Positions 1-64,000 of a DNA stretch of 64,000 bases are shown here, piece by piece. A model generated the notes under the pieces. That model worked only from the letters and a program-made list of their open reading frames with translations, had not been told where the DNA came from and ran no database searches. Within the stretch, counting starts at the first letter, position 1. Each line of letters begins with the position of its first letter. The stretch covers positions 1,053,001 through 1,117,000 of the forward strand of contig NZ_PGEP01000001.1 in the NCBI RefSeq assembly GCF_002797445.1, in the 5' to 3' direction. A program made the position numbers and the translations under genes. Origin of the DNA: Acidovorax sp. 69. GTDB lineage: Bacteria > Pseudomonadota > Gammaproteobacteria > Burkholderiales > Burkholderiaceae_C.

Positions 1-793
1 TGCCCAGCGTGGCGGTGGGTTTGCTGCCCGTGCTGGGCCGCACAAAAATACGGCTGCGCACGGTGGTGGTGGTCTGCGTGCCCGGCTGAATGTCGAAGCG
101 GTAAGCGCCGGTGGCACGGGGCGAATCCAGCAGCGCATACACGGTGACCTGCGTGGACAAGGGATCGGGCCGCACCAGCCAGAACTCGGTGAAGCGTGGG
201 AACTCTTCGCCACTGCCACCCACGGTGTCGATGGCCAGCCCGCGGGCCGACAGGCCGTACTGCTGGCCCTTGCCCAGTGCGCGGAAGTAACTTGCGCCCT
301 GGAAGACCACCAGCTCATCCTTGTAGGCGCTGGAGTTGAGGTGGTTGTGCAGGCGAAAGCCCGCAAAGCCGAGGTCGCCCCAGGCCTCAGGCCGCACCTG
401 GTTCTTGCCGTAGTCGAAGTCCGCGCGGCTGTAGCCGATGTGGCGCGCGCCCTGCGGCGTCACCTCGTTGATCAGCACTGGCTCCTTCTGGTACAGGCCC
501 AGGTGGAAGAACATGGCCTCGAACGGCAACTTTTCGGCGCGCCACAGGGCACGGTCAGGACGCCAGCGGATGTCGCGCACCTGGTCGTAATTGAGTTTGG
601 CGAGGTCGGCGGGGAGCGTGTCGCTGGATGCGCGATAAGGCTTCTCCGCACGTTCCCGGGCGAGGCGGGTGACGCTGTCGAAATCGAAGCTTTGGGCCTG
701 TGCGGCGCCTGTCAACAGGGCGGCGGCCAGCACCATCAAGGCTTGGGGGCGGCGGCCGGTGATACGTAAACGATGAGAAAAAACAGCTGGCAT
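1..793 (-). CDS. opgG: Glucan biosynthesis protein OpgG (MdoG), N-terminal part
   Basis: Periplasmic protein needed to build osmoregulated periplasmic glucans. The window holds about 264 N-terminal residues; the gene runs off the left edge. A signal peptide is visible (basic RRP near residue 15, hydrophobic core, AQA-QS cleavage near 34). The body matches the family: a KPYRAS-like start, INEVTPQGARHIGYS, then FRLHNHLNSSAYKDE, FQGASYFRALGKGQ and YGLSARGLAIDT. The ATG at 793 has no Shine-Dalgarno sequence. A sigma54-type promoter sits so close that its predicted start lies about one base before this ATG, so the mRNA may be leaderless. The next possible starts, a TTG near 739 and an ATG at 736, would spoil the signal peptide. 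It lies 181 bp downstream of glrR. OpgD is the main alternative. Confidence 0.88.
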   Translation of the reverse strand, partial: MPAVFSHRLRITGRRPQALMVLAAALLTGAAQAQSFDFDSVTRLARERAEKPYRASSDTLPADLAKLNYDQVRDIRWRPDRALWRAEKLPFEAMFFHLGLYQKEPVLINEVTPQGARHIGYSRADFDYGKNQVRPEAWGDLGFAGFRLHNHLNSSAYKDELVVFQGASYFRALGKGQQYGLSARGLAIDTVGGSGEEFPRFTEFWLVRPDPLSTQVTVYALLDSPRATGAYRFDIQPGTQTTTTVRSRIFVRPSTGSKPTATLG

Positions 794-805
794 GCTGAGA
801 CTAGG

Positions 806-820
806 GCAAACCCTGTGCCA
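806..820 (-). promoter_or_regulatory. Sigma54 (-24/-12) promoter of opgG
   Basis: On the minus strand the sequence reads TGGCAC, five bases, then TTGC. The GG (819-818) and GC (807-806) doublets are separated by exactly 10 bases, as sigma54 promoters require. The predicted transcription start is about 794, directly before the opgG ATG at 793. An A/T-rich stretch with a run of seven T lies just upstream on the same strand. The neighbouring glrR encodes a sigma54-dependent activator, which supports the call. No experimental proof. Confidence 0.75.
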
Positions 821-914
821 GCTTAAAAAAACTGTTTTAAATCAATGGCTTAAGTCATCAATTGCATGTAAGCAGTTGTGCGACCCGTGGATTGACGGGG
901 AAACCCCGGGTTTT

Positions 915-932
915 TGTCGCTGTATGGCGACA
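915..932. promoter_or_regulatory. Putative GlrR-binding site (TGTC-N10-GACA)
   Basis: A perfect TGTC-N10-GACA dyad in the glrR-opgG intergenic region, about 130 bp upstream of the predicted sigma54 transcription start. That is a usual distance for an enhancer-type activator site. From memory, enterobacterial GlrR binds sites of exactly this form upstream of the glmY and glmZ sRNA genes. The spacer can itself pair partly, so a plain hairpin is the alternative reading. Confidence 0.65.
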
Positions 933-974
933 GCGGGGCTGGGCGCTAGAGAAAAACTGAATCAAATCAACGGA

Positions 975-2393
975 CTAGTCGTGTCGCTCATCAGCGACGT
1001 CTTCGTTGTCCACAACATCGTTCTTGAAGTTTCCGGGGGTCAAGGCGTGCTTTTGCAGCAGCCGGTAGAACTCCGTGCGGTTGCGCTGCGCCAGGCGCGC
1101 CGCGTCGGCCACGTTGCCATCCGTCATCTTGAGCAGGCCCACCAGGTACTCGCGCTCAAACCTTTGCCGGGCCTCGGCAAAGCTCAGCACCTGGGTAGAC
1201 GGCGTGCGCAACGCGCGCTGCACCAGCGTCAGGGGCACGAGCGGTGTGGTGGACAGGGCGCACACCTGCTCGACGACGTTGTAGAGCTGGCGCACATTGC
1301 CGGGCCAGGAGGCCTGGGTCAGAGCCTTGAGTGCCTCGGGCGCAAAGCCTGACAGGCGTTTGTCGTACTTGCGTGCCAGCTTGTCGAGAAAATGATTGGC
1401 CAGCAGTGCGATGTCTTCGCGCCGGTCTGCGAGCGTGGGCAGAGTCAGCGTGACCACATTGAGCCGGTAGTACAGGTCCTCGCGAAACTGGGCCGTGGTC
1501 ATGGCCGCTTCCAGATCGCGGTGCGTGGCCGAGATGATGCGCACATCGATGGGAGTCGACTGGTTGGCCCCCACGGGGCGTACTGCGCGCTCTTGCAGCA
1601 CCCGCAGCAGCTTCACCTGCAGGGCGGGCGGCATGTCGCCAATCTCGTCCAACAGCAAGGTGCCACCTTCCGCGGCCTGGAACAGCCCTTTGTGGTGGCT
1701 CACTGCATCGGTGAAAGCCCCTTTGATGTGGCCAAAAAGTTCGGATTCGAGCAAGGCCTCCGGAATGGCGCCGCAGTTGACGGCGACAAAAGGGTGGCGT
1801 GCTCGCGGACTGGCTCGGTGGATGGCCTGGGCCAACAGTTCTTTGCCTGAGCCGCTATCGCCCAGCAGCAGCACGCTGGCGTCCGACTGGGCCACCATGT
1901 AGGCCTCGGCCAGCAGGTCGGTCATGCGGGCCGAGCGGCTCACGATGTCGGCCCGCCAGGCCTCGTTGGCGTGGGCCTGGTGCACGGCGGGGGCGCTCAG
2001 GGCCAGGGCCTCAGCCACTTTTTCCAGCAGCTCTTTGCCGTCGTAGGGCTTGGTCAGGTAGGTGAAGACGCCACGCGATGTGGCCTCGACCGCATCGGGG
2101 ATGGTGCCGTGCGCCGTGAGCAGAATCACCGGCAGCGAGGGGTGGCGTGCATGCACCTCATCAAACAGCGCCAGGCCATCCTTGCCGGGCAGGCGCACAT
2201 CGCTCAGCACCAGCTGGGGCCGGGCCACGTCGAGCTGTGCCAGCGCAGCCTCGGCCGAGCCCACGGCCATGACCTCATGCCCAGCGGCCTTCAGCCGCAG
2301 CGATAGCAGGCGCAGCATGTCGGCATCGTCGTCCACCACCAGGATGCGGTGGGCGGGGCTGTGGGCGGTTGCAGGGCGCGTGGATGCGGTCAT
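975..2393 (-). CDS. glrR: Sigma54-dependent response regulator GlrR/QseF
   Basis: Response regulator that activates sigma54 RNA polymerase; 472 residues. The receiver domain (about 15-130) has the acidic pair at DDD 21-23 and the phospho-acceptor Asp65 in LSDVRLPG. The AAA+ domain has Walker A GDSGSGKE (178-185), Walker B GGTLLLDE (243-250) and the sigma54-contact loop GAFTDA (225-230), where the usual sequence is GAFTGA. A Fis-type helix-turn-helix is near 430-460 (GNVADAARLAQRNRTEFYRLL). The C-terminus closely resembles E. coli GlrR. It lies 11 bp downstream of qseG and in line with glrK, as in enterobacteria. The likely target is the adjacent opgG. Confidence 0.9.
   Translation of the reverse strand: MTASTRPATAHSPAHRILVVDDDADMLRLLSLRLKAAGHEVMAVGSAEAALAQLDVARPQLVLSDVRLPGKDGLALFDEVHARHPSLPVILLTAHGTIPDAVEATSRGVFTYLTKPYDGKELLEKVAEALALSAPAVHQAHANEAWRADIVSRSARMTDLLAEAYMVAQSDASVLLLGDSGSGKELLAQAIHRASPRARHPFVAVNCGAIPEALLESELFGHIKGAFTDAVSHHKGLFQAAEGGTLLLDEIGDMPPALQVKLLRVLQERAVRPVGANQSTPIDVRIISATHRDLEAAMTTAQFREDLYYRLNVVTLTLPTLADRREDIALLANHFLDKLARKYDKRLSGFAPEALKALTQASWPGNVRQLYNVVEQVCALSTTPLVPLTLVQRALRTPSTQVLSFAEARQRFEREYLVGLLKMTDGNVADAARLAQRNRTEFYRLLQKHALTPGNFKNDVVDNEDVADERHD
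982..999. promoter_or_regulatory. Second, imperfect GlrR-like site (TGTC-N10-GACG)
   Basis: TGTC-N10-GACG, one mismatch from the site at 915-932. The centres are 67 bp apart. It overlaps the last codons of glrR (encoding DERHD), so codon constraint could explain it. A tandem arrangement would fit enhancer-bound NtrC-type regulators. Confidence 0.4.
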
Positions 2394-2404
2394 GGCGTGG
2401 TGCC

Positions 2405-3112
2405 TCAGGGTTTGGCGTTGCCATTGCCGTTGCTGCTGCCCACGCCACTGGCGGCAGCGCCGGGGGGGCTTGTGGCCGGTGCTGTGGCGGGGCGCGTGGT
2501 CAGGCTGCGTTCAATGGCGCGCACGGCCTCCAGGCGCTCGCTCAGCTGGTCGTTGCGGCGCTGGGCTTCGCGCAGTTGCTGGGCCTGGCGATCCAGTTGG
2601 TCTTCCAGGCGGCGCTGCTGGGTCAGGCGTGCCTCCAGCAGGCGGGCCAGCGGGTGCAGGTCTTGGGCGGCGGGGTTGGCCAGGGTGCGCTGCACCAGGC
2701 CCAGGGCGCGGGCGGTATCCGCGGGCTGGCGGGTTTGGGCCAGCACCAGCGCCAGGCGCAGGGCGCGGGAGGGCTTGCTCTCGTCCAGGTCCGACAGCCG
2801 GGCCGTCTCACGCGCCAGGTCGGTGGTGCTGGCGCCCAGGGTGCGGTCGGCATAGGCCAGGGTGTCGCGCAGCAGGTCTTTGGCCGCTGTGGTGGGCTCG
2901 TCGCTTTCGGTGGCCAGTGGCTCGGGCTGGGCCGTGGCAGGCTCTGCGGCCTCTACCGCGTGGGCTGCGGTCACCGGAGCCGCATTGGGCGGGGTGGGGG
3001 CTGTGGCGCAGCCTGCCAGCCAGGCAGCGCACAGGCATGAGGCGGTAAGGCCCCAACGGGCAGCCCAGTGCGCTGGGCGGTCAGTCGGCAGGGCGTGCGG
3101 TTCAGGAAGCAT
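2405..3112 (-). CDS. qseG: QseG-like outer-membrane lipoprotein
   Basis: A 235-residue lipoprotein between the glrK and glrR genes, the place held by qseG in enterobacteria, where QseG modulates the kinase. The lipobox is LAGC with Cys35. An Ala/Pro-rich linker follows. A helical, charged region (about 140-215, with RLEDQLDRQAQQLREAQRRN) looks like a coiled coil. The C-terminal tail is low-complexity Gly/Ser/Asn. I chose the ATG at 3112 because it overlaps the glrK stop by 11 bases, which suggests translational coupling, and because it places the lipobox correctly. Sequence resemblance to enterobacterial QseG is weak, so the name rests mostly on position and architecture. Confidence 0.75.
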   Translation of the reverse strand: MLPEPHALPTDRPAHWAARWGLTASCLCAAWLAGCATAPTPPNAAPVTAAHAVEAAEPATAQPEPLATESDEPTTAAKDLLRDTLAYADRTLGASTTDLARETARLSDLDESKPSRALRLALVLAQTRQPADTARALGLVQRTLANPAAQDLHPLARLLEARLTQQRRLEDQLDRQAQQLREAQRRNDQLSERLEAVRAIERSLTTRPATAPATSPPGAAASGVGSSNGNGNAKP

Positions 3113-4559
3113 CAGGCAATTCGATTCGGAAAAAAGAGCGGGGGGCGTCGCCCGGCATCTGCAGCACCTGCACCCGCCCGCCGTGGGCGTGGATGTATTC
3201 CTGCACGATGGACAGCCCGATGCCGGTGCCGCGCACCGCGTTCTCAGGCTGGCGCTCGCCCCGGTAAAAGGGTTCAAACACATGGGCCCGGTCGGCGGGG
3301 GCCACGCCGGGGCCGTCGTCGGTCACATCCACCAGCACCTGGCCAGGCGCGCGCGACACGGCCAGATGCACGGTGCCTTGTTCGGGTGAGAAACGGATGG
3401 CGTTGGACAGCAGGTTGCCCATGGCTGAGGTGATTTTTTCTGCATCCAGCAGCAGCACGGTGCGCTCGCCGCTCACCTCCACCCGCAGGCTGCGGGCCTG
3501 CCATTGCAGGCGCTGGGCCTCGACCAGGTCTTCCAGCAGGGCGATCAGATCGGTCTCGCGCCGCTGCAACTGGCGGGCCTCGAAGGCGGCGGCGTTAAAG
3601 CGCAGCAGTGCCTCGATCTCGCTTTGCAGCACCAGGGTGTTCTGGTGCAGGATCTGCGTCACTTCTTTCTGGCCTTCGCTCAGTTCGCCGGTCACGCCGT
3701 CTTGCAGCAGGGCCACGCCCTCGCGCAGCGCAGCCAGCGGGGTTTTGAGCTCGTGCGAGACATGGCGCAAAAAGCGCGCCTTGTCGGCGTCCAGCTCCAG
3801 CAGCCGCAGGCGCAGCCACTCCAGTTGCTGGCCCACGCGGCGTACGTCGGCGGGGCCGGTGATGGCCACGGCTTGTTCCAGCTGGTTCTCGCCCAGGCGG
3901 CGAATGGCGCGCTCCAGCCGCTTGAAAGGGCGCGCCAGCCAGATGCCCAGCCACAGCGCTAACACCAGTGCCAGCACAATTGCGCCCACCAGTTGGTGCA
4001 TCACAGTGCGGCGGCTGGCGTCTACCTGCGCTTGCAGCTCGCTGGCCTGGCGGGCATTGAGTTCTTGCACCGAGTGCGTGATGGCCCCGTGCAGGGTGTC
4101 GAGCGCTACAAACTCTTCGGCCACGCTGCGTTCGTTCTCCAGCGACTGCCAGGGCGGTGCGTTCAGCAAATCGTGCACGGTCTGCATGCGGGTCTGCCAC
4201 TGCTGGGCTTGGGCGGGGGGCAGGCCTGCGTCGCTCAGCTGGCGCACGATGCCCTGGGCATCGACGGCCATGTCATCAAAGCTTTGGCGAAGGAGTGGGT
4301 CGTTCAGCACCAGCGATTGCCGGGCCGACCGCTCCATGGCTTGGCCACGCTGGTTCAGCGCCTGCGCGGCCACATTCAGCGCGGCCGCTTGGGCAGCGCT
4401 GGCCTGGCTTTGGCCCATCAGCGCTTCCAGGGTGAACACCGCGCGCAGGGCACTGGCGCCCAGCAGCCCCGCAATCAGCAAGAAGGCGAGCAGCAGCAGT
4501 TGCTGAAACGATGGGCCGTGCGGGCGAGCCTGCGGGTGGCTCGTGGGGTGTAGGGCCAT
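3102..4559 (-). CDS. glrK: Sensor histidine kinase GlrK/QseE
   Basis: Membrane sensor kinase, 485 residues, expected to phosphorylate GlrR. TM1 is about 20-42. A mainly helical periplasmic domain spans 43-187. TM2 is 188-209, followed by a HAMP segment. The phospho-acceptor His269 lies in FLRHVSHELKTPLAAL. The ATPase domain shows the N box (NLLSNAIRFSPEQG), G1 (DVTDDGPGV) and G2 (GTGIGLSIV). The gene starts 16 bp after miaB on the same strand and overlaps qseG, so miaB-glrK-qseG-glrR probably form one transcript. The signal is not evident from sequence; in enterobacteria this system responds to envelope and amino-sugar status. Confidence 0.88.
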   Translation of the reverse strand: MALHPTSHPQARPHGPSFQQLLLLAFLLIAGLLGASALRAVFTLEALMGQSQASAAQAAALNVAAQALNQRGQAMERSARQSLVLNDPLLRQSFDDMAVDAQGIVRQLSDAGLPPAQAQQWQTRMQTVHDLLNAPPWQSLENERSVAEEFVALDTLHGAITHSVQELNARQASELQAQVDASRRTVMHQLVGAIVLALVLALWLGIWLARPFKRLERAIRRLGENQLEQAVAITGPADVRRVGQQLEWLRLRLLELDADKARFLRHVSHELKTPLAALREGVALLQDGVTGELSEGQKEVTQILHQNTLVLQSEIEALLRFNAAAFEARQLQRRETDLIALLEDLVEAQRLQWQARSLRVEVSGERTVLLLDAEKITSAMGNLLSNAIRFSPEQGTVHLAVSRAPGQVLVDVTDDGPGVAPADRAHVFEPFYRGERQPENAVRGTGIGLSIVQEYIHAHGGRVQVLQMPGDAPRSFFRIELPDAS

Positions 4560-4575
4560 GCGCCAGCGTGGAGGA

Positions 4576-5922
4576 TCAGGCCGTGAGGGCTGCGCCCTCG
4601 CGCACCAGCACTTCGCCGCGCAAGGTGTAGGCCTTGGCCTCGGTGATGGTCACATCCACCATTTGCCCCACCAGGCGGGGCTGGCCCACAAAGTTGACCA
4701 CGCGGTTGCACTCGGTGCGGCCCATCAGCTCGGTGGCATCGCGCTTGGAGGCGCCTTCCACCAGAATGCGCTGCACCGTGCCCACACGGCTTTCGCTGAT
4801 GGACTTGATGTTGGCGTTGATGACGCCCTGCAGGTGCTGCAGGCGGCGCAGCTTCACGTCGTGCGGCGTGTCGTCGTGCAGGCCCGCAGCAGGCGTGCCA
4901 GGGCGGGGGCTGAAGATGAAGCTGAAGCTGTTGTCGAAGTGGATGTCGTCAATCAGCTTCATCATCTTGTTGAAGTCGTCTTCCGTCTCGCCCGGAAAGC
5001 CCACGATGAAGTCGCTGCTCATGGCCAGGTCGGGGCGGATGGCGCGCAGCTTGCGCACCGTGCTCTTGTATTCCATGGCGGTGTAGCCGCGCTTCATGGC
5101 CATCAAAATGCGGTCGCTGCCGTGCTGCACGGGCAGGTGCAAGTGGCTGGCCAGCTTGGGCAGCTTGGCGTAGGCCTCGATGAGCCGGGGCGTGAACTCG
5201 TTGGGGTGGCTGGTGGTGTAGCGAATGCGCTCAATGCCGGGGATGTCCGACACGTATTCGAGCAGCAGGGCAAAGTCGGCAATCTCGGCCGTGCCGCCCA
5301 TCTTGCCCAGGTAGGCGTTCACGTTCTGGCCCAGCAGGGTGATTTCTTTCACGCCCTGGTCGGCCAGGCCCGCTACTTCGACCAGCACGTCGTCAAACGG
5401 GCGGCTCACTTCCTCGCCCCGGGTGTAGGGCACCACGCAGTAGCTGCAGTATTTGCTGCAGCCTTCCATGATCGACACAAAGGCCGAGGCACCTTCGACG
5501 CGCGCAGGCGGCAGGTGGTCGAACTTCTCGATCTCAGGGAAGCTGATGTCCACCTGCGGCTTGTTCAACTGCTCACGCTGGTTCAGCATCTCGGGCAGGC
5601 GGTGCAGGGTTTGCGGGCCAAACACCACGTCTACATAGGGGGCGCGCTTGATGATCTCGGCGCCTTCCTGGCTGGCCACACAGCCGCCCACGCCAATCTT
5701 CACGCCGCGTGCCTTCAGGTGCTTGATGCGGCCCAGGTCGCTGAAAACCTTTTCTTGTGCTTTTTCGCGCACCGAGCAGGTGTTGAAGAGGATGAGGTCG
5801 GCCTCTTCCACGTTCTGTGTGGGTTCGTAGCCTTGGGCGGCATGGAGCACGTCGGCCATCTTGTCCGAGTCGTACTCGTTCATCTGGCAGCCGAAGGTTT
5901 TGATAAAGACTTTTTTGGCCAT
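4576..5922 (-). CDS. miaB: tRNA-2-methylthio-N6-dimethylallyladenosine synthase MiaB
   Basis: Radical-SAM methylthiotransferase that modifies A37 of tRNAs reading UNN codons; 448 residues. Cluster-binding cysteines of the N-terminal domain are Cys12, Cys49 and Cys81. The radical-SAM motif CSKYCSYC gives Cys155, Cys159 and Cys162. A C-terminal TRAM domain follows, ending near [10 protein letters not shown]. The start is the ATG at 5922 ([20 protein letters not shown]), the family N-terminus; the 23 codons upstream have no family resemblance. It is probably the first gene of the transcript that continues into glrK. Confidence 0.96.
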
Positions 5923-6023
5923 GGCAATTTCGCAAATAGCAAACAAACACCGCTGCCGGCAGGGCGCGGAGAAGGGCTGTGAATGTCGCAAGGGCGCAGC
6001 CGTTCGGGCGCGCCTGGGATGAT

Positions 6024-6461
6024 TTACTTCAGAACGGCGCCAGAGCCGGTCGTGATGTTGGTGGTGATGGTGTCGCTGCCCTTGCGTGGCTGTGCCGCCT
6101 CGCGCTCCGTCAGGATCCAGGCGGCATGCAACATGCCGGTGCTGTTCTCCAGCACGTAGTTGACCTTGAAGGTCTGGCCGAGCACCGAATGGGTCATGAC
6201 CAGCGTGTTTTGGGGGCTGAACAGCCGCATGCCGGGGGCGATGCGGATGGCTTTGCCGTTGAGCACGGCGTCTGCTGTGTTCGAGAGGGTCAGTGTGCCG
6301 CGCAGTGCAGAGTCTGGGAACGGGCGCGTAAGGCCCAGTCCGGCCTGCACTTGTGCGGCGGCGGGCATCGCTATCGTCAGAAAACTACAGGCAAGCCCCG
6401 CAAGCAATGCGTGCCGAAAGCAATGGGGGAAAGGAGATCCAGTGGTGGTGCAGCGGTTCAT
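6024..6461 (-). CDS. Exported hypothetical protein
   Basis: 145 residues and no family I recognise. It has a long N-region with several cysteines and histidines, then a hydrophobic signal core ([15 protein letters not shown]) ending at AAAQVQA. The mature part of about 107 residues looks beta-rich ([27 protein letters not shown]) and includes [23 protein letters not shown], so it should be a small secreted or periplasmic protein. It is a single gene between miaB and the tRNA. Sequence composition is like its neighbours. The gene looks real because of the signal peptide and the intact, non-repetitive reading frame. Confidence 0.7.
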
Positions 6462-6563
6462 GGTTTACATCCAGGGGCTGAAGACACGATTTTAGGGGAG
6501 ACTGACGTTGACCATTCCCATAGGCCGTTGAGCAGGCCAGGCAGCAATGCCGTGCCCGAAAGA

Positions 6564-6599
6564 AAAAACCCACAGTGAGTTTCCGCACTGTGGGTTTTT
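6564..6599 (-). terminator. Rho-independent terminator of the tRNA gene
   Basis: Perfect 14-base inverted repeat (AAAAACCCACAGTG and its complement, 6564-6577 and 6586-6599) with an 8-base loop. On the minus strand the stem is followed by a T run. It lies 4 bp downstream of the tRNA 3' end. Confidence 0.9.
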
Positions 6600-6602
6600 A
6601 TT

Positions 6603-6679
6603 TGGTGGTCGTAGGTGGACTTGAACCACCGACATCAGCATTATGAATGCTGCGCTCTAACCAACTGAGCTATACGACC
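6603..6679 (-). tRNA. tRNA-Met (CAT anticodon)
   Basis: A 77-base cloverleaf. The acceptor stem is GGTCGTA paired with TACGACC, the 3' CCA is encoded, the D arm is AGCTCAGTTGGTTAGAGC, the anticodon loop is TTCATAA (CAT), and the T arm is GGTGGTTCAAGTCCACC. The paired G1-C72 end excludes the initiator tRNA. A tRNA-Ile read through lysidine (k2CAU) is possible, but elongator Met is more likely. Confidence 0.9.
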
Positions 6680-6690
6680 GTTAGACCAAG

Positions 6691-6696
6691 ATTATA
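6691..6696 (-). promoter_or_regulatory. -10 element of the tRNA promoter
   Basis: A perfect TATAAT on the minus strand, 11 bases upstream of the mature tRNA 5' end. No good -35 hexamer is seen at 16-18 bases. Any -35 contact would fall at the very end of the enoyl-CoA hydratase gene. Confidence 0.55.
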
Positions 6697-6705
6697 GAAC
6701 AAAAA

Positions 6706-7485
6706 TTATTGGTGTGTGAAGTTCGCTGTGCGTTTGTTCATGAACGCGTCCATGCCTTCCTTCTGATCCCGGGTGGAGAACAGGGCGTGGAACAGGCGGC
6801 GCTCAAACATCACGCCATCCGACAGCGTGCCTTCAAAGGCGCGATTGACGGATTCCTTGGCGGCCATCACGGCCAACTGAGAGAAGCCTGCCACGATGAT
6901 TGCGGCGCCCAAGGCTTCGTCCATGAGTTTGTCGTAGGGCACTACACGGCTGACCAGACCTGCACGTTCGGCTTCGGTGGCGTCCATCATGCGGCCCGTC
7001 AGGGCCATGTCCATGGCTTTCGACTTGCCCACGGCGCGGGGCAGGCGCTGCGTGCCACCCGCTCCAGGGATCACACCCAGCTTGATTTCGGGCTGTCCAA
7101 ATCGGGCGTTGTCGGCGGCAATGATGAAGTCGCACATCATGGCCAGCTCACAGCCGCCACCCAGCGCAAAACCGCTCACGGCCGCGATGACCGGTTTGCG
7201 GATGGAGCGGATCGTTTCCCAGTTGCGGGTGATGTAGTCGCCCTTGTAGGTGTCTGCAAAGCTGTAATTGGCCATGGCGCCAATGTCGGCGCCTGCAGCA
7301 AATGCCTTTTCGCTGCCGGTGACGATCATGCAGCCGATCTTGTCATCCGCATCGAACGCCTTGAGGGCCGTGCCCAGCTCGTTCATCAACTGGTCGTTCA
7401 GCGCGTTGAGTTGCTTGGGGCGGCTGAGGGTGATGACGCCGACTTTGTCCGCTTCAATGCGGACCTCGATGGTTTCGTAGGCCAT
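6706..7485 (-). CDS. Enoyl-CoA hydratase (crotonase)
   Basis: Hydrates trans-2-enoyl-CoA in fatty-acid beta-oxidation; 259 residues, normal crotonase length. Both catalytic glutamates of the family are present, in [13 protein letters not shown] and in [20 protein letters not shown]. The oxyanion-hole segments AAGADIGAM and GFALGGGC are intact. The start is the ATG at 7485, preceded by a good AGGAG; upstream codons are not family-like. It stands 98 bp after the M61 peptidase gene on the same strand. A short-chain hydratase of the PaaF/EchA type is most likely, but the exact substrate cannot be read from sequence. Confidence 0.92.
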
Positions 7486-7583
7486 GGAATCTCCTGGGTT
7501 TATGGTTGGTGATGGCAGCGCAAGGAATATAACCAACCCGGCCCCCCGGCCCACGCGTTGGCACATGCGCGGCGTTCGGGTCG

Positions 7584-9419
7584 TCAGGCCAGCCAGCGTC
7601 CCAGGGCTGCCGCGTCGGTTGGGGTCAGGCTGATTGTGTCTGCCGTCGGGGTGGGCAAGCCGCTGGAGGCCCCTCGGAGCGTTCTGACCGGTTTTGGCGG
7701 CGGGGGCGCACCGGTCTTGTTTCGGGCAGGCAGTTCCAGGGGCAGCTGCAACAGGCGTCCATCCCGGGCGACCAGCGCCACCAATGCGGTCTCGGTGCCA
7801 GCGTAGAACGCGACGTCATCGAGCTTGTTGATGCGCCACCCCCGGTCTTGCACCTGCAACCCCAGCCATTCGTCCCCGGGTGTCATGCCCGCCTTCTCGG
7901 CGGCGCCGCCACGCAACACGGATTTGATCTGCACACTGTGATTTTCTGCCACGCGCAGGCCCAGCCGCTGGGCCAACTGGGGGGGCTCTGCCTTGAGGTT
8001 CACGCCATGGGCCGCGAGCAATTCGGCCAAGGGTAGTTCGGTGGTGCTGTGGACCCAGTGCCCCAGTTCGGTGTCCAAGGATCGGCCCGCCAACTCTTCA
8101 AGCACAGAGCGCAGGTCGGCTTCGGTCATCGGGCCGCCTGCCGTGCGGGCCCACAGGCCGCGCATCACGTCGTCGAGTGTGGTCTTACCCTCCTTGCGCA
8201 GGGTCAGGTCCAGGCACAGGGCCACCAGGGAGCCCTTGGTGTAGTAGCTCACCGTAGCGTTGGGGGTGTTTTCGTCCTGTCGATAGTATTTGACCCAGGC
8301 GTCATAGCTGGCCTGGGCGACCGTTTGAACAGTCCTTCCTGGGGTTTGCAGGACCTGGTTGATGGTCTTGGTGATCAGCTTCAAGTAGGTGGCGTCATCG
8401 ATCAGCCCGGCACGGCGCAGCAGCAGATCGTCGTAGTAGCTGGTGAAACCTTCAAAGAACCACAGCAGTTCTGTGTAGTTTTCCTGGGTGTAGTCGTAGG
8501 CGGTGAATTCGGCGGGGCGCAGGCGCTTGACGTTCCAGGTGTGGAAGTATTCGTGGCTGATAAGCCCGAGCAGCGTGGTGTAGCCGTCGGTCGCCCGGCT
8601 TTCCTCATGGCGCGGGAGGTCGCGGCGGCCACAGATCAGAGCGGTGGAGTTGCGGTGCTCCAGACCTCCGTACCCATCTGCAACAGCATTGAGCATGAAC
8701 AGGTAGTTTTTGAAGGGCGCCTTGCTCCCCCCCTTGTGCCAGAAGCGGACGGCGGCCTCGCAAATTTTCTGGGTGTCGGCCAGCAACCGTTTGCCGTCAA
8801 AGGATGGCGCCGCGCCTGCCACCACAAACTGATGGGGGATGCCACCTGCCTTGAAGCGACCGACCCAGAATGCACCCATTTCCACAGGGCAATCCACGAG
8901 TTCGTCATAGTCTGTAGCGCTGTACAGGCCGAACCCCTTCTTGTCGGCGGCTACTGCGCGCAGTCCTGTGGCCACCGACCATTGCACCGTCGCGGCAGTG
9001 CTGACGATTTCAAGTGTGTGCTGCCGCTTTTCCTGTCCATGCACCCGCAGGCACAGGCTGGTCCCGTTGAAAAAACCGCGTGAGGCGTCCAGCCATGCCG
9101 TGCGCACTGAGCTGTCATAGGCGCACACGGTGTAGGTCAGCTCCAAGGGCTTGCCTGGCGCGCAGTCGGCCTGCCAGCGATGTTTGTCGCGCTGGGTCAG
9201 TGTGATCCCACGCTTACCCTGGCGGGCCTTCAGTTCTTGCAGGTTTTTTGAGAACTCCCGCACCAGGTAGCTGCCTGGAATCCATACCGGCAAGGACACT
9301 TCCTGCTCTGCCGCCGGATGGGCAACGGTCAGGGACACCGTGAACAGATGGGCGTGAAGGTCTGACGGCTCGATGCGGTAGTGAACGTCAGCAGGTGGAG
9401 TTTTGCGGGCAGATGGCAT
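7584..9419 (-). CDS. M61 family metallopeptidase with PDZ domain
   Basis: Glycyl-aminopeptidase-like zinc peptidase, 611 residues. The N-terminal beta domain (about 10-170) starts with [15 protein letters not shown] and [19 protein letters not shown], typical of the family. The catalytic zinc motif HEYFH is at 289-293 ([16 protein letters not shown]). A PDZ-like region lies near 500-570 ([21 protein letters not shown]). No signal peptide is visible, so it should be cytoplasmic. It follows dsbC by 42 bp and is probably cotranscribed with ubiH and dsbC. The physiological substrate is unknown for most members of this family. Confidence 0.9.
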
Positions 9420-9461
9420 AAGCGCTGGCGGGATGGGGCGTCAACAACGAACAAGCGGGGC

Positions 9462-10187
9462 TCAGTTCGTTCCCGATTCGCTGCTGGCCTCCGCCAGACG
9501 TTTTTCAACCTCCTGAGCGCCGATCGCACCCGGCACGCGGGTCCCATTGGTGAAGATCAGCGTAGGGGTTCCGGTGATCTTGTGCTTTTTTCCGAACGCC
9601 AGGTTGCGTTGCAGTGCGCTGGTGTCGCAGCTGGCTGCAGTCGCGGGTTTGTCGCGCACCATCTGGTCTTGCCAGGCGCCGGCCTTGTCTTTGGAGCACC
9701 AGATATTGCGCGATTTTTCGGCCGAGTCAGGGCTCAGGATGGGATAGAGGAACAGATAAACGGTGACGTTGTTCACCTGTTGCATGTCACGCTCAAACCG
9801 CTTGCAGTATCCGCAGTTGGGGTCTTCAAAGACCGCGACCTTGCGTTTGCCGTCACCACGCACGATGGTCACGGCATCTTTCAGGGGGAGTTCAGAAAAA
9901 TTGACGGCCGTCAGCTTGTTGATACGGTCCTCGGTCAAATTGCGACGCGCCTTGGTGTCAATGAGTTCGCCCTGGATCACGTAGTTGCCCTTGGCATCGG
10001 TGTAGAACAGGTCCGTGCCAATGCGCACTTCGTACAGCCCTGCCATGGGCGTGGAGCGTACTTCGTCGATCTTGTCCATCTGGGGAATGCGCTCGGCAAG
10101 CGCCTTGCGGATGTCCGACTCCTGAGCCGTGGCACTCAGGCCCAGGGTCATGGCGGCGATGGTCAGCAGGCTGGTGGTCAGTTTCAT
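9462..10187 (-). CDS. dsbC: Periplasmic thiol:disulfide interchange protein DsbC
   Basis: Disulfide isomerase of 241 residues. The signal peptide is MKLTTSLLTIAAMTLGLSATAQ. A dimerisation domain (about 23-85) and a thioredoxin-fold domain follow. The active site CGYC is at 125-128 in FEDPNCGYCKRFERDM, and the cis-Pro loop is TGTPTLIF. A second cysteine pair (NIWC and AASC, about 22 apart) corresponds to the structural disulfide of DsbC. I chose the ATG at 10187; a TTG five codons upstream is possible but lacks a ribosome-binding site. It lies 56 bp downstream of ubiH. Confidence 0.93.
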   Translation of the reverse strand: MKLTTSLLTIAAMTLGLSATAQESDIRKALAERIPQMDKIDEVRSTPMAGLYEVRIGTDLFYTDAKGNYVIQGELIDTKARRNLTEDRINKLTAVNFSELPLKDAVTIVRGDGKRKVAVFEDPNCGYCKRFERDMQQVNNVTVYLFLYPILSPDSAEKSRNIWCSKDKAGAWQDQMVRDKPATAASCDTSALQRNLAFGKKHKITGTPTLIFTNGTRVPGAIGAQEVEKRLAEASSESGTN

Positions 10188-10243
10188 GGTGTTCTCGTTC
10201 AATCAATGCCTCACAGGGAGCAGGCGCTCCCATGCGTGTGTCT

Positions 10244-11386
10244 TCAGTGCATTCCCATGGCCCGGCGGGCCACAAAATCTTTCAAAGCGCCACTGCGCTC
10301 AAACCCCTTCATGCCCCAGTTGCGCAATGCTTGCCAGGGCGCCTCCTGGCGTGCGAACAACTGCTGCAGTCCGTCCGTGGCCAGGCCCATGGCCGTCAGG
10401 GCCGCTTTGCGCTCCCGTTCATAGCGTCGCAGCAACCGCAGGTCGGCTACGCTGCGCCAGTAGTCACGCGTGCGCAAAACCTCGGCCAAAGCCTGCACAT
10501 CGGCCAGCCCCAGATTCAGTCCTTGCCCCGCCAACGGGTGCACGTTATGGGCGGCATCACCTGCAAGAACCCAACTGCGGGGAGCGCTCCCGTCGGAGGG
10601 GCTGGCTCCGCACCAGCGGTCTGCCTTGGCCAGTTGCAGGGGCCAGGCGGCTCGCTCGGAGCACAGCGTTAGCGTGCCCAGGGCCTGCTGGCTGGCGGTC
10701 TGAAGCGCTTGAGAGAATTCTTTGGGGGACAGGGCCATCAGCGGAGCCACTTGCTCCTGTAAGACGGACCACACAACAGCCACGGAGTTCCCCAGCGGGC
10801 CGTCCAGGGGCAAAAATGCCAGGATGCCATTTGGCAGAAACCATTGGCGTGCCACCTGCCCATGGGGGTGTTCGCACTGCACTCGGGTGGCAATGGCGTG
10901 CTGGGCGTAGGGCGTCACTTGAAAATCCACGCCGAATTCCGACCGCGTACTGCTGGCCCGGCCCTCACACACGACCGTCAGCGGGGCTGCCACAGTGGCT
11001 TCCACCACCTCCACCTGCGGTTGAAAACGCACAGCCTCCGCGAGACGGGCTTCCAGGGCCGGTACATCGACGATCCAGGCCAGTGCGTCCACACCCTGCC
11101 GGTCCGCGTCAAACACCACGGCGCCACCTTGATCACCCAGAACCTGCATTTGTTTGACAGCCGTTGCATGTTGGGCATCGGGCCAACTGCGCAGGGATTC
11201 AAGCATCTGGCGCGATGCAGTGTTCAAGGCATAGGCCCTCACGTCGGCCGATACGGCGTGTGGGGGCGGTGGGGCGGGCACCAGGGCCACTTTCAGTCGT
11301 TCTCGCGCCAGCAGCAGTGCCAAGGTCCTGCCCACAATGCCGGTGCCACGAATACAGATATCAAAGGTTTGGGCCATGACGGCCAT
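10244..11386 (-). CDS. ubiH: UbiH/UbiF/COQ6-family FAD monooxygenase
   Basis: Flavin hydroxylase of ubiquinone biosynthesis, 380 residues. The N-terminal dinucleotide motif is GTGIVG in ICIRGTGIVGRTLALLLARE. The second FAD motif is AGDAAHNVHPLAGQGLNLGLADV (roughly 275-300), diagnostic of this family. Start: ATG at 11386, or the ATG three codons later at 11377; neither has a Shine-Dalgarno sequence. A long open frame continues upstream but runs antisense through the MOSC gene and is not family-like. Which ring position it hydroxylates cannot be decided here, so ubiH is the best guess within UbiH/UbiF/UbiM. Confidence 0.82.
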   Translation of the reverse strand: MAVMAQTFDICIRGTGIVGRTLALLLARERLKVALVPAPPPPHAVSADVRAYALNTASRQMLESLRSWPDAQHATAVKQMQVLGDQGGAVVFDADRQGVDALAWIVDVPALEARLAEAVRFQPQVEVVEATVAAPLTVVCEGRASSTRSEFGVDFQVTPYAQHAIATRVQCEHPHGQVARQWFLPNGILAFLPLDGPLGNSVAVVWSVLQEQVAPLMALSPKEFSQALQTASQQALGTLTLCSERAAWPLQLAKADRWCGASPSDGSAPRSWVLAGDAAHNVHPLAGQGLNLGLADVQALAEVLRTRDYWRSVADLRLLRRYERERKAALTAMGLATDGLQQLFARQEAPWQALRNWGMKGFERSGALKDFVARRAMGMH

Positions 11387-11470
11387 TGTAGGAGGGGTCC
11401 AACGCCCTGCTGGCGCAGGGCAAAATTGTGGTTCTTGCCCTGCCATCCATTTATTGAGGAGTATCCCGGC

Positions 11471-12343
11471 GTGAGTTTCAACCCTGATCCCGATCTGTCC
11501 GGCACCATTGCGCGGCTGTTTGTGTATCCCATCAAATCTTGTGCCGGCATTGAGGTTCAGCAGGCCTTGCTGACGGAAACCGGGTTGGATCTGGACCGCG
11601 CCTGGATGGTGGTGGATGCCAGCGGCATGTTCCTGACCCAGCGCGCCTTGCCCCGCATGGCGTTGATCCGGCCTCAGCTCAAGAGCGACGAAATGGTGCT
11701 GCGTGCGCCCGGCATGCTGGCCCTGCATGTGGCGATTGATGCCGTCGAAGCCCCTGCAACCGTGACCGTGTGGCGGGACACGGTGCCGGCATGGGACATG
11801 GGCGCCGTGGCTGCCCAGTGGTTCACCGACTTCCTGGGGCAGCCGTGCCGACTGGTGCGGTTTGATCCCGAGCACCGGCGTTTGTCGAGCATGGAGTGGA
11901 CGGGCGGGGTGGAGGTGCCCAATCAATTTGCGGACGGTTTTCCCATCCTCATGGCCAGTGAGGCTTCCATGCAGGAACTCAACGGTCGGCTGTCTGCAGC
12001 AGGCCATGCCACCGTGGGCATCGAACGTTTTCGGCCCAATGTGGTGCTCGCTGGGGTCGATGCGCACGATGAAGACCGGGTGGATCTGGTGCGTTTGGAC
12101 GGCGACGCCAGCGGCCAGATTCACCTACAACCCGTGAAGCCCTGTGCGCGCTGCCCCATTCCCAACATCGACCCGGCCACGGCAGAGGCCAGCCCCGCGG
12201 TCGGCGACGTGCTGCGCGCCTATCGTCAGGACAAGCGACTGGACGGAGCTATCACCTTTGGCATGAACGCCATCGTGTCCCAGGGGGCGGGGCAGTGGTT
12301 GCGCGTGGGGCAGCGTGTGGCAGCCGATTTGCGGTTTGAATGA
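11471..12343 (+). CDS. MOSC domain protein (YcbX family)
   Basis: 290 residues. The N-terminal MOSC_N beta-barrel (IARLFVYPIKSCAGIEVQQA, then LDLDRAWMVVD) is followed by the MOSC domain. That domain contains the presumed molybdenum-cofactor cysteine in KPCARCPIPNID. Members act on N-hydroxylated compounds or carry the cofactor. The start is GTG at 11471, supported by GAGGAG nine bases upstream (11456-11461). It is divergent from ubiH with 84 bp between the starts. Unlike longer YcbX proteins it has no C-terminal 2Fe-2S ferredoxin domain, so a separate electron donor would be needed. Confidence 0.9.
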   Translation: MSFNPDPDLSGTIARLFVYPIKSCAGIEVQQALLTETGLDLDRAWMVVDASGMFLTQRALPRMALIRPQLKSDEMVLRAPGMLALHVAIDAVEAPATVTVWRDTVPAWDMGAVAAQWFTDFLGQPCRLVRFDPEHRRLSSMEWTGGVEVPNQFADGFPILMASEASMQELNGRLSAAGHATVGIERFRPNVVLAGVDAHDEDRVDLVRLDGDASGQIHLQPVKPCARCPIPNIDPATAEASPAVGDVLRAYRQDKRLDGAITFGMNAIVSQGAGQWLRVGQRVAADLRFE

Positions 12344-12428
12344 CGTTCGCAAACCGGGGCGTGAGGTAGGGTGGCCGGTAGCCCCGTAAAATCGGCGGTT
12401 TGTCTCCAGAACACCAGAAAGCCCTGCC

Positions 12429-13523
12429 ATGAGCCTCCAATGCGGCATCGTGGGCCTGCCCAACGTCGGCAAGTCCACTCTTTTCAACGCGCTGACCAAG
12501 GCCGGCATCGCCGCCGAAAACTATCCCTTCTGCACCATTGAGCCCAATGTGGGCGTGGTGGAGGTGCCAGATCCGCGCCTCCAGCAACTGGCCGGCATCA
12601 TCTCGCCCGAGCGCATCGTTCCCGCCATTGTGGAGTTTGTGGACATCGCCGGTTTGGTGGCGGGTGCGAGCCAAGGCGAAGGCCTGGGCAACCAGTTCCT
12701 GGCCCACATCCGTGAAACCGACGCCATCGTGAACGTGGTGCGCTGCTTTGAAGACGACAATGTGATCCACGTGGCGGGCCGCGTGGACCCGATCTCTGAC
12801 ATTGAAGTCATCCAGACCGAGCTGTGCTTGGCCGACATGGGTACGGTGGACAAGGCGCTGAACCGCTACACCAAGGCCGCCAAGTCGGGCAACGACAAGG
12901 ACGCCGCCAAATTGGTGGCCCTGCTCACGCGCATCCAGGCTGCACTCAATGAGGGCAAGCCCGCCCGCTCGGTCGAAATCACCAAGGAAGAGCAGCCGCT
13001 GCTCAAGTCCCTGTGCCTGATCACCGCCAAGCCCGCGATGTTCGTGGGCAACGTGAGCGAAGATGGTTTCGAGAACAATCCCTTCCTGGACCGTCTGAAG
13101 GAATACGCCGCCAGCCAGAACGCCCCCGTGGTGGCCATCTGCGCCAAGATGGAAGCCGAAATGGCCGAGATGGGCGATGAAGACCGCGACATGTTCCTGG
13201 CCGAAATGGGCCAGAGTGAGCCAGGCCTGGCTCGCCTGATCCGTGGTGCCTTCAAGCTGCTGGGTCTGCAGACCTACTTCACTGCTGGCGTGAAGGAAGT
13301 GCGCGCCTGGACCATCCACATTGGTGACACCGCCCCCCAGGCCGCTGGCGTGATCCACGGTGACTTCGAGCGCGGCTTCATCCGCGCGCAGACCATTGCT
13401 TTTGACGATTTCATCGCCCTCAAGGGTGAGCAGGGCGCCAAGGACGCGGGCAAGATGCGTGCCGAAGGCAAGGAGTACGTGGTGAAGGATGGCGATGTGC
13501 TGAACTTCTTGTTCAACGTGTGA
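12429..13523 (+). CDS. ychF: Ribosome-associated GTPase/ATPase YchF
   Basis: OBG-family P-loop nucleotidase, 364 residues. G1 is GLPNVGKS (9-16) and the G3 region is [21 protein letters not shown]. The NxxE-type G4 variant that gives YchF its ATP preference lies in the middle domain. The C-terminal TGS domain runs from about 280 ([27 protein letters not shown]) to the end. Known roles are ribosome binding and stress-response modulation. It is a monocistronic gene followed by an intrinsic terminator. Confidence 0.97.
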
Positions 13524-13574
13524 TTCGCCTGTGGGCCCGTTTTGTGGGCCTGCGTTGGGGCAATGACTCCCCTG

Positions 13575-13608
13575 TCCCTGTCCGGCCGCTGGCTGGCAGG
13601 GATTTTTT
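13575..13608 (+). terminator. Rho-independent terminator after ychF
   Basis: TCCCTG (13575-13580) pairs with CAGGGA (13597-13602), and an extra CC/GG closes inside across a one-base bulge. Six T residues follow (13603-13608). It lies 52 bp past the ychF stop and before rarD. Confidence 0.78.
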
Positions 13609-13662
13609 ACGACTGCTCTCTGTGCACTGCAGCAAATTTGCCCATCTTTCATTTGCTCGCTC

Positions 13663-14532
13663 ATGAACACCGGAATCTTCTACGCCACGTTGGCCTACAT
13701 CGCTTGGGGCCTGTTTCCCCTCTACTTCAGGCAGGTCGCCGATGTGCCATCGCTGGAAGTGGTCATGCACCGCACACTGTGGTCTCTGGTGGTCGTGCTG
13801 GGCCTTCTGGCGGTGCGCAGGCAATGGGCCTGGATGGCCACTGTGTTGCGCCAGCCTCGGGTGTTGGGTGCGTTTGCGTTGTCTGCCGTGCTGTTGTCCG
13901 GCAACTGGTTGACCTATGTGTGGGCCGTGCAGAACCAGCATGTTGTCGATGCCAGCCTGGGCTACTTTATTCTGCCGCTCGTGAATGTGGCGCTGGGTTT
14001 TGTGTTTCTTCGCGAACGTCCTCGCCCGGGGCAGTGGCTGGCCGTGGCTGTGGCCGCAGCGGGTGTGCTCTGGCTGACAGTACAGGCGGGTCGCCTGCCC
14101 TGGATTGCGCTGGTATTGGCACTCAGCTTCGGGTTTTATGGCTTGCTGCGCAAGGTGGCGGTGCTGGGCGCGCTGGAGGGACTCGCGCTGGAAACCATGA
14201 TGCTTGCGCCGGTCGCCGCCCTGGTTCTGGGGTGGTGGGCCTGGAACGGCGATGGGGCGTTGGTGCACGGCGACTCAGCCTCCATTGGCTGGTTGGTGCT
14301 GGCAGGGCCCATGACGGCCGTGCCACTGCTGTTGTTCGCTGCGGGTGCGCGGCTGATACCGATGTCCACGCTGGGTATCCTGCAATACATCTCTCCCAGC
14401 CTGCAGTTTGCGCTGGGCGTCTGGATTTTTCACGAGGCCTTCCATCCTGCGCGCCTGGTGGGTTTTGTCTTGATCTGGGGTGCTCTGCTGGTCTACAGCC
14501 TGGAAGGCTGGTGGGTGCGGCAGCGGGAGTAG
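13663..14532 (+). CDS. rarD: RarD-type EamA transporter
   Basis: Inner-membrane protein of 289 residues with about ten hydrophobic segments, the two-fold EamA layout. The N-terminus MNTGIFYATLAYIAWGLFPLYF and the segments VVMHRTLWSLV, LSGNWLTYVWAVQNQHVVDASLGYFI and ILQYISPSLQFALGVWIFHE are characteristic of RarD. E. coli RarD is linked to chloramphenicol sensitivity, but the physiological substrate is unknown. It stands alone downstream of the ychF terminator. Confidence 0.9.
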   Translation: MNTGIFYATLAYIAWGLFPLYFRQVADVPSLEVVMHRTLWSLVVVLGLLAVRRQWAWMATVLRQPRVLGAFALSAVLLSGNWLTYVWAVQNQHVVDASLGYFILPLVNVALGFVFLRERPRPGQWLAVAVAAAGVLWLTVQAGRLPWIALVLALSFGFYGLLRKVAVLGALEGLALETMMLAPVAALVLGWWAWNGDGALVHGDSASIGWLVLAGPMTAVPLLLFAAGARLIPMSTLGILQYISPSLQFALGVWIFHEAFHPARLVGFVLIWGALLVYSLEGWWVRQRE

Positions 14533-15039
14533 GCGGCTAGCGGCCGTTCGCGGGCCAAGGGGGTTGGGTGCGACAGAAAAGCGCGCGGAGTTTTCTATGT
14601 CTGTCCCACACAAGATCGCTCGCCGGCCCTGGTCCGAACCCGTGTTCAATGGATTCATACCGCTTGGGCGGAGCCGTGGCACTGTATGCGGCGCTTTGGC
14701 TGGCTCAGCGGACCGGTTGGAATTTTGGGGCGACTTGGTATGAGGTTTTTTTGCGCAGTGTTGTCTCCTGCTGCCGTCGTCGTGTCGCCTACGGCCTATC
14801 GAACGAACCCAGGCCTTAGCCTGCCTCTGTGTGTTTTCTGGACGCAAAAACCTGTTCTCGGCCATGGATGGGGCGTTGCTCTTTGATTGATCTGGTGGGT
14901 TGACATGTTCTCGGTAGCTCGGACACTGGATGGCTTCGCCATCTTTGTGCGCTGTCCTATGTTTAATGTCTGGTTTTATGTTCCACGCATCGTCTGCGAG
15001 AGTCCTCATGGCGGCTCGCACTGAGCAGCAGGTGCCGTG
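14533..15039 (+). other. 507-bp region without a recognised gene
   Basis: The region lies between rarD and the kinase gene. Short open frames exist, for example 48 codons from an ATG at 14597, but none has a ribosome-binding site, a known motif or a convincing composition. A TTGACA occurs at about 14900 without a matching -10. A short perfect hairpin (GATGGC-TTC-GCCATC, 14929-14943) follows. The kinase promoter must lie here. An unannotated small RNA is possible but I cannot show one. Confidence 0.5.
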
Positions 15040-16698
15040 ATGGAAGGTCCCGCGTCCGCATCGACAGATCTGCATGCCGAATATGCGGTGGCCGAGCGCC
15101 GTATTGCGTTGCTGCGGCGCAGTCCGCAGGTCTTTGCGCATCCCGTGGGGCGCATTGAATGCATCGAGACCCATATCTCGTGGGTGCTGCTGGCGGGCGA
15201 CTTTGCCTACAAGTTCAAGAAACCTTTGCAGCTCGATTTTCTGGACTTCAGCACCGCCGCGTTGCGACGTGCAGCCTGCGAGGAGGAACTGCGCATCAAT
15301 CGTCGCACTGCCCCTGCGATGTATCTGGGGCTTGTGGGCCTTCACCACGAGGTGGCCGCAGAGGCGCTGTGGTTTACGCCGCTTTGCGATGCCGCGCAAG
15401 ATGCAGAGCCTGCCGTACAGATGCGCCGCTTCGGTCAAGAGGCATTGTTTGGCACCGCCCTGGATCTGCAGAAGGTGCTGCCGGTGCAGGTTGATCTGCT
15501 TGCCCGGCATGTGGCGCAATTTCATGCGTCTGCAGCCATCGCTGCACCTGGGCTGGGTTGGGGGACGGCACCAGCGGTGCGCGCTCCGGTGGATGCCTGC
15601 CTGACGGCATTGCGGGATGTGGTGGCAATGGCTTTGCCCGCGCAGGCGCCGCTGCTGGACCAGGTGGCCGCCTGGTTCCGTCAGCAGGGCGATGCACTCG
15701 CGCCGGTCTTTGAGGACCGGCTGACCCATGGGCGGGTGCGCGAATGCCATGGGGATCTTCACCTGGCCAACATCGCGCTCATTGACGGACATCCCCAGTT
15801 GTTTGATGCCATCGAGTTCAATCCGGCGCTGCGCTGGATCGATGGTGTGGCTGATATCGCCTTTGTGGTCATGGACCTCACGGCCCATGGTCGTTCCGAT
15901 CTGGCCTGGCGTTTTGTGAATTTGTGGCTGGAGTACACCGGGGACTACCACGGCCTGCGGGTGCTGCGGTACTACTGTGCCTATCGCGCGCTGGTGCGGG
16001 CACGGGTTGCTGGCATGCAATGGGTGCCGCGTGGTGACGCGGGCTCTGGTGGCGCGGCCGTTCGCACTTTGCAGCAGTATCTGGCACTGGCGGCAGAGTA
16101 TGCGGGGCTCTTTGCCGGGGGCTTGCCCACGATACCAAACGCATCGCTGTGGATGGCCCATGGGTTCTCGGGGGCGGGCAAGAGCACACACACTCTTTCG
16201 CTGGCCTGCCAGCGCGGCATGGTCCGGGTGCGTGCCGATGTCGAGCGCAAGCGCCTGTTTGGTTTGCTGCCAGAAGCCCAAAGTGACGCAGTGCCTGGCG
16301 GCATCTACACCCCTGACGCCACGCGACGAACCCGTGACCGCCTGGCGCAAGTGGCTTGTGATGCGCTCTCGGCGGGGCTTTCCGTGATCGTGGACGCTAC
16401 TTTTCTGGACTCTGAAGCGCGGTCGCACTTCGTGGGTCTGGCGGGTAGGTTGGGAGTACCTTGTCGCATCCTTTCGTTCGAGGCGCCGCTGGAGATATTG
16501 AGGGATCGGGTGCGCGGGCGATCCGCCGCAGGCGGGGATGCTTCGGAGGCAAGCGTCGCAGTGCTGGATGCGCAATGGGCGAGCGCCAGTCCCTTGCTGG
16601 CGGCTGAGGAACTGATCACCTTGCACGTGGACACGACCCGGCCGGTGGATTGGGATGTGTTGCTGCCTCGGGTGGGGGCGTCGCCCGTCGGGCCGTGA
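15040..16698 (+). CDS. Two-domain kinase: aminoglycoside-phosphotransferase-like plus P-loop kinase
   Basis: 552 residues with two kinase modules. Residues 1-350 are a phosphotransferase-fold domain with YKFKKPLQLDFLDF (58-71, nucleotide-binding lysines), the catalytic loop ECHGDLHLAN (235-244) and the metal-binding DAIEFNP (256-262). Residues 368-552 form a gluconate/zeta-toxin-like P-loop kinase with Walker A GFSGAGKS (375-382) and VDATF in the Walker B region. This fused architecture is common in proteobacteria, but its substrate is not established. I use the ATG at 15040; a GTG directly before it is possible. It is monocistronic and convergent with yqaA. A true aminoglycoside resistance role is not implied. 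Confidence 0.88.
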   Translation: MEGPASASTDLHAEYAVAERRIALLRRSPQVFAHPVGRIECIETHISWVLLAGDFAYKFKKPLQLDFLDFSTAALRRAACEEELRINRRTAPAMYLGLVGLHHEVAAEALWFTPLCDAAQDAEPAVQMRRFGQEALFGTALDLQKVLPVQVDLLARHVAQFHASAAIAAPGLGWGTAPAVRAPVDACLTALRDVVAMALPAQAPLLDQVAAWFRQQGDALAPVFEDRLTHGRVRECHGDLHLANIALIDGHPQLFDAIEFNPALRWIDGVADIAFVVMDLTAHGRSDLAWRFVNLWLEYTGDYHGLRVLRYYCAYRALVRARVAGMQWVPRGDAGSGGAAVRTLQQYLALAAEYAGLFAGGLPTIPNASLWMAHGFSGAGKSTHTLSLACQRGMVRVRADVERKRLFGLLPEAQSDAVPGGIYTPDATRRTRDRLAQVACDALSAGLSVIVDATFLDSEARSHFVGLAGRLGVPCRILSFEAPLEILRDRVRGRSAAGGDASEASVAVLDAQWASASPLLAAEELITLHVDTTRPVDWDVLLPRVGASPVGP

Positions 16699-16734
16699 GG
16701 TGGCGTGGCCCAGGCCCACGTCCACGTCCACGCA

Positions 16735-17217
16735 CTAAAGGCTCAGATGCCCTGGCATGAAGTACAGCAGCACGCTCGTCATGGCCAGGTAGCGGAGGAA
16801 TTTGCCCACCGCCATGTAGGCCAGACATTGCCAGAACGGCAACTTCAGCCAACCGGCCACGGCGCACAGGGGGTCGCCCACCACAGGCAGCCAGCTTAGC
16901 AAGCAGGCCCGCGCGCCAAAGCGCTTGAGCCAATTCAGCGCCCGTACATCGGTGGCATTGCCACGGGCCTTGTCCACGGCCTTGTGTGCGCCCAGGCCCA
17001 TCCACCAGCTGACCCCGCCGCCCAGCGTGTTACCTGCCGTGGCCACAATGATGGCGGGCCAAAACAGTTCAGTGTTGAGTTTGATCAGGCCAAAAACGGC
17101 GGGCTCAGAGCCCAGCGGCAGCAGGGTGGCCGAGACAAACGACACGACAAAGACCGTACTCAGGCCGAATTGCGGCAGGGCCAGCCATTCCATCAGCTGG
17201 TGCATCCAGATTTCCAT
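16735..17217 (-). CDS. yqaA: YqaA family membrane protein (DedA/SNARE-associated fold)
   Basis: 160 residues with three to four hydrophobic segments. Family features are the re-entrant motif SFVSATLLPLGSEPAV, GNTLGGGVSWWMGLGAHK and a conserved RFGARACLLSWLPVVGDPLCAVAGWLK. Related DedA/VTT proteins handle lipid movement and membrane integrity; the role of YqaA is not defined. It is convergent with the kinase gene (36 bp between stops) and divergent from the lipoprotein gene. Confidence 0.85.
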   Translation of the reverse strand: MEIWMHQLMEWLALPQFGLSTVFVVSFVSATLLPLGSEPAVFGLIKLNTELFWPAIIVATAGNTLGGGVSWWMGLGAHKAVDKARGNATDVRALNWLKRFGARACLLSWLPVVGDPLCAVAGWLKLPFWQCLAYMAVGKFLRYLAMTSVLLYFMPGHLSL

Positions 17218-17366
17218 AGGCCCTCAGTGTAGGGCGCTGTACGAATTCCCAAGGCGTCCTGGGTCGCTGTCCTACAGCGGTCTGCGCCATCCACGCATGG
17301 CTTGGCCTGGCGAGCCTTTGTATCGTGAAACCACGCTGCACCGGACAGCCTCCCAGGAGGAACCTC

Positions 17367-17951
17367 ATGCTCTTCGCCCCCCAATACCCCATCGCGCGCT
17401 TGCCTTCACCGTCTGATACGTGCCCGGCTTCTACCCGGTGGTGGTCGGTGGCCGCAGCCTTGTTGCTGGCGGCCTGTGCGCACAGCCCCCAGGCTGCAGT
17501 GCCGCCCGACGGCGCGGGTACGGCTGTGGTGGTAGGGGCTTCTGCATCGGCCCTCGCGTGCCAAGAAGCGCCCAGGGTGCGCCCCTCGCTCCAGCGAATC
17601 GCCCACGAACTGCAGGCCCAAGGCATGGTGTTGCAAGCCAGTTGCAAGGCCGCCAGTGGCGGCTGGATGGTGCAGGTTCGGGTGGTGGACGGTGTGAAGG
17701 CGCGAAAGGTGGTGCGGGGCCCACTGGCCGATGGCGGGGACGTGGACATGGGAACCCCCTCCGGTGTGGTGCTGGCGGGTGCCCCGACGGGTGCCGACGG
17801 ATTCTCTCCCGATGTGCAGCACAACCGGCAGTGGCTGCGCGCGCTCATGGCGCGCCATCAGTTCGATAACCTGCCGGACGCTTGGTGGCATTTTGCGCAG
17901 CCTGGTGTGTCGCCTGCGCAGGCCGCGGATACCGATCTCGCTGTGCGCTGA
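17367..17951 (+). CDS. Lipoprotein resembling an inactive D-Ala-D-Ala dipeptidase (M15D, VanX/DdpX)
   Basis: 194 residues. The lipobox LLAAC is about 30 residues in, so it should be an anchored lipoprotein. The C-terminal half reads DVDMGTPSG, then HNRQWLRALMARHQFDNLPDAWWHF, which matches the DMGTPFD and NRxLL...EWWHF blocks of VanX/DdpX. The catalytic Glu of EWWH is Ala here (DAWWH). The zinc-binding SxHxxGxAxD block appears replaced by a segment SGGWMVQVRVVDG with no His or Asp in place. It therefore looks like a non-catalytic relative. The ATG at 17367 has a strong AGGAGGA; an upstream in-frame GTG at 17325 does not. The assignment rests on short motifs. Confidence 0.7.
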   Translation: MLFAPQYPIARLPSPSDTCPASTRWWSVAAALLLAACAHSPQAAVPPDGAGTAVVVGASASALACQEAPRVRPSLQRIAHELQAQGMVLQASCKAASGGWMVQVRVVDGVKARKVVRGPLADGGDVDMGTPSGVVLAGAPTGADGFSPDVQHNRQWLRALMARHQFDNLPDAWWHFAQPGVSPAQAADTDLAVR

Positions 17952-17985
17952 CGGACGGACGGATGGATGGATTGACTGATTGACG
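17950..17985 (+). repeat. Imperfect tetranucleotide tract (GAYN)9
   Basis: Nine consecutive four-base units of the form GACG/GATG/GATT/GACT. The tract begins within the stop codon of the lipoprotein gene (TGA at 17949-17951). Only the first five units are close to identical, so slippage would be limited. Changing the unit number would leave the protein unchanged, since the stop lies at the left edge. Confidence 0.7.
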
Positions 17986-18097
17986 GCCGGCACTTGCCGT
18001 TTTTTGTCTGCGGGGTGTGGCCAGGAATCGGCCTCTCGGGCGCCGTGTTTTTGCTGTACCCATCGGGTGGCGTGCACGGACAGATTCAGTGGGCCGC

Positions 18098-18138
18098 AAA
18101 TTTCATTTGCTGAAATTTTGAGCAGGTACAATCCTGCC
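18098..18138 (+). promoter_or_regulatory. Likely dusB-fis promoter region with two dyads
   Basis: A TACAAT -10-like hexamer (18127-18132) lies in the middle of GCAGG-TACAAT-CCTGC, and a perfect 8-base dyad AAATTTCA/TGAAATTT (18098-18118) lies just upstream. The -35 is not clear. The A/T-rich dyad could be a regulator site or an UP-like element for the dusB-fis transcript. Confidence 0.45.
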
Positions 18139-18182
18139 TCCTTTTTCAGCATTCGCTGCTGCCCTGATCGCACCCCCCATCC

Positions 18183-19229
18183 ATGCACATCGGCCACATT
18201 CCTTTGGCGAACCGGTTGTTCGTCGCCCCGATGGCGGGCGTCACCGACCGGCCGTTTCGCCAGCTGTGCAAGGCGCTGGGGGCGGGCTATGCGGTCAGCG
18301 AGATGGTGACCTCGCGCAAGGACTTGTGGAACAGCCTCAAGACCTCGCGCCGGGCCAACCATGAAGGGGAGCCGGGGCCCATTGCCGTGCAGATTGCCGG
18401 CACCGATGCGCCGATGATGGCCGAGGCAGCGGTCTACAACGTGGAACGCGGCGCGCAGATCATCGACATCAACATGGGCTGCCCGGCCAAGAAGGTCTGC
18501 AACAAGTGGGCGGGCTCCGCCCTGATGCAGAACGAAGCCCTGGCGGTGGAAATCGCCGAGGCGGTGGTGCAGGCCTGTGCGCCCTTCAATGTGCCCGTCA
18601 CGCTGAAGATGCGCACCGGCTGGTGCCAGGAGCACAAGAACGCGGTGCAACTCGCGCGGCAGTTCGAGGCGGTCGGCATCCAGATGCTCACCGTCCACGG
18701 CCGTACGCGCGAACAGGGCTACAAGGGTTTTGCGGAGTACGACACCATCGCGGCCGTCAAGGCGGCGGTGAAGGTGCCCGTGGTGGCCAATGGCGACATC
18801 ACCACGCCTGAAAAGGCGCGCGATGTGCTGGCGGCCACCGGCGCCGACGCGATCATGATCGGCCGCGCTGCCCAGGGCCGCCCCTGGATCTTCCGCGAGA
18901 TCGGCCACTTTCTGGCCACGGGTGAACACCTGGCGCCACCGCTGGTGGCCGAAGTGCGCCGCTTGTTGCTCGACCACCTACAAGACCACTACAGCCTGTA
19001 TGGCGAGCTGACCGGGGTGCGCAGCGCACGCAAACACATTGCGTGGTACCTGCGCGCGCTGCCGGGGGGCGAGGCCTTCAGGCAACACATCAATACGATC
19101 GAAGACTGCACCACACAGTGGCAGGCCGTGGCCGACCATCTGGATGCCTTGGGGCAACAGATGGACCGCTTGCCCGCTGCCACCGATGTGGATGCAGAAC
19201 CAGAAGAACAAGAGGGATTGGCTGCATGA
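18183..19229 (+). CDS. dusB: tRNA-dihydrouridine synthase B
   Basis: FMN enzyme that reduces uridine in the tRNA D loop; 348 residues. The N-terminus MHIGHIPLANRLFVAPMAGVTDRPFR carries the FMN-contact motif APMAGVTD. The catalytic Cys100 is in INMGCPAKKV. A TIM-barrel phosphate site (NGDITTPEKA, then ADAIMIGRAAQGRPWIF) and a C-terminal helical tRNA-binding domain follow. The stop codon overlaps the fis ATG (ATGA), the usual dusB-fis coupling in beta- and gammaproteobacteria. Confidence 0.97.
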   Translation: MHIGHIPLANRLFVAPMAGVTDRPFRQLCKALGAGYAVSEMVTSRKDLWNSLKTSRRANHEGEPGPIAVQIAGTDAPMMAEAAVYNVERGAQIIDINMGCPAKKVCNKWAGSALMQNEALAVEIAEAVVQACAPFNVPVTLKMRTGWCQEHKNAVQLARQFEAVGIQMLTVHGRTREQGYKGFAEYDTIAAVKAAVKVPVVANGDITTPEKARDVLAATGADAIMIGRAAQGRPWIFREIGHFLATGEHLAPPLVAEVRRLLLDHLQDHYSLYGELTGVRSARKHIAWYLRALPGGEAFRQHINTIEDCTTQWQAVADHLDALGQQMDRLPAATDVDAEPEEQEGLAA

Positions 19230-19459
19230 GCAAGAAACACATAGAAGAATGCGTGCGGGAGAGCCTGCAGGGCTACTTTCGTGACCTGGGCGGCGAGACC
19301 CCCGATGGCATGTACGAGATGCTGGTGCGCGTGGTCGAAAAGCCGCTGCTGGAGGTGGTGATGACGCACGCCGACAACAACCAGTCGCGCGCGGCCGAAT
19401 GGCTGGGCCTGAACCGCAACACCCTGCGCAAGAAACTGGTCGAGCACAAGCTGCTCTGA
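19226..19459 (+). CDS. fis: Nucleoid protein Fis
   Basis: DNA-bending regulator, 77 residues, slightly shorter than E. coli Fis (98). It consists mostly of the core helices (VRESLQGYFRDLGGETPDGMYEMLV) and the C-terminal helix-turn-helix, RAAEWLGLNRNTLRKKLVEHKLL. The N-terminal beta-hairpin arm that contacts Hin/Gin recombinases in E. coli is largely absent. It starts inside the dusB stop codon, so the two are translationally coupled. Confidence 0.95.
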   Translation: MSKKHIEECVRESLQGYFRDLGGETPDGMYEMLVRVVEKPLLEVVMTHADNNQSRAAEWLGLNRNTLRKKLVEHKLL

Positions 19460-19480
19460 CGGATTGAAAGTATTTGCTAT

Positions 19481-19537
19481 TTAATTTATAGCTGTATGCG
19501 CTGATTGAATAAGCGCTAGAGCCTGTTTTTATTCAAA
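19481..19537 (+). repeat. Dispersed AGCGCT palindromic element, copy 1
   Basis: Located between fis and purH, starting about 22 bp after the fis stop. The core reads TATAGCTGTATGCGCTGATT, then AATAAGCGCTAGAGCCTG. It shares the TAGCT...GCGCT...AAGCGCT...GCC layout with four other copies in this window (21.8, 24.1, 41.9 and 45.5 kb). It can fold as an imperfect hairpin. Confidence 0.75.
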
Positions 19538-19554
19538 CCCTCCCCACCCACACC

Positions 19555-21156
19555 ATGAACGCACTTCTCTCCGTCTCCGACAAGACCGGCATCGTCGAAT
19601 TCGCGCAAGCCCTGCACGCGCTGGGCATCAAGCTCTTGTCCACCGGCGGCACCGCCAAGCTGCTGGCCGACAAGGGCCTGCCCGTGACCGAGGTGGCCGA
19701 GGTCACCCAGTTCCCCGAGATGCTCGACGGCCGCGTGAAGACGCTGCACCCCAAGGTGCACGGTGGCCTGCTGGCCCGCCGCGAGCTGCCCGAACACATG
19801 GCGGCTTTGAAGGAACACGGGATCGACACCATCGACCTGCTGGTGGTCAACCTCTACCCCTTTGAAGCCACCGTGGCCAAGGCCGGTTGCACGCTGGCCG
19901 ACGCGATTGAAAACATCGACATTGGCGGCCCGGCCATGGTGCGCAGCGCCGCCAAGAACTGGCGAGACGTGGGCGTGATCACCTCGGCCGACCAGTACGA
20001 AGCCGTGCTGGCCGAGCTCAAAGCAGGCGGCAAGCTCAGCGACAAGCTGCGTTTTGCGCTGTCGGTGGCGGCGTTCAACCGCATCGCGCAGTACGACGGC
20101 GCCATCAGCGACTACCTGTCGTCGGTGACGTTTGAAGCAGAGAAACTGTCGGAAACCTACGTACCCACGCGCGCCCAGTTCTCCGGCCAGAGCAACGGCA
20201 TCTTCACCAAGGTGCAAGACCTGCGTTACGGCGAAAACAGCCACCAGCAGGCCGCGTTGTACCGCGATCTGCACCCCGCTCCGGGTTCGCTGGTGACGGG
20301 TGTGCAGTTGCAGGGCAAGGAGCTGAGCTACAACAACATCGCCGACGCCGACGCCGCGTGGGAATGTGTGAAGAGCTTTGACGCCGCCGCCTGTGTCATC
20401 GTCAAGCACGCCAACCCCTGCGGCGTGGCCGTGGGCCTGGATGCGCTGGACAGCTACAGCAAGGCTTTCCAGACCGATCCCACCAGCGCCTTTGGCGGCA
20501 TCATCGCCTTCAACCGTACGGTGGACGGCAATGCCGCGCAGCAGATCTCCAAGCAGTTTGTCGAAGTGCTGATGGCCCCCGACTTCACCCCCGAAGCGCT
20601 GGAAGTGTTCAAGGCCAAGGCCAATGTGCGCCTGCTCAAGATTGCGCTGCCCGCACACGGTGGTCAGACTGACTGGGCGCGCGGCCGCAATGCCATGGAC
20701 GCCAAGCGCATCGGCTCGGGCCTGCTGCTGCAGACGGCCGACAACCATGAGCTGTCGCTGATTGACCTGAAGGTCGTGACGCAAAAGCAACCCACACTCG
20801 AACAGATGGAAGACCTGCTGTTTGCCTGGAAGGTCGCCAAGTACGTCAAGAGCAACGCCATCGTCTTCTGCAAGGGCGGCATGACCATGGGCGTGGGTGC
20901 CGGCCAGATGAGCCGCCTCGACTCGGCCCGCATTGCCAGCATCAAGGCTGGGCATGCCAATCTGTCGCTGCAGGGCACCGTGGTCGCCAGCGATGCGTTC
21001 TTCCCCTTCCGTGATGGCCTGGATGTGGTGGTCGATGCAGGCGCCACCTGCGTGATCCAGCCCGGTGGCTCGATGCGTGACAACGAAGTCATCGACGCTG
21101 CCAACGAGCGTGGCGTGGCCATGGTGTTCAGCGGCGTGCGCCACTTCCGCCATTGA
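19555..21156 (+). CDS. purH: Bifunctional AICAR transformylase/IMP cyclohydrolase
   Basis: Catalyses the last two steps of de novo IMP synthesis; 533 residues. The N-terminal cyclohydrolase domain ([49 protein letters not shown]) spans about 1-200. The transformylase domain has the catalytic KHANPCG motif (around 280) and a C-terminus ending in [28 protein letters not shown]. It follows fis, a gene order often seen in Burkholderiales. Confidence 0.98.
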
Positions 21157-21227
21157 GTCCAGTAGTCGCGCGGTGGTGGGCAGGCCCGCGCAGCGGGTCC
21201 CTGGGCCCACCTTGCTGAACAAACCCA

Positions 21228-21728
21228 ATGGCCCAGCCCCCTTTTGACGACGAGCCGGACAGCCCGCGCCCGCGCTGGCTGGCGTGGGCTATCGGCGTGT
21301 TGGCTGTCTGCATTGCGCTGGGCATGGTGAACCTGGCCTGGCGCATGCTCACCGGCAGGCTGGGCCCCACGGTCGACCAGAGTGTTGTTGCGCCCGCAAG
21401 CACGGCTGACGCTCCCGCTGCACAGTCTGTGTTGCCGGCGCCGGCAGCCGCAGGCAGTTGCATGCGTTGCCATGGGGTCGAACACAGCTTCGTCGGCCCC
21501 GCTTTTGTGCGCATTGCGGAGCGCTACCGCGATCGCGCCGACGCGCAGGCGTATCTGGCCAGCAAGATTGTGAACGGTAGCGTGGGGGAGTGGGGCCGCG
21601 TCATCATGCCGCGCCAGGTGGGCGTGACAGACGCCATGGCGCAGCAGCTGGCGGCCTGGATTGTGCAAATGGCACCGCCGCCTGCGCAGAGCGGGGCCGA
21701 GCGCCCGGCCAGCGCGGTTGCGCCCTGA
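21228..21728 (+). CDS. Membrane-anchored monohaem cytochrome c
   Basis: 166 residues. A single N-terminal membrane anchor (about 18-40, WLAWAIGVLAVCIALGMVNLAW) holds a periplasmic cytochrome c domain. The haem-binding motif CMRCH is at 78-82. The likely distal ligand is Met127 in GRVIMPRQVG. The fold GPAFVRIAERYRDRADAQAYLASKIVNGSVGEWG resembles cytochrome c551/c5-type domains. It is 71 bp downstream of purH and may be cotranscribed. The redox partner is unknown. Confidence 0.88.
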   Translation: MAQPPFDDEPDSPRPRWLAWAIGVLAVCIALGMVNLAWRMLTGRLGPTVDQSVVAPASTADAPAAQSVLPAPAAAGSCMRCHGVEHSFVGPAFVRIAERYRDRADAQAYLASKIVNGSVGEWGRVIMPRQVGVTDAMAQQLAAWIVQMAPPPAQSGAERPASAVAP

Positions 21729-21795
21729 CGCCGAGCGCACAAGCCTGGCCTGCTTCCCGTCGGCATGCAGCGGGCTACGGCACTGGATTTATGGT

Positions 21796-21846
21796 GTTTT
21801 AAGCCTCCAGCGCCTGTTGCATATGCTTGGGCAGCTATTGTTTTTG
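21796..21846 (-). repeat. Dispersed AGCGCT palindromic element, copy 2 (diverged)
   Basis: Read on the minus strand it is AACAATAGCTGCCCAAGC, then AACAGGCGCTGGAGGCTT. This keeps the outer TAGCTG and GCGCTGGAGGC blocks, but the left half of the core palindrome has decayed. It begins about 8 bp past the pobA stop. Confidence 0.6.
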
Positions 21847-21853
21847 CGTACTA

Positions 21854-24083
<2,230 letters not shown>

Positions 24084-24111
24084 ACGCTAACGTGGAGTTG
24101 GAAAACGGAAA

Positions 24112-24169
24112 TATTAATAAAAATAGGCCTAGCGTTTGATGGTAAAGCGCTAGTAGCTATTATTTTGAT
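24112..24169 (-). repeat. Dispersed AGCGCT palindromic element, copy 3
   Basis: On the minus strand it reads AAAATAATAGCTACTAGCGC, then TTTACCATCAAACGCTAGGCCTA. Its AAAATAATAG start supplies the last Lys codon and the TAA stop of hemL, so the element reaches into the gene end. Confidence 0.75.
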
Positions 24170-25470
24170 AGTGCCTTGAACACTTCGCGGGCCGCTGCCA
24201 CGGTGGCGGCAATGTCGTCAGCGGTGTGGGCAGAGCTGACAAAACCGGCCTCGTACAGCGCAGGTGCTATATAGATACCGCGATCCAGCAGGCCATGGAA
24301 CAGCTGGTTGAAGCGCGCGTTGTCGGTCTTGAGCACCTGGGCGTAGTTCTGGGGCAGCTCGGGCAGCAGGAAGAATCCGAACATGCCGCCTTCGCAGTCG
24401 GTGCTGAAAGGCACGCCTTCGGCGGCGGCGGCGGCGGCCAGCCCATCGACCAGCGAACGGGTGGTGGCGGACAGCGCGTCGAAGAAGCCGGGCTTCTTGA
24501 TCTCGCGCAGCGTGGCCAGTCCGCAGGCCGTGGCTACCGGGTTACCCGACAGTGTGCCGGCCTGGTACACGACGCCCAGCGGTGCGAGGTGTTCCATGAT
24601 GGCGCGCGGGCCGCCAAAGGCCGCCAGCGGCATGCCGCCACCAATCACTTTGCCCAGCACCGTGAGGTCGGGCTTGAAGCCGGGAATGCTCTTGGCATAG
24701 ACGCTTTGTGCGCTGCCCAGGGCGACGCGGAAACCCGTCATCACTTCATCCAGCACCAGCAGCGCACCGTATTCGGTGCACAACTCGCGGCAGCGCTTCA
24801 TGAACGGCACGCTCGCGCGCACCAGGTTCATGTTGCCCGCAATGGGCTCGATCATCACGCAGGCCAGTTCCTTGCCGTGCAGGGCAAAGGCTTCTTCCAG
24901 CTGGGCCACGTTGTTGTATTCAAGCACCAGGGTGTGCTGCACCACTTCAGGCGGCACACCGGCGCTGGTGGCATTGCCAAACGTGGCCAGGCCCGAGCCG
25001 GCCTTGACCAGCAGCGAGTCGGCATGGCCGTGGTAGCAGCCCTCGAACTTGATGAACTTGCTGCGGCCCGTGGCGCCCCGGGCCAGACGGATGGCGCTCA
25101 TGCCCGCCTCGGTGCCGGAGCTGACGAGGCGGATCATCTCCATCGAGGGAACGAGGCTGAGGATTTCCTCGGCCAACTCGACTTCGCGTTCCGTGGGGGC
25201 GCCAAAGCTGAAGCCTTCGAGCGCTGCAGCTTGCACTGCCTCCAGCACGGCGGGGTGACCGTGGCCCAGGATCATCGGGCCCCAGGAGCCGATGTAGTCG
25301 ATGAAACGCTGGTCGTTGGCGTCCCAGAAATACGCGCCCTTGGCGCGCTTCACAAAACGGGGCGTGCCACCCACGGCCTTGAAGGCCCGTACGGGAGAGT
25401 TCACGCCGCCGGGGATCAGCGCCTTGGCGCGTTCGAACAGGGGGATGTTGAGATCAGTGCTTGGTGTCAT
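24160..25470 (-). CDS. hemL: Glutamate-1-semialdehyde 2,1-aminomutase
   Basis: PLP enzyme that makes 5-aminolevulinate from glutamate-1-semialdehyde in tetrapyrrole synthesis; 436 residues. The family N-terminus is [27 protein letters not shown], then [17 protein letters not shown]. The PLP-binding Lys274 is in [17 protein letters not shown]. The C-terminus is [23 protein letters not shown]. Its start overlaps the end of the thiD-like gene by 17 bases. The stop codon comes from a dispersed repeat element. Confidence 0.97.
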
Positions 25471-26398
25471 GGGGGGGCATCACAAAGCCTTCGAGGGCCT
25501 GTGCTTCGTCAATCGGGGGGTCTTCTTCGTCATCGTCGGGCTGGGCCCAGAACATGCGGTCGGGCACGATATGCCCCATTCCGGGGCGAAAGCCCGCATC
25601 CAGGCAGCGGTCGAGGTAACCCAGGGCTTCGCTGGTGGCTTCGCCCAGGTCATTGCCGCTGGCCACCAGGGCGGTGAGTGCGGCCGATAAGGTATCGCCC
25701 GCGCCGGAGAAGGTGGCATCAAACAGCTCGAACTTGCCGCTGCCCATCACGGTCTGGGGGGAGGCGAGCACATTCTCGACAAACTGCTCAGGCAAGGGAA
25801 TGCCGGTGACCAGGGTGTATGGCACGCCCATCTCGGACGCCGCCCGGGCGATGTCGCGCGCCGTGGGGCTGCGGTCACCCGTCCAGTCCGGCAGCAGCCA
25901 GCGCCACAAGGTACTGTGGTTTCCAACCAACACCGAGGTCTGCGGCAACAACAATTCGCGAAAGGCGTCCAGGTACTCGTCGATCAGCTCTTCACGCCAC
26001 CATGACAGGTTGGGCATGTACGCTATCACTGGGACTTCGTCATAGTCTGTCGTTATTTCGGCAATGGTGCTGATGTTCTCGGGGCTGCCCACAAAGCCCA
26101 CCTTGATGGCCTGCACCGGCAGGTCCTCCAGTACGGCGCGGGCCTGCTCGGCGACGGCCTCATCGTCAAAGCTGAAGTGATCGAAAATCTGAGCAGTGTC
26201 GCGGGCATAGGCGCCGGTAACGACAGCAATGGGATGTCCGCCGACGGAGGCGATGGTCGTGATGTCTGCGGTCAGACCACCCGCGCCACTGGGGTCACTG
26301 GCGTTGAATACGAGCACGCAGGCCGGACTGGCTTCCTCCGAGTCGTCATCTTCAATATCTATGATTTCTGAGGGGGAAAGAGGTGCTTTTTTGGTCAT
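25454..26398 (-). CDS. thiD: ThiD-like phosphomethylpyrimidine kinase, divergent
   Basis: Ribokinase-fold protein of 314 residues resembling HMP/HMP-P kinase. The N-terminal motif is [17 protein letters not shown] (ThiD: AGSDPSGGAGIQADLKT), then [15 protein letters not shown] and [11 protein letters not shown]. The anion-hole motif is [12 protein letters not shown], where typical ThiD has GTGC; GAGD is the general ribokinase form with the catalytic Asp. Acidic tails flank the domain (IEDDDSEE near 15-22 and DDDEEDPP near 290). It overlaps hemL by 17 bp. HMP-P kinase in thiamine synthesis is likely, but another pyrimidine or pyridoxal-type substrate is possible. Confidence 0.75.
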
Positions 26399-26492
26399 GG
26401 ACCAGTTCCTGCTTGAAGGGTGGCACAGAAGCTGCAGGCGGCGGAGATGACTAGATACAATCGTTGCATTCTATGTGAAGGCCCTTTAAGCT

Positions 26493-26666
26493 GTGATCGA
26501 CTCTAAAACTTGGATGTGTTTGATTTGCGGTTGGATTTATGACGAGGCAGAGGGCTCTCCAGAGCACGGCATTGCACCCAACACGCCATGGGATCAGGTT
26601 CCAATGAATTGGACCTGCCCGGAATGTGGCGCCCGCAAGGACGATTTCGAGATGGTTCAGATTTGA
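26493..26666 (+). CDS. Rubredoxin
   Basis: Iron electron-transfer protein of 57 residues. The Fe-Cys4 site is complete: CLICG (Cys9, Cys12) and CPECG (Cys42, Cys45). Between them are the family features WIYDEAEGSPEHGIAPNTPWDQVPMNW, and after them ARKDDFEMVQI. The start is GTG at 26493; no ATG lies in frame before the first cysteine pair except Met8. It is divergent from the thiD-like gene (94 bp between starts) and precedes pilG by 59 bp, so it may share a transcript with the chemosensory cluster. The redox partner is unknown. Confidence 0.93.
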   Translation: MIDSKTWMCLICGWIYDEAEGSPEHGIAPNTPWDQVPMNWTCPECGARKDDFEMVQI

Positions 26667-26725
26667 GGCGCTGCAGCACCATTTGCTGCGGCGTTGTTTA
26701 TTTTCTCCATCGGGAGCAGTGACAA

Positions 26726-27124
26726 TTGACTACAACAGGCGCATCTTTCAAAGTGCTCGTGGTGGATGACAGCAACACCATCCGTCGAAGCGCCGAGATT
26801 TTTCTCAAGCAGGGGGGGCACGAAGTCTTGTTGGCCGACGACGGCTTTGACGCTTTGGCCAAAGTCAACGATTACCAGCCTCAGCTGATTTTCTGTGACA
26901 TCCTCATGCCCAAGCTCGACGGGTACCAGACCTGCGCCATCATTAAGCGCAATGCCCGTTTTGCAGATACTCCGGTGGTGATGCTGTCCTCCAAGGATGG
27001 TGTATTTGACAAGGCGCGTGGGCGCATGGTCGGCTGCCAGGAATATCTCACCAAGCCATTTACCAAAGACCAACTGTTGCAAGCGGTTCAACAGTTCGGC
27101 AATTCCCAACAAGGAGCCATGTAA
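26726..27124 (+). CDS. pilG: Twitching response regulator PilG
   Basis: Stand-alone receiver protein of 132 residues. The acidic pair is in VLVVDDSNTIRRSAE, the phospho-acceptor Asp58 is in IFCDILMPKLDGY, and the switch residues are Ser/Lys in VMLSSKDG and LTKPFTKD. In Pseudomonas, PilG is phosphorylated by ChpA and promotes pilus extension through PilB. The start is TTG at 26726, with GGGAGC upstream and no better in-frame start. The stop overlaps the pilH ATG (TAATG). Confidence 0.92.
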   Translation: MTTTGASFKVLVVDDSNTIRRSAEIFLKQGGHEVLLADDGFDALAKVNDYQPQLIFCDILMPKLDGYQTCAIIKRNARFADTPVVMLSSKDGVFDKARGRMVGCQEYLTKPFTKDQLLQAVQQFGNSQQGAM

Positions 27125-27489
27125 TGCCCATTCAGAAAGTATTGGTCGTCGACGACTCGAAGACCGAGTTGATGTTTTTGACGGACCTGCTTCAGAAAAA
27201 AGGCATGCAAGTCCGTACTGCAGAAAATGCCGACGAAGCATTTCGCCGCCTGGCTGAAGAGAAGCCAGACCTGATCCTGATGGACGTTGTGATGCCGGGC
27301 CAAAATGGTTTTCAGCTGACCCGTGCCATTACCCGCGATCCGCTGTATGCCGATGTTCCGATCATCATGTGCACCAGCAAGAACCAAGAAACAGACCGTG
27401 TTTGGGGGATGCGTCAGGGTGCGCGTGGCTACATTACCAAGCCGGTGGATCCCGCCGAATTGCAGGCCAAAATTGACGCTCTGAACTGA
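27124..27489 (+). CDS. pilH: Twitching response regulator PilH
   Basis: Stand-alone receiver of 121 residues. It has VLVVDDSKTELMFL, the phospho-acceptor Asp54 (LILMDVVMPGQNGF), the Thr/Ser switch in IIMCTSKNQETDRVWGMRQGA and Lys in YITKPVDP. The conserved VWGMRQGARGYITKPVD segment is a PilH hallmark. PilH opposes PilG, as a phosphate sink or by favouring retraction. Its ATG is fused to the pilG stop codon. Confidence 0.93.
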   Translation: MPIQKVLVVDDSKTELMFLTDLLQKKGMQVRTAENADEAFRRLAEEKPDLILMDVVMPGQNGFQLTRAITRDPLYADVPIIMCTSKNQETDRVWGMRQGARGYITKPVDPAELQAKIDALN

Positions 27490-27504
27490 GGCTGCGGCGC
27501 GCTC

Positions 27505-28032
27505 ATGGCCAACCGCGAAGCCCTACGAGAGCTCCAGACCCGACTTGCCAGTCGCCTTCAGGCTGCAAGAACCGAAGGTACGTCTGTTTCATCCTGGCTG
27601 GCTGTCGAGTCCGCTGGGAGTTTCTATTTGCTGCCGCTAGCACAGTCGGGGGAAATTTTCCCCTGGGTGTCTGTGCAGGCGGTGCCCTATACCCAAAGCT
27701 GGTTTCTCGGCGTTGCCAATCTGCGTGGCGGCTTGGTCGGCGTGGTTGACCTTGCCGGGTTGATGGGCGGTGTGGCGCCCCGCACCGAGCAGGCTTTGGC
27801 AGAAGCCAGCTTGCTGGCCTTCAACGCAGCGCTGGAAGTCAATGCGGCGCTGTTGGTGGATCGTCTTGCTGGGTTGCGCGGAACCGATGCATTCGTATCG
27901 TCTGAGCCACCGGCTGAAGACTCCCCCAGCTTTTTTGGCACCACCTATATCGATTCCAGCGGCACACGCTGGCAGGAACTGAACTTGCAGATCCTGTCCC
28001 AACATCCCGATTTCCTGAGCATCAGTGCTTGA
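27505..28032 (+). CDS. pilI: CheW-like adaptor PilI
   Basis: 175 residues with a single CheW domain (about 25-170). Visible features are FYLLPLAQSGEIFPWVSVQAVPYTQSWFLGVANLRGGLVGVVDLAGLMG. PilI links the receptor PilJ to the kinase ChpA. It begins 15 bp after pilH in the same run. Confidence 0.9.
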   Translation: MANREALRELQTRLASRLQAARTEGTSVSSWLAVESAGSFYLLPLAQSGEIFPWVSVQAVPYTQSWFLGVANLRGGLVGVVDLAGLMGGVAPRTEQALAEASLLAFNAALEVNAALLVDRLAGLRGTDAFVSSEPPAEDSPSFFGTTYIDSSGTRWQELNLQILSQHPDFLSISA

Positions 28033-28053
28033 GTTTTTCTGTAAGGCTGCACC

Positions 28054-30345
28054 ATGTCCGTCGTCAATCAATTTGGAAAACTGTTCAACCGGAAGCCCGC
28101 CACGCCAGATGCGGATGTGGCAGCAGCCGGCACGGCTGACGATGGACAAGATGTCCTGGCCACAGGCGCGTTGGATGGTTCGCAACTGCGTGACTCTTAT
28201 CAGGCTGAAGGCATGAACAGTGTCCAGGGCGATCCGGAAGGCTATGCCCCTGAGCTGACATCTCCAGAGGCTGAGGAGGATCTCATCTCGCTGCCTCTGC
28301 TGGGGCGTTCGACCGCTGCAGGCCATCAGCGCCGTTTGCTGGCGCTGCTGGCCGTTGGGGTGGTGGTTCTTGCTCTGATTGCGGGCTGGGTGCTGCAGCA
28401 AGCTGATCGCTCGGCGCAGCAACTCGCGGCGACCGGCCAGTCTCTGATGCAGTCGCAGCGATTGGCCAAGTCGGTGTCTCAGGCGCTGGTGGGTAGCCCA
28501 CAGGCCTTTCCTGACGTGGTGGAGAGCTCCGGCGTGCTTGCGCGCAATGTGCGTGCTCTGAATGCTGGCGACAATGAACTGGGTGTGCAATCGCTGGGCG
28601 AGCCCTTCAAGCCGGATCTGGATGCCGTCAACCCGTTGATGGAGCGCGCAGAGCGCAATGCCAGCGTGGTGATGGGACAGCAGAAGATTTTGACCCAGGT
28701 GGGTGACGCGCTGCGTACCATCAACCGCCAATCGTCCGATCTGCTGGAAATTGCCGAAACGGTGTCTTCGCTCAAACTTCAGCAGAATGCTCCAGCCGCT
28801 GAAATTTCTGCTGCCGGTCAACTCGTGATGTTGACGCAGCGTATCGGCAAGTCTGCCAATGAATTCCAGACCATGGAAGGTGTGAGTCCTGAGGCCGTTT
28901 TTCTGCTGGGCAAGGATTTGAACTCGTTCAAGGAAATCGCACAGGGTCTGCTGGACGGTAGCCCTGAATTGCGCCTTGCCGCAACCAAGGATGGTCAGAC
29001 CCGCGAACAACTCGAAGCGCTGGTCAAGCTCTATGAGCAGACCCGCACCCAGGCCAGCGCCATTCTGGGCAACCTGCAAGGTTTGGTGTCTGCCCGTGAG
29101 GCGCAATCTGCCATCATTGCCGACAGTGAGCCGCTGCGTCGCCAACTGGAAGGCCTGCAGACCAAGCTGTCCGCACAAACCGGTCTGGGCGCTGGCCAAT
29201 TTGCAGCCCTCGCTTTGGCGGGTCTGTTCGTGCTGCTTTGCGGTATCGGCATTTCGCGCGTTCAACTGCTGGACAGCCGGGGCCGGCAGGCTGCTGCGGA
29301 AACGCAGCAAAAGGACGCCAAGCGCCAGGAGCAGGAAGCCAAGCGCGTCAACGACGCCAACCAGGCCGCCATTTTGCGTTTGATGAACGAACTGCAGTCG
29401 GTGGCTGAAGGTGACTTGACGCAAGAAGCAACGGTGACGGAAGACATTACTGGAGCCATCGCTGACTCGGTGAACTACACGGTGGAAGAGTTGCGTCAAC
29501 TGGTGGGCAGCGTGCAGAACACGGCGACCCGCGTGGCGCAGACGACGGCACAGGTGGACAACACATCCACTGAACTGCTGGCCGCTTCGACCGAACAGCT
29601 GCGTGAAATTCGCGAAACCGGTCGCTCGGTGCTGGACATGGCGACCCGAATCAACGAAGTCTCCACACAGGCGCAAGAGTCCGCCACGGTGGCCCGCCAA
29701 TCGCTGCAGGCTGCCGACTCCGGTCTCCAGGCCGTGCAGAACGCCATCGGCGGTATGAACTCCATCCGCGACCAGATCCAGGATACCTCCAAGCGGATCA
29801 AGCGCCTGGGCGAATCGTCGCAGGAGATCGGTGAAATCACCGAGCTGATTTCCGACATTACCGAACAGACGAACGTGCTGGCCCTGAACGCCGCCATCCA
29901 GGCCGCCTCCGCTGGTGAAGCCGGCCGAGGCTTCTCGGTGGTGGCCGAAGAAGTGCAGCGACTGGCTGAACGTTCTGCAGATGCTACGCGCCAGATTTCG
30001 GCACTCGTGAAGGCCATTCAGACCGATACCCAGGATGCTGTGGCTGCTATGGAGCGTTCCACGCAGGGTGTGGTGGAAGGGGCTCGTCTGTCTGACAGTG
30101 CCGGTACTGCGCTGACAGAAATTGACCGCGTGTCACGCCGTCTTGCTGAACTGATTGAGCAGATTTCGTCTTCGACTTCCCGGGAAGCTGTTTTGGCCAA
30201 CGAAGTGGCCGACAACATCCAGCACATTTTTGCGGTGACCGAGCAAACGGGTGAAGGTACCCGGACCACAGCGCAACAGGTGCGCGAACTCTCGCACATG
30301 GCTGAAGAGCTGCGCCAATCGGTGGCACGGTTCAAGATTGCCTGA
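28054..30345 (+). CDS. pilJ: Pilus chemoreceptor PilJ
   Basis: Methyl-accepting receptor of 763 residues. An unusually long cytoplasmic N-terminal tail of about 93 residues precedes TM1 (94-115). The periplasmic part (116-380) has two PilJ-type helical sensor repeats (SQRLAKSVSQALVG..., then MLTQRIGKSANEFQ). TM2 is about 383-403. HAMP and a long coiled-coil signalling domain follow, with the hairpin tip EQTNVLALNAAIQAASAGEAGRGFSVVAEEVQRLAERS. No CheR-binding pentapeptide is seen at the C-terminus (SVARFKIA). Confidence 0.95.
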   Translation: MSVVNQFGKLFNRKPATPDADVAAAGTADDGQDVLATGALDGSQLRDSYQAEGMNSVQGDPEGYAPELTSPEAEEDLISLPLLGRSTAAGHQRRLLALLAVGVVVLALIAGWVLQQADRSAQQLAATGQSLMQSQRLAKSVSQALVGSPQAFPDVVESSGVLARNVRALNAGDNELGVQSLGEPFKPDLDAVNPLMERAERNASVVMGQQKILTQVGDALRTINRQSSDLLEIAETVSSLKLQQNAPAAEISAAGQLVMLTQRIGKSANEFQTMEGVSPEAVFLLGKDLNSFKEIAQGLLDGSPELRLAATKDGQTREQLEALVKLYEQTRTQASAILGNLQGLVSAREAQSAIIADSEPLRRQLEGLQTKLSAQTGLGAGQFAALALAGLFVLLCGIGISRVQLLDSRGRQAAAETQQKDAKRQEQEAKRVNDANQAAILRLMNELQSVAEGDLTQEATVTEDITGAIADSVNYTVEELRQLVGSVQNTATRVAQTTAQVDNTSTELLAASTEQLREIRETGRSVLDMATRINEVSTQAQESATVARQSLQAADSGLQAVQNAIGGMNSIRDQIQDTSKRIKRLGESSQEIGEITELISDITEQTNVLALNAAIQAASAGEAGRGFSVVAEEVQRLAERSADATRQISALVKAIQTDTQDAVAAMERSTQGVVEGARLSDSAGTALTEIDRVSRRLAELIEQISSSTSREAVLANEVADNIQHIFAVTEQTGEGTRTTAQQVRELSHMAEELRQSVARFKIA

Positions 30346-30393
30346 CCGCAGTAGTCATCAACCAGCTGGCTCATAGCAGCCGGGGACGAATCC

Positions 30394-33300
30394 ATGTCAT
30401 CTATTGATGCCAACAATGCACCGGCCACAGAAGGGCCCCAGGGGGACCAGGACCTGGGTCCTCTGGCTTGGGTGCTTGACGAACTGCGCAAATCGCTGGA
30501 CGGTGCGGTCAAGGCGATGCGCCGTTTCGTGCGCGATGCTGAAGTCGCGCGTGAGTCCGACCTTGCGGCGTTAGACGCTGGCTCCCTGCGCATCGCGCGT
30601 CAGCAACTGCACCAGGCTTGTGGTGCACTGGAAATGGTCGGCATGGGCCCTCCAGCACTGGTGCTGCGGTCCATGGAGTCTGCCGTTCAGAAGTTTGTTC
30701 AACGCCCTGAAACCTGCAGCGATGAAGCTGCAGCCGTGATAGAACGGGCGAGTTTTGCGTTGATTGAATACCTGGAGACCGTGCTCGCAGGCAAATCTGT
30801 CTCTCCAGTGGCCTTGTTTCCGCAATACCGTGATGCGCAGGCGTTGGCGGGTGCCGACCGCGTGCACCCTGCAGACCTCTGGCCTGTCGAGCGTCGCTTT
30901 CGGGAGCCCGAGGGGACTGTGGCGGCGTCTCCTTTGCCCTACGGTGCAGAGGCGCGTGCGCGCCTTGATTCTGCCGTGCTGCGCATCGTTAAGTCAGGGG
31001 ATCTTCGGGCGTCCTTGAGCCTGCGGGATACTTGTCTCGGTTTCGTGGCGGCACAGACAGATCGGCAGTCGCGTGCTTTCTGGAAGATCTGCGCAGGTTT
31101 CTTCGAGGCCTTTGGTTCCGGGCTGTTGCCTCCGGACGTCTACGTCAAGCGCGTGGCGTCCCGGGTGCTGATGCAGTATGCGACCCTCGCCAAAGGGGAT
31201 CCGACCATTGCAGACCGCTTGGTTCAGGATTTGCTGTTCTTCTGTTCGCAAGCCAAGACCGCCGATTTGGCGGACGATGCTGCTCCGTCGCTGCGGGCAG
31301 TGCGTCAGGCGTTTTCTCTCGACCGCTTCAAGCCTGTGGATTACGAAACCGCCCGCTTTGGGCGTTTTGATCCCGCAGTGCTCGCACAGGCGCGCAAGCG
31401 CATTGCTTCGGCCACGGAGACTTGGTCGGCATTGGCCGGCGGCGACCGCAACAAGCTCAAACCAGCGGCCGATCAGTTCAGTCTGGTATGTGATTCGCTG
31501 CGCAAGCTTCATCCCGACAGCGAGAGTCTGGCGCAAGCGTTGACGCGCGCTGTGGATTCCACCACCCGTTCGGGCGAGCCGCCATCAGCCGCTTTGGCCA
31601 TGGAAGTTGCGACGTCGGTGTTGTATTTGCAGGCTGCATTTGAAGAGCTGGATGCCGCTGACGACCAGATGGAGATCCGGGCTGTCCGCCTGGCTGAGCG
31701 TCTGGATGCGGTGAGTGCTGGCGCAGAGCCCGAGCCCCTGGAACAGTGGATGGAGGAGTTGTACCGAAGGGTCAGCGACAACCAGACCATGGGCAGCGTG
31801 GTGGATGAGTTGCGTGTCACCCTGGGTGAAGCCGAGAAGGCACTGGACCAATTTTTCCGTAACCCCAAGGATGCAGCCGTCTTGGCCACGGTGCCAGGAC
31901 ATCTCGCGCAAATGCGTGGCGTGTTGTCGGTTCTTGGACTGGACCAGGCGTCCCTTGCCGTGGTCCGCATGCGCGACACAGTGGAGCGCCTGCTGATCAA
32001 CGAAGTACCTGAAGAAGATCGTCAAGGCGTTTTCGAGAAGCTCGGAAACAGCCTGGGGGCTCTTGGCTTCCTGATCGATATGCTGAGCTACCAGCGCACG
32101 ATGGCGCGCAAGCTTTTTGTGTACGACGAAGAACTCGGTGAGTTGCGTATCCTCATGGGCAAGACACGTGCCCGTGCGTCAGATGCGGTAGAAGAGGCGC
32201 CGGCCAAGCTTGAAGAGCGTTCGTCGGCCTTGGTGCCGGATGTGCTGCCGCGTTTCCCCGCACCGGAGCCTGTGAGCGAACCTACAGACTTCGCTCCCTT
32301 CCCGGATTTTGAGCCTGCACAAGAATCCTCCCATATTGAATCTGAGGCCTTGCTGGCCCCAGATATCTCCTTCGACATGCCTTCGCCCGTCGAGGCGAAG
32401 GCAATTCCGACTCCCACAGCTCCAGACGCAGCCATCGCTGCTGCGCCCGTCTCCAGAGCGCCCGTCGATGTAGAAGACGAGTTGCTGGAGGTGTTCCTCG
32501 AAGAGGCTCGTGAAGTCGTGGTCAATGGGTTGGCCGCCATCCAGCTGCTCAAAGAGGAACCCGGCAATCTGAGCGAACAGACAACGCTGCGTCGCGCGTT
32601 CCATACGCTCAAGGGAAGTTCGCGCATGGTGGGGCTCAACGACTTTGGCGAAGCCGCCTGGTCGATGGAGCAGGTTCTGAACGTTTGGTTGGCCGAACAA
32701 AAGCCGATGCAGCCAGGGTTGCTACAGTTGTCTTCGGATGCACTTCAGGCCTTTGGCCGTTGGGCCGATGACATTGCGGCGGGCCGTACGGCGGGTTGGG
32801 ACACCGAGGCATTCCGTGCCTCGGCAGATGCCATGCGCCTTGATGGCACGCTGGTTCCGCTTGTGGTTCCTGCGGCGGGTAACGCATTGATGGTGTCGTC
32901 TCCAGAAGCAGCGCCTGAGGTGGAACCGCGTCAGGATGAGGTGGCAGATCACGCCGCACCGGTGGCCGAAGAGATGGCCGAGGTGGTCGAACAAGAACTG
33001 GCTATACCAGACTTCCAGGCCACTGAAATTTCGGACCATGTTCCGGAGCTGCCTGCGGATACAGCCGTGTTTGGGGTTCCCGATGTGGCCGAGGACATCG
33101 ACTTCTCGGTGTTCACTGCCGCGCTGAACGACGCGCCGTCCGAGTCTGCTGCGGTCGATCCATCCAGTGCCGATTTCGTGCTGGATCTTGAACTGCCCGA
33201 CCTGGAGCCCGTTACAGCGTCGGCTCCCGTGGTCGAAAGCCCCGTCGAAGCACTGGAGGTTGCCGGCGAAGCCACAAACTCCGATGCTGCTGAGGTGGTC

Positions 33301-36300
33301 GCGTTGGAATCCTTGAATGTCGAGGAGTTGGAGCGTTTGCTGGATGCTGATGCGGCGCAGCCTGAAGAACTGGTGGCGAGCGAGGCGATCAATACCGAGG
33401 CAGCCTCCGAGATGGCCGATCTTTTGGATGCCCTGCCGCAGGAGGAAATTTCCAGCGACGACGATGCCGTCAAGGTGATCGACACCTTGCGCATCGGCAT
33501 ACCGCTGTACAACGTTTACCTGAATGAAGCCGATGAGTGGTCGCGCCGCTTGGTGACTTGTCTCCAGGAATGGGCGCTGGAGCTGCATGAGCCTTTGCCC
33601 GACGTGGCTGTGGCCTTGTCGCATTCGCTGGCGGGCAGTTCTGCCACTGTTGGTTTCAATGCTCTTTCGGAAATGGCGCGGGTGCTGGAACACGCCATGC
33701 AGCATGTGCAGCTGCAGTCCGGCGGAACGCAAGAGCAGGCGCAGGCCTTTATGGCTGCCGCAGAAGACATTCGCCGACTGTTGCACCAGTTTGCTGCGGG
33801 TTTCCTCAAGGAGCCCAGCCAGGAAGTGTTGGAGCAACTCCGCCAGATTCTGGAAACCGAGGTGGTCAACACCCTGTCGCCGCCCGAAGAGGATTTGGAC
33901 GAGTTCCTGGATGCACCAGCGCAAGAGGTTGTCGAAGCACCGCCAGTAGAAGCCTTGCTGGCGCAGCCTGAGGATGTGCCGGAGCCCATGCCAGAACCGG
34001 AGCCTGTCGCAGTCCCCGTGCGCCATGTTGCACCGGCTCTCTCGGCAGTGCTGCATGACCATGACCAGCATATCGATAACGCCATTGCTCATGCCATTGC
34101 AATGAGCCCTGACGCCGACGATGACATTGATGCCATCGATGTCATCGATCCGGACTTGTTCCCGATCTTTGAGGAAGAGGCCGCAGAATTGTTGCCCCAA
34201 TTGGGCGGTGCGCTGCGCCAGTGGGCTTCGCGGCCCGACAATCTGGGGGCCCGCAGTGAAGTTCTTCGGGCGTTGCACACGCTCAAGGGCAGCTCCCGCT
34301 TGGCCGGTGCCATGCGGTTGGGTGAAATGGCCCACCGGTTGGAATCCGCCATCGAGCAGCTCGATGCTGAAACGGTAACTGCCGATCAGATTGAACCGTT
34401 GCAGGGTAGCTTCGATGGCTTGCAAGCGAACCTTGACGCACTGCGTGCCATCGGTCAGGGGCCAATCGATACGGTAGTCTCCTTGCCGGTCGATGCGACG
34501 CGCAGCCGTACCGAAGCTGCTGATGCGTCAACAACGCCTGCGACTGCCGCTCTTGAGGTATCGACAGCGTTGGCAGCCCCTGCGGTGCGCCTGCCAGGTC
34601 CTTCGCAGTTGGCTCCCTTGCGTGTGGCTGCCAGCCAGTCTGTGCGTGTGCGTGCACAGTTGCTTGACCGCTTGGTCAATCAGGCTGGCGAGGTGATGAT
34701 CAGTCGATCGCGTCTGGATGTGCGCCTTGGGCAGTTCCGTAGTTCGTTGACGGACTTGTCGGGCAACCTGGATCGCTTACGCCAACAATTGCGAGATATC
34801 GAGGTACAGGCTGAATCGCAAATGCAATCGCGTCTGGCGCTGTCGAAAGACTCAGCGGCCGGCTTCGATCCGCTGGAGTTTGACCGCTTTACCCGTGTGC
34901 AGGAACTCACGCGAATGATGGCCGAGTCGGTGAACGACGTGGCCACCGTGCAGCGCAACTTGCAGCGTGCCATGGAAGGCGCCGAAGACGATCTGATCGC
35001 CCAGGGGCGCCAGGCCCGGGAGCTGCAGCGCGATCTGCTGCGCACCCGCATGGTGGAATTCGAGGGCATTGCAGAGCGCCTTTATGCCGTGGTGCGCCAG
35101 GCCTCCAAGGAGACCGGCAAGCAGATCAAGCTGGACATTACCGGCGGCTCCATCGAAATGGACCGTGGAGTGTTGGACCGCATGACGCCGGCTTTCGAGC
35201 ATTTGCTGCGCAACTGCGTGGCACACGGTATTGAAGATCCGCAGGTGCGGCTGGCCGCTGGCAAACCAGCGTCCGGCACGATCACGGTAGATCTGCGCCA
35301 CGAAGGTAACGACGTCTCGGTCGAATTTCGTGACGACGGAGCCGGTTTGAACCTGCCCCGTATCCGGGAGAAAGCTCTGGCGCAGGGCATCGTCGCTCCG
35401 GACGTGGAACTCAGCGATGCCGATGCGGCGCACCTAATTTTCATGCCGGGCTTCTCCACGGCGTCTGAAGTGACTGGCCTGTCGGGGCGTGGTATCGGCA
35501 TGGACGTGGTCCGCGCTGAAATCAATGCCTTGGGCGGACGTATCGAGACGTCGACCGAGGCTGGTAAGGGGGCCGCTTTCCGCATGGTGCTGCCGCTGAC
35601 CACCGCAGTGACGCAGGTGGTGATGCTGCGTACCGGCGATCTGGCCGTTGGCGTACCTGCCAACGTGGTGGAAATCGTGCGCCGTACATCGGCAGCCGAT
35701 CTGGAGGAGGCCTATCGCACCGGCGTGTTTGACGACGGCATGGAAAAGGTGCCCTTCTTCTGGTCGGGCGCATTGCTGCAGGCATCCTCGCGCAGCAACG
35801 AGTCTGCGGGAAAGACTCGCCCGGTCGTGATTTTCCGAAGCGCCGCGCAGCGTGTGGCCATGCACGTTGATGAAGTGCTTGGCAACCAGGAAGTCGTGGT
35901 GAAGAACCTCGGCCCCCAACTGTCTCGTTTGCCGGGGTTGGCGGGTATGTCTGTACTGGCTTCAGGTGCTGTGGTCCTGATCTACAACCCCGTGGCGTTG
36001 GCGACGGTGTACGGCGACCAGGTACGTGCAGCCAGTGTCGGCATATCGTCCGCACCTGCACCGGAGGGCGGCGCTGGCTCGGGCAAGGCTGTGGTTTCGC
36101 TTCAGCTGGCAGGGCCGAGTCAGGTGCCACTGGTGCTGGTGGTGGACGACTCGATCACCGTGCGCCGTGTCACGCAGCGTCTGTTGCAGCGTGAAGGGTA
36201 TCGGGTGGCATTGGCGGCTGACGGCCTGCAGGCATTGGAGCGGCTCCAGGAAGAGCGCCCGACTGTCGTCTTGTCTGACATCGAAATGCCCCGTATGGAT

Positions 36301-36507
36301 GGGTTCGACTTGGCGCGCAATATCCGTGCGGACGGTGCCTTGCGCGATCTGCCGATCATCATGATCACATCGCGTATCGCTGAGAAACACCGCGAGCATG
36401 CGATGGAACTGGGCGTGAACCACTATCTGGGCAAACCTTACTCGGACGAAGAGCTGCTGAGCCTGATCCAGCACTACGCCCGTCTCGCGGCAGCCGCAGA
36501 GGCCTGA
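30394..36507 (+). CDS. chpA: Hybrid chemosensory kinase ChpA/PilL
   Basis: 2037-residue CheA-type kinase of the pilus chemosensory system. The N-terminus (about 20-640) is a FimL-like helical region with degenerate Hpt folds. Three Hpt domains have clear phospho-histidines: His737 (FHTLKGSS), His1077 (SHSLAGSS) and His1295 (LHTLKGSS). They are separated by acidic, Ala/Pro-rich linkers. The dimerisation and ATPase domain has its N box at Asn1607 (NCVAHGIED) and G boxes FRDDGAGL and GRGIGMDVV. A CheW-like domain spans about 1730-1880. A C-terminal receiver has Asp1962 (LSDIEMPRMDGF). P. aeruginosa ChpA is longer, with more Hpt-like domains. It should phosphorylate PilG and PilH. Confidence 0.94.
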   Translation: MSSIDANNAPATEGPQGDQDLGPLAWVLDELRKSLDGAVKAMRRFVRDAEVARESDLAALDAGSLRIARQQLHQACGALEMVGMGPPALVLRSMESAVQKFVQRPETCSDEAAAVIERASFALIEYLETVLAGKSVSPVALFPQYRDAQALAGADRVHPADLWPVERRFREPEGTVAASPLPYGAEARARLDSAVLRIVKSGDLRASLSLRDTCLGFVAAQTDRQSRAFWKICAGFFEAFGSGLLPPDVYVKRVASRVLMQYATLAKGDPTIADRLVQDLLFFCSQAKTADLADDAAPSLRAVRQAFSLDRFKPVDYETARFGRFDPAVLAQARKRIASATETWSALAGGDRNKLKPAADQFSLVCDSLRKLHPDSESLAQALTRAVDSTTRSGEPPSAALAMEVATSVLYLQAAFEELDAADDQMEIRAVRLAERLDAVSAGAEPEPLEQWMEELYRRVSDNQTMGSVVDELRVTLGEAEKALDQFFRNPKDAAVLATVPGHLAQMRGVLSVLGLDQASLAVVRMRDTVERLLINEVPEEDRQGVFEKLGNSLGALGFLIDMLSYQRTMARKLFVYDEELGELRILMGKTRARASDAVEEAPAKLEERSSALVPDVLPRFPAPEPVSEPTDFAPFPDFEPAQESSHIESEALLAPDISFDMPSPVEAKAIPTPTAPDAAIAAAPVSRAPVDVEDELLEVFLEEAREVVVNGLAAIQLLKEEPGNLSEQTTLRRAFHTLKGSSRMVGLNDFGEAAWSMEQVLNVWLAEQKPMQPGLLQLSSDALQAFGRWADDIAAGRTAGWDTEAFRASADAMRLDGTLVPLVVPAAGNALMVSSPEAAPEVEPRQDEVADHAAPVAEEMAEVVEQELAIPDFQATEISDHVPELPADTAVFGVPDVAEDIDFSVFTAALNDAPSESAAVDPSSADFVLDLELPDLEPVTASAPVVESPVEALEVAGEATNSDAAEVVALESLNVEELERLLDADAAQPEELVASEAINTEAASEMADLLDALPQEEISSDDDAVKVIDTLRIGIPLYNVYLNEADEWSRRLVTCLQEWALELHEPLPDVAVALSHSLAGSSATVGFNALSEMARVLEHAMQHVQLQSGGTQEQAQAFMAAAEDIRRLLHQFAAGFLKEPSQEVLEQLRQILETEVVNTLSPPEEDLDEFLDAPAQEVVEAPPVEALLAQPEDVPEPMPEPEPVAVPVRHVAPALSAVLHDHDQHIDNAIAHAIAMSPDADDDIDAIDVIDPDLFPIFEEEAAELLPQLGGALRQWASRPDNLGARSEVLRALHTLKGSSRLAGAMRLGEMAHRLESAIEQLDAETVTADQIEPLQGSFDGLQANLDALRAIGQGPIDTVVSLPVDATRSRTEAADASTTPATAALEVSTALAAPAVRLPGPSQLAPLRVAASQSVRVRAQLLDRLVNQAGEVMISRSRLDVRLGQFRSSLTDLSGNLDRLRQQLRDIEVQAESQMQSRLALSKDSAAGFDPLEFDRFTRVQELTRMMAESVNDVATVQRNLQRAMEGAEDDLIAQGRQARELQRDLLRTRMVEFEGIAERLYAVVRQASKETGKQIKLDITGGSIEMDRGVLDRMTPAFEHLLRNCVAHGIEDPQVRLAAGKPASGTITVDLRHEGNDVSVEFRDDGAGLNLPRIREKALAQGIVAPDVELSDADAAHLIFMPGFSTASEVTGLSGRGIGMDVVRAEINALGGRIETSTEAGKGAAFRMVLPLTTAVTQVVMLRTGDLAVGVPANVVEIVRRTSAADLEEAYRTGVFDDGMEKVPFFWSGALLQASSRSNESAGKTRPVVIFRSAAQRVAMHVDEVLGNQEVVVKNLGPQLSRLPGLAGMSVLASGAVVLIYNPVALATVYGDQVRAASVGISSAPAPEGGAGSGKAVVSLQLAGPSQVPLVLVVDDSITVRRVTQRLLQREGYRVALAADGLQALERLQEERPTVVLSDIEMPRMDGFDLARNIRADGALRDLPIIMITSRIAEKHREHAMELGVNHYLGKPYSDEELLSLIQHYARLAAAAEA

Positions 36508-36520
36508 ACATGCGTTGTGC

Positions 36521-36553
36521 CCACAGATCCTGCATTTTTTGGCAGGTCTGTGG
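36521..36553 (+). terminator. Hairpin between chpA and pilU
   Basis: CCACAGATCCTGC (36521-36533) pairs with GCAGGTCTGTGG (36542-36553), 12 pairs with one bulged T. The loop is ATTTTTTG. It begins 14 bp after the chpA stop. No T run follows the stem, so it could be a weak terminator or an mRNA-stabilising hairpin. Confidence 0.5.
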
Positions 36554-36610
36554 TGCGCTATTTGTTCGCGGCGTTGCGGGGCGTTTGTCCCGCATTCGCA
36601 GGGGTCGTTG

Positions 36611-37780
36611 ATGGAGCCTTTGACCTCTCTTCCGGGCGATCCCCGACTGCTTGCGTGCCTGGCCTTTGTGGTGCGGGAGCGGGCGTCCGACCTGTTTCTC
36701 ACGGCTGGGGCTCCCCCCACCATCAAACGGCAGGGGGCCTTTGCACCGATTGCGCAGCAGGTGTTGTCTGCGAACGATGTCCGGCAGATGGCTTACTCCA
36801 TCCTGCGCGACGCACAGCGGCAGGAGTTCGAGACCACGATGGAGTGCGATCTCTCGTTCCAGACACCAGACGGCGAACGTTTTCGGGTCAATGTGCACCT
36901 TCAGAGGGGCCAGGTGGGCATGGTGGTGCGCCATGTCATCGCCCGGGTTCCGGGTCTGAGTGAGCTAGGCCTTCCGCCAGTCCTGCAGCAATTGGCTTTT
37001 CTCAAGGGGGGCCTGGTCCTCACAGTGGGGGCTGCGGGCTCGGGAAAAACCACCACATTGGCCTCGTTGTTGGACCATCGCAATGCCCACGCTGGGGGGC
37101 ATATCCTGACGGTCGAAGACCCCATTGAATACCTGCACACCCACAAGAAGTCCTTGGTTACCCAACGCGAGGTGGGGCTCGATACCTTGTCCTATGACGA
37201 GGCCCTTCGCCGGGCCATGCGTGAGGCGCCCAACGTGATCATGATCGGCGAGATTCGTGACCGCGCCACGATGCAGCATGCTCTCCACTATGCCGAATCC
37301 GGGCACCTTTGCGTCTCCACCCTGCATGCGAACAATGCCAACCAGGCGGTACAGCGGATACTGAATTTTTTCCCCGAGGATGCCCATCGCCAGTTGCTCA
37401 TGGACCTGTCCATCAATCTGCGCGCTGTTGTCGCACAGCGTTTGGTGATGGGGCTGGCTGGCGGCATGGTGCCTGCCACCGAGATCATGTTGCTCACGCC
37501 CTATGTGGCCGAGTTGATCCAGAAAGGGCAGATCGATGAGCTGAAGACCGCCATCACCCGCAGTGGAGAGCAGGGTATGTGCAGTTTTGACCAGTCCTTG
37601 CTGGCCATGGTCGAGGCCCGCGTGATTTCGCCCGAAGAAGCAATTGCCAATGCGGACAATCGTACCGATGTCAGCCTGCGGCTGCGCCTGGCGTCCGGCG
37701 CGTCGCTAGGGGGTGACGGTATACAGATGAGTCCCGACGAGCCTGAATCAGGCGATTTACCGCCTCCCGGTCACCGCTGA
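36611..37780 (+). CDS. pilU: PilT/PilU-type pilus retraction ATPase
   Basis: 389-residue secretion ATPase. The N-terminal PAS-like domain includes RASDLFLTAGAPPTIKRQG. Walker A is GAAGSGKTT (140-148). The Asp box is HILTVEDPIEYLH, Walker B is PNVIMIGEIRD and the His box is SGHLCVSTLHANNANQAVQRI. The C-terminal tail (residues 355-389) is rich in Pro/Ser/Asp as in PilU. PilU supports PilT during retraction of type IV pili. I chose the ATG at 36611. Placement after chpA instead of beside pilT is somewhat unusual. Confidence 0.88.
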   Translation: MEPLTSLPGDPRLLACLAFVVRERASDLFLTAGAPPTIKRQGAFAPIAQQVLSANDVRQMAYSILRDAQRQEFETTMECDLSFQTPDGERFRVNVHLQRGQVGMVVRHVIARVPGLSELGLPPVLQQLAFLKGGLVLTVGAAGSGKTTTLASLLDHRNAHAGGHILTVEDPIEYLHTHKKSLVTQREVGLDTLSYDEALRRAMREAPNVIMIGEIRDRATMQHALHYAESGHLCVSTLHANNANQAVQRILNFFPEDAHRQLLMDLSINLRAVVAQRLVMGLAGGMVPATEIMLLTPYVAELIQKGQIDELKTAITRSGEQGMCSFDQSLLAMVEARVISPEEAIANADNRTDVSLRLRLASGASLGGDGIQMSPDEPESGDLPPPGHR

Positions 37781-37828
37781 AAGCGCGACCCTTGTAGCGG
37801 GCGGGCTCCGCGAACAGCGTTTGCACGG

Positions 37829-39367
37829 CTACGAGCGCAGTGAGAGTTTTTCAGGGCCTTCAGTGAGATCGCCCACGCGTTCTGCGGCTGCTGCTGATTT
37901 CACCACCGCGTACCGGGCCAGTGTTTTGTGCCGAGCCGCGTCGTGCTCGACCACGGGCAAGGGGTAGTCGACGCCGAGCCGAACACCCGCTCCCTGCAAC
38001 TCCAGCGGCCGCGCCAGCCAGGGCGCGTGCAATGCTTTGGTGGGTAACGGCGCCAATGCCGGCAGGTAGCGGCGAATGAACTTGCCCTCGGGGTCGAACT
38101 TCTCGCTTTGGCTGACCGGGTTGAAAATTCGGAAGTACGGTTGAGCATCGCAGCCGCTGGAGCTGGCCCACTGCCAGCCGCCGTTGTTGGCGGCCAGGTC
38201 GAAATCATTGAGGTGCGTGGCAAAGTAGGCCTCGCCCCAGCGCCAGTCGATGCCCAAGTCTTTGACCAGGAAGCTGGCCACCACCATGCGCAGGCGGTTG
38301 TGCATGTAGCCCGTCTGGTTGATCTGTGCCATGGCGGCGTCCACCAGCGGGTAGCCAGTGCGGCCCTCACACCAAGCGGCAAACAGGGCGTTGGCCTCGG
38401 GGCCTGATTCCCACTGGATGGCGTCGTAAGCCGGCTTGAAACTGTGGCCCACCACATGGGGATGGTGATGCAGGATTTGAAAGTAGAAATCCCGCCAGAT
38501 CAGCTCGCTGAGCCAGGTGCTGGCCCCCGGGTTGCCTTGCAACATCAAGCGGTGCGCGGTGCGCGCCAGCAGGCGCGGCGAGATGGTGCCAAAACGCAGG
38601 TGCACGCTGAGATAACTGGGCCCTTTGACGGCAGGAAAGTTGCGCGTGTCTTCGTAGCGTTCGATGCGGCCGATAAAATCGTCGAACAACTGCTGCGCGC
38701 CGCTGGCACCGGTCGGCAGTTTGAGCTGCGGCAGGGCCGTGGCCTCGAAACCCAGCGACGCCAGGGTGGGGACCGCTTGGCAGTGTTCCTGCGGGCGCGG
38801 GGCGAAGCGGTGTGCATGGCGCTCCACTGGGTAGCTTGTGAGCTGAAACGCATCCACCTTCTTGAGCCAAGCGTTTTTGTAAGGCGTGAACACACTGTAC
38901 GGGCTGCCGGTTTGTGTCAGCACCTCGCTGCGTTCCAGAACGGTGTGGTCCTTGAAGGTGTGAAAAGCCCTGCCGGTGGCGGCCAGTCGGGTGCGTACCC
39001 GACTGTCGCGTTCCAGGGCCTGCGGCTCGTCATCATGGTTGGCAAACACAGCCTGCACGCCCAGAGCGTTGGCCAGTGCCGGAATGGCGTCGCTGGCCAC
39101 TGCGTGCAGCACGATGAGGCCGCCCTGCTCGTGCCCAGACAACGTGCGCAGCGTTTCATCAAGTTCCACCAGCGACTCGCGGATGAACTCCACCCGCCGG
39201 TCGGCCCGGGGCAGGGCGTCCAGGATCTCGCGGTCAAAAATGAAGGCGCAGTGCACCTGCTGGCACTGTGTCAGTGCGCGGTACAAAGCGGCCTGATCGT
39301 TCGCGCGCAAGTCGCGGCGGAACCAGACAAGACCGCTGGGGTAAGAAGGCTCGGAGGAGGGCGCCAT
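37829..39367 (-). CDS. phrB: Deoxyribodipyrimidine photolyase
   Basis: Light-driven repair of cyclobutane pyrimidine dimers; 512 residues. The N-terminal antenna-binding domain (GLVWFRRDLRANDQAAL) is followed by the FAD domain, with GPSYLSVHLRFGTISPR, WLSELIWRDFYFQIL, GRTGYPLVDAAMAQINQTGYMHNRLRMVVASFL and WRWGEAYFATHLNDFDLAANNGGWQWASSSGCDAQPYFRIFNP. All are typical of class I CPD photolyases. The ATG at 39367 is 21 bp from the divergent yqgE start, so each promoter must overlap the other gene. It is convergent with pilU. Confidence 0.95.
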   Translation of the reverse strand: MAPSSEPSYPSGLVWFRRDLRANDQAALYRALTQCQQVHCAFIFDREILDALPRADRRVEFIRESLVELDETLRTLSGHEQGGLIVLHAVASDAIPALANALGVQAVFANHDDEPQALERDSRVRTRLAATGRAFHTFKDHTVLERSEVLTQTGSPYSVFTPYKNAWLKKVDAFQLTSYPVERHAHRFAPRPQEHCQAVPTLASLGFEATALPQLKLPTGASGAQQLFDDFIGRIERYEDTRNFPAVKGPSYLSVHLRFGTISPRLLARTAHRLMLQGNPGASTWLSELIWRDFYFQILHHHPHVVGHSFKPAYDAIQWESGPEANALFAAWCEGRTGYPLVDAAMAQINQTGYMHNRLRMVVASFLVKDLGIDWRWGEAYFATHLNDFDLAANNGGWQWASSSGCDAQPYFRIFNPVSQSEKFDPEGKFIRRYLPALAPLPTKALHAPWLARPLELQGAGVRLGVDYPLPVVEHDAARHKTLARYAVVKSAAAAERVGDLTEGPEKLSLRS

Positions 39368-39388
39368 GTTCACCGTTAAAATTGCTGC

Positions 39389-39988
39389 ATGTCTTTCGAT
39401 TCTGCGCCCATCAACCTGACGCATCACTTCCTGATCGCGATGCCCGGCCTGGAAGATGAGTCTTTCTCGCGCAGTGTGGTTTACCTGTGCGAGCACAGCG
39501 AACGCGGTGCCCTCGGACTCATCATCAACAAGCCCTCAGACATCACCCTCAAAGGCCTTTTTGACAAGGTGGACCTGTCCTTGCGGCGTGAAGACCTCAC
39601 GAGGGAACCCGTTTTCCAGGGCGGACCGGTTCAGACCGAGCGCGGTTTTGTGCTGCACGAACCCATGCTCATGGACAAGGCAGAAACCGATGAATCGGCC
39701 TACGCTTCCACCATGACCATCCCCGGTGGCCTGGAGATGACCACCTCCAAGGACGTGCTCGAAGCACTGTCCACAGGCGCAGGCCCCCGCCGCGTGCTCA
39801 TCACCCTGGGTTATTCGTCCTGGGGCGAGGGGCAGCTTGAATCCGAGCTGGCCGAAAACGCCTGGCTGACCGTGGCGGCCGATCTGTCGGTGATCTTTGA
39901 CACCCCCGTGCCCGAGCGCTACGACCGCGCCCTGTCGCTGCTGGGCCTGAAGGCCTGGATGCTGTCGCCTGAGGCGGGGCACGCATGA
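39389..39988 (+). CDS. yqgE: YqgE/AlgH family protein
   Basis: 199 residues, UPF0301. Characteristic blocks are APINLTHHFLIAMPGLEDESFSRSVVYLCEHSERGALGLIINKP and EPVFQGGPVQTERGFVLH. The biochemical role is unsettled. In Pseudomonas the homologue AlgH was linked to alginate regulation. Its stop overlaps the ruvX ATG (ATGA), the first link of a five-gene run into pyr genes. Confidence 0.95.
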   Translation: MSFDSAPINLTHHFLIAMPGLEDESFSRSVVYLCEHSERGALGLIINKPSDITLKGLFDKVDLSLRREDLTREPVFQGGPVQTERGFVLHEPMLMDKAETDESAYASTMTIPGGLEMTTSKDVLEALSTGAGPRRVLITLGYSSWGEGQLESELAENAWLTVAADLSVIFDTPVPERYDRALSLLGLKAWMLSPEAGHA

Positions 39989-40404
39989 CCGGCTTGCCCG
40001 CTCAGCCAGCCGTTCCTGCGCATTTCCAGACCTTTCTTGCTTTCGATTTTGGCCTCAAGCGCACAGGGGTCGCCACGGGCAACCGCATGCTGCGCAGCGC
40101 CACGCCGCAGACCACCATCAAGGCCGAGGGCGACGCCCGCTTTGTGCAGGTGGCGCAGCGCATCAAGGAGTGGCAGCCCGACGCGCTGGTGATCGGCGTG
40201 CCTTACCACCCGGATGGCGCGAGCCACGAGAACACAGAGCGTGCCCTTAAATTCGGCCGACAGTTGCGTGGCCGCTTTGGTTTGCAGGTGTTCGAGGTGG
40301 ACGAGCGCTATAGCACCACCGAGGCCATCGCCGGCGGCGCCAAGGACGCCGATGCCGCGTCGGCCTGCATCATCCTGGAACAGTTTTTGAGGAATCTTCC
40401 ATGA
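39985..40404 (+). CDS. ruvX: RuvX/YqgF Holliday-junction resolvase-like nuclease
   Basis: RNase H-fold protein of 139 residues. The first acidic site is FLAFDFGLKRTGVATGN, then VIGVPYHPDG, and VDERYSTTEAIAGG holds the second acidic residue. The last catalytic Asp is in KDADAASACIILEQFL. YqgF acts in 16S rRNA 5'-end maturation and has been proposed as an alternative resolvase. It overlaps yqgE upstream and pyrR downstream by four bases each. Confidence 0.95.
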   Translation: MTGLPAQPAVPAHFQTFLAFDFGLKRTGVATGNRMLRSATPQTTIKAEGDARFVQVAQRIKEWQPDALVIGVPYHPDGASHENTERALKFGRQLRGRFGLQVFEVDERYSTTEAIAGGAKDADAASACIILEQFLRNLP

Positions 40405-40922
40405 GCCATCCCTCTCCTGTGGCCTCTGGCAGCCTCGTGCTCGACGCCGAGGCGCTGTACCGCGAACTGCTGCGCGGTGTGCGCAGCATGTTGACCCCCA
40501 CCACGCGCCTGGCGGGCATCGCCTCGGGTGGTGCCTGGCTGGCCGAGCGTCTGCAAAAAGATCTGGGCCTTGAAGGGCCTGCCGGGGTGCTCTCGTCGGT
40601 GATGCACCGCGACGACTTTGCCCAGCGCGGCCTGTCGGCCGGTGCGCAGACCACGCTGCCGTTTGACGTGAACGGTGCCGATGTGCTGGTGCTCGACGAC
40701 GTGCTCTACACCGGCCGCACCATCCGTGCCGTGCTCAACGAGCTGTTCGACTACGGCCGCCCCGCCAGCGTGCGCCTGGCCGTGCTGGTGGACCGGGGCG
40801 GGCGTGAATTGCCCGTGCAGTCCGACTTTGCCGCCGCGCGGGTGGCCCTGCCTGCCACCCAGTCGCTGGCCTTGGCGCGTGACGACAGCGGCACCTTCCA
40901 ATTTCAAGTCAAAGAGGCCTGA
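40401..40922 (+). CDS. pyrR: PyrR bifunctional regulator/uracil phosphoribosyltransferase
   Basis: 173 residues. The PRPP-binding loop is [21 protein letters not shown]. Other motifs are [13 protein letters not shown] and [13 protein letters not shown]. In Gram-positive bacteria PyrR attenuates pyr transcription by binding leader RNA. Here it has overlapping neighbours and only two bases separate it from pyrB, so no attenuator fits between them. A salvage enzyme role (uracil plus PRPP to UMP) is therefore more likely. Confidence 0.92.
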
Positions 40923-40924
40923 CC

Positions 40925-41887
40925 GTGCTGCACAAGCGCAACCCCCAACTCAACGGCAACGGCGAACTCATCCACCTGCTGTCCATCGAAGGCCTGCCGC
41001 GCGACATCGTCACGCACATCCTCGATACGGCCGCCAACTTCGTCAGTGTCAATGACCGCGAGGTCAAGAAGGTGCCGCTGCTGCGTGGCAAGAGCGTGTT
41101 CAACCTGTTCTTCGAGAACAGCACGCGCACGCGCACTACCTTCGAGATCGCGGCCAAGCGCCTGTCGGCCGACGTGATCAACCTGGACATCGCGCGCAGC
41201 TCGGCCAGCAAGGGCGAGTCGCTGCTCGACACCATCGCCAACCTTTCGGCCATGGCGGCCGATTTGTTCGTGGTGCGGCACAGCGAGTCGGGTGCTCCAT
41301 ACCTCATTGCCCAGCATGTGGCGCCCCATGTACATGTGATCAACGCTGGCGACGGCCGCCATGCCCACCCCACGCAGGGGCTGCTGGACATGTACACCAT
41401 CCGGCACTACAAAAAAGACTTCAGCAACCTTACCGTGGCCATCGTCGGCGATGTGCTGCACTCTCGTGTGGCGCGCTCGGACATCCACGGCCTGACCACA
41501 CTGGGCTGCGCCGAAGTGCGCGTGGTGGGCCCGCGCACGCTGGTGCCCAGCGACATGTCGCAGATGGGCGTGCGCGTGTGCCACACGCTCGAAGAGGGCA
41601 TCAAGGATGCCGACGTGATCATCACGCTGCGCCTGCAGAACGAGCGCATGAGTGGCGCGCTGCTGCCGTCGAGCCAGGAATACTTCAAGAGCTTCGGCCT
41701 CACGCAAGAGAAGCTGCAACTGGCCAAGCCCGACGCCATCGTGATGCACCCCGGGCCCATCAACCGCGGTGTCGAGATCGACTCCGCCGTGGTGGATGGC
41801 AAGCAGAGCGTGATCCTGCCGCAGGTGACTTTCGGCATCGCTGTGCGGATGGCCGTCATGTCCATAGTGGCCGGGAACGAGGCGTGA
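40925..41887 (+). CDS. pyrB: Aspartate carbamoyltransferase catalytic subunit
   Basis: Second step of de novo pyrimidine synthesis; 320 residues. The carbamoyl-phosphate loop is [19 protein letters not shown]. Other motifs are [25 protein letters not shown] (substrate His) and [12 protein letters not shown]. The start is GTG at 40925, two bases after the pyrR stop. The downstream gene encodes an inactive dihydroorotase homologue, so the enzyme is probably a PyrB-PyrC' dodecamer as described for Pseudomonas. No pyrI is present. Confidence 0.97.
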
Positions 41888-41910
41888 CACTTGGAATGAA
41901 TACTCCTGTT

Positions 41911-41966
41911 TTCATAGCTGCTGGCGCTTATCCAGTAAGCGCTATCGGCCAAATTGGCTTGAAATC
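41911..41966 (+). repeat. Dispersed AGCGCT palindromic element, copy 4
   Basis: It fills the gap between pyrB and pyrC' inside the operon and ends exactly at the pyrC' ATG. The core is ATAGCTGCTGGCGCTTATCC, then AGTAAGCGCTATCGGCC. The palindromic part could sequester or spare the pyrC' ribosome-binding region, which has no Shine-Dalgarno sequence of its own. Confidence 0.75.
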
Positions 41967-43262
41967 ATGAAGATACTGATCCAGAACGGCCGCGTCATCG
42001 ACCCCGCTTCGGGCCTCGACCAGACCTGTGACATCGCCATCGCTGCGGGCCGCATCGTCGGCGTCAACCGCGTGCCGCCCGACTTTGCGCCCAAGCGCGT
42101 GGTGGACGCCACGGGCTGCATCGTGCTGCCCGGCCTGGTGGACTTGGCCGCACGCCTGCGCGAGCCCGGCCACGAGCATGAAGGCATGCTCGAATCCGAA
42201 ATGGCCGCCGCCGTGGCCGGTGGCGTGACCAGCCTGGTCTGTCCGCCCGACACCGACCCGGTGCTCGACGAGCCCGGTCTGGTCGAGATGCTCAAGTTCC
42301 GCGCCGAGAAGCTGCACCAGTCGCGGCTGTTCCCGCTGGGCGCTCTCACGCGCAACCTCGCAGGCGAGGTGCTGACCGAGATGGCCGAGCTGACCGAGTC
42401 CGGCTGCGTGGGCTTTGGCCAGGCCGAGGTCCCGCTGGCCAGCACCCAGGTGCTGCAGCGTGCGCTGCAGTACGCAGCCACCTTTGGCTACACCGTGTGG
42501 CTGCGCCCGCAAGAGATGCATCTGGGCAAGGGCGTGGCGGCTAGCGGCGCGCTGGCCACGCGGCTGGGCCTGTCGGGCGTGCCCGTGGCGGCCGAGACCA
42601 TTGCGCTGCACACCATCTTCGAGCTGCTCAAGACCACCGGCGCGCGGGTGCACCTGTGTCGCATCAGCAGCGCGGCGGGTGTCGAGCTGGTGCGCCGGGC
42701 CAAGGCCGAGGGCCTCAACGTGACCTGCGACATCAGCATCAACACGCTGCACCTGACCGAAAACGACATTGGCTTCTTCGACAGCCGCGCGCGCCTCACG
42801 CCCCCGCTGCGCCAGCAGCGCGACCGCGATGCCCTGAGTGCGGCGCTGCTGGACGGCACCGTGGATGCGCTGGTGTCCGACCACACACCCGTCGATGAAG
42901 ACGCCAAGACCCTGCCGTTTGCCGAAGCCGAGCCCGGCGCCACCGGCTTGGAACTGCTGCTGTCGCTTGCGCTCAAGTGGTCGCAGGACAGCGGCGTGCC
43001 GCTGCAGCGTGCACTGGCCACGGTCACGTCCGAACCTGCGCGGGTGCTGGGCAACGCGCTGGGCACCTTGCAGGCCAGCGTCGGCCAGATTGTGGAAGGG
43101 GGCGTGGGTGACCTCTGCATCCTTGATCCACAGGCCGCTTGGACCGTGCAGGACGACGCGCTGTGCAGCCAGGGCAAACACACGCCGTTCTCGGGCTACG
43201 AGCTGCCGGGCCGTGTGCGCATGACCCTCGTCGGGGGGCAGGTCGCTTTTGACCGGGGCTGA
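41967..43262 (+). CDS. pyrX: Non-catalytic dihydroorotase-like subunit PyrC' (PyrX)
   Basis: 431 residues with the overall type I dihydroorotase fold. The metal motif DxHVHLREPG is DLAARLREPG here (59-68), with Ala61 and Arg63 in place of both histidines. The next conserved histidine (HVCHxS) is Arg232 in HLCRISS. The final Asp survives in SDHTPVDEDAK. Such pseudo-dihydroorotases adjoin pyrB in Pseudomonas and several betaproteobacteria and are needed to assemble the transcarbamoylase. An active pyrC must be elsewhere. A palindromic repeat separates it from pyrB by 79 bp. Confidence 0.9.
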   Translation: MKILIQNGRVIDPASGLDQTCDIAIAAGRIVGVNRVPPDFAPKRVVDATGCIVLPGLVDLAARLREPGHEHEGMLESEMAAAVAGGVTSLVCPPDTDPVLDEPGLVEMLKFRAEKLHQSRLFPLGALTRNLAGEVLTEMAELTESGCVGFGQAEVPLASTQVLQRALQYAATFGYTVWLRPQEMHLGKGVAASGALATRLGLSGVPVAAETIALHTIFELLKTTGARVHLCRISSAAGVELVRRAKAEGLNVTCDISINTLHLTENDIGFFDSRARLTPPLRQQRDRDALSAALLDGTVDALVSDHTPVDEDAKTLPFAEAEPGATGLELLLSLALKWSQDSGVPLQRALATVTSEPARVLGNALGTLQASVGQIVEGGVGDLCILDPQAAWTVQDDALCSQGKHTPFSGYELPGRVRMTLVGGQVAFDRG

Positions 43263-43292
43263 TTGCGTGGCGCAGCACGGCGAGACCCTGCG

Positions 43293-44030
43293 ATGAAGTC
43301 CTTGCTTGCCAGCTGGCGCCTGCTGCGCCTGCTCGGCCACATTGTCAAAGGGCTGGCGATCGTGGCGCTGCGGTTTCCGGCGCTTTCGCCCGACCAGCAG
43401 CACGCCCGCGTGCAGGTCTGGTCGCTGGAGCTATTGGCCCATGCAGGCATCAGCCTGCGCATCCTGGGGCAACCGCCAGTGTCCGGGCCGGTGATGCTGG
43501 TGGCCAACCACATCTCGTGGCTCGACATCCCTGTGATGCACGCGGCGCGGCATTGCCGCTTTGTTTCCAAGTCTGATGTGCAGGGATGGCCGTTGATTGG
43601 CACACTGGCCACGGCCGCCGGCACGCTCTACATCGAGCGCAGCTCGCGCCGCGACGCGCTGCGCATGGTGCGGTCGATGCAAGAGGCGCTGGAGCGTGGC
43701 GAGGTGCTGGCTGTGTTCCCTGAGGGAACCACGGGCGATGGGCGCGAGATGCTGCCTTTCCATGCCAACTTGCTGCAGGCCGCAGTGGCCGCACAGGCGC
43801 CGGTGCAGCCCGTGGGCCTGCGTTTTGCCGACAAGGCGACGGGCGCCACGAGTTTTGCGCCCAGCTATATCGGTGACGAAACCCTGGTGGGCTCGATCTG
43901 GCGCACATTGTGCGCCCCGCCCATCGAGGCCGTGGTGCACTACGGCCCGCCTGAGCGTGCTGGCGAGCGCGACCGCCGCATCTGGACACAGCATCTGCAC
44001 GATACCGTCGATCAGTTGCGGCGGGGCTGA
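43293..44030 (+). CDS. plsC: 1-acyl-sn-glycerol-3-phosphate acyltransferase
   Basis: 245 residues. A membrane segment lies near the N-terminus (LLGHIVKGLAIVALRF). The acyltransferase motifs are NHISWLD (72-78, the HX4D site) and FPEGTTGDG (about 139-147, phosphate binding). RFVSKSDVQGWPLIGTLATAAGTLYIER lies between them. It makes phosphatidic acid or acylates a related lipid. I use the ATG at 43293; an in-frame TTG at 43263, one base after the pyrC' stop, would add ten poor residues. It is probably the last gene of the pyr transcript. Confidence 0.9.
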   Translation: MKSLLASWRLLRLLGHIVKGLAIVALRFPALSPDQQHARVQVWSLELLAHAGISLRILGQPPVSGPVMLVANHISWLDIPVMHAARHCRFVSKSDVQGWPLIGTLATAAGTLYIERSSRRDALRMVRSMQEALERGEVLAVFPEGTTGDGREMLPFHANLLQAAVAAQAPVQPVGLRFADKATGATSFAPSYIGDETLVGSIWRTLCAPPIEAVVHYGPPERAGERDRRIWTQHLHDTVDQLRRG

Positions 44031-44230
44031 CAGCCAGCAGGTCACAGAGGCTGTCCGTGCTGGCGGGGATGGCTTCGGTGCCCAAAAGCGTGCATATTCC
44101 ACGTTTGTGGCTGCGTGGGCCGGATACCCGGTCTTCATTCCACACAATTTCCCGTATCGTCCGCGTCTTTCGGCCTGCACACATGCACAAGCGCACCTGC
44201 AGGCCCTGCCAACACTGCCGGGAGGGCACC

Positions 44231-45466
44231 ATGAACCTGATTGAGCGCGCCAAGAGCATTCTTCTGCAACCCAAGGACACCTGGGCCACCATTGACGCGG
44301 AGACCACGGATGTGGCCACCCTGTTTACCCGCTACGCCATGATCCTGGCGGTGATTCCGGCGGTCTGTGGCTTCATTGGTATGTCGCTGATTGGTTTTGG
44401 CGGCTTTGGCGTCACCATCCGCGTACCTTTTGTGTCCGGCCTCGTGAACATGGTGGTGTCGTATGTGTTGAGTCTCGCCGGTATCTTTGTGCTGGGTCTC
44501 ATCATCGACGCGCTGGCGCCTACCTTCGGTGGGCAGAAGAACCAGATCCAGGCCCTCAAGGTGGCTGTGTACGCCAGCACTGCGGCCATGCTGGGGGGCG
44601 TCTTCAGCCTGCTGCCTTCGCTGGCCATGCTGGGAGTGATTGCCGCGTTGTACTCCATCTACTTGCTCTACACCGGCCTGCCTGTGCTGATGAAGAACAC
44701 CCCCGAGAAGTCGGTCGTCTACACGGTGGTTGTGATCGTCGCAGCCATCGTGATGGGCGTGGTGATCGGCGCCGTCAGTGCGCTCTTGCTGCCTCGGGGT
44801 GGTGCGATGTTTGGCGGGGCCCATGCCCCTGCAGCCATCACCATGAACACACCGGGCGGCAAGGTGTCCATCGACACGGCCGGCCTGGAGGCCGCTGGCA
44901 AGAAAATGGAAGAGGCCGCCCGCCAGATGGAGCAGGCGCAAAAGAGCCAGGACCCTGCTGCGATTGCTGCGGCCACTGGCAATGCGGCCAAGGCGGCAGC
45001 GGGCATGCTCGGCGGTGGCCAGGCCATTGCGGCCCAATCGCTCAAGGCAGCGTTGCCAGAAACGTTGGCGGGCCTGCCGCGCACGGGCTTTGAAGTGCAA
45101 GACGGAGCGACCCTGGGTCTGCCCACCAGCCAGGCCAGCGCGCAGTACGGCAGCGATGACAAACAGGTGCGCCTGGAGATCCTGGATGTGGGTGGCCTGG
45201 GGCAGATGGCGGTGATGGCCATGGGCATGGCACAGGGCGAAAAGGAAGACCAGACCAGCGCCGAGAAGACCTGGCAGGAAGGTGGCCGCACCCTGCACCA
45301 GCGCTATGAAAAGGACGGCAGCCGAGCCGAGTTCAAGACCATTCTGAAAAATGGCCTGGTGGTCAGCATCGAGGGTGACCATGTGGGCATCAAGGCCCTG
45401 CAGGGTTTCATGTCGCAGGTGGATCTGAACGGCCTTGAGGGCCTGCAGCGCAAGGGAAAGTCCTGA
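44231..45466 (+). CDS. Yip1-domain membrane protein with long C-terminal extension
   Basis: 411 residues. The first 190 form a Yip1-type membrane domain with five to six hydrophobic segments (IERAKSILLQPKDTW at the start, then LAVIPAVCGFIGM, VVSYVLSLAGIFVLGLIIDAL and VVYTVVVIVAAIVMGVVIGAV). After an Ala/Gln-rich helix (about 225-280) comes a soluble domain (LPETLAGLPRTGFEVQDG...LEILDVGGLGQMAVM...GRTLHQRYEKDGSRAEFKTIL) that looks like a small alpha/beta fold. The ATG at 44231 has GGGAGGG upstream. Function is unknown; a role in membrane stress is only a guess. Confidence 0.8.
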   Translation: MNLIERAKSILLQPKDTWATIDAETTDVATLFTRYAMILAVIPAVCGFIGMSLIGFGGFGVTIRVPFVSGLVNMVVSYVLSLAGIFVLGLIIDALAPTFGGQKNQIQALKVAVYASTAAMLGGVFSLLPSLAMLGVIAALYSIYLLYTGLPVLMKNTPEKSVVYTVVVIVAAIVMGVVIGAVSALLLPRGGAMFGGAHAPAAITMNTPGGKVSIDTAGLEAAGKKMEEAARQMEQAQKSQDPAAIAAATGNAAKAAAGMLGGGQAIAAQSLKAALPETLAGLPRTGFEVQDGATLGLPTSQASAQYGSDDKQVRLEILDVGGLGQMAVMAMGMAQGEKEDQTSAEKTWQEGGRTLHQRYEKDGSRAEFKTILKNGLVVSIEGDHVGIKALQGFMSQVDLNGLEGLQRKGKS

Positions 45467-45497
45467 AAACTGTAGTGCGCTGTGGCGCAATGAATAA

Positions 45498-45551
45498 TCA
45501 AAAATAATAGCAACCAGCGCTTTATGGATAAGCGCTGGAGCCTATTGGGGC
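45498..45551 (+). repeat. Dispersed AGCGCT palindromic element, copy 5
   Basis: The best-preserved copy: AAAATAATAGCAACCAGCGC, then TTTATGGATAAGCGCTGGAGCC. CCAGCGCTT and AAGCGCTGG form a perfect 9-bp stem around TATGGAT. It sits between the convergent Yip1 and fbpC genes and touches the fbpC stop, so it could act as a bidirectional terminator-like hairpin. Confidence 0.8.
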
Positions 45552-46631
45552 TTAGATGGTGGTTCCCCGTTCCCGGGGGAACGTCACCACATGGTCCACC
45601 TGCGCCCGGATGCCGATCCACTCGCCCAGCGCATGGTCGTGGTGGCTGGGCACATGGGCCAGCAGGGTGTGGCCGCTGGCGAGTCGCAGCGTGTACAAAA
45701 ACTCCGACCCCCTGAAAGATTTGCGTACGATTTGCGCCTGTACCGGCGCGTGGTCGTCGTGCACGATGTCATCTGCGCGCAGCAGCACATCACACTCGCC
45801 GCCGGGGAAGCTGCTGGGCAGGGGGCATTCTTCGAGATCGGTCAGATCGCCCAGCGGTGTTTGCGCGACCACGTTGTTGCCGCGTTGCACCAGGGTAGCG
45901 GGGGCGAACACACCGTGGCCAATGAAGTCCGCCACAAAACGCGTGGCGGGGCGGTGGTACAGCGTGTACGCGTCGTCCCACTGGTGTAGGTGGCCTTCGT
46001 TCATCACGCCGATCACATCACCAATGGCAAAGGCCTCGAACTGGTCGTGGGTCACAAACAGCGCCGTGGCGCCTGCGGCTTTCAGAATGCCGCGCACCTC
46101 GTGCGCCAGGCGTTCGCGCAGGTCCACATCCAGGTTGGAAAAGGGCTCGTCCAGCAGCATGAGCTGCGGACGCGGCGCCAGGGCGCGCGCCAGGGCCACG
46201 CGCTGCTGCTGGCCCCCCGAAAGTTCGTGGGGAAAGCGGTTCTCGCTGCCCTCCAGACCCACCAGCTGCAGTACCTCGGCCACGCGCGCGGCCTGCTCGG
46301 CCCGGGGCAACTGGTGGATGCCAAACGCCACATTGCGGCCCACTGACAGGTGTGGGAACAGTGCGTAGTCCTGGAACACCATGCCGATGCGCCGCAGTTC
46401 GGGCGGCACGCTGAGGCTGGCGCTGCTGACCACACTTTTGGTCAGGCGAATCTCGCCACCGGTCACGGGCTCCAGCCCCGCCACGGCGCGCAGCAGGGTG
46501 GTCTTGCCGCAGCCCGAGGGGCCGATCAGCACCCCGATATCCCCGGCTTTCAGGTTGAGCGTGACGCCTTGCACGGCGGCGTGTGCGCGGCCCGCATAGC
46601 GCACTTCGAGTTGGGAGACCTCTAGAAACAT
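45552..46631 (-). CDS. fbpC: Ferric iron ABC transporter ATP-binding protein FbpC
   Basis: 359 residues. Walker A is GPSGCGKTT (37-45), the signature LSGGQQQRVALARAL, Walker B LMLLDEPFSNLD and the H loop FVTHDQFEAFAIGD. The C-terminal TOBE-like regulatory domain (about 240-359) is as in FbpC. It energises the divergent permease FbpB. A Fur-like box lies in the shared promoter region, so expression should rise under iron limitation. Fe3+ is the most likely substrate; other ions of the family cannot be excluded. Confidence 0.88.
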   Translation of the reverse strand: MFLEVSQLEVRYAGRAHAAVQGVTLNLKAGDIGVLIGPSGCGKTTLLRAVAGLEPVTGGEIRLTKSVVSSASLSVPPELRRIGMVFQDYALFPHLSVGRNVAFGIHQLPRAEQAARVAEVLQLVGLEGSENRFPHELSGGQQQRVALARALAPRPQLMLLDEPFSNLDVDLRERLAHEVRGILKAAGATALFVTHDQFEAFAIGDVIGVMNEGHLHQWDDAYTLYHRPATRFVADFIGHGVFAPATLVQRGNNVVAQTPLGDLTDLEECPLPSSFPGGECDVLLRADDIVHDDHAPVQAQIVRKSFRGSEFLYTLRLASGHTLLAHVPSHHDHALGEWIGIRAQVDHVVTFPRERGTTI

Positions 46632-46657
46632 GCCGTGATTCTAGGTGGGCAGGGGCG

Positions 46658-46677
46658 AATGCTTAAAATTCGCATTT
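46658..46677. promoter_or_regulatory. Putative Fur box
   Basis: On the minus strand AAATGCGAATTTTAAGCATT matches the Fur pattern TGAGAATNATTCTCATT at about 11-12 of 16 compared positions. An additional inverted repeat GCGAAT/ATTCGC (7-base spacer) lies in the same place. It is between the divergent starts of fbpC and fbpB. Confidence 0.55.
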
Positions 46678-46749
46678 GCATTCCTGATCGTCGCTGGGCC
46701 CTTGCCGGGTGACGGGTGTGCGCTTCTTCCTTTTGCCGAGCCACTCGCC

Positions 46750-48378
46750 TTGCGCCGCACGCCATTTTTTGCCTTTCGCTCCCTCTCGCTGATCGTGTTC
46801 GCGGGTTTTTTGGCGTTGCCGGTGCTTGCCGTCCTCGCATCGTGGTTGCCGATAGGGCAGGGCGACGCACAGGCGGGCGCCATCCTGCGCGAGATGGCAG
46901 CCACGGTGTTGCCAGGTTATGTGTGGACCACCTTGTGGCTGAGCGTGCTGGTGGCCTTGGGCGCTGCGATGGTTGGCACGGGGGCTGCGGCAGCGGTCAC
47001 GTTGTTTGACTTTCCCGGTCGGCGCACTTTTGAATGGCTGCTGCTGTTGCCACTGGCCATGCCGGCCTACGTCACCGCATATGCCTACACCGACTTTTTG
47101 CAGTTCAGTGGCCCGCTGCAGGTGGGCCTGCGCAACACCTTCGGCCTCGAAGGCCGCCTGCTACCCGAAGTGCGCAGCCTGGGCGGCGCGGTGTGGGTGT
47201 TCATCTTTTCGCTGTACCCGTATGTATACCTGCTGGCACGCACGGCTTTGGGCGAGCGCGCCGCCCACCTGATGGAAGCCGCCCGACTGTTGGGCGCCCC
47301 GCTGTCTCGGCGCATCCGCGCCGTGGCCCTGCCGCTCGCCCGCCCCGCCGTGGCTGCAGGCGTAGCACTGGTGCTGATGGAAACGCTGGCCGACTTTGGG
47401 GTGGCCAGCTACTTTGGCATCCAGACTTTCACCACCGGCATCTACAAGGCCTGGTTGTCGATGGACAACCGCTTGGCCGCCGCGCAACTGGCCACCATGC
47501 TGCTGGTGGTGGTGATGGCCTTGCTGCACCTGGAACACCGCGCCCAAAAGCGCATGCGTTTTGCCACGGGTGGCGGGCGCGCAGGCTCGGCCGAGGCACA
47601 GCCCCTGGCGCTGCGCGGCGCACGCCGCTGGGCCGCGTGGTGGGTGTGCACGGTGCCGGTGGTCATGGGTTTTGTCGCCCCGGTCCTGTTCATGCTGCGG
47701 CCCCTGGCGGCCGACTGGTCGGTGCTGCCGTGGGAGCGCTTCATGGAGTGGGCCTGGCACAGCGTGCGCCTGGGCGGCATCACCGCCGTGCTGGCCGTGG
47801 TCATCGCGCTGGCGCTGGCCTTTGCTGTGCGCCGCCAGCCCGACGCGGTCACCCGCGGTGTGGTGCAGCTGGCCAGCGTGGGCTACGCCGTGCCGGGTGC
47901 TGTCATCGTGGTGGGGCTGCTGCTGCCCGTGGGCTGGTTGCAGGCGGCCATGCCGCAGTGGGGCGTGGGCGCGCTGGTCACGGCCACGGCGTTTGGCATT
48001 GTGTGGGCGTACCTGGTGCGGTTTTGTGCCGTGGCTTTGCAGTCCTTGCAAAGCGGTTACGCGCGCATTCCCCTCAGTCTGGACGATTCGGCGCGCATGC
48101 TGGGTACTGGCAGCACGGGCCTGATGGCGCGCGTGCACTGGCCGCTGCTCAAACGCTCCACCGCCGCTGCAGCCTTGCTGGTGTTTGTGGATGTGATGAA
48201 GGAGTTGCCTGCCACCATGGTGCTGCGCCCCTTCAACAGCGACACCCTGGCCGTGGTGGCCTACCAGCTGGCGCGTGATGAGCGCCTGGGCGAGGCGGCG
48301 CTGCCGTCATTGGCGCTGGTGGCGGTGGGGCTAGTGCCGGTGATCCTGCTGAGCCGCACACTGCGCAGTCGGCAGTAG
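46750..48378 (+). CDS. fbpB: Ferric iron ABC transporter permease FbpB
   Basis: About 542 residues with some twelve membrane segments in two fused permease halves. Each half has an EAA-type loop: MEAARLLGAPLSRRIRAVALPLARPAVAAG and LDDSARMLGTGSTGLMARVHWPLLKRSTAAA. This two-fold form is typical of FbpB/SfuB. No ATG precedes the first membrane segment. I chose TTG at 46750; the open frame continues upstream to 46645 (GTG), across the Fur-like box, so the true start is uncertain. The periplasmic binding protein FbpA is not in this window. Confidence 0.85.
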   Translation: MRRTPFFAFRSLSLIVFAGFLALPVLAVLASWLPIGQGDAQAGAILREMAATVLPGYVWTTLWLSVLVALGAAMVGTGAAAAVTLFDFPGRRTFEWLLLLPLAMPAYVTAYAYTDFLQFSGPLQVGLRNTFGLEGRLLPEVRSLGGAVWVFIFSLYPYVYLLARTALGERAAHLMEAARLLGAPLSRRIRAVALPLARPAVAAGVALVLMETLADFGVASYFGIQTFTTGIYKAWLSMDNRLAAAQLATMLLVVVMALLHLEHRAQKRMRFATGGGRAGSAEAQPLALRGARRWAAWWVCTVPVVMGFVAPVLFMLRPLAADWSVLPWERFMEWAWHSVRLGGITAVLAVVIALALAFAVRRQPDAVTRGVVQLASVGYAVPGAVIVVGLLLPVGWLQAAMPQWGVGALVTATAFGIVWAYLVRFCAVALQSLQSGYARIPLSLDDSARMLGTGSTGLMARVHWPLLKRSTAAAALLVFVDVMKELPATMVLRPFNSDTLAVVAYQLARDERLGEAALPSLALVAVGLVPVILLSRTLRSRQ

Positions 48379-48406
48379 CCGCTTCCGTTGCGAGGCGCAG
48401 GGGATG

Positions 48407-48436
48407 GCCCTTGGGGCATGTGGCCCCAAGGGCTTT
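48407..48436 (+). terminator. Hairpin terminator after fbpB
   Basis: GCCCTTGGGGC and GCCCCAAGGGC form an 11-bp stem with a 5-base loop, followed by only three T. It lies between the convergent fbpB and sensor-kinase genes and overlaps the kinase stop codon. Confidence 0.62.
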
Positions 48437-50216
48437 AAACAGCTATCGGGTGCTCAGGATGGCGCGGCAATGTGAGTGTGAAACGAGCGCCCTGGCCTTC
48501 GGTGGACGTCAGTGTCAGTGTGCCGCCCATCAGTGTTGCCAGGGCCCTGGACAGGGCCAGTCCCAGGCCTGTCCCACCATGCTGATAGCTCACCTGGTCA
48601 TCACCTTGTCGGAATTTTTCAAAAATCGTTTCGTGCAGGCGGGCTGGGATGCCCGGTCCGGTGTCCACCACATGAAAGCGCACGGTGTCCTCCGTGCTGT
48701 CCACCTCGATGGTGACGGAGCCGGTGTCTGTGAACTTCATGGCGTTGGAGAGCAGGTTGTTGAGCACCTGCTTGAGCCGTAATCCATCACACATCAGGGT
48801 GGGTGGGGTATCGGTGGCGATTTGCACATCCAGTTGCAGATTTTTGTTGGCGGCCGTGATGGCGAAGAAATCGGCGGTGGACCGAACGATCTCGGCCAGG
48901 TTCTGCGCGGTCGGGGTGTGGGGCATGGCGCCTGCTTCTACCTTGGCCAGATCCAGAATCTCGGTGAGCAGCGCGTTCAGGTGGTCCGCCGCTTTGCGGA
49001 TCAGGCTGGCCTGCTCTTTGAACCGGGGCTGGTCCAGGCGCAGCTCCATCAGCTCGGCAAACCCCCGGATGCTGGTCAGAGGCGTGCGCAGTTCGTGGGA
49101 GACCGCTGCCAAGAATTCGCTTTTTGCCTGGCTGGCAGAGTGGGCTTCGGCTTCGCTGATGCGCAGGGCCGCGTTGGTGCTCTCTAACGCACTCACGCTG
49201 CGCAGGAAGATGACGGCTGCGCCCATCAGCGCCATGCTGAAAAGACCGGTGGTGAACAGCGCAACGTTGCGGCTGGCACGCCACTCCTGCAGGGCTTCTT
49301 CGGTGCTGGTGGCCACAAAAACCAGCAGCGGGTAGTCGCCCACGCGGCTGTAGGCGTAGATGCGTTCGATGCCATCGAGACCGCTGGCCCGCACGTAGTG
49401 GCCGGAGCGACCCAGCTCGTCGATTTGGTTGGTGGCGGCACGATTGACCATGCCACCCATGCCCTGGCTCTTGCCACCCATGACGCGTGCGCGCACTGCG
49501 CTGTCATTGCCTAGCAAGGTCACGACTCCGATTGCGCCCAGTTGCACATCCCGGTAAACCTCTTCGAAATATTCCGGGTTGAGCGAGGCGACCACCAGCC
49601 CCAAAACACCCCCCTGGGGGGTGGATATCTTGCGGGACAGCTGGATCGTCGCCTTGCCCGAGACCTTGCCCACTACAGGCCTGCCAATGAAGAGTCCATT
49701 GCCGGTCATCTGCAAACGGTCTGTCTCTGACGATTTGGGTGCCAGATGCACCAGCACATGCTCGCGTTCGGAGAGATCGACGTGGCCCGTCTTTTCCCCC
49801 GTGGGGTCGATATTGCTTCCGACAAACCGTCCGCCAGGCCCCACCAGCGAAAGCTGGGTCAATATCTGCGGGGCCAGACCGGTCTCGTTGGCAAACCGCT
49901 TGAAGTCTGCCGGACCCAGTTCGCCGGACAGCACGGTATCGCGCATGCGTATCGTGGCCTGGTCCACAGCCGCCATCACACGCACGGTCTGCTCTCCCAG
50001 GCTCAGCGCCAGATTGCTGTTTTGCCGTATCTGCGCGTTCATGGCGTCCTGCCATGTCACGTTCAGGAGAATCAAGACCGTGGCCCATGCCAGGGTCAGC
50101 CCCAGTCCGGTCCCCAGAATGACCATGGCCCGTAACGGCACACCCGCCTGGCGCCTCGGCTCCGGTGGGCGTATGGCGGTCGCAGAGTGCGGGCTGGGCA
50201 TGGCAGAGGCGGTCAT
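48435..50216 (-). CDS. Sensor histidine kinase with periplasmic dCache-like domain
   Basis: 593 residues. TM1 is near 28-52. A large periplasmic sensor (about 53-305, with LVGPGGRFVGSNIDPTGEKTGHVDLSEREHVLVHL and ISTPQGGVLGLVVASLNPEYF) resembles double-Cache domains. TM2 is about 307-330. The phospho-acceptor His374 is in FLAAVSHELRTPLTS. The ATPase domain has NLLSNAMKFTDTG, VDTGPGIP and GGTGLGLALS. There is no HAMP domain and no attached receiver. No response-regulator gene is adjacent, so it is an orphan here. Cache sensors of this type often bind small carboxylates or amino acids. Confidence 0.87.
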   Translation of the reverse strand: MTASAMPSPHSATAIRPPEPRRQAGVPLRAMVILGTGLGLTLAWATVLILLNVTWQDAMNAQIRQNSNLALSLGEQTVRVMAAVDQATIRMRDTVLSGELGPADFKRFANETGLAPQILTQLSLVGPGGRFVGSNIDPTGEKTGHVDLSEREHVLVHLAPKSSETDRLQMTGNGLFIGRPVVGKVSGKATIQLSRKISTPQGGVLGLVVASLNPEYFEEVYRDVQLGAIGVVTLLGNDSAVRARVMGGKSQGMGGMVNRAATNQIDELGRSGHYVRASGLDGIERIYAYSRVGDYPLLVFVATSTEEALQEWRASRNVALFTTGLFSMALMGAAVIFLRSVSALESTNAALRISEAEAHSASQAKSEFLAAVSHELRTPLTSIRGFAELMELRLDQPRFKEQASLIRKAADHLNALLTEILDLAKVEAGAMPHTPTAQNLAEIVRSTADFFAITAANKNLQLDVQIATDTPPTLMCDGLRLKQVLNNLLSNAMKFTDTGSVTIEVDSTEDTVRFHVVDTGPGIPARLHETIFEKFRQGDDQVSYQHGGTGLGLALSRALATLMGGTLTLTSTEGQGARFTLTLPRHPEHPIAV

Positions 50217-50331
50217 TGAAGTGCGTGAAACGGGCGTAGCGGCATCATAGGCATTGGGGCCCTGGTGCCGATAGCTGCCTTGGTGGGCCGCGCCCGCTGG
50301 CCGCTGGCCTGCGTGGCACGAGCCCTCCCTG

Positions 50332-51771
50332 TCAAGCCTGGGTGTACGCCGTTTTCACTGTGGTGTAAAACTCTGCCGCATAACGCCCTTGTTCGCGCGA
50401 ACCGTAGCTGCTGCTCTTGCGGCCACCAAACGGCACGTGGTAGTCCACGCCGGCTGTGGGCAGGTTCACCATCACCATACCGGCCTGGGCGTGGCGCTTG
50501 AAGTGCGTGGCGTGCTTGAGACTGGTGGTGGCAATGCCGCTGGCCAGGCCAAACGGGGTGTCGTTGGCCATGGCCAGCGCTTCGTCATAGTTCTTCACGC
50601 GCAGCACGCTGACCACCGGGCCAAAAATTTCTTCGCGGTTGATGCGCATCTGAGCGGTGGTGTCGGTGAACAGCGCGGGGCGCATGTAGTAGCCAGGGGC
50701 TCCATCAGCGTTGGTGGCCAGGGCTTCGCCGCCGTAGGCCAGGGTGGCGCCTTCCTGCTTGCCAATGCCGACATACTCCAGGTCCTGTGCCAGTTGACGG
50801 TCGTCCACCACAGGGCCGATGTCAGTACCGGCCTTGCGGGCGTCATCCACCTTCAAGGTCTTCATCTTTTCGACCATGGCGGCCACGAAGCGGTCGTGGA
50901 TGCCTTCGGTCACGATCAGGCGGCTGCTGGCGGTGCAGCGCTGGCCGGTAGAGAAGAAACCGCTGTTGATGGCTGCGCCCACGGCCACATTCAGGTCCGC
51001 ATCGTCCAGCACGACAAAGGGGTTCTTGCCACCCATCTCCAGTTGGACTTTGGCGCCACGCGGCACGCAAGCTGCAGCCACGCGCTGGCCGGTGCCGACG
51101 GAGCCGGTGAAGCTCACACCAGCGATGCGTTCGTCTTCGAGCAGTACCTGGCCTACGTCAGAACCACGGCCCATGACTAGGTTGAAAACACCGGCTGGCA
51201 GGCCTGCACGGTGCAGGATGTCGGCCAGCGCCCACGCAGAGCCAGGCACCACCTCGGCGGGTTTGAACACTACGCAGTTGCCATAGGCGAGGGCAGGGGC
51301 GATTTTCCAGGCCGGGATGGCGATGGGGAAGTTCCATGGCGTGATGATGCCAATCACCCCCAGGGGCTCACGTGTGATTTCGATGCCCACGCCAGGGCGC
51401 ACCGAGGGCATCACCTCGCCACCAGGGCGCAGCGCCTCGCCAGCAAAGAACTTGAAGATGGCGGCGGCTCGGCCGACCTCGCCAATCGCTTCGGGCAGGG
51501 TCTTGCCCTCTTCGCGGGCCAACAGGTCGCCGAGTTCCGCTTTGCGCGCCAGGATTTCATTGCCCACGGCGTCCAGCACGTCAAAGCGCTGCTGGGGGGT
51601 GGACAGGCTCCAGGCTGGGAAGGCCGCGTGCGCAGCGGCCACGGCATCCAGCGCCTGCTCGCGACTGGCCACGGTGTAGTCACCGATCACGTCACGGGTG
51701 TCAGAGGGGTTGGTGTTGCGGTAGGCGCGGACGCCTTCGGTCCAGTTGCCGCCGATCAGGTTTGCATGCAT
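50332..51771 (-). CDS. Aldehyde dehydrogenase, probably 2,5-dioxovalerate (alpha-ketoglutarate semialdehyde) dehydrogenase
   Basis: 479 residues, NAD(P)-dependent. The catalytic Cys279 is in FFSTGQRCTASSRL, the general-base Glu in QLEMGGKNPFVVLDDADL and the cofactor loop in GSVGTGQRVA. NFPIAIPAWKIAPALAYGNCVVFKPAE is intact. The C-terminus PTAGVDYHVPFGGRKSSSYGSREQG resembles KGSA and succinate-semialdehyde dehydrogenases. Position beside the udh-TRAP-garD genes supports the last step of aldarate breakdown, to 2-oxoglutarate. Transcription starts from the 393-bp region before gntR, which carries a GntR-type operator. Confidence 0.85.
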   Translation of the reverse strand: MHANLIGGNWTEGVRAYRNTNPSDTRDVIGDYTVASREQALDAVAAAHAAFPAWSLSTPQQRFDVLDAVGNEILARKAELGDLLAREEGKTLPEAIGEVGRAAAIFKFFAGEALRPGGEVMPSVRPGVGIEITREPLGVIGIITPWNFPIAIPAWKIAPALAYGNCVVFKPAEVVPGSAWALADILHRAGLPAGVFNLVMGRGSDVGQVLLEDERIAGVSFTGSVGTGQRVAAACVPRGAKVQLEMGGKNPFVVLDDADLNVAVGAAINSGFFSTGQRCTASSRLIVTEGIHDRFVAAMVEKMKTLKVDDARKAGTDIGPVVDDRQLAQDLEYVGIGKQEGATLAYGGEALATNADGAPGYYMRPALFTDTTAQMRINREEIFGPVVSVLRVKNYDEALAMANDTPFGLASGIATTSLKHATHFKRHAQAGMVMVNLPTAGVDYHVPFGGRKSSSYGSREQGRYAAEFYTTVKTAYTQA

Positions 51772-52164
51772 GGGTGTGCTCGGGAAGTTGGGTGGTTGAA
51801 AGAAATGGGGAGAAACAGCGGGGTTCGAGGACTGACCCGTCGGTGAGCCAGGGCCGTAGATCGTGGAACGGTGCGAGATGTAGTGAGCACTGAACGATAA
51901 CGGCCCAGTGCGCTGCGGGCAAGCTGAGTCATGAGCGGGCGCGGCCCAGCGCCCCCACTCATGGCTGGGCTTCTGTCAGAAGGTCTATGTGTTCTGTGTT
52001 TCCCAAATAGACGAAAGATTGTTGTATGTCATCGTACAACAATTTGTCATCCGTGTTTCTGGGGTTACTACTGAATCGGGAGCCATTGCGGGTCTCTGCT
52101 GCCCCGTCCACCGCTCCATTGGCAGAGCGGGCGGGGCTGCTGAGCCGTTCTGTGGCTTGCCTTC
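51772..52164 (-). promoter_or_regulatory. 393-bp upstream region of the aldehyde dehydrogenase gene
   Basis: No gene is recognisable here. The right part (52019-52042) is A/T-rich and contains a long dyad, TTGTTGTA and TACAACAA with 8 bases between. Inside it lies TCGTACAACAA (52032-52042), which fits the FadR-type GntR consensus TNGTNNNACNA. The remaining 250 bp up to the ATG show no clear hairpin, riboswitch or strong -35/-10 pair. Confidence 0.6.
52032..52042. promoter_or_regulatory. GntR-type operator upstream of the aldehyde dehydrogenase
   Basis: TCGTACAACAA matches TNGTNNNACNA completely and is nested in a longer dyad. It shares the GTAC(A/G)ACAA core with the site before udh at 52949-52959. 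Confidence 0.6.
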
Positions 52165-52893
52165 TTAGCCTACCTCGGCCTGGGCGCGGCGGCGCCGTTC
52201 GCGGCTGTTGGCCAGGTGGGTGCGCATGGCGGCGCGTGCGGCGTCGGGGTCCTGGCCCACGATGGCGTCGTAGATGCTCTCGTGCTCGCCGTTCACACGG
52301 CGCAGGTATTGGCGCAGGTCATCATGGGGGGCTTCGCCAGTGTCCAGCCGGGCGCGCGGAATGATCATGCTGCCCAGCGTGCCCATGAGTTCGGCAAAGT
52401 GGCTGTTCTGCGTGGCGCGCGCAATCTCCAGGTGGAACTGAAAGTCTGACGATACGGCGTCGCGCCCCTGGTCCACGGCCTGTGTCACGGCATCGAGCGC
52501 AACCCGCATGGCGACAATGTTGGCTTCGGTGCGACGTTGGGCCGCCAGCGCCGCAGCCTCCGTCTCCACCCCAATACGCAATTCCAGCACTGCGATCACG
52601 TCGCGCAAGGTGCTGAACTGGTCGGGTGTGATTTTGAAGCCAGGGGCCTGCCCCAGACCCAGCACGAAGGTGCCGATACCGTGGCGCGTCTCCACCAATC
52701 CAGAGGCCTGGAGCTTGGAAATCGCCTCGCGCACCACGGTGCGGCTGACCTCGAACTCCGCCATGATCGCGGCCTCGGTGGGCAGTTTGTCACCCAGCGC
52801 CAGTCGGCCATCGCGGATGCGATCCCCCAGGGACTCGACCAGTTCCAGGGCCAGTGTGCGGGGCTTTCGGCGAAGGGCAATGGCGGTGTTCAT
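52165..52893 (-). CDS. GntR/FadR-family regulator of the hexuronate locus
   Basis: 242 residues. The N-terminal winged helix (about 12-80) includes LGDRIRDGRLALGDKLPTEAAIMAEFEVSRTVVREAISKLQASGLVETRHGIGTFVL. A C-terminal helical FCD domain (about 95-230) has the metal-binding residues of the family in DFQFHLEIARATQN and EHESIYDAIVGQDPDAARAAMRTHL. It likely represses udh and the dehydrogenase gene until a uronate or aldarate binds. The starts of gntR and udh are 120 bp apart and divergent. Both predicted operators flank it. Confidence 0.88.
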   Translation of the reverse strand: MNTAIALRRKPRTLALELVESLGDRIRDGRLALGDKLPTEAAIMAEFEVSRTVVREAISKLQASGLVETRHGIGTFVLGLGQAPGFKITPDQFSTLRDVIAVLELRIGVETEAAALAAQRRTEANIVAMRVALDAVTQAVDQGRDAVSSDFQFHLEIARATQNSHFAELMGTLGSMIIPRARLDTGEAPHDDLRQYLRRVNGEHESIYDAIVGQDPDAARAAMRTHLANSRERRRRAQAEVG

Positions 52894-52948
52894 TTCTTGG
52901 TGTTATCCCTATGTGATCCAGGGGTGCTTAAGGGTACATTGCTTTTCG

Positions 52949-52959
52949 TTGTACGACAA
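52949..52959. promoter_or_regulatory. GntR-type operator upstream of udh
   Basis: TTGTACGACAA fits TNGTNNNACNA perfectly and is the centre of the palindrome GTTGTACGACAAC (52948-52960). It lies between the divergent gntR and udh starts, about 8 bp after a TACATT (-10-like, 52935-52940), a suitable place for a repressor. Confidence 0.7.
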
Positions 52960-53013
52960 CTGATGACGTTCAACCTTGCTTGCCACACTGTACCAAGAAC
53001 CTTCCCGATTGCC

Positions 53014-53832
53014 ATGCCCAGCCACCCCACCCCGATCCGTTTCAACCGCCTGCTGCTCACCGGCGCTGCCGGCGGTTTGGGGTGTGAGTTGCGCACCCGC
53101 CTGAAGGCCTATTGCAGCACGCTGCGCTTGTCGGACATTGCCGAACTGGGGGTCGAGGCGGTGGGCGAGGAGCTGCGGCCCGCCAGACTGGAAGATGCCG
53201 CTGCCATCCACGCGCTGCTGGATGGGGTAGACGCCGTGGTGCATCTGGGTGGCGTCTCCACCGAGCAGCCCTGGGACGCCATCCTGCCAGCCAATATCGT
53301 CGGCGTGTACAACCTGTATGAAGCCGCTCGCAAACAGGGCGTCAAGCGCGTGGTGTTTGCCAGCTCCAACCACGTCACCGGCTTTTACCGCCAGGACGAA
53401 GTAGTGGATATCAAAGACCCCGCGCGGCCCGATGGCCTGTACGGCGTCTCCAAGGCTTTTGGTGAAGACCTCTCGCGCTTTTACTTCGATCGCTACGGCA
53501 TCGAGACCGTGTGCCTGCGCATCGGCTCCTCCTTCCCCGAGCCACGCAACCGCCGCATGCTGGCCACCTGGATGAGCTACGACGACCTGGAGCGCCTGGT
53601 GGTGGCCAGCCTCACGGCCCCCGTGGTTGGCCACAGCATCATCTACGGCATGGGCGACAACACCACCACCTGGTGGGACAACACCCTGGCCCGCCATATC
53701 GGTTACCGGCCGCAGGACAGCTCCGAGCCGTTCCGTGCCAAGGTGGAAGCTGCAGATCCCCACCCTGACCTGGCCGACCCCGCCGTGATCTACCAGGGCG
53801 GTCCGTTTGTGCGAACCGGCCCTTTTGACTGA
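53014..53832 (+). CDS. udh: Uronate dehydrogenase
   Basis: NAD-dependent short-chain enzyme of 272 residues. It oxidises galacturonate or glucuronate to the aldaro-lactone. The Rossmann motif is RLLLTGAAGGLG (12-23). The catalytic Tyr143 and Lys147 are in YGVSKAFGE, with Ser at FASSNHVTGFY. SSFPEPRNRRMLATWMSYDDLERLV and YGMGDNTTTWWDN resemble characterised Udh proteins. It opens the plus-strand operon with the TRAP transporter and garD. Confidence 0.92.
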   Translation: MPSHPTPIRFNRLLLTGAAGGLGCELRTRLKAYCSTLRLSDIAELGVEAVGEELRPARLEDAAAIHALLDGVDAVVHLGGVSTEQPWDAILPANIVGVYNLYEAARKQGVKRVVFASSNHVTGFYRQDEVVDIKDPARPDGLYGVSKAFGEDLSRFYFDRYGIETVCLRIGSSFPEPRNRRMLATWMSYDDLERLVVASLTAPVVGHSIIYGMGDNTTTWWDNTLARHIGYRPQDSSEPFRAKVEAADPHPDLADPAVIYQGGPFVRTGPFD

Positions 53833-53885
53833 GTTTGCGCACGGCTCTGCATTCGATAACAAACCCTTTGCACCGGAGACATACC

Positions 53886-54875
53886 ATGACCTTTCGCCGT
53901 TCCCTGTTGACCGCCTGCGCCGCTGCCGTGGCCGCGATGGCTTTTGTACCGCTGACTGCCCAGGCGCAGACCATGGTGCTCAAGGCGGCCGACGTGCATC
54001 CTGCCGGATACCCTAACGTGGTGGCGGTCGAAAACATGGGCAAGAAGCTCGACGCAGCCACCAAGGGGCGCCTGAAGATCCAGACCTTCCCCGGCGGCGT
54101 TCTCGGCGGTGAGAAGGAAATGATCGAGCAGACGCAGGTCGGCGCCATCAACATCTTGCGCACCTCGCTGGGCCCCGTGGGCACGGTGGTGCCCGAGGTG
54201 AATGTGTTCAACATGCCCTTCGTGTTCCGCAGCCAGGACCACATGCGCGCAGTGATCGACGGCGCCATTGGTGACGAGCTGCTGGCCAAGGTCAGTGCAT
54301 CGCCCGCCAAGCTGGTGGCCATTGGCTGGATGGATGGCGGCTCACGCAGCTTGTACACCAAGAAGCCTGTTCGCAGCCCGGCCGACCTCAAGGGCCAGAA
54401 GGTGCGCATGATGGGCAACCCCCTGTTCGTGGACACCATGAACGCGATGGGCGGCAACGGCATCTCGATGGGCTATGGCGAAGTGTTCACCGCGCTGCAG
54501 ACAGGTGTGGTGGATGGCGCTGAAAACAATGCGCCCAGCTTCTTCACCAGCAACCACTACAGCACGGGTGCCAAGTTCTACACGCAGACCAACCACCTGA
54601 TCATTCCCGAACTGCTGGTGGTGTCGAAAGTGACGTGGGACAAGCTCTCCAAGGACGACCAGGCCCTGCTCAAGAAGCTGGGCCGTGAAGCGCAGCTGGA
54701 GCAGCGTGCCTTGTGGGACAAGAGCGTGGACGACTACACGGGCAAGCTCAAGGCTGCGGGCGTGGAATTCATCAACGTGGACACCAAGGCGTTCTATGAC
54801 GCCACGGCTCCCGTGCGCGCCAAGTACGGAGCCAACTATGTGGACCTGATGAAGCGCATCGAGGCGGTGAAGTAG
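53886..54875 (+). CDS. dctP: TRAP transporter substrate-binding protein (DctP family)
   Basis: 329 residues. The signal peptide is MTFRRSLLTACAAAVAAMAFVPLTAQAQ. The mature part is a typical TRAP receptor: ADVHPAGYPNVVAVENMGKKLDAATKGRLKIQTFPGGVLGGEKEMIEQTQVGAIN, then GSRSLYTKKPVRSPADLKGQKVRMMGNPLFVDTMNAMGG. It keeps the conserved Arg near 175 (KVRMMGN) that usually grips a carboxylate. Context points to uronates or aldarates as ligand. The ATG at 53886 has GGAGA upstream. Confidence 0.92.
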   Translation: MTFRRSLLTACAAAVAAMAFVPLTAQAQTMVLKAADVHPAGYPNVVAVENMGKKLDAATKGRLKIQTFPGGVLGGEKEMIEQTQVGAINILRTSLGPVGTVVPEVNVFNMPFVFRSQDHMRAVIDGAIGDELLAKVSASPAKLVAIGWMDGGSRSLYTKKPVRSPADLKGQKVRMMGNPLFVDTMNAMGGNGISMGYGEVFTALQTGVVDGAENNAPSFFTSNHYSTGAKFYTQTNHLIIPELLVVSKVTWDKLSKDDQALLKKLGREAQLEQRALWDKSVDDYTGKLKAAGVEFINVDTKAFYDATAPVRAKYGANYVDLMKRIEAVK

Positions 54876-54966
54876 TCAGCTGCCGCAGGCCCCTGGGCGC
54901 AAGCAGTGCTCCTGGTGGGGTGCTTGCTGGGGACATCACTCATTTGATCCAACCTTTCGAATTCGT

Positions 54967-55485
54967 ATGGACCACCCTTTTTTGCGCTGGATGGACCGGT
55001 TGTACCTGGCCACCATCTGGGCCGCCGGCACGGCTATTTTCTTTATGTCGCTGATCATCCCCTGGGGCGTATTCAGCCGCTATGTGATGGGCACGGGGTC
55101 GCAATGGCCCGAGCCCATTGCCATCCTGCTCATGATGGTGTTCACCTTCATCGGCGCTGCGGCGGCCTACCGCGCGGGTGGGCACATTGCCGTCAACATG
55201 CTCACCGAAAAATTGGCTGCCCCCCTGCAGCGGCTGCTGGTGGTGCTGGTGGACCTGCTGATGCTGGCCATTTGCGGCTTTGTGGCCTGGTATGGCACCA
55301 ACCTGTGCATCGAAACCTGGGGCCAGGGTATTGCTGAACTGCCCTGGCTGCCCGTGGGGGCCACCTACTCCCCACTGCCCATCGGGGCGGCCGTAACCCT
55401 GCTGTTTGTGCTGGAGAAAATGGCCTTTGGGCCGCAGAACCACCGGCGCATCGTGCGCTTTGAAGAACTGACAGAAGGCGCCTGA
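54967..55485 (+). CDS. dctQ: TRAP transporter small permease (DctQ)
   Basis: 172 residues with four membrane segments (about 15-35, 50-68, 90-110 and 135-155). Family features include MSLIIPWGVFSRYVMGTGSQWPEPIAILLMMVFTFIGAAAAYRAGGHIAVNML. It pairs with DctM in the membrane. It lies 91 bp after dctP and 2 bp before dctM. Confidence 0.93.
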   Translation: MDHPFLRWMDRLYLATIWAAGTAIFFMSLIIPWGVFSRYVMGTGSQWPEPIAILLMMVFTFIGAAAAYRAGGHIAVNMLTEKLAAPLQRLLVVLVDLLMLAICGFVAWYGTNLCIETWGQGIAELPWLPVGATYSPLPIGAAVTLLFVLEKMAFGPQNHRRIVRFEELTEGA

Positions 55486-55487
55486 TC

Positions 55488-56771
55488 ATGGACACTCTTG
55501 TACTGCTGGGCACGTTCTTCGTGCTGATGATGATCGGCGTGCCGATTGCCTATTCGCTGGGCTTGTCGGCGCTGGTGGGCGCGCTGTGGATAGACCTGCC
55601 GCTCGATGCCGTGATGATCCAGGTGGCCTCGGGCGTCAACAAGTTCTCGCTGCTTGCCATCCCGTTCTTCGTGCTCGCAGGCGCCATCATGGCCGAGGGC
55701 GGCATGGCGCGGCGCCTGGTAGCGTTTGCGGGCGTGCTGGTGGGCTTCATCCGGGGCGGGCTGTCGCTGGTCAATATTCTTGCGTCCACCTTCTTTGGCG
55801 CCATCTCCGGTTCGTCGGTGGCTGATACGGCGTCCATCGGCTCGGTGCTGATCCCCGAGATGGAAAAGAAGGGCTACCCTCGCCCCTTTGCCACGGCCGT
55901 CACCGTGAGCGGTTCGGTGCAGGCCATCCTGATTCCTCCCAGCCACAACGCGGTGCTGTATTCGCTGGCGGCAGGCGGAACGGTGTCGATTGCCGCGCTG
56001 TTCATGGCCGGCGTGCTGCCGGGGCTGCTCATGGGGCTCACGCTCGCGGCGCTGTGCCTGTTCACTGCGCACCGTGAAGGCTACCCCAAGGGCGAGGTCA
56101 TCCCGCTCAAGCAGGCGCTCAAAATCTGTGTGGAGGCACTGTGGGGCCTGATGACCATGGTCATCATCCTGGGGGGCATCTTGTCGGGCATCTTCACGGC
56201 CAACGAGTCGGCGTCGATTGCCGTGGTCTGGGCGTTCTTCGTCACCATGTTCATCTACCGCGACTACAAGTGGCGCGACCTGCCCAAGCTGGTGCACCGC
56301 ACGGTCAAGACCGTCACGGTGGTGATGATCCTCATCGGCTTTGCGGCGGCCTTCGGCTACCTGATGACGATGATGATGATCCCCATGAAGGTCACGGCTT
56401 TCCTCACCAGCCTGTCGGACAACAAGTACGTCATCCTCGCCATGATCAACATCATGCTGCTGCTGCTGGGTTGCCTGATGGACATGTCGCCGCTCATCCT
56501 GATCCTCACACCCATCCTGCTGCCTGTGGTCAAGATGCTGGGTGTGGACCCTGTGCACTTCGGCATGATCATGATGGTCAACCTGGGCATTGGCCTCATC
56601 ACGCCGCCCGTGGGCACGGTGCTGTTCACCGGCGCTGCCGTCGCCAAGCTGCCGTTGGGCGTGGTCACCAAGGCCATGATGCCGTTCTTTGTGGCGCTGT
56701 TTGTGGTGCTGCTGATGGTGACCTATGTGCCTGCCATTTCGCTGTGGCTGCCCCGCGCGATGGGTTTGTGA
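55488..56771 (+). CDS. dctM: TRAP transporter large permease (DctM)
   Basis: 427 residues with about twelve membrane segments. Characteristic blocks are IGVPIAYSLGLSAL, GGMARRLVAFAGVLVGFIRGGLSLVNILASTFFGAISGSSVADTASIGSVLIPEM and PPVGTVLFTGAAVAKLP. It carries out sodium-driven uptake of the ligand delivered by DctP. Confidence 0.95.
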   Translation: MDTLVLLGTFFVLMMIGVPIAYSLGLSALVGALWIDLPLDAVMIQVASGVNKFSLLAIPFFVLAGAIMAEGGMARRLVAFAGVLVGFIRGGLSLVNILASTFFGAISGSSVADTASIGSVLIPEMEKKGYPRPFATAVTVSGSVQAILIPPSHNAVLYSLAAGGTVSIAALFMAGVLPGLLMGLTLAALCLFTAHREGYPKGEVIPLKQALKICVEALWGLMTMVIILGGILSGIFTANESASIAVVWAFFVTMFIYRDYKWRDLPKLVHRTVKTVTVVMILIGFAAAFGYLMTMMMIPMKVTAFLTSLSDNKYVILAMINIMLLLLGCLMDMSPLILILTPILLPVVKMLGVDPVHFGMIMMVNLGIGLITPPVGTVLFTGAAVAKLPLGVVTKAMMPFFVALFVVLLMVTYVPAISLWLPRAMGL

Positions 56772-56777
56772 GCACGC

Positions 56778-57806
56778 ATGGACAAGACGCTGGTATTTGT
56801 CTCCTGCGCCGACAGCGGCGAGCTGCACGTACTGCATTGGGCTGCTGACACGTGGCAACTGCGCACCGAGCAGGTCTTGGCGCTGGGCGGACAACTCATG
56901 CCCATGGCGCTCAGCCCGGATGGCACCCGCCTGTATGTGGCGCGCCGCAGCGACCCGCTGGCCGTGGTCACCCTGGCCGTGGATGCGCGCGCGGGCCGCG
57001 CTGAGGTGCTGGCCGAGGCGCCATTGCCCGCCAGCATGGCCCATCTGGCCACCGATGGCACGGGGCGCTGGCTGCTGAGTGCGTCCTACGGCGCGGACCT
57101 GGTTGCGGTGCTGGCCATTGCCGCCGACGGCGTGGTGGGGGCCGGGCGCGATGCCGCCATCCATGCCACCGGCCGCCACGCCCACAGCGCACTGGCCAGC
57201 CCTGGCAACCGCTTCGTTCTGGCCGCATCGCTAGGGGGCGGGCAGCTGCACCGCTACCGTTTTGACGCCGCCACGGGTGCGTTGCTGCCTACCGATCCTG
57301 CGGTGTTCCCCTTGCCCGCTGGCACAGGCCCCCGGCACCTGCGCTTCAATGCGCAGGGCGACCGCATGTACCTGTTGGGAGAGCTGGACGCCTTTGTGCA
57401 TGTGCTGGCTTGGGATGAAGCGAGCGGTGATCTGCAGCTGCTGCAAAGCCTGCCCACCGTACCGCCGGGCTTTGCAGGCCCTGCCTGGGGTTCCGACCTG
57501 CACCTGAGCCCCGATGGCCGCTGGCTGTACACCAGCGAACGCAACAGCCATACGCTGGCCGGGTTTGCTGTAGATGCGGTCACCGGCCAGTTGTCCCCCA
57601 TCGGGCACTGGCACACCCAGCTACAGCCGCGCGGCTTTGCCATCACCCCCGACGGGCGCTACCTCATGGCGGCAGGGCAGATCAGCCACCGGGTGGGTGT
57701 GCACGCAATCGCCCCCAACAGCGGCGCCCTGACCCAGGTGGCCGAGCATGATGTGGGGCTCAACCCGAACTGGATCACCGTGCTGCCCATGCAGCCAAAA
57801 GCTTGA
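56778..57806 (+). CDS. Beta-propeller lactonase (YbhE/Pgl family)
   Basis: 342 residues with repeated propeller blades (LVFVSCADSGELHVLHW, MALSPDGTRLYVARRS, HLATDGTGRWLLSASYGADLVAVLAI, LRFNAQGDRMYLLGELDAFVHVLAW, LHLSPDGRWLYTSERNSHTLAGFAVD). The fold fits 6-phosphogluconolactonase-type lactonases. Between Udh, which yields an aldaro-lactone, and GarD it most likely hydrolyses that lactone to galactarate or glucarate, comparable to UxuL-type lactonases as I recall them. It starts 6 bp after dctM. Confidence 0.85.
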   Translation: MDKTLVFVSCADSGELHVLHWAADTWQLRTEQVLALGGQLMPMALSPDGTRLYVARRSDPLAVVTLAVDARAGRAEVLAEAPLPASMAHLATDGTGRWLLSASYGADLVAVLAIAADGVVGAGRDAAIHATGRHAHSALASPGNRFVLAASLGGGQLHRYRFDAATGALLPTDPAVFPLPAGTGPRHLRFNAQGDRMYLLGELDAFVHVLAWDEASGDLQLLQSLPTVPPGFAGPAWGSDLHLSPDGRWLYTSERNSHTLAGFAVDAVTGQLSPIGHWHTQLQPRGFAITPDGRYLMAAGQISHRVGVHAIAPNSGALTQVAEHDVGLNPNWITVLPMQPKA

Positions 57807-57822
57807 AGAGACTGTGCCAACG

Positions 57823-59399
57823 ATGAACCGAACCGCCCTCACCATTCGCATGCACCCGGACGACAACGTTGCCATCGTCGCCAACGACGGTGGCCTACCT
57901 GGCGGAACCATGCTGCCCGGCGGCGTGCCAGGCGCTGGCATCACGCTGCGCGACAAAGTGCCCCAAGGCCACAAGGTGGCGCTGCAGGACATTGCCGAAG
58001 GTGCTGTGGTGCGCCGCTACAACGTGCCCATCGGGTACGCTTTGAAGCCCATCCTGGCCGGTAGTTGGGTGCATGAGCGCTTGCTGAAAATGCCATCGGC
58101 CCGTGCGCTGGAGGGCCTGCCCATGGCCACAGTGACGCCGCCGGCGCTGGAGCCACTCACGGGCTATACCTTCGAAGGCTATCGCAACGCCGACGGCTCG
58201 GTGGGCACGCGCAACATCCTGGCCATCACCACCACCGTGCAGTGTGTGGCCGGTGTGGTGGCCAACGCGGTGCACCGCATCAAGACGGAGTTGCTGCCGC
58301 TATACCCGCACGTGGACGACGTGATCGGCCTGGAGCACACCTACGGTTGTGGCGTGGCCATTGACGCACCTGACGCCATCATCCCCATCCGCACGTTGCG
58401 CAATATCAGCCTCAATCCCAACTTTGGGGGTGAGGTCATGGTGGTCAGCCTGGGTTGTGAAAAGCTCCAGCCCGACCGCTTGCTGCCCCCGGCAGCTTTC
58501 CCATCACCGACGAGCGCGATGGCGCCTTGGGCCCCGAGACGGTGTGCCTGCAGGCAGAGGAGCATGTGGGTTTCATGTCCATGCTCGACCACATCGTGCA
58601 AAGTGCGCGCCCCCATCTGGAGCGCCTGAACGCCCGCCGACGCGAGACCGTACCGGCCAGCGAGCTGGTATTGGGCGTGCAGTGTGGTGGCAGCGATGCG
58701 TTTTCCGGTGTCACGGCCAATCCTGCTGTGGGTTTTTGCGCAGATCTCTTGGTGCGCGCGGGCGCCACCGTGATGTTCAGCGAGAACACGGAGGTGCGCG
58801 ACGCCGTCGAGCAGCTCACCAGCCGCGCCGCCACGCCCGAAGTGGCCCAGGCCATCGTGCGTGAACTGGGCTGGTATGACCAGTACCTCGACCGTGGCCG
58901 CGTGGACCGCGCAGCCAACACCACACCGGGCAACAAGGCTGGGGGGCTCTCCAACATCGCCGAAAAGGCCATGGGCTCCATCATCAAGAGTGGCACTGCG
59001 CCCATTTCGCATGTGTTGGCCCCGGGCGAAAAGCTGCGCCCTGACCAGCGTGGTCTGGTGTATGCCGCCACACCGGCCAGTGACTTCATCTGCGGCACAC
59101 TGCAGCTGGCCGCAGGCATGAACCTGCATGTGTTCACCACCGGCCGGGGCACACCCTACGGCCTGGCTGAATGCCCGGTGGTCAAGGTGGCCACGCGCTC
59201 CGACCTGGCACGCCGCTGGCATGATCTGATGGACATCAACGCGGGCAAGATCGCTGACGGAGAGACCAGCATCGAACAGCTGGGCTGGGAGATGTTTCAC
59301 TTGCTGCTCGAAGTGGCCAGCGGTCGCAAAAAAACCTGGGCCGAGCAATGGAATTTGCACAACGCACTGGTGCTTTTCAATCCCGCTCCCGTGACCTGA
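57823..59399 (+). pseudogene. garD: Galactarate dehydratase GarD, interrupted by a one-base frameshift
   Basis: The two pieces together match E. coli GarD along its length. The first part runs in one frame from the ATG at 57823 to about 58485 ([41 protein letters not shown]). The second continues from about 58491 in the frame one base earlier ([51 protein letters not shown], ending LFNPAPVT). A run of five C at 58486-58490 marks the break. With six C the reading becomes [15 protein letters not shown] and a 525-residue protein results (E. coli GarD has 523). All family motifs on both sides are intact, so either the gene is newly broken or the sequence has an error. Confidence 0.85.
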
Positions 59400-59439
59400 A
59401 GAAGATGCCTGCTGGCCCCCCGGCCACTGCCCCTCCCTC

Positions 59440-59465
59440 AACAGCCCTTGCCCGCAAGGGCTGTT
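59440..59465 (+). terminator. Hairpin after garD
   Basis: A perfect 11-bp stem (AACAGCCCTTG and CAAGGGCTGTT) with a 4-base loop CCCG, 41 bp past the garD stop. No T run follows, so termination may be partial. The eamA ATG lies 18 bp beyond. Confidence 0.55.
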
Positions 59466-59482
59466 GTCCTTGAAAGGCCCGC

Positions 59483-60418
59483 ATGGGACATTCCCGTTTT
59501 TCTGACCCCAAGGTGGTGGTGGCCTTGGCGCTGCTGTGTTGCCTGCTTTGGGGCAGCTCCTACCCGGCCATCAAGACCGGTTATGCCTGGTTCGGTATTG
59601 CGCGCAACGACATTCCTGCGCAACTGGTGTTCGCAGGCTGGCGCTTTCTGGGCGCGGGGCTGATCCTGCTGGCCTGGGCCGTGGCAACACGCAGGTCCAT
59701 CTGGGGCTTGGGGGTTGTGGCCGGGCGACAACTGCTGGTATTGGGCCTGGCGCAGACCACGTTGCAATACGTTTTCTTCTATGTGGGCCTGGCCCACACG
59801 ACGGGGGTGAAAGGCTCGATCATGAACGCCACGGGCACCTTCTTCAGCGTGCTGCTGGCCCACTGGGTTTATCACAACGACCGTCTAAGCCACGCCAAGC
59901 TATGGGGTTGTGTGGTCGGCTTTGCGGGCGTCATGGTGGTTAACCTGGGGCGCGGCACGTTGGACATGGACTTCACCCTGCTGGGGGAGGGTTTTGTGGT
60001 GATTGCTGCCTTGGTGCTGGCCGCCGCCAGCATCTACGGCAAGCAAGTGTCTCAGGGCATGGATTCGGTAGTGATGACCGGGTGGCAACTCGGTGTGGGC
60101 GGTGCAGCGCTGTTGGCCATGGGCTGGGGCCTGGGGGGCTCGCTGTCCGGCTTCACATGGGGCTCCGGTGTGTTGCTGGTGTACCTGGCGTTGCTGTCAT
60201 CGGCCGCCTTTTCGCTGTGGAGCATTCTGCTCAAACACAACCGCGTGAGCCAGGTCACGGTGTTCAACTTCACTGTGCCAGTGTTTGGCGCGGCGCTGTC
60301 AGCGTTGTTTTTGGGCGAGGCGCTGCTCGAGTGGAAGAACCTGCTGGCGCTGGTGCTGGTGTGTGTGGGCATCTGGCTGGTCACGCGCGATGCGCCCGCC
60401 GCGTCCACCACCAAATAG
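59483..60418 (+). CDS. EamA family transporter
   Basis: 311 residues with about ten membrane segments in two EamA halves. It starts LALLCCLLWGSSYPAIKTGYAWFG and has FAGWRFLGAGLILLAWAV, TGVKGSIMNATGTFFSVLLAHWV, and in the second half SIYGKQVSQGMDSVVMTGWQLGVGG and FNFTVPVFGAALSALFLGEALLEWKNLLALVLVCVGIWLV. The family exports metabolites. Location in the hexuronate locus hints at relief of an aldarate or keto-acid, but this is inference. Confidence 0.85.
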   Translation: MGHSRFSDPKVVVALALLCCLLWGSSYPAIKTGYAWFGIARNDIPAQLVFAGWRFLGAGLILLAWAVATRRSIWGLGVVAGRQLLVLGLAQTTLQYVFFYVGLAHTTGVKGSIMNATGTFFSVLLAHWVYHNDRLSHAKLWGCVVGFAGVMVVNLGRGTLDMDFTLLGEGFVVIAALVLAAASIYGKQVSQGMDSVVMTGWQLGVGGAALLAMGWGLGGSLSGFTWGSGVLLVYLALLSSAAFSLWSILLKHNRVSQVTVFNFTVPVFGAALSALFLGEALLEWKNLLALVLVCVGIWLVTRDAPAASTTK

Positions 60419-60428
60419 ACTCGCCGTC

Positions 60429-61541
60429 ATGGCTTACTCCCTTTCACGCGACGCGTTTCAACAAGAGCTGCAAGGTCAATGCACTGACCTATTCACCCTG
60501 CGTGGCGCTGGTGGCCTGCAGGTGGCGGTGAGCAACTACGGTGCGCGCCTGGTGCAGGTGGCGGTGCCCGACGGGCAGGGCAGTCTGGTCGACGTAGTGC
60601 TGGGCTATGACAGTCTGCAGGGCTATCTCGCTGGCCAGCTGTCCATGGGCGCTCTGATTGGCCGTTGGGCCGGGCGCTTGCGCGATGGTTTGCTCGTGCT
60701 TCCCGATGGATCGCATCTGCAGCTGCCCACCAACAGTGGCCCGCACCATCACCATGGCGGGCCCCGGGGCAGCCGCTTCCAGGTCTTTGCGGTCGAAGAC
60801 GTGCAGTCTGATGCGCTCACCCTGAGCCATACCTTTCGCGCCGAGGACGACGGCATACCCGGCGACGTGCGCGTGCAGCTTCATCTGCAGGTCACGGCCG
60901 ACAACGCGCTGCATCTGGCCTGGACGGCTGAGGCGCTGCATGCGCCCACGGTGCTCAACCTCACGGGGCATGCGTTCTTCAACCTCTCTGGCCTGGGCAG
61001 CACCCACGGCCACACCTTGCTGGTGCCCGCCAGCCGCTACGTGCCGCTGGCGCCCGATGTGTGCCCCACGGGCGCGCTGGCTGCCGTGCAAGGCACGCCG
61101 TTCGACTTCCGCCAGGCCCGCCGTGTGGGCGAGGCGGTGGCGGAGACGGACGAACAACTGGTCTTGGCCGGTGGGCTGGACCACTACCTGGTGCTGGATG
61201 AACAGGATGCCTCCCATGCCCCTCCCATCTCGGCCATCACCCCAGCCGGCCTGCGCCTGGCCGCGCTGCTCTGCGAGCCGGTGAGTGGCCGTGCCATGGA
61301 GGTGTGGAGCACTGCGCCCGGCGTGCAGGTGTACGCAGGCCACGGCCTCAAGGCCGATCCGGCGCGGGACCGGGGGCGGGGTGCGCTGCAAGGGCACTGG
61401 CTCTGGCAGCCCGGCGACGGCATCTGCCTGGAGCCTATGGAGTACCCCGATGCGCCCAACCACCCGGCCTTTCCCATGCGCTGGCTGGCGCCCGGGGAGG
61501 TGGAGCGTGGCGCGATCGTGTACCGGTTTCGCAGCCTCTGA
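60429..61541 (+). CDS. galM: Aldose 1-epimerase (mutarotase)
   Basis: 370 residues. Motifs are VSNYGARLVQVAVPDGQGSLVDVVLGYDSLQGYLAGQLSMGALIGRWAGRL, the catalytic His in LNLTGHAFFNLSG and the catalytic Glu in CLEPMEYPDAPNHPAFP. It interconverts alpha and beta anomers. Uronate dehydrogenases oxidise the cyclic (beta-pyranose) form, so a mutarotase in this locus makes sense. It starts 10 bp after the EamA gene. Confidence 0.9.
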   Translation: MAYSLSRDAFQQELQGQCTDLFTLRGAGGLQVAVSNYGARLVQVAVPDGQGSLVDVVLGYDSLQGYLAGQLSMGALIGRWAGRLRDGLLVLPDGSHLQLPTNSGPHHHHGGPRGSRFQVFAVEDVQSDALTLSHTFRAEDDGIPGDVRVQLHLQVTADNALHLAWTAEALHAPTVLNLTGHAFFNLSGLGSTHGHTLLVPASRYVPLAPDVCPTGALAAVQGTPFDFRQARRVGEAVAETDEQLVLAGGLDHYLVLDEQDASHAPPISAITPAGLRLAALLCEPVSGRAMEVWSTAPGVQVYAGHGLKADPARDRGRGALQGHWLWQPGDGICLEPMEYPDAPNHPAFPMRWLAPGEVERGAIVYRFRSL

Positions 61542-61617
61542 GCGAAGTCGCTGGCAAGGGGCCGGGTTTTCGGCATGCCGGGCTACCATGTCCCCTGGCT
61601 CTCAACCGAGGTTGCTC

Positions 61618-62607
61618 ATGGATACAAACTACACGCCCAGCACCGACTGGAAAGAGGTGGTGGCCCCTGACGAGGCGCAGCGCTTTGCCGGCTATGCGCG
61701 CCAGTTCGCCGAACTGCAAGTGCGCAAGTCGCAGAAGTACGGCAAGGGACGGGGCCTGCACCGCAAGCAGCTCACCGCAGCGCGGGGCCAGTTGCAGGTG
61801 CTGGGCGATCTGCCCGCGTTTGCGGCCCACGGGCTGTTTGCGCAGACTGCGCAGTACGAGGTGCTGGTGCGCCTGAGCAATGGCGGCATGGACAAGACCT
61901 CCGACCGCAAGCCCGATATCCGGGGCTTTTCGTTCAGCGTGCTGGGCGTACAGGGTGACTTTGCCCTGGGCAATGGCCCCGCCAAAAGCCAGGATTTCAC
62001 GCTCATCAACCAGGAAAAATTTGCCTTTCCCCAAAGTGGCGAATTTGTGGACTTTGTGGTGGCGGCCTCACACGGCGGCGGCGCGCTGATCAAGTTTCTG
62101 GTGCAGCGCCATGGGCTGCTGGGGGCCGCCAGGCAGATCGCCAAAACGGTCAAAACCTTTGGCCGGCCGTTTGGCGGCTTTGCCGCCCATGCCATGCACA
62201 GCGCGGCGCCCATCGCCTGTGGGCCGTATGCGGTGCGCGTGCGCCTGGTGCCCCATGCATCCAACGGCGCACCGGTCACCCAGGTGCAGGACGATTGGAA
62301 TGCCGAGTTCTCGGCCCGCCTGCGCCAGCAGGACTTGTTGTGGGACCTGCAATTGCAGCCCTTTGTGAACGAGGCCACCACCCCCATTGAAGACGCCAGT
62401 GTGGACTGGCCCACGCCCTACACCACCGTGGCGCGGCTGACCCTGCACCGGCAAGATCCAGCGGCCGACCCCACGCTGGCCGCGCAGGTCGAGGCCGCCG
62501 TGTTCGACCCCTGGCAGGCCTTGGCGGCGCACCGCCCTTTGGGCGACGTGATGCGCGCCCGCAAGGTGGTGTACTTTGAAAGCCAGAAGGGGCGCGGGGC
62601 CGCGTAG
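61618..62607 (+). CDS. Catalase-fold haem protein
   Basis: 329 residues, shorter than true catalases (about 480). The core has FAAHGLFAQTAQYEVLVRLSNGGMDKTSDRKPDIRGFSFSVLGV and DFTLINQEKFAFPQSGEFVDFV, matching small catalase-related peroxidases of the SrpA type. I do not see the proximal RxFxYxD haem-ligand motif of classic catalases. The C-terminal half (PYAVRVRLVPHA, NEATTPIEDASVDWP, FDPWQALAAHRPLGDVMRARKVVY) follows the catalase-like family. It may act as a peroxidase or in lipid hydroperoxide chemistry. It is monocistronic, after galM. Confidence 0.8.
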   Translation: MDTNYTPSTDWKEVVAPDEAQRFAGYARQFAELQVRKSQKYGKGRGLHRKQLTAARGQLQVLGDLPAFAAHGLFAQTAQYEVLVRLSNGGMDKTSDRKPDIRGFSFSVLGVQGDFALGNGPAKSQDFTLINQEKFAFPQSGEFVDFVVAASHGGGALIKFLVQRHGLLGAARQIAKTVKTFGRPFGGFAAHAMHSAAPIACGPYAVRVRLVPHASNGAPVTQVQDDWNAEFSARLRQQDLLWDLQLQPFVNEATTPIEDASVDWPTPYTTVARLTLHRQDPAADPTLAAQVEAAVFDPWQALAAHRPLGDVMRARKVVYFESQKGRGAA

Positions 62608-62736
62608 TTTGGGCCGCCGCCAGAGCGGCACACAACTCAGCAAAGCGGCTCTGGCTAGGCGCTGCGCCGCAGGCCGTACGAGTCGCATGACAAGACGCAG
62701 CAACGACGTCAAAAGAGTTTTGGAAGCCGCGTTGAC

Positions 62737-62754
62737 TCTAAGTTTCGTCTAAGT
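62737..62754 (+). promoter_or_regulatory. Direct repeat TCTAAGT with 11-bp spacing before degP
   Basis: TCTAAGT at 62737-62743 recurs at 62748-62754, i.e. with an 11-bp period. OmpR-family response regulators often bind such tandem half-sites. The start codon of degP is 54 bp downstream. A TTGACT overlaps the first copy, but no good -10 is seen. Confidence 0.5.
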
Positions 62755-62807
62755 CTTGGTGCCCACACTGCCCTCCATCGCAACCCCGATCGGAAAGGCA
62801 CCACACC

Positions 62808-64000
62808 ATGAACACAACAACGCTGACCTCTACCCCCCGCCGCCTCATTCTGGCCCTGGTGGCCGCAGGCGCCGTGGGTGCCACGGGCGCGGGCCTCATC
62901 AGCGGGCAGCAGGCGCGCGCTTTGACCCCCACCGCCCCCATCGTGGCGCAGACCCCGTCGGCCCCCGGCGGTGCGTTGCCCAGTTTTGCCCAGATCACCG
63001 CACAAAACGGCCCGGCCGTGGTCAACATCAGCGTCACGGGCACCACCAAGACGGCGGCACTGGCCAACGACGATGACGAGGACGAAGGCCAGCCCGCTGC
63101 ACGCCAGCGCCGTGGCCCACAGATGGACCCCAGCGACCCGTTCTACGAGTTCTTCCGGCAGTTTGGAATCCCCGGCGCAGGCCCTCAGGGCCAGCCCAAT
63201 GTGCCCACACACGGCCAGGGCTCGGGCTTCATCGTCAGCGCTGATGGGTTGGTGTTGACCAACGCCCATGTGGTCAAGGGCGCCAGCGATGTTGTCGTCA
63301 AGCTCACTGACCGGCGCGAGTTCCGCGCCAAGGTGCTGGGTGCCGACCCCAAGACCGACGTGGCCGTGCTCAAGATCGACGCCAAGGACTTGCCCACGGT
63401 GCGCCTGGGCAGCACACGCGACTTACAGGTGGGCGAGTGGGTGCTGGCCATTGGCTCGCCCTTCGGTTTTGAGAACAGCGTGACGGCGGGTGTGGTCAGT
63501 GCCAAGGGCCGCTCGCTGCCCGACGACAGTCTGGTGCCATTTATCCAGACCGATGTGGCGGTCAACCCCGGCAACTCGGGCGGTCCGCTGTTCAATGCGC
63601 GTGGCGAGGTGGTGGGCATCAACTCCCAGATCTACAGCCGCTCGGGCGGCTACCAGGGTGTGTCGTTCTCCATCCCTATCGAGCTGGCCGCCAAGATCAA
63701 GGACCAGATTGTGGCCACCGGCAAGGTGCGCCATGCGCAACTCGGTGTGGCCGTGCAGGAGGTGAACCAGGCGTTTGCCGAGTCGTTTGCGCTCGACAAG
63801 CCTGAGGGCGCGCTGGTGGCCAGCGTTGCCAAGGGCAGCTCGGCCGAGAAGGCTGGACTGCAGGCCGGTGACGTGATCCGCCAGGTGGACGGCCAGCCCA
63901 TTGTGGCCTCGGGCGACCTGCCCGCGTGGGTGGGCCAGGCGCAGCCGGGTCAGCAGGCCAAACTGTCGGTGTGGCGCCAGGGTAAATCGCTGGAGCTGAC
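62808..64000 (+). CDS. degP: DegP/MucD-type periplasmic serine protease, N-terminal 397 residues
   Basis: HtrA-family protease-chaperone for envelope quality control. The gene continues past the right edge. A signal sequence is at the N-terminus (RRLILALVAAGAVGATGAGL, cleavage likely after QQARA). The catalytic triad is His154 (LTNAHVV), Asp184 (PKTDVAVLKI) and Ser257 (NPGNSGGPLF). An acidic linker DDDEDEGQP (88-96) and the LA-loop-like DPFYEFFRQFG precede the domain. The first PDZ domain starts near 305 (QLGVAVQEVNQAFAESFAL). The ATG at 62808 has GGAAAGG upstream. Confidence 0.95.
   Translation, partial: MNTTTLTSTPRRLILALVAAGAVGATGAGLISGQQARALTPTAPIVAQTPSAPGGALPSFAQITAQNGPAVVNISVTGTTKTAALANDDDEDEGQPAARQRRGPQMDPSDPFYEFFRQFGIPGAGPQGQPNVPTHGQGSGFIVSADGLVLTNAHVVKGASDVVVKLTDRREFRAKVLGADPKTDVAVLKIDAKDLPTVRLGSTRDLQVGEWVLAIGSPFGFENSVTAGVVSAKGRSLPDDSLVPFIQTDVAVNPGNSGGPLFNARGEVVGINSQIYSRSGGYQGVSFSIPIELAAKIKDQIVATGKVRHAQLGVAVQEVNQAFAESFALDKPEGALVASVAKGSSAEKAGLQAGDVIRQVDGQPIVASGDLPAWVGQAQPGQQAKLSVWRQGKSLEL

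Follow-up and report, generated by a model that had tools for sequence, protein, structure and literature searches.

A conserved putative GlrR/sigma54 promoter cassette upstream of opgG in Acidovorax sp. 69

The opgG gene of Acidovorax sp. 69, and with it opgH, is very probably controlled by the response regulator GlrR together with sigma54, through a predicted promoter located immediately upstream of opgG. Osmoregulated periplasmic glucans (OPGs) shape both the periplasm and the signalling of the envelope, and the literature that we searched describes no regulator of opgGH transcription in the bacterial group studied here. A direct link to GlrKR would supply a concrete opgGH regulator with testable bases. 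Here, we analysed a 64-kb stretch of the genome, hereafter referred to as the window, in which two upstream activating sequences (UAS1 and UAS2), an exact IHF consensus and a -24/-12 element follow one another, in this order, upstream of opgG. Two aspects are new. The spacing between the promoter and the opgG ATG is fixed, from which a leaderless sigma54 mRNA is predicted; and GlrR may own a constant promoter module whose envelope target genes change.

The glrR-opgG locus and its promoter elements

On the minus strand of the window, the genes are arranged in the order glrK-like kinase, lipoprotein-like gene, glrR and, after 181 bp, opgG. The succession of kinase, lipoprotein-like gene and regulator follows the gene order of the GlrK/GlrR (QseE/QseF) operon. 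The kinase gene (3102..4559, minus strand) encodes HAMP, HisKA and HATPase domains, and its product aligns with E. coli GlrK over 433 columns at 32% identity (E 1.3e-60). The lipoprotein-like gene (2405..3112, minus strand), which sits between kinase and regulator at the position of qseG, has a lipobox-like LAGC, identified by eye. It has no match in Pfam or NCBIfam, and comparison of its product with E. coli QseG gave no significant match (BLAST E 0.057, 17 residues). The regulator gene, glrR (975..2393, minus strand), encodes an NtrC-type sigma54 response regulator of receiver-AAA+-HTH architecture, in which GAFTDA replaces GAFTGA. Two observations agree with the initial annotation, which had named this neighbour GlrR: the protein is 56.7% identical to E. 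coli GlrR across 448 columns, and GlrR is its top NCBIfam model, with 605.7 bits. The curated cut-off of 763 is not reached, which limits the use of the equivalog name and not the family resemblance; many other activator models, including NtrC, also give high scores. The closest named relatives of the protein, among the matches listed, are from Acidovorax, with 91-92% identity. The first 264 codons of opgG (mdoG) occupy 2..793 on the minus strand and the gene continues past the window edge; this part matches Pfam MdoG (PF04349) with 299.1 bits against a cut-off of 25. In the genome, opgH is located downstream of opgG, with the OpgG match running slightly into the OpgH match, and there is one rpoN match.

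The sigma54 -24/-12 element, TGGCACAGGGTTTGCC, is found at 805..820 on the minus strand and thus reads from 820 to 805. Its GG-N10-GC spacing is provided by TGGCACAGGGTTTGC, which is conserved across loci. The IHF-type site, AATCAATGGCTTA (840..852, plus strand), lies between the dyads and the -24 element and fits WATCARNNNNTTR exactly; at the sequence level it has the position expected of an IHF site between UAS and promoter, and the IHF consensus has three exact matches on the two strands of the 64-kb window. UAS2, the promoter-proximal dyad (915..932), is a perfect copy of the GlrR-type form TGTCGC-N6-GCGACA and reads TGTCGCTGTATGGCGACA on the plus strand. UAS1, the promoter-distal dyad (982..999), which reads TGTCGCTCATCAGCGACG on the plus strand, has one mismatch and is located within the 3' end of glrR. 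There are accordingly at least two UAS of the TGTN12ACA type upstream of the promoter, UAS2 as a full match and UAS1 off by one end base. They are 67 bp apart, and UAS2 is 112 bp from the -24 element. The minus-strand promoter element and both dyads, the perfect one and the one-mismatch copy, had been proposed in the initial annotation and were found at exactly these positions; it contained neither the IHF site nor the overlap of UAS1 with glrR, and did not predict a leaderless start.

Taken singly, elements of this kind do not stand out from chance. The form TGTC-N10-GACA occurs twice in the window, with 0.76 expected, and 71 times in the genome, compared with 63 times for the reversed control. 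The 12-base dyad, allowing one mismatch, gives 38 genomic matches versus 73 for its reversed control, so the genome shows no enrichment of single dyads; in the 64-kb window, just the two copies at opgG are found. When one dyad, the spacing and the -24/-12 element are required together (the strict composite), a single match is left in the genome, at opgG, and no second target of this form exists there. Autoregulation of glrKR through a second cassette was also considered; it is unsupported, as the only two dyads in the window at this stringency are both at opgG.

The presence of GlrR, sigma54 (rpoN) and an IHF site fits with the mechanism of E. coli QseF/GlrR. By analogy, GlrK would phosphorylate GlrR, and phosphorylated GlrR would bind the two dyads, with IHF bending the DNA between these and the promoter. 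The AAA+ ring of GlrR would then remodel the sigma54-RNA polymerase waiting at the -24/-12 element, and transcription would begin at the first base of the opgG ATG or at the base preceding it, to give a leaderless mRNA. The outcome would be expression of the opgGH operon and the synthesis of OPGs. It is the product only that suggests a link to osmolarity.

Conservation of the cassette and its association with GlrR

The cassette was searched for in 81 loci, the window and the best 80 of 585 confirmed GlrR candidates. Up to three mismatches per dyad and two in the promoter were allowed, within spacing limits; these relaxed limits were chosen after the window had been seen. The counts are not independent, since they come from related species and from two genome collections with shared members (L052 and G005, for example). 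With these limits, the two-dyad cassette is found in 73 of the 81 loci. All except two of these cassettes have at most four mismatches overall (71/73), L068 and L073 being weak with seven each. One of the eight loci scored as negative, L058, also contains a pair of dyads and a promoter, but their spacing is beyond the limits. The controls gave 2 matches in 1620 dinucleotide shuffles, none on the 81 opposite strands and 38 among 1762 other pieces of the same loci. The last figure corresponds to 30 places, 24 of which have 7-8 mismatches and 16 of which represent one recurring site within the opgH coding sequence; four of the 30 are true cassettes in a second layout (L075, L076, L078 and L080). 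The distance between UAS1 and UAS2 is 67 bp in 49 of the 73 cassettes, and UAS2 is 110-113 bp from the -24 element in 56. The IHF site, whose position within the cassette is fixed, is exact in 40/73 cassettes and has at most one mismatch in 70/73, while base shuffles give 0.8% and 10.5%, respectively. It is the arrangement of the elements, unlike the single elements, that is far beyond chance. In L030, about 700 bases separate glrR from the cassette, and both dyads adjoin opgG, at distances of 714 and 779 nt to the stop codon of glrR.

The initial annotation had proposed an alignment of glrR-opgG intergenic regions as a check on the dyads and the promoter. This was carried out as mean pairwise identity over 31 divergent opgG loci, that is, 34 loci minus three with similar spacers. 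The dyad arms are 91% (UAS1) and 95% (UAS2) identical and the -24/-12 stretch 90%, while the dyad centres have identities of 42% and 41%, respectively, and the two spacers of 41% and 33%. The dyads and the -24/-12 bases are thus kept where the neighbouring bases are not. The IHF site has an intermediate value of 67%.

The association of the cassette with GlrR was examined in 299 genomes of the family to which the window belongs, with GlrR counted at E <=1e-100. GlrR is present in 86 of them and MdoG in 100, divided into 77/86 genomes with GlrR and 23/213 without. The strict composite occurs at 79 places in 73 of the 299 genomes. In 57 of the 86 glrR-positive genomes, it is found on the strand of the GlrR match, 47-850 nt past it. 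A further 22 places lie elsewhere (8 in glrR-positive and 14 in glrR-negative genomes), as many as the reversed control gives in these 299 genomes (22 matches, counted by eye). None of the 23 family genomes with MdoG and without GlrR has the composite in its strict form. In 29 of the 86 glrR-positive genomes, no strict composite was found downstream of glrR. The relaxed limits were applied to 27 of the glrR-positive genomes that lack an adjacent strict match: both dyads and the promoter are present in 23, one dyad in three and none in one. The stretch fetched from these genomes includes opgG or opgH in 20 of the 27, and no OPG gene in the other seven.

Two of the 22 places elsewhere are true cassettes (G119 and G282), with glrR located 49.5 kb away or on another contig. 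In the loci of these two genomes (L127 and L128), both dyads and the promoter are kept before opgGH despite the distant glrR. The cassette therefore follows opgGH, and not glrR, in these two loci.

Genes behind the cassette and the position of the start codon

The gene that follows the cassette is opgG in 34 of the 73 loci, opgH in 28, a BON-domain gene in 10 and unclear in one. All 10 BON-domain genes score above the Pfam cut-off. In the second layout, which is of the Rhodocyclales type (L075, L076, L078 and L080), the cassette lies upstream of glrK, is directed away from it and precedes a bactofilin gene; the bactofilin genes are above the Pfam cut-off in 4/4 cases, one tested as a piece. 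A short BON-like N-terminus still follows glrR in L076, L078 and L080. A wider survey, covering 369 genomes of the class, used a two-dyad pattern with gaps nearer to the E. coli spacing, such that the 95-base gap of the Acidovorax sp. 69 genome falls just outside. This pattern was found at 43 places in 39 genomes, against 3 for the control, by our own count. Thirty class places (L160-L189) were inspected, and GlrR is encoded inside the 1.5-kb flank of 10. Several are followed, about 50-120 nt downstream, by small secreted-looking proteins with EF-hand-like repeats, three of which were tested; two are above a Pfam cut-off and one is below. About 350-460 nt after the cassette in L169, L178 and L183, there is a frame that we take to be YbgC-like.

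OPG synthesis is thus the commonest output of the cassette among the loci examined. The initial annotation had proposed that GlrR acts on opgG as a new output. The conservation, the rpoN gene and the IHF site support this proposal. The cassette is not specific to opgG, as opgH, BON-domain and bactofilin genes also follow it in other loci.

The opgG ATG of the window (791..793, minus strand) begins 27 nt past the T of TGGCAC, which corresponds to about position +1/+2 of the predicted sigma54 transcript. The same distance is seen in 26 of the 34 opgG loci, and in 31 of the 34 an ATG in frame is located 26-28 nt past the -24 T, while the distance to the mature protein varies. Several of these loci have no alternative in-frame start ahead of the signal peptide. 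The exceptions are L052, L062 and L063, and there is no ATG at this position in L127 and L128 either. Sigma54 start sites are situated about 12 nt beyond the -12 bases. With this spacing, the 5' end of the transcript would fall on the ATG or one base earlier, leaving no room for a ribosome-binding site, and the sigma54 mRNA of opgG is predicted to be leaderless. A substitution test on the signal-peptide region of opgG gave a weak result, 0.86 in frame versus 0.96 and 1.05 in the other frames, and for this reason the start codon was assigned from its frame and position.

The other outputs differ in this respect. In the 10 BON loci, the ATG is located 73-95 nt from the same T and comes after AGGA-type ribosome sites, which indicates ordinary leaders. 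Among the 28 opgH loci, six carry an ATG at 27-29 in the reading frame of opgH, and three have neither this ATG nor the open reading frame described next. In the remaining 19 (L015, L026 and L031, for example), a conserved open reading frame of 66-70 codons starts at 27 and ends at or just before opgH. Its pN/pS is 0.54 in its own frame compared with 1.11 and 1.42 in the other two, a pattern of purifying selection. The one member tested has no Pfam match.

Leaderless AUG starts have been described at mapped transcription start sites in Sinorhizobium meliloti, where 171 have been reported (PMC3616915). As in those mRNAs, where AUG is the first base of the transcript, the opgG mRNA is predicted here to start on its AUG. 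The portion of that report available to us ties these starts to no RpoN promoter, whereas here the link consists of a conserved fixed spacing. No leaderless starts tied to the sigma54 promoter class were found in the literature searched by titles and abstracts. If confirmed, a sigma54 promoter with its start fixed on the AUG would offer a clean model system in which leaderless translation is subject to a tightly gated activator.

Comparison with known systems and alternative explanations

In E. coli, QseF, helped by IHF, binds TGTN12ACA sites upstream of the sigma54 promoter of glmY (PMC6075780). That this promoter has the same dyad had been stated in the initial annotation, and reading the glmY promoter of E. 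coli MG1655 directly showed the same dyad type, TGTCGC-N6-GCGACA. There, TGTCGCTTTCTGGCGACA and TGTCTCTTTTTAGCGACA are 63 bp apart, compared with 67 here, and 107 bp separate them from TGGCACAGTTACTGCA, compared with 112 bp to the -24 element here. The two systems also have in common the involvement of IHF, at sequence level in our case, the order kinase-lipoprotein-regulator, an activator that is 57% identical, and the HTH stretch RNRTEFY. However, the output in E. coli is a small RNA and here it is opgGH; the cassette lies upstream of glrK in E. coli and downstream of glrR here; a third TGTC-N10-GACA is found further upstream at glmY; and the predicted leaderless mRNA and the GAFTDA loop are particular to the present system. 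The initial annotation had seen no glmY or glmZ target, and GlmY, which E. coli has, was not found in the Acidovorax sp. 69 genome with the Rfam model. QseF also activates an rpoE promoter (PMC6075780). From its description, this promoter, rpoE P2, resembles that of opgG in being a sigma54 promoter with similar UAS and an envelope function, and differs in that its output is a sigma factor and not an OPG gene.

Other lineages control opgG otherwise. In Pseudomonas syringae, RpoD-like and RpoE-like promoters have been predicted at mapped 5' ends of mdoG (PMC3247240). The literature searched, by titles and abstract openings, includes no report that GlrR/QseF controls opgG, opgH or a BON gene. In the available portions of the texts, opgG, mdoG and glucan do not appear in PMC3162934 and PMC12316311, nor do opg, mdoG and glrR in PMC9045368, and PMC8301835 names MdoG just as an RNA-polymerase-associated protein.

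Three other explanations of the cassette were weighed. The sigma54 promoter could be real and the physiological activator of the dyads an NtrC-type protein other than GlrR. Sigma54 activators have a common architecture, the GlrR of the window scores high with other models such as NtrC, and a P. aeruginosa NtrBC transcriptome table lists opgG as changed, though in another lineage (PMC7214821). Against this, the strict composite adjoins glrR in two thirds of the glrR-positive family genomes (57/86) and is missing from all 23 genomes with MdoG and no GlrR, and both the dyad type and the HTH stretch are those of E. coli GlrR and its glmY promoter. We therefore regard another activator as unlikely. 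It is also conceivable that, as at glmY, the elements serve an unrecognised small RNA, or some other transcript from the glrR-opgG interval, and that opgG is transcribed otherwise. The small RNA driven by E. coli GlrR is a precedent, and some gammaproteobacterial loci have several hundred bases between the promoter and the next gene. The predicted start, however, falls on the ATG of opgG, which is in frame in 31/34 loci; GlmY was not found in the genome; and the cassette remains at opgGH where glrR is apart, which together make this explanation very unlikely.

Even less probable is that the conserved sequence is no promoter at all and reflects chance, conservation of glrR codons or a hairpin that terminates glrR. 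UAS1 does overlap glrR codons, and both dyads are able to form hairpins. On the glrR strand of the window, however, no T-run follows either dyad, and AAAA comes directly after UAS2 in 19 of the 31 divergent opgG loci. The offset of UAS1 to the glrR stop codon takes many different values across the cassettes while its distance of about 67 bp to UAS2 holds, so UAS1 is not kept as coding sequence; the dyad centres are free to vary, and shuffles give 2/1620. On the shift of UAS1, the fixed spacing and the variable centres, the terminator and coding-conservation readings of the dyads were rejected.

With GlrR/sigma54 control of opgGH as the preferred explanation, a broader reading can be put forward tentatively, at slightly less than even confidence. 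GlrR may own a portable promoter module, made of two dyads at a near-fixed spacing, an IHF site and a -24/-12 element, which lineages have recruited for different envelope genes: GlmY, opgGH, opgH, BON-domain proteins, bactofilins and small secreted EF-hand proteins. The OPG branch would have fused this module to the start codon, with selection on the promoter-ATG spacing, making opgG obligately leaderless, or, in the Variovorax-type loci, a conserved protein of about 67 amino acids before opgH. The evolutionary constant of GlrR would then be a promoter layout with an envelope output, as these data suggest, and not the GlmY small RNA of the enterobacterial work. A rewired activation is suggested as part of this reading by the GAFTDA loop, which could alter the contact with sigma54; in NorR, the substitution G266D in the same motif gives full escape from repression (PMC2941729). 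GAFTDA is found in 56 of the 81 loci, 30/35 with opgG and 26/28 with opgH, and GAFTGA in the BON loci where the motif is readable (12/14), a split that follows phylogeny and in itself proves nothing.
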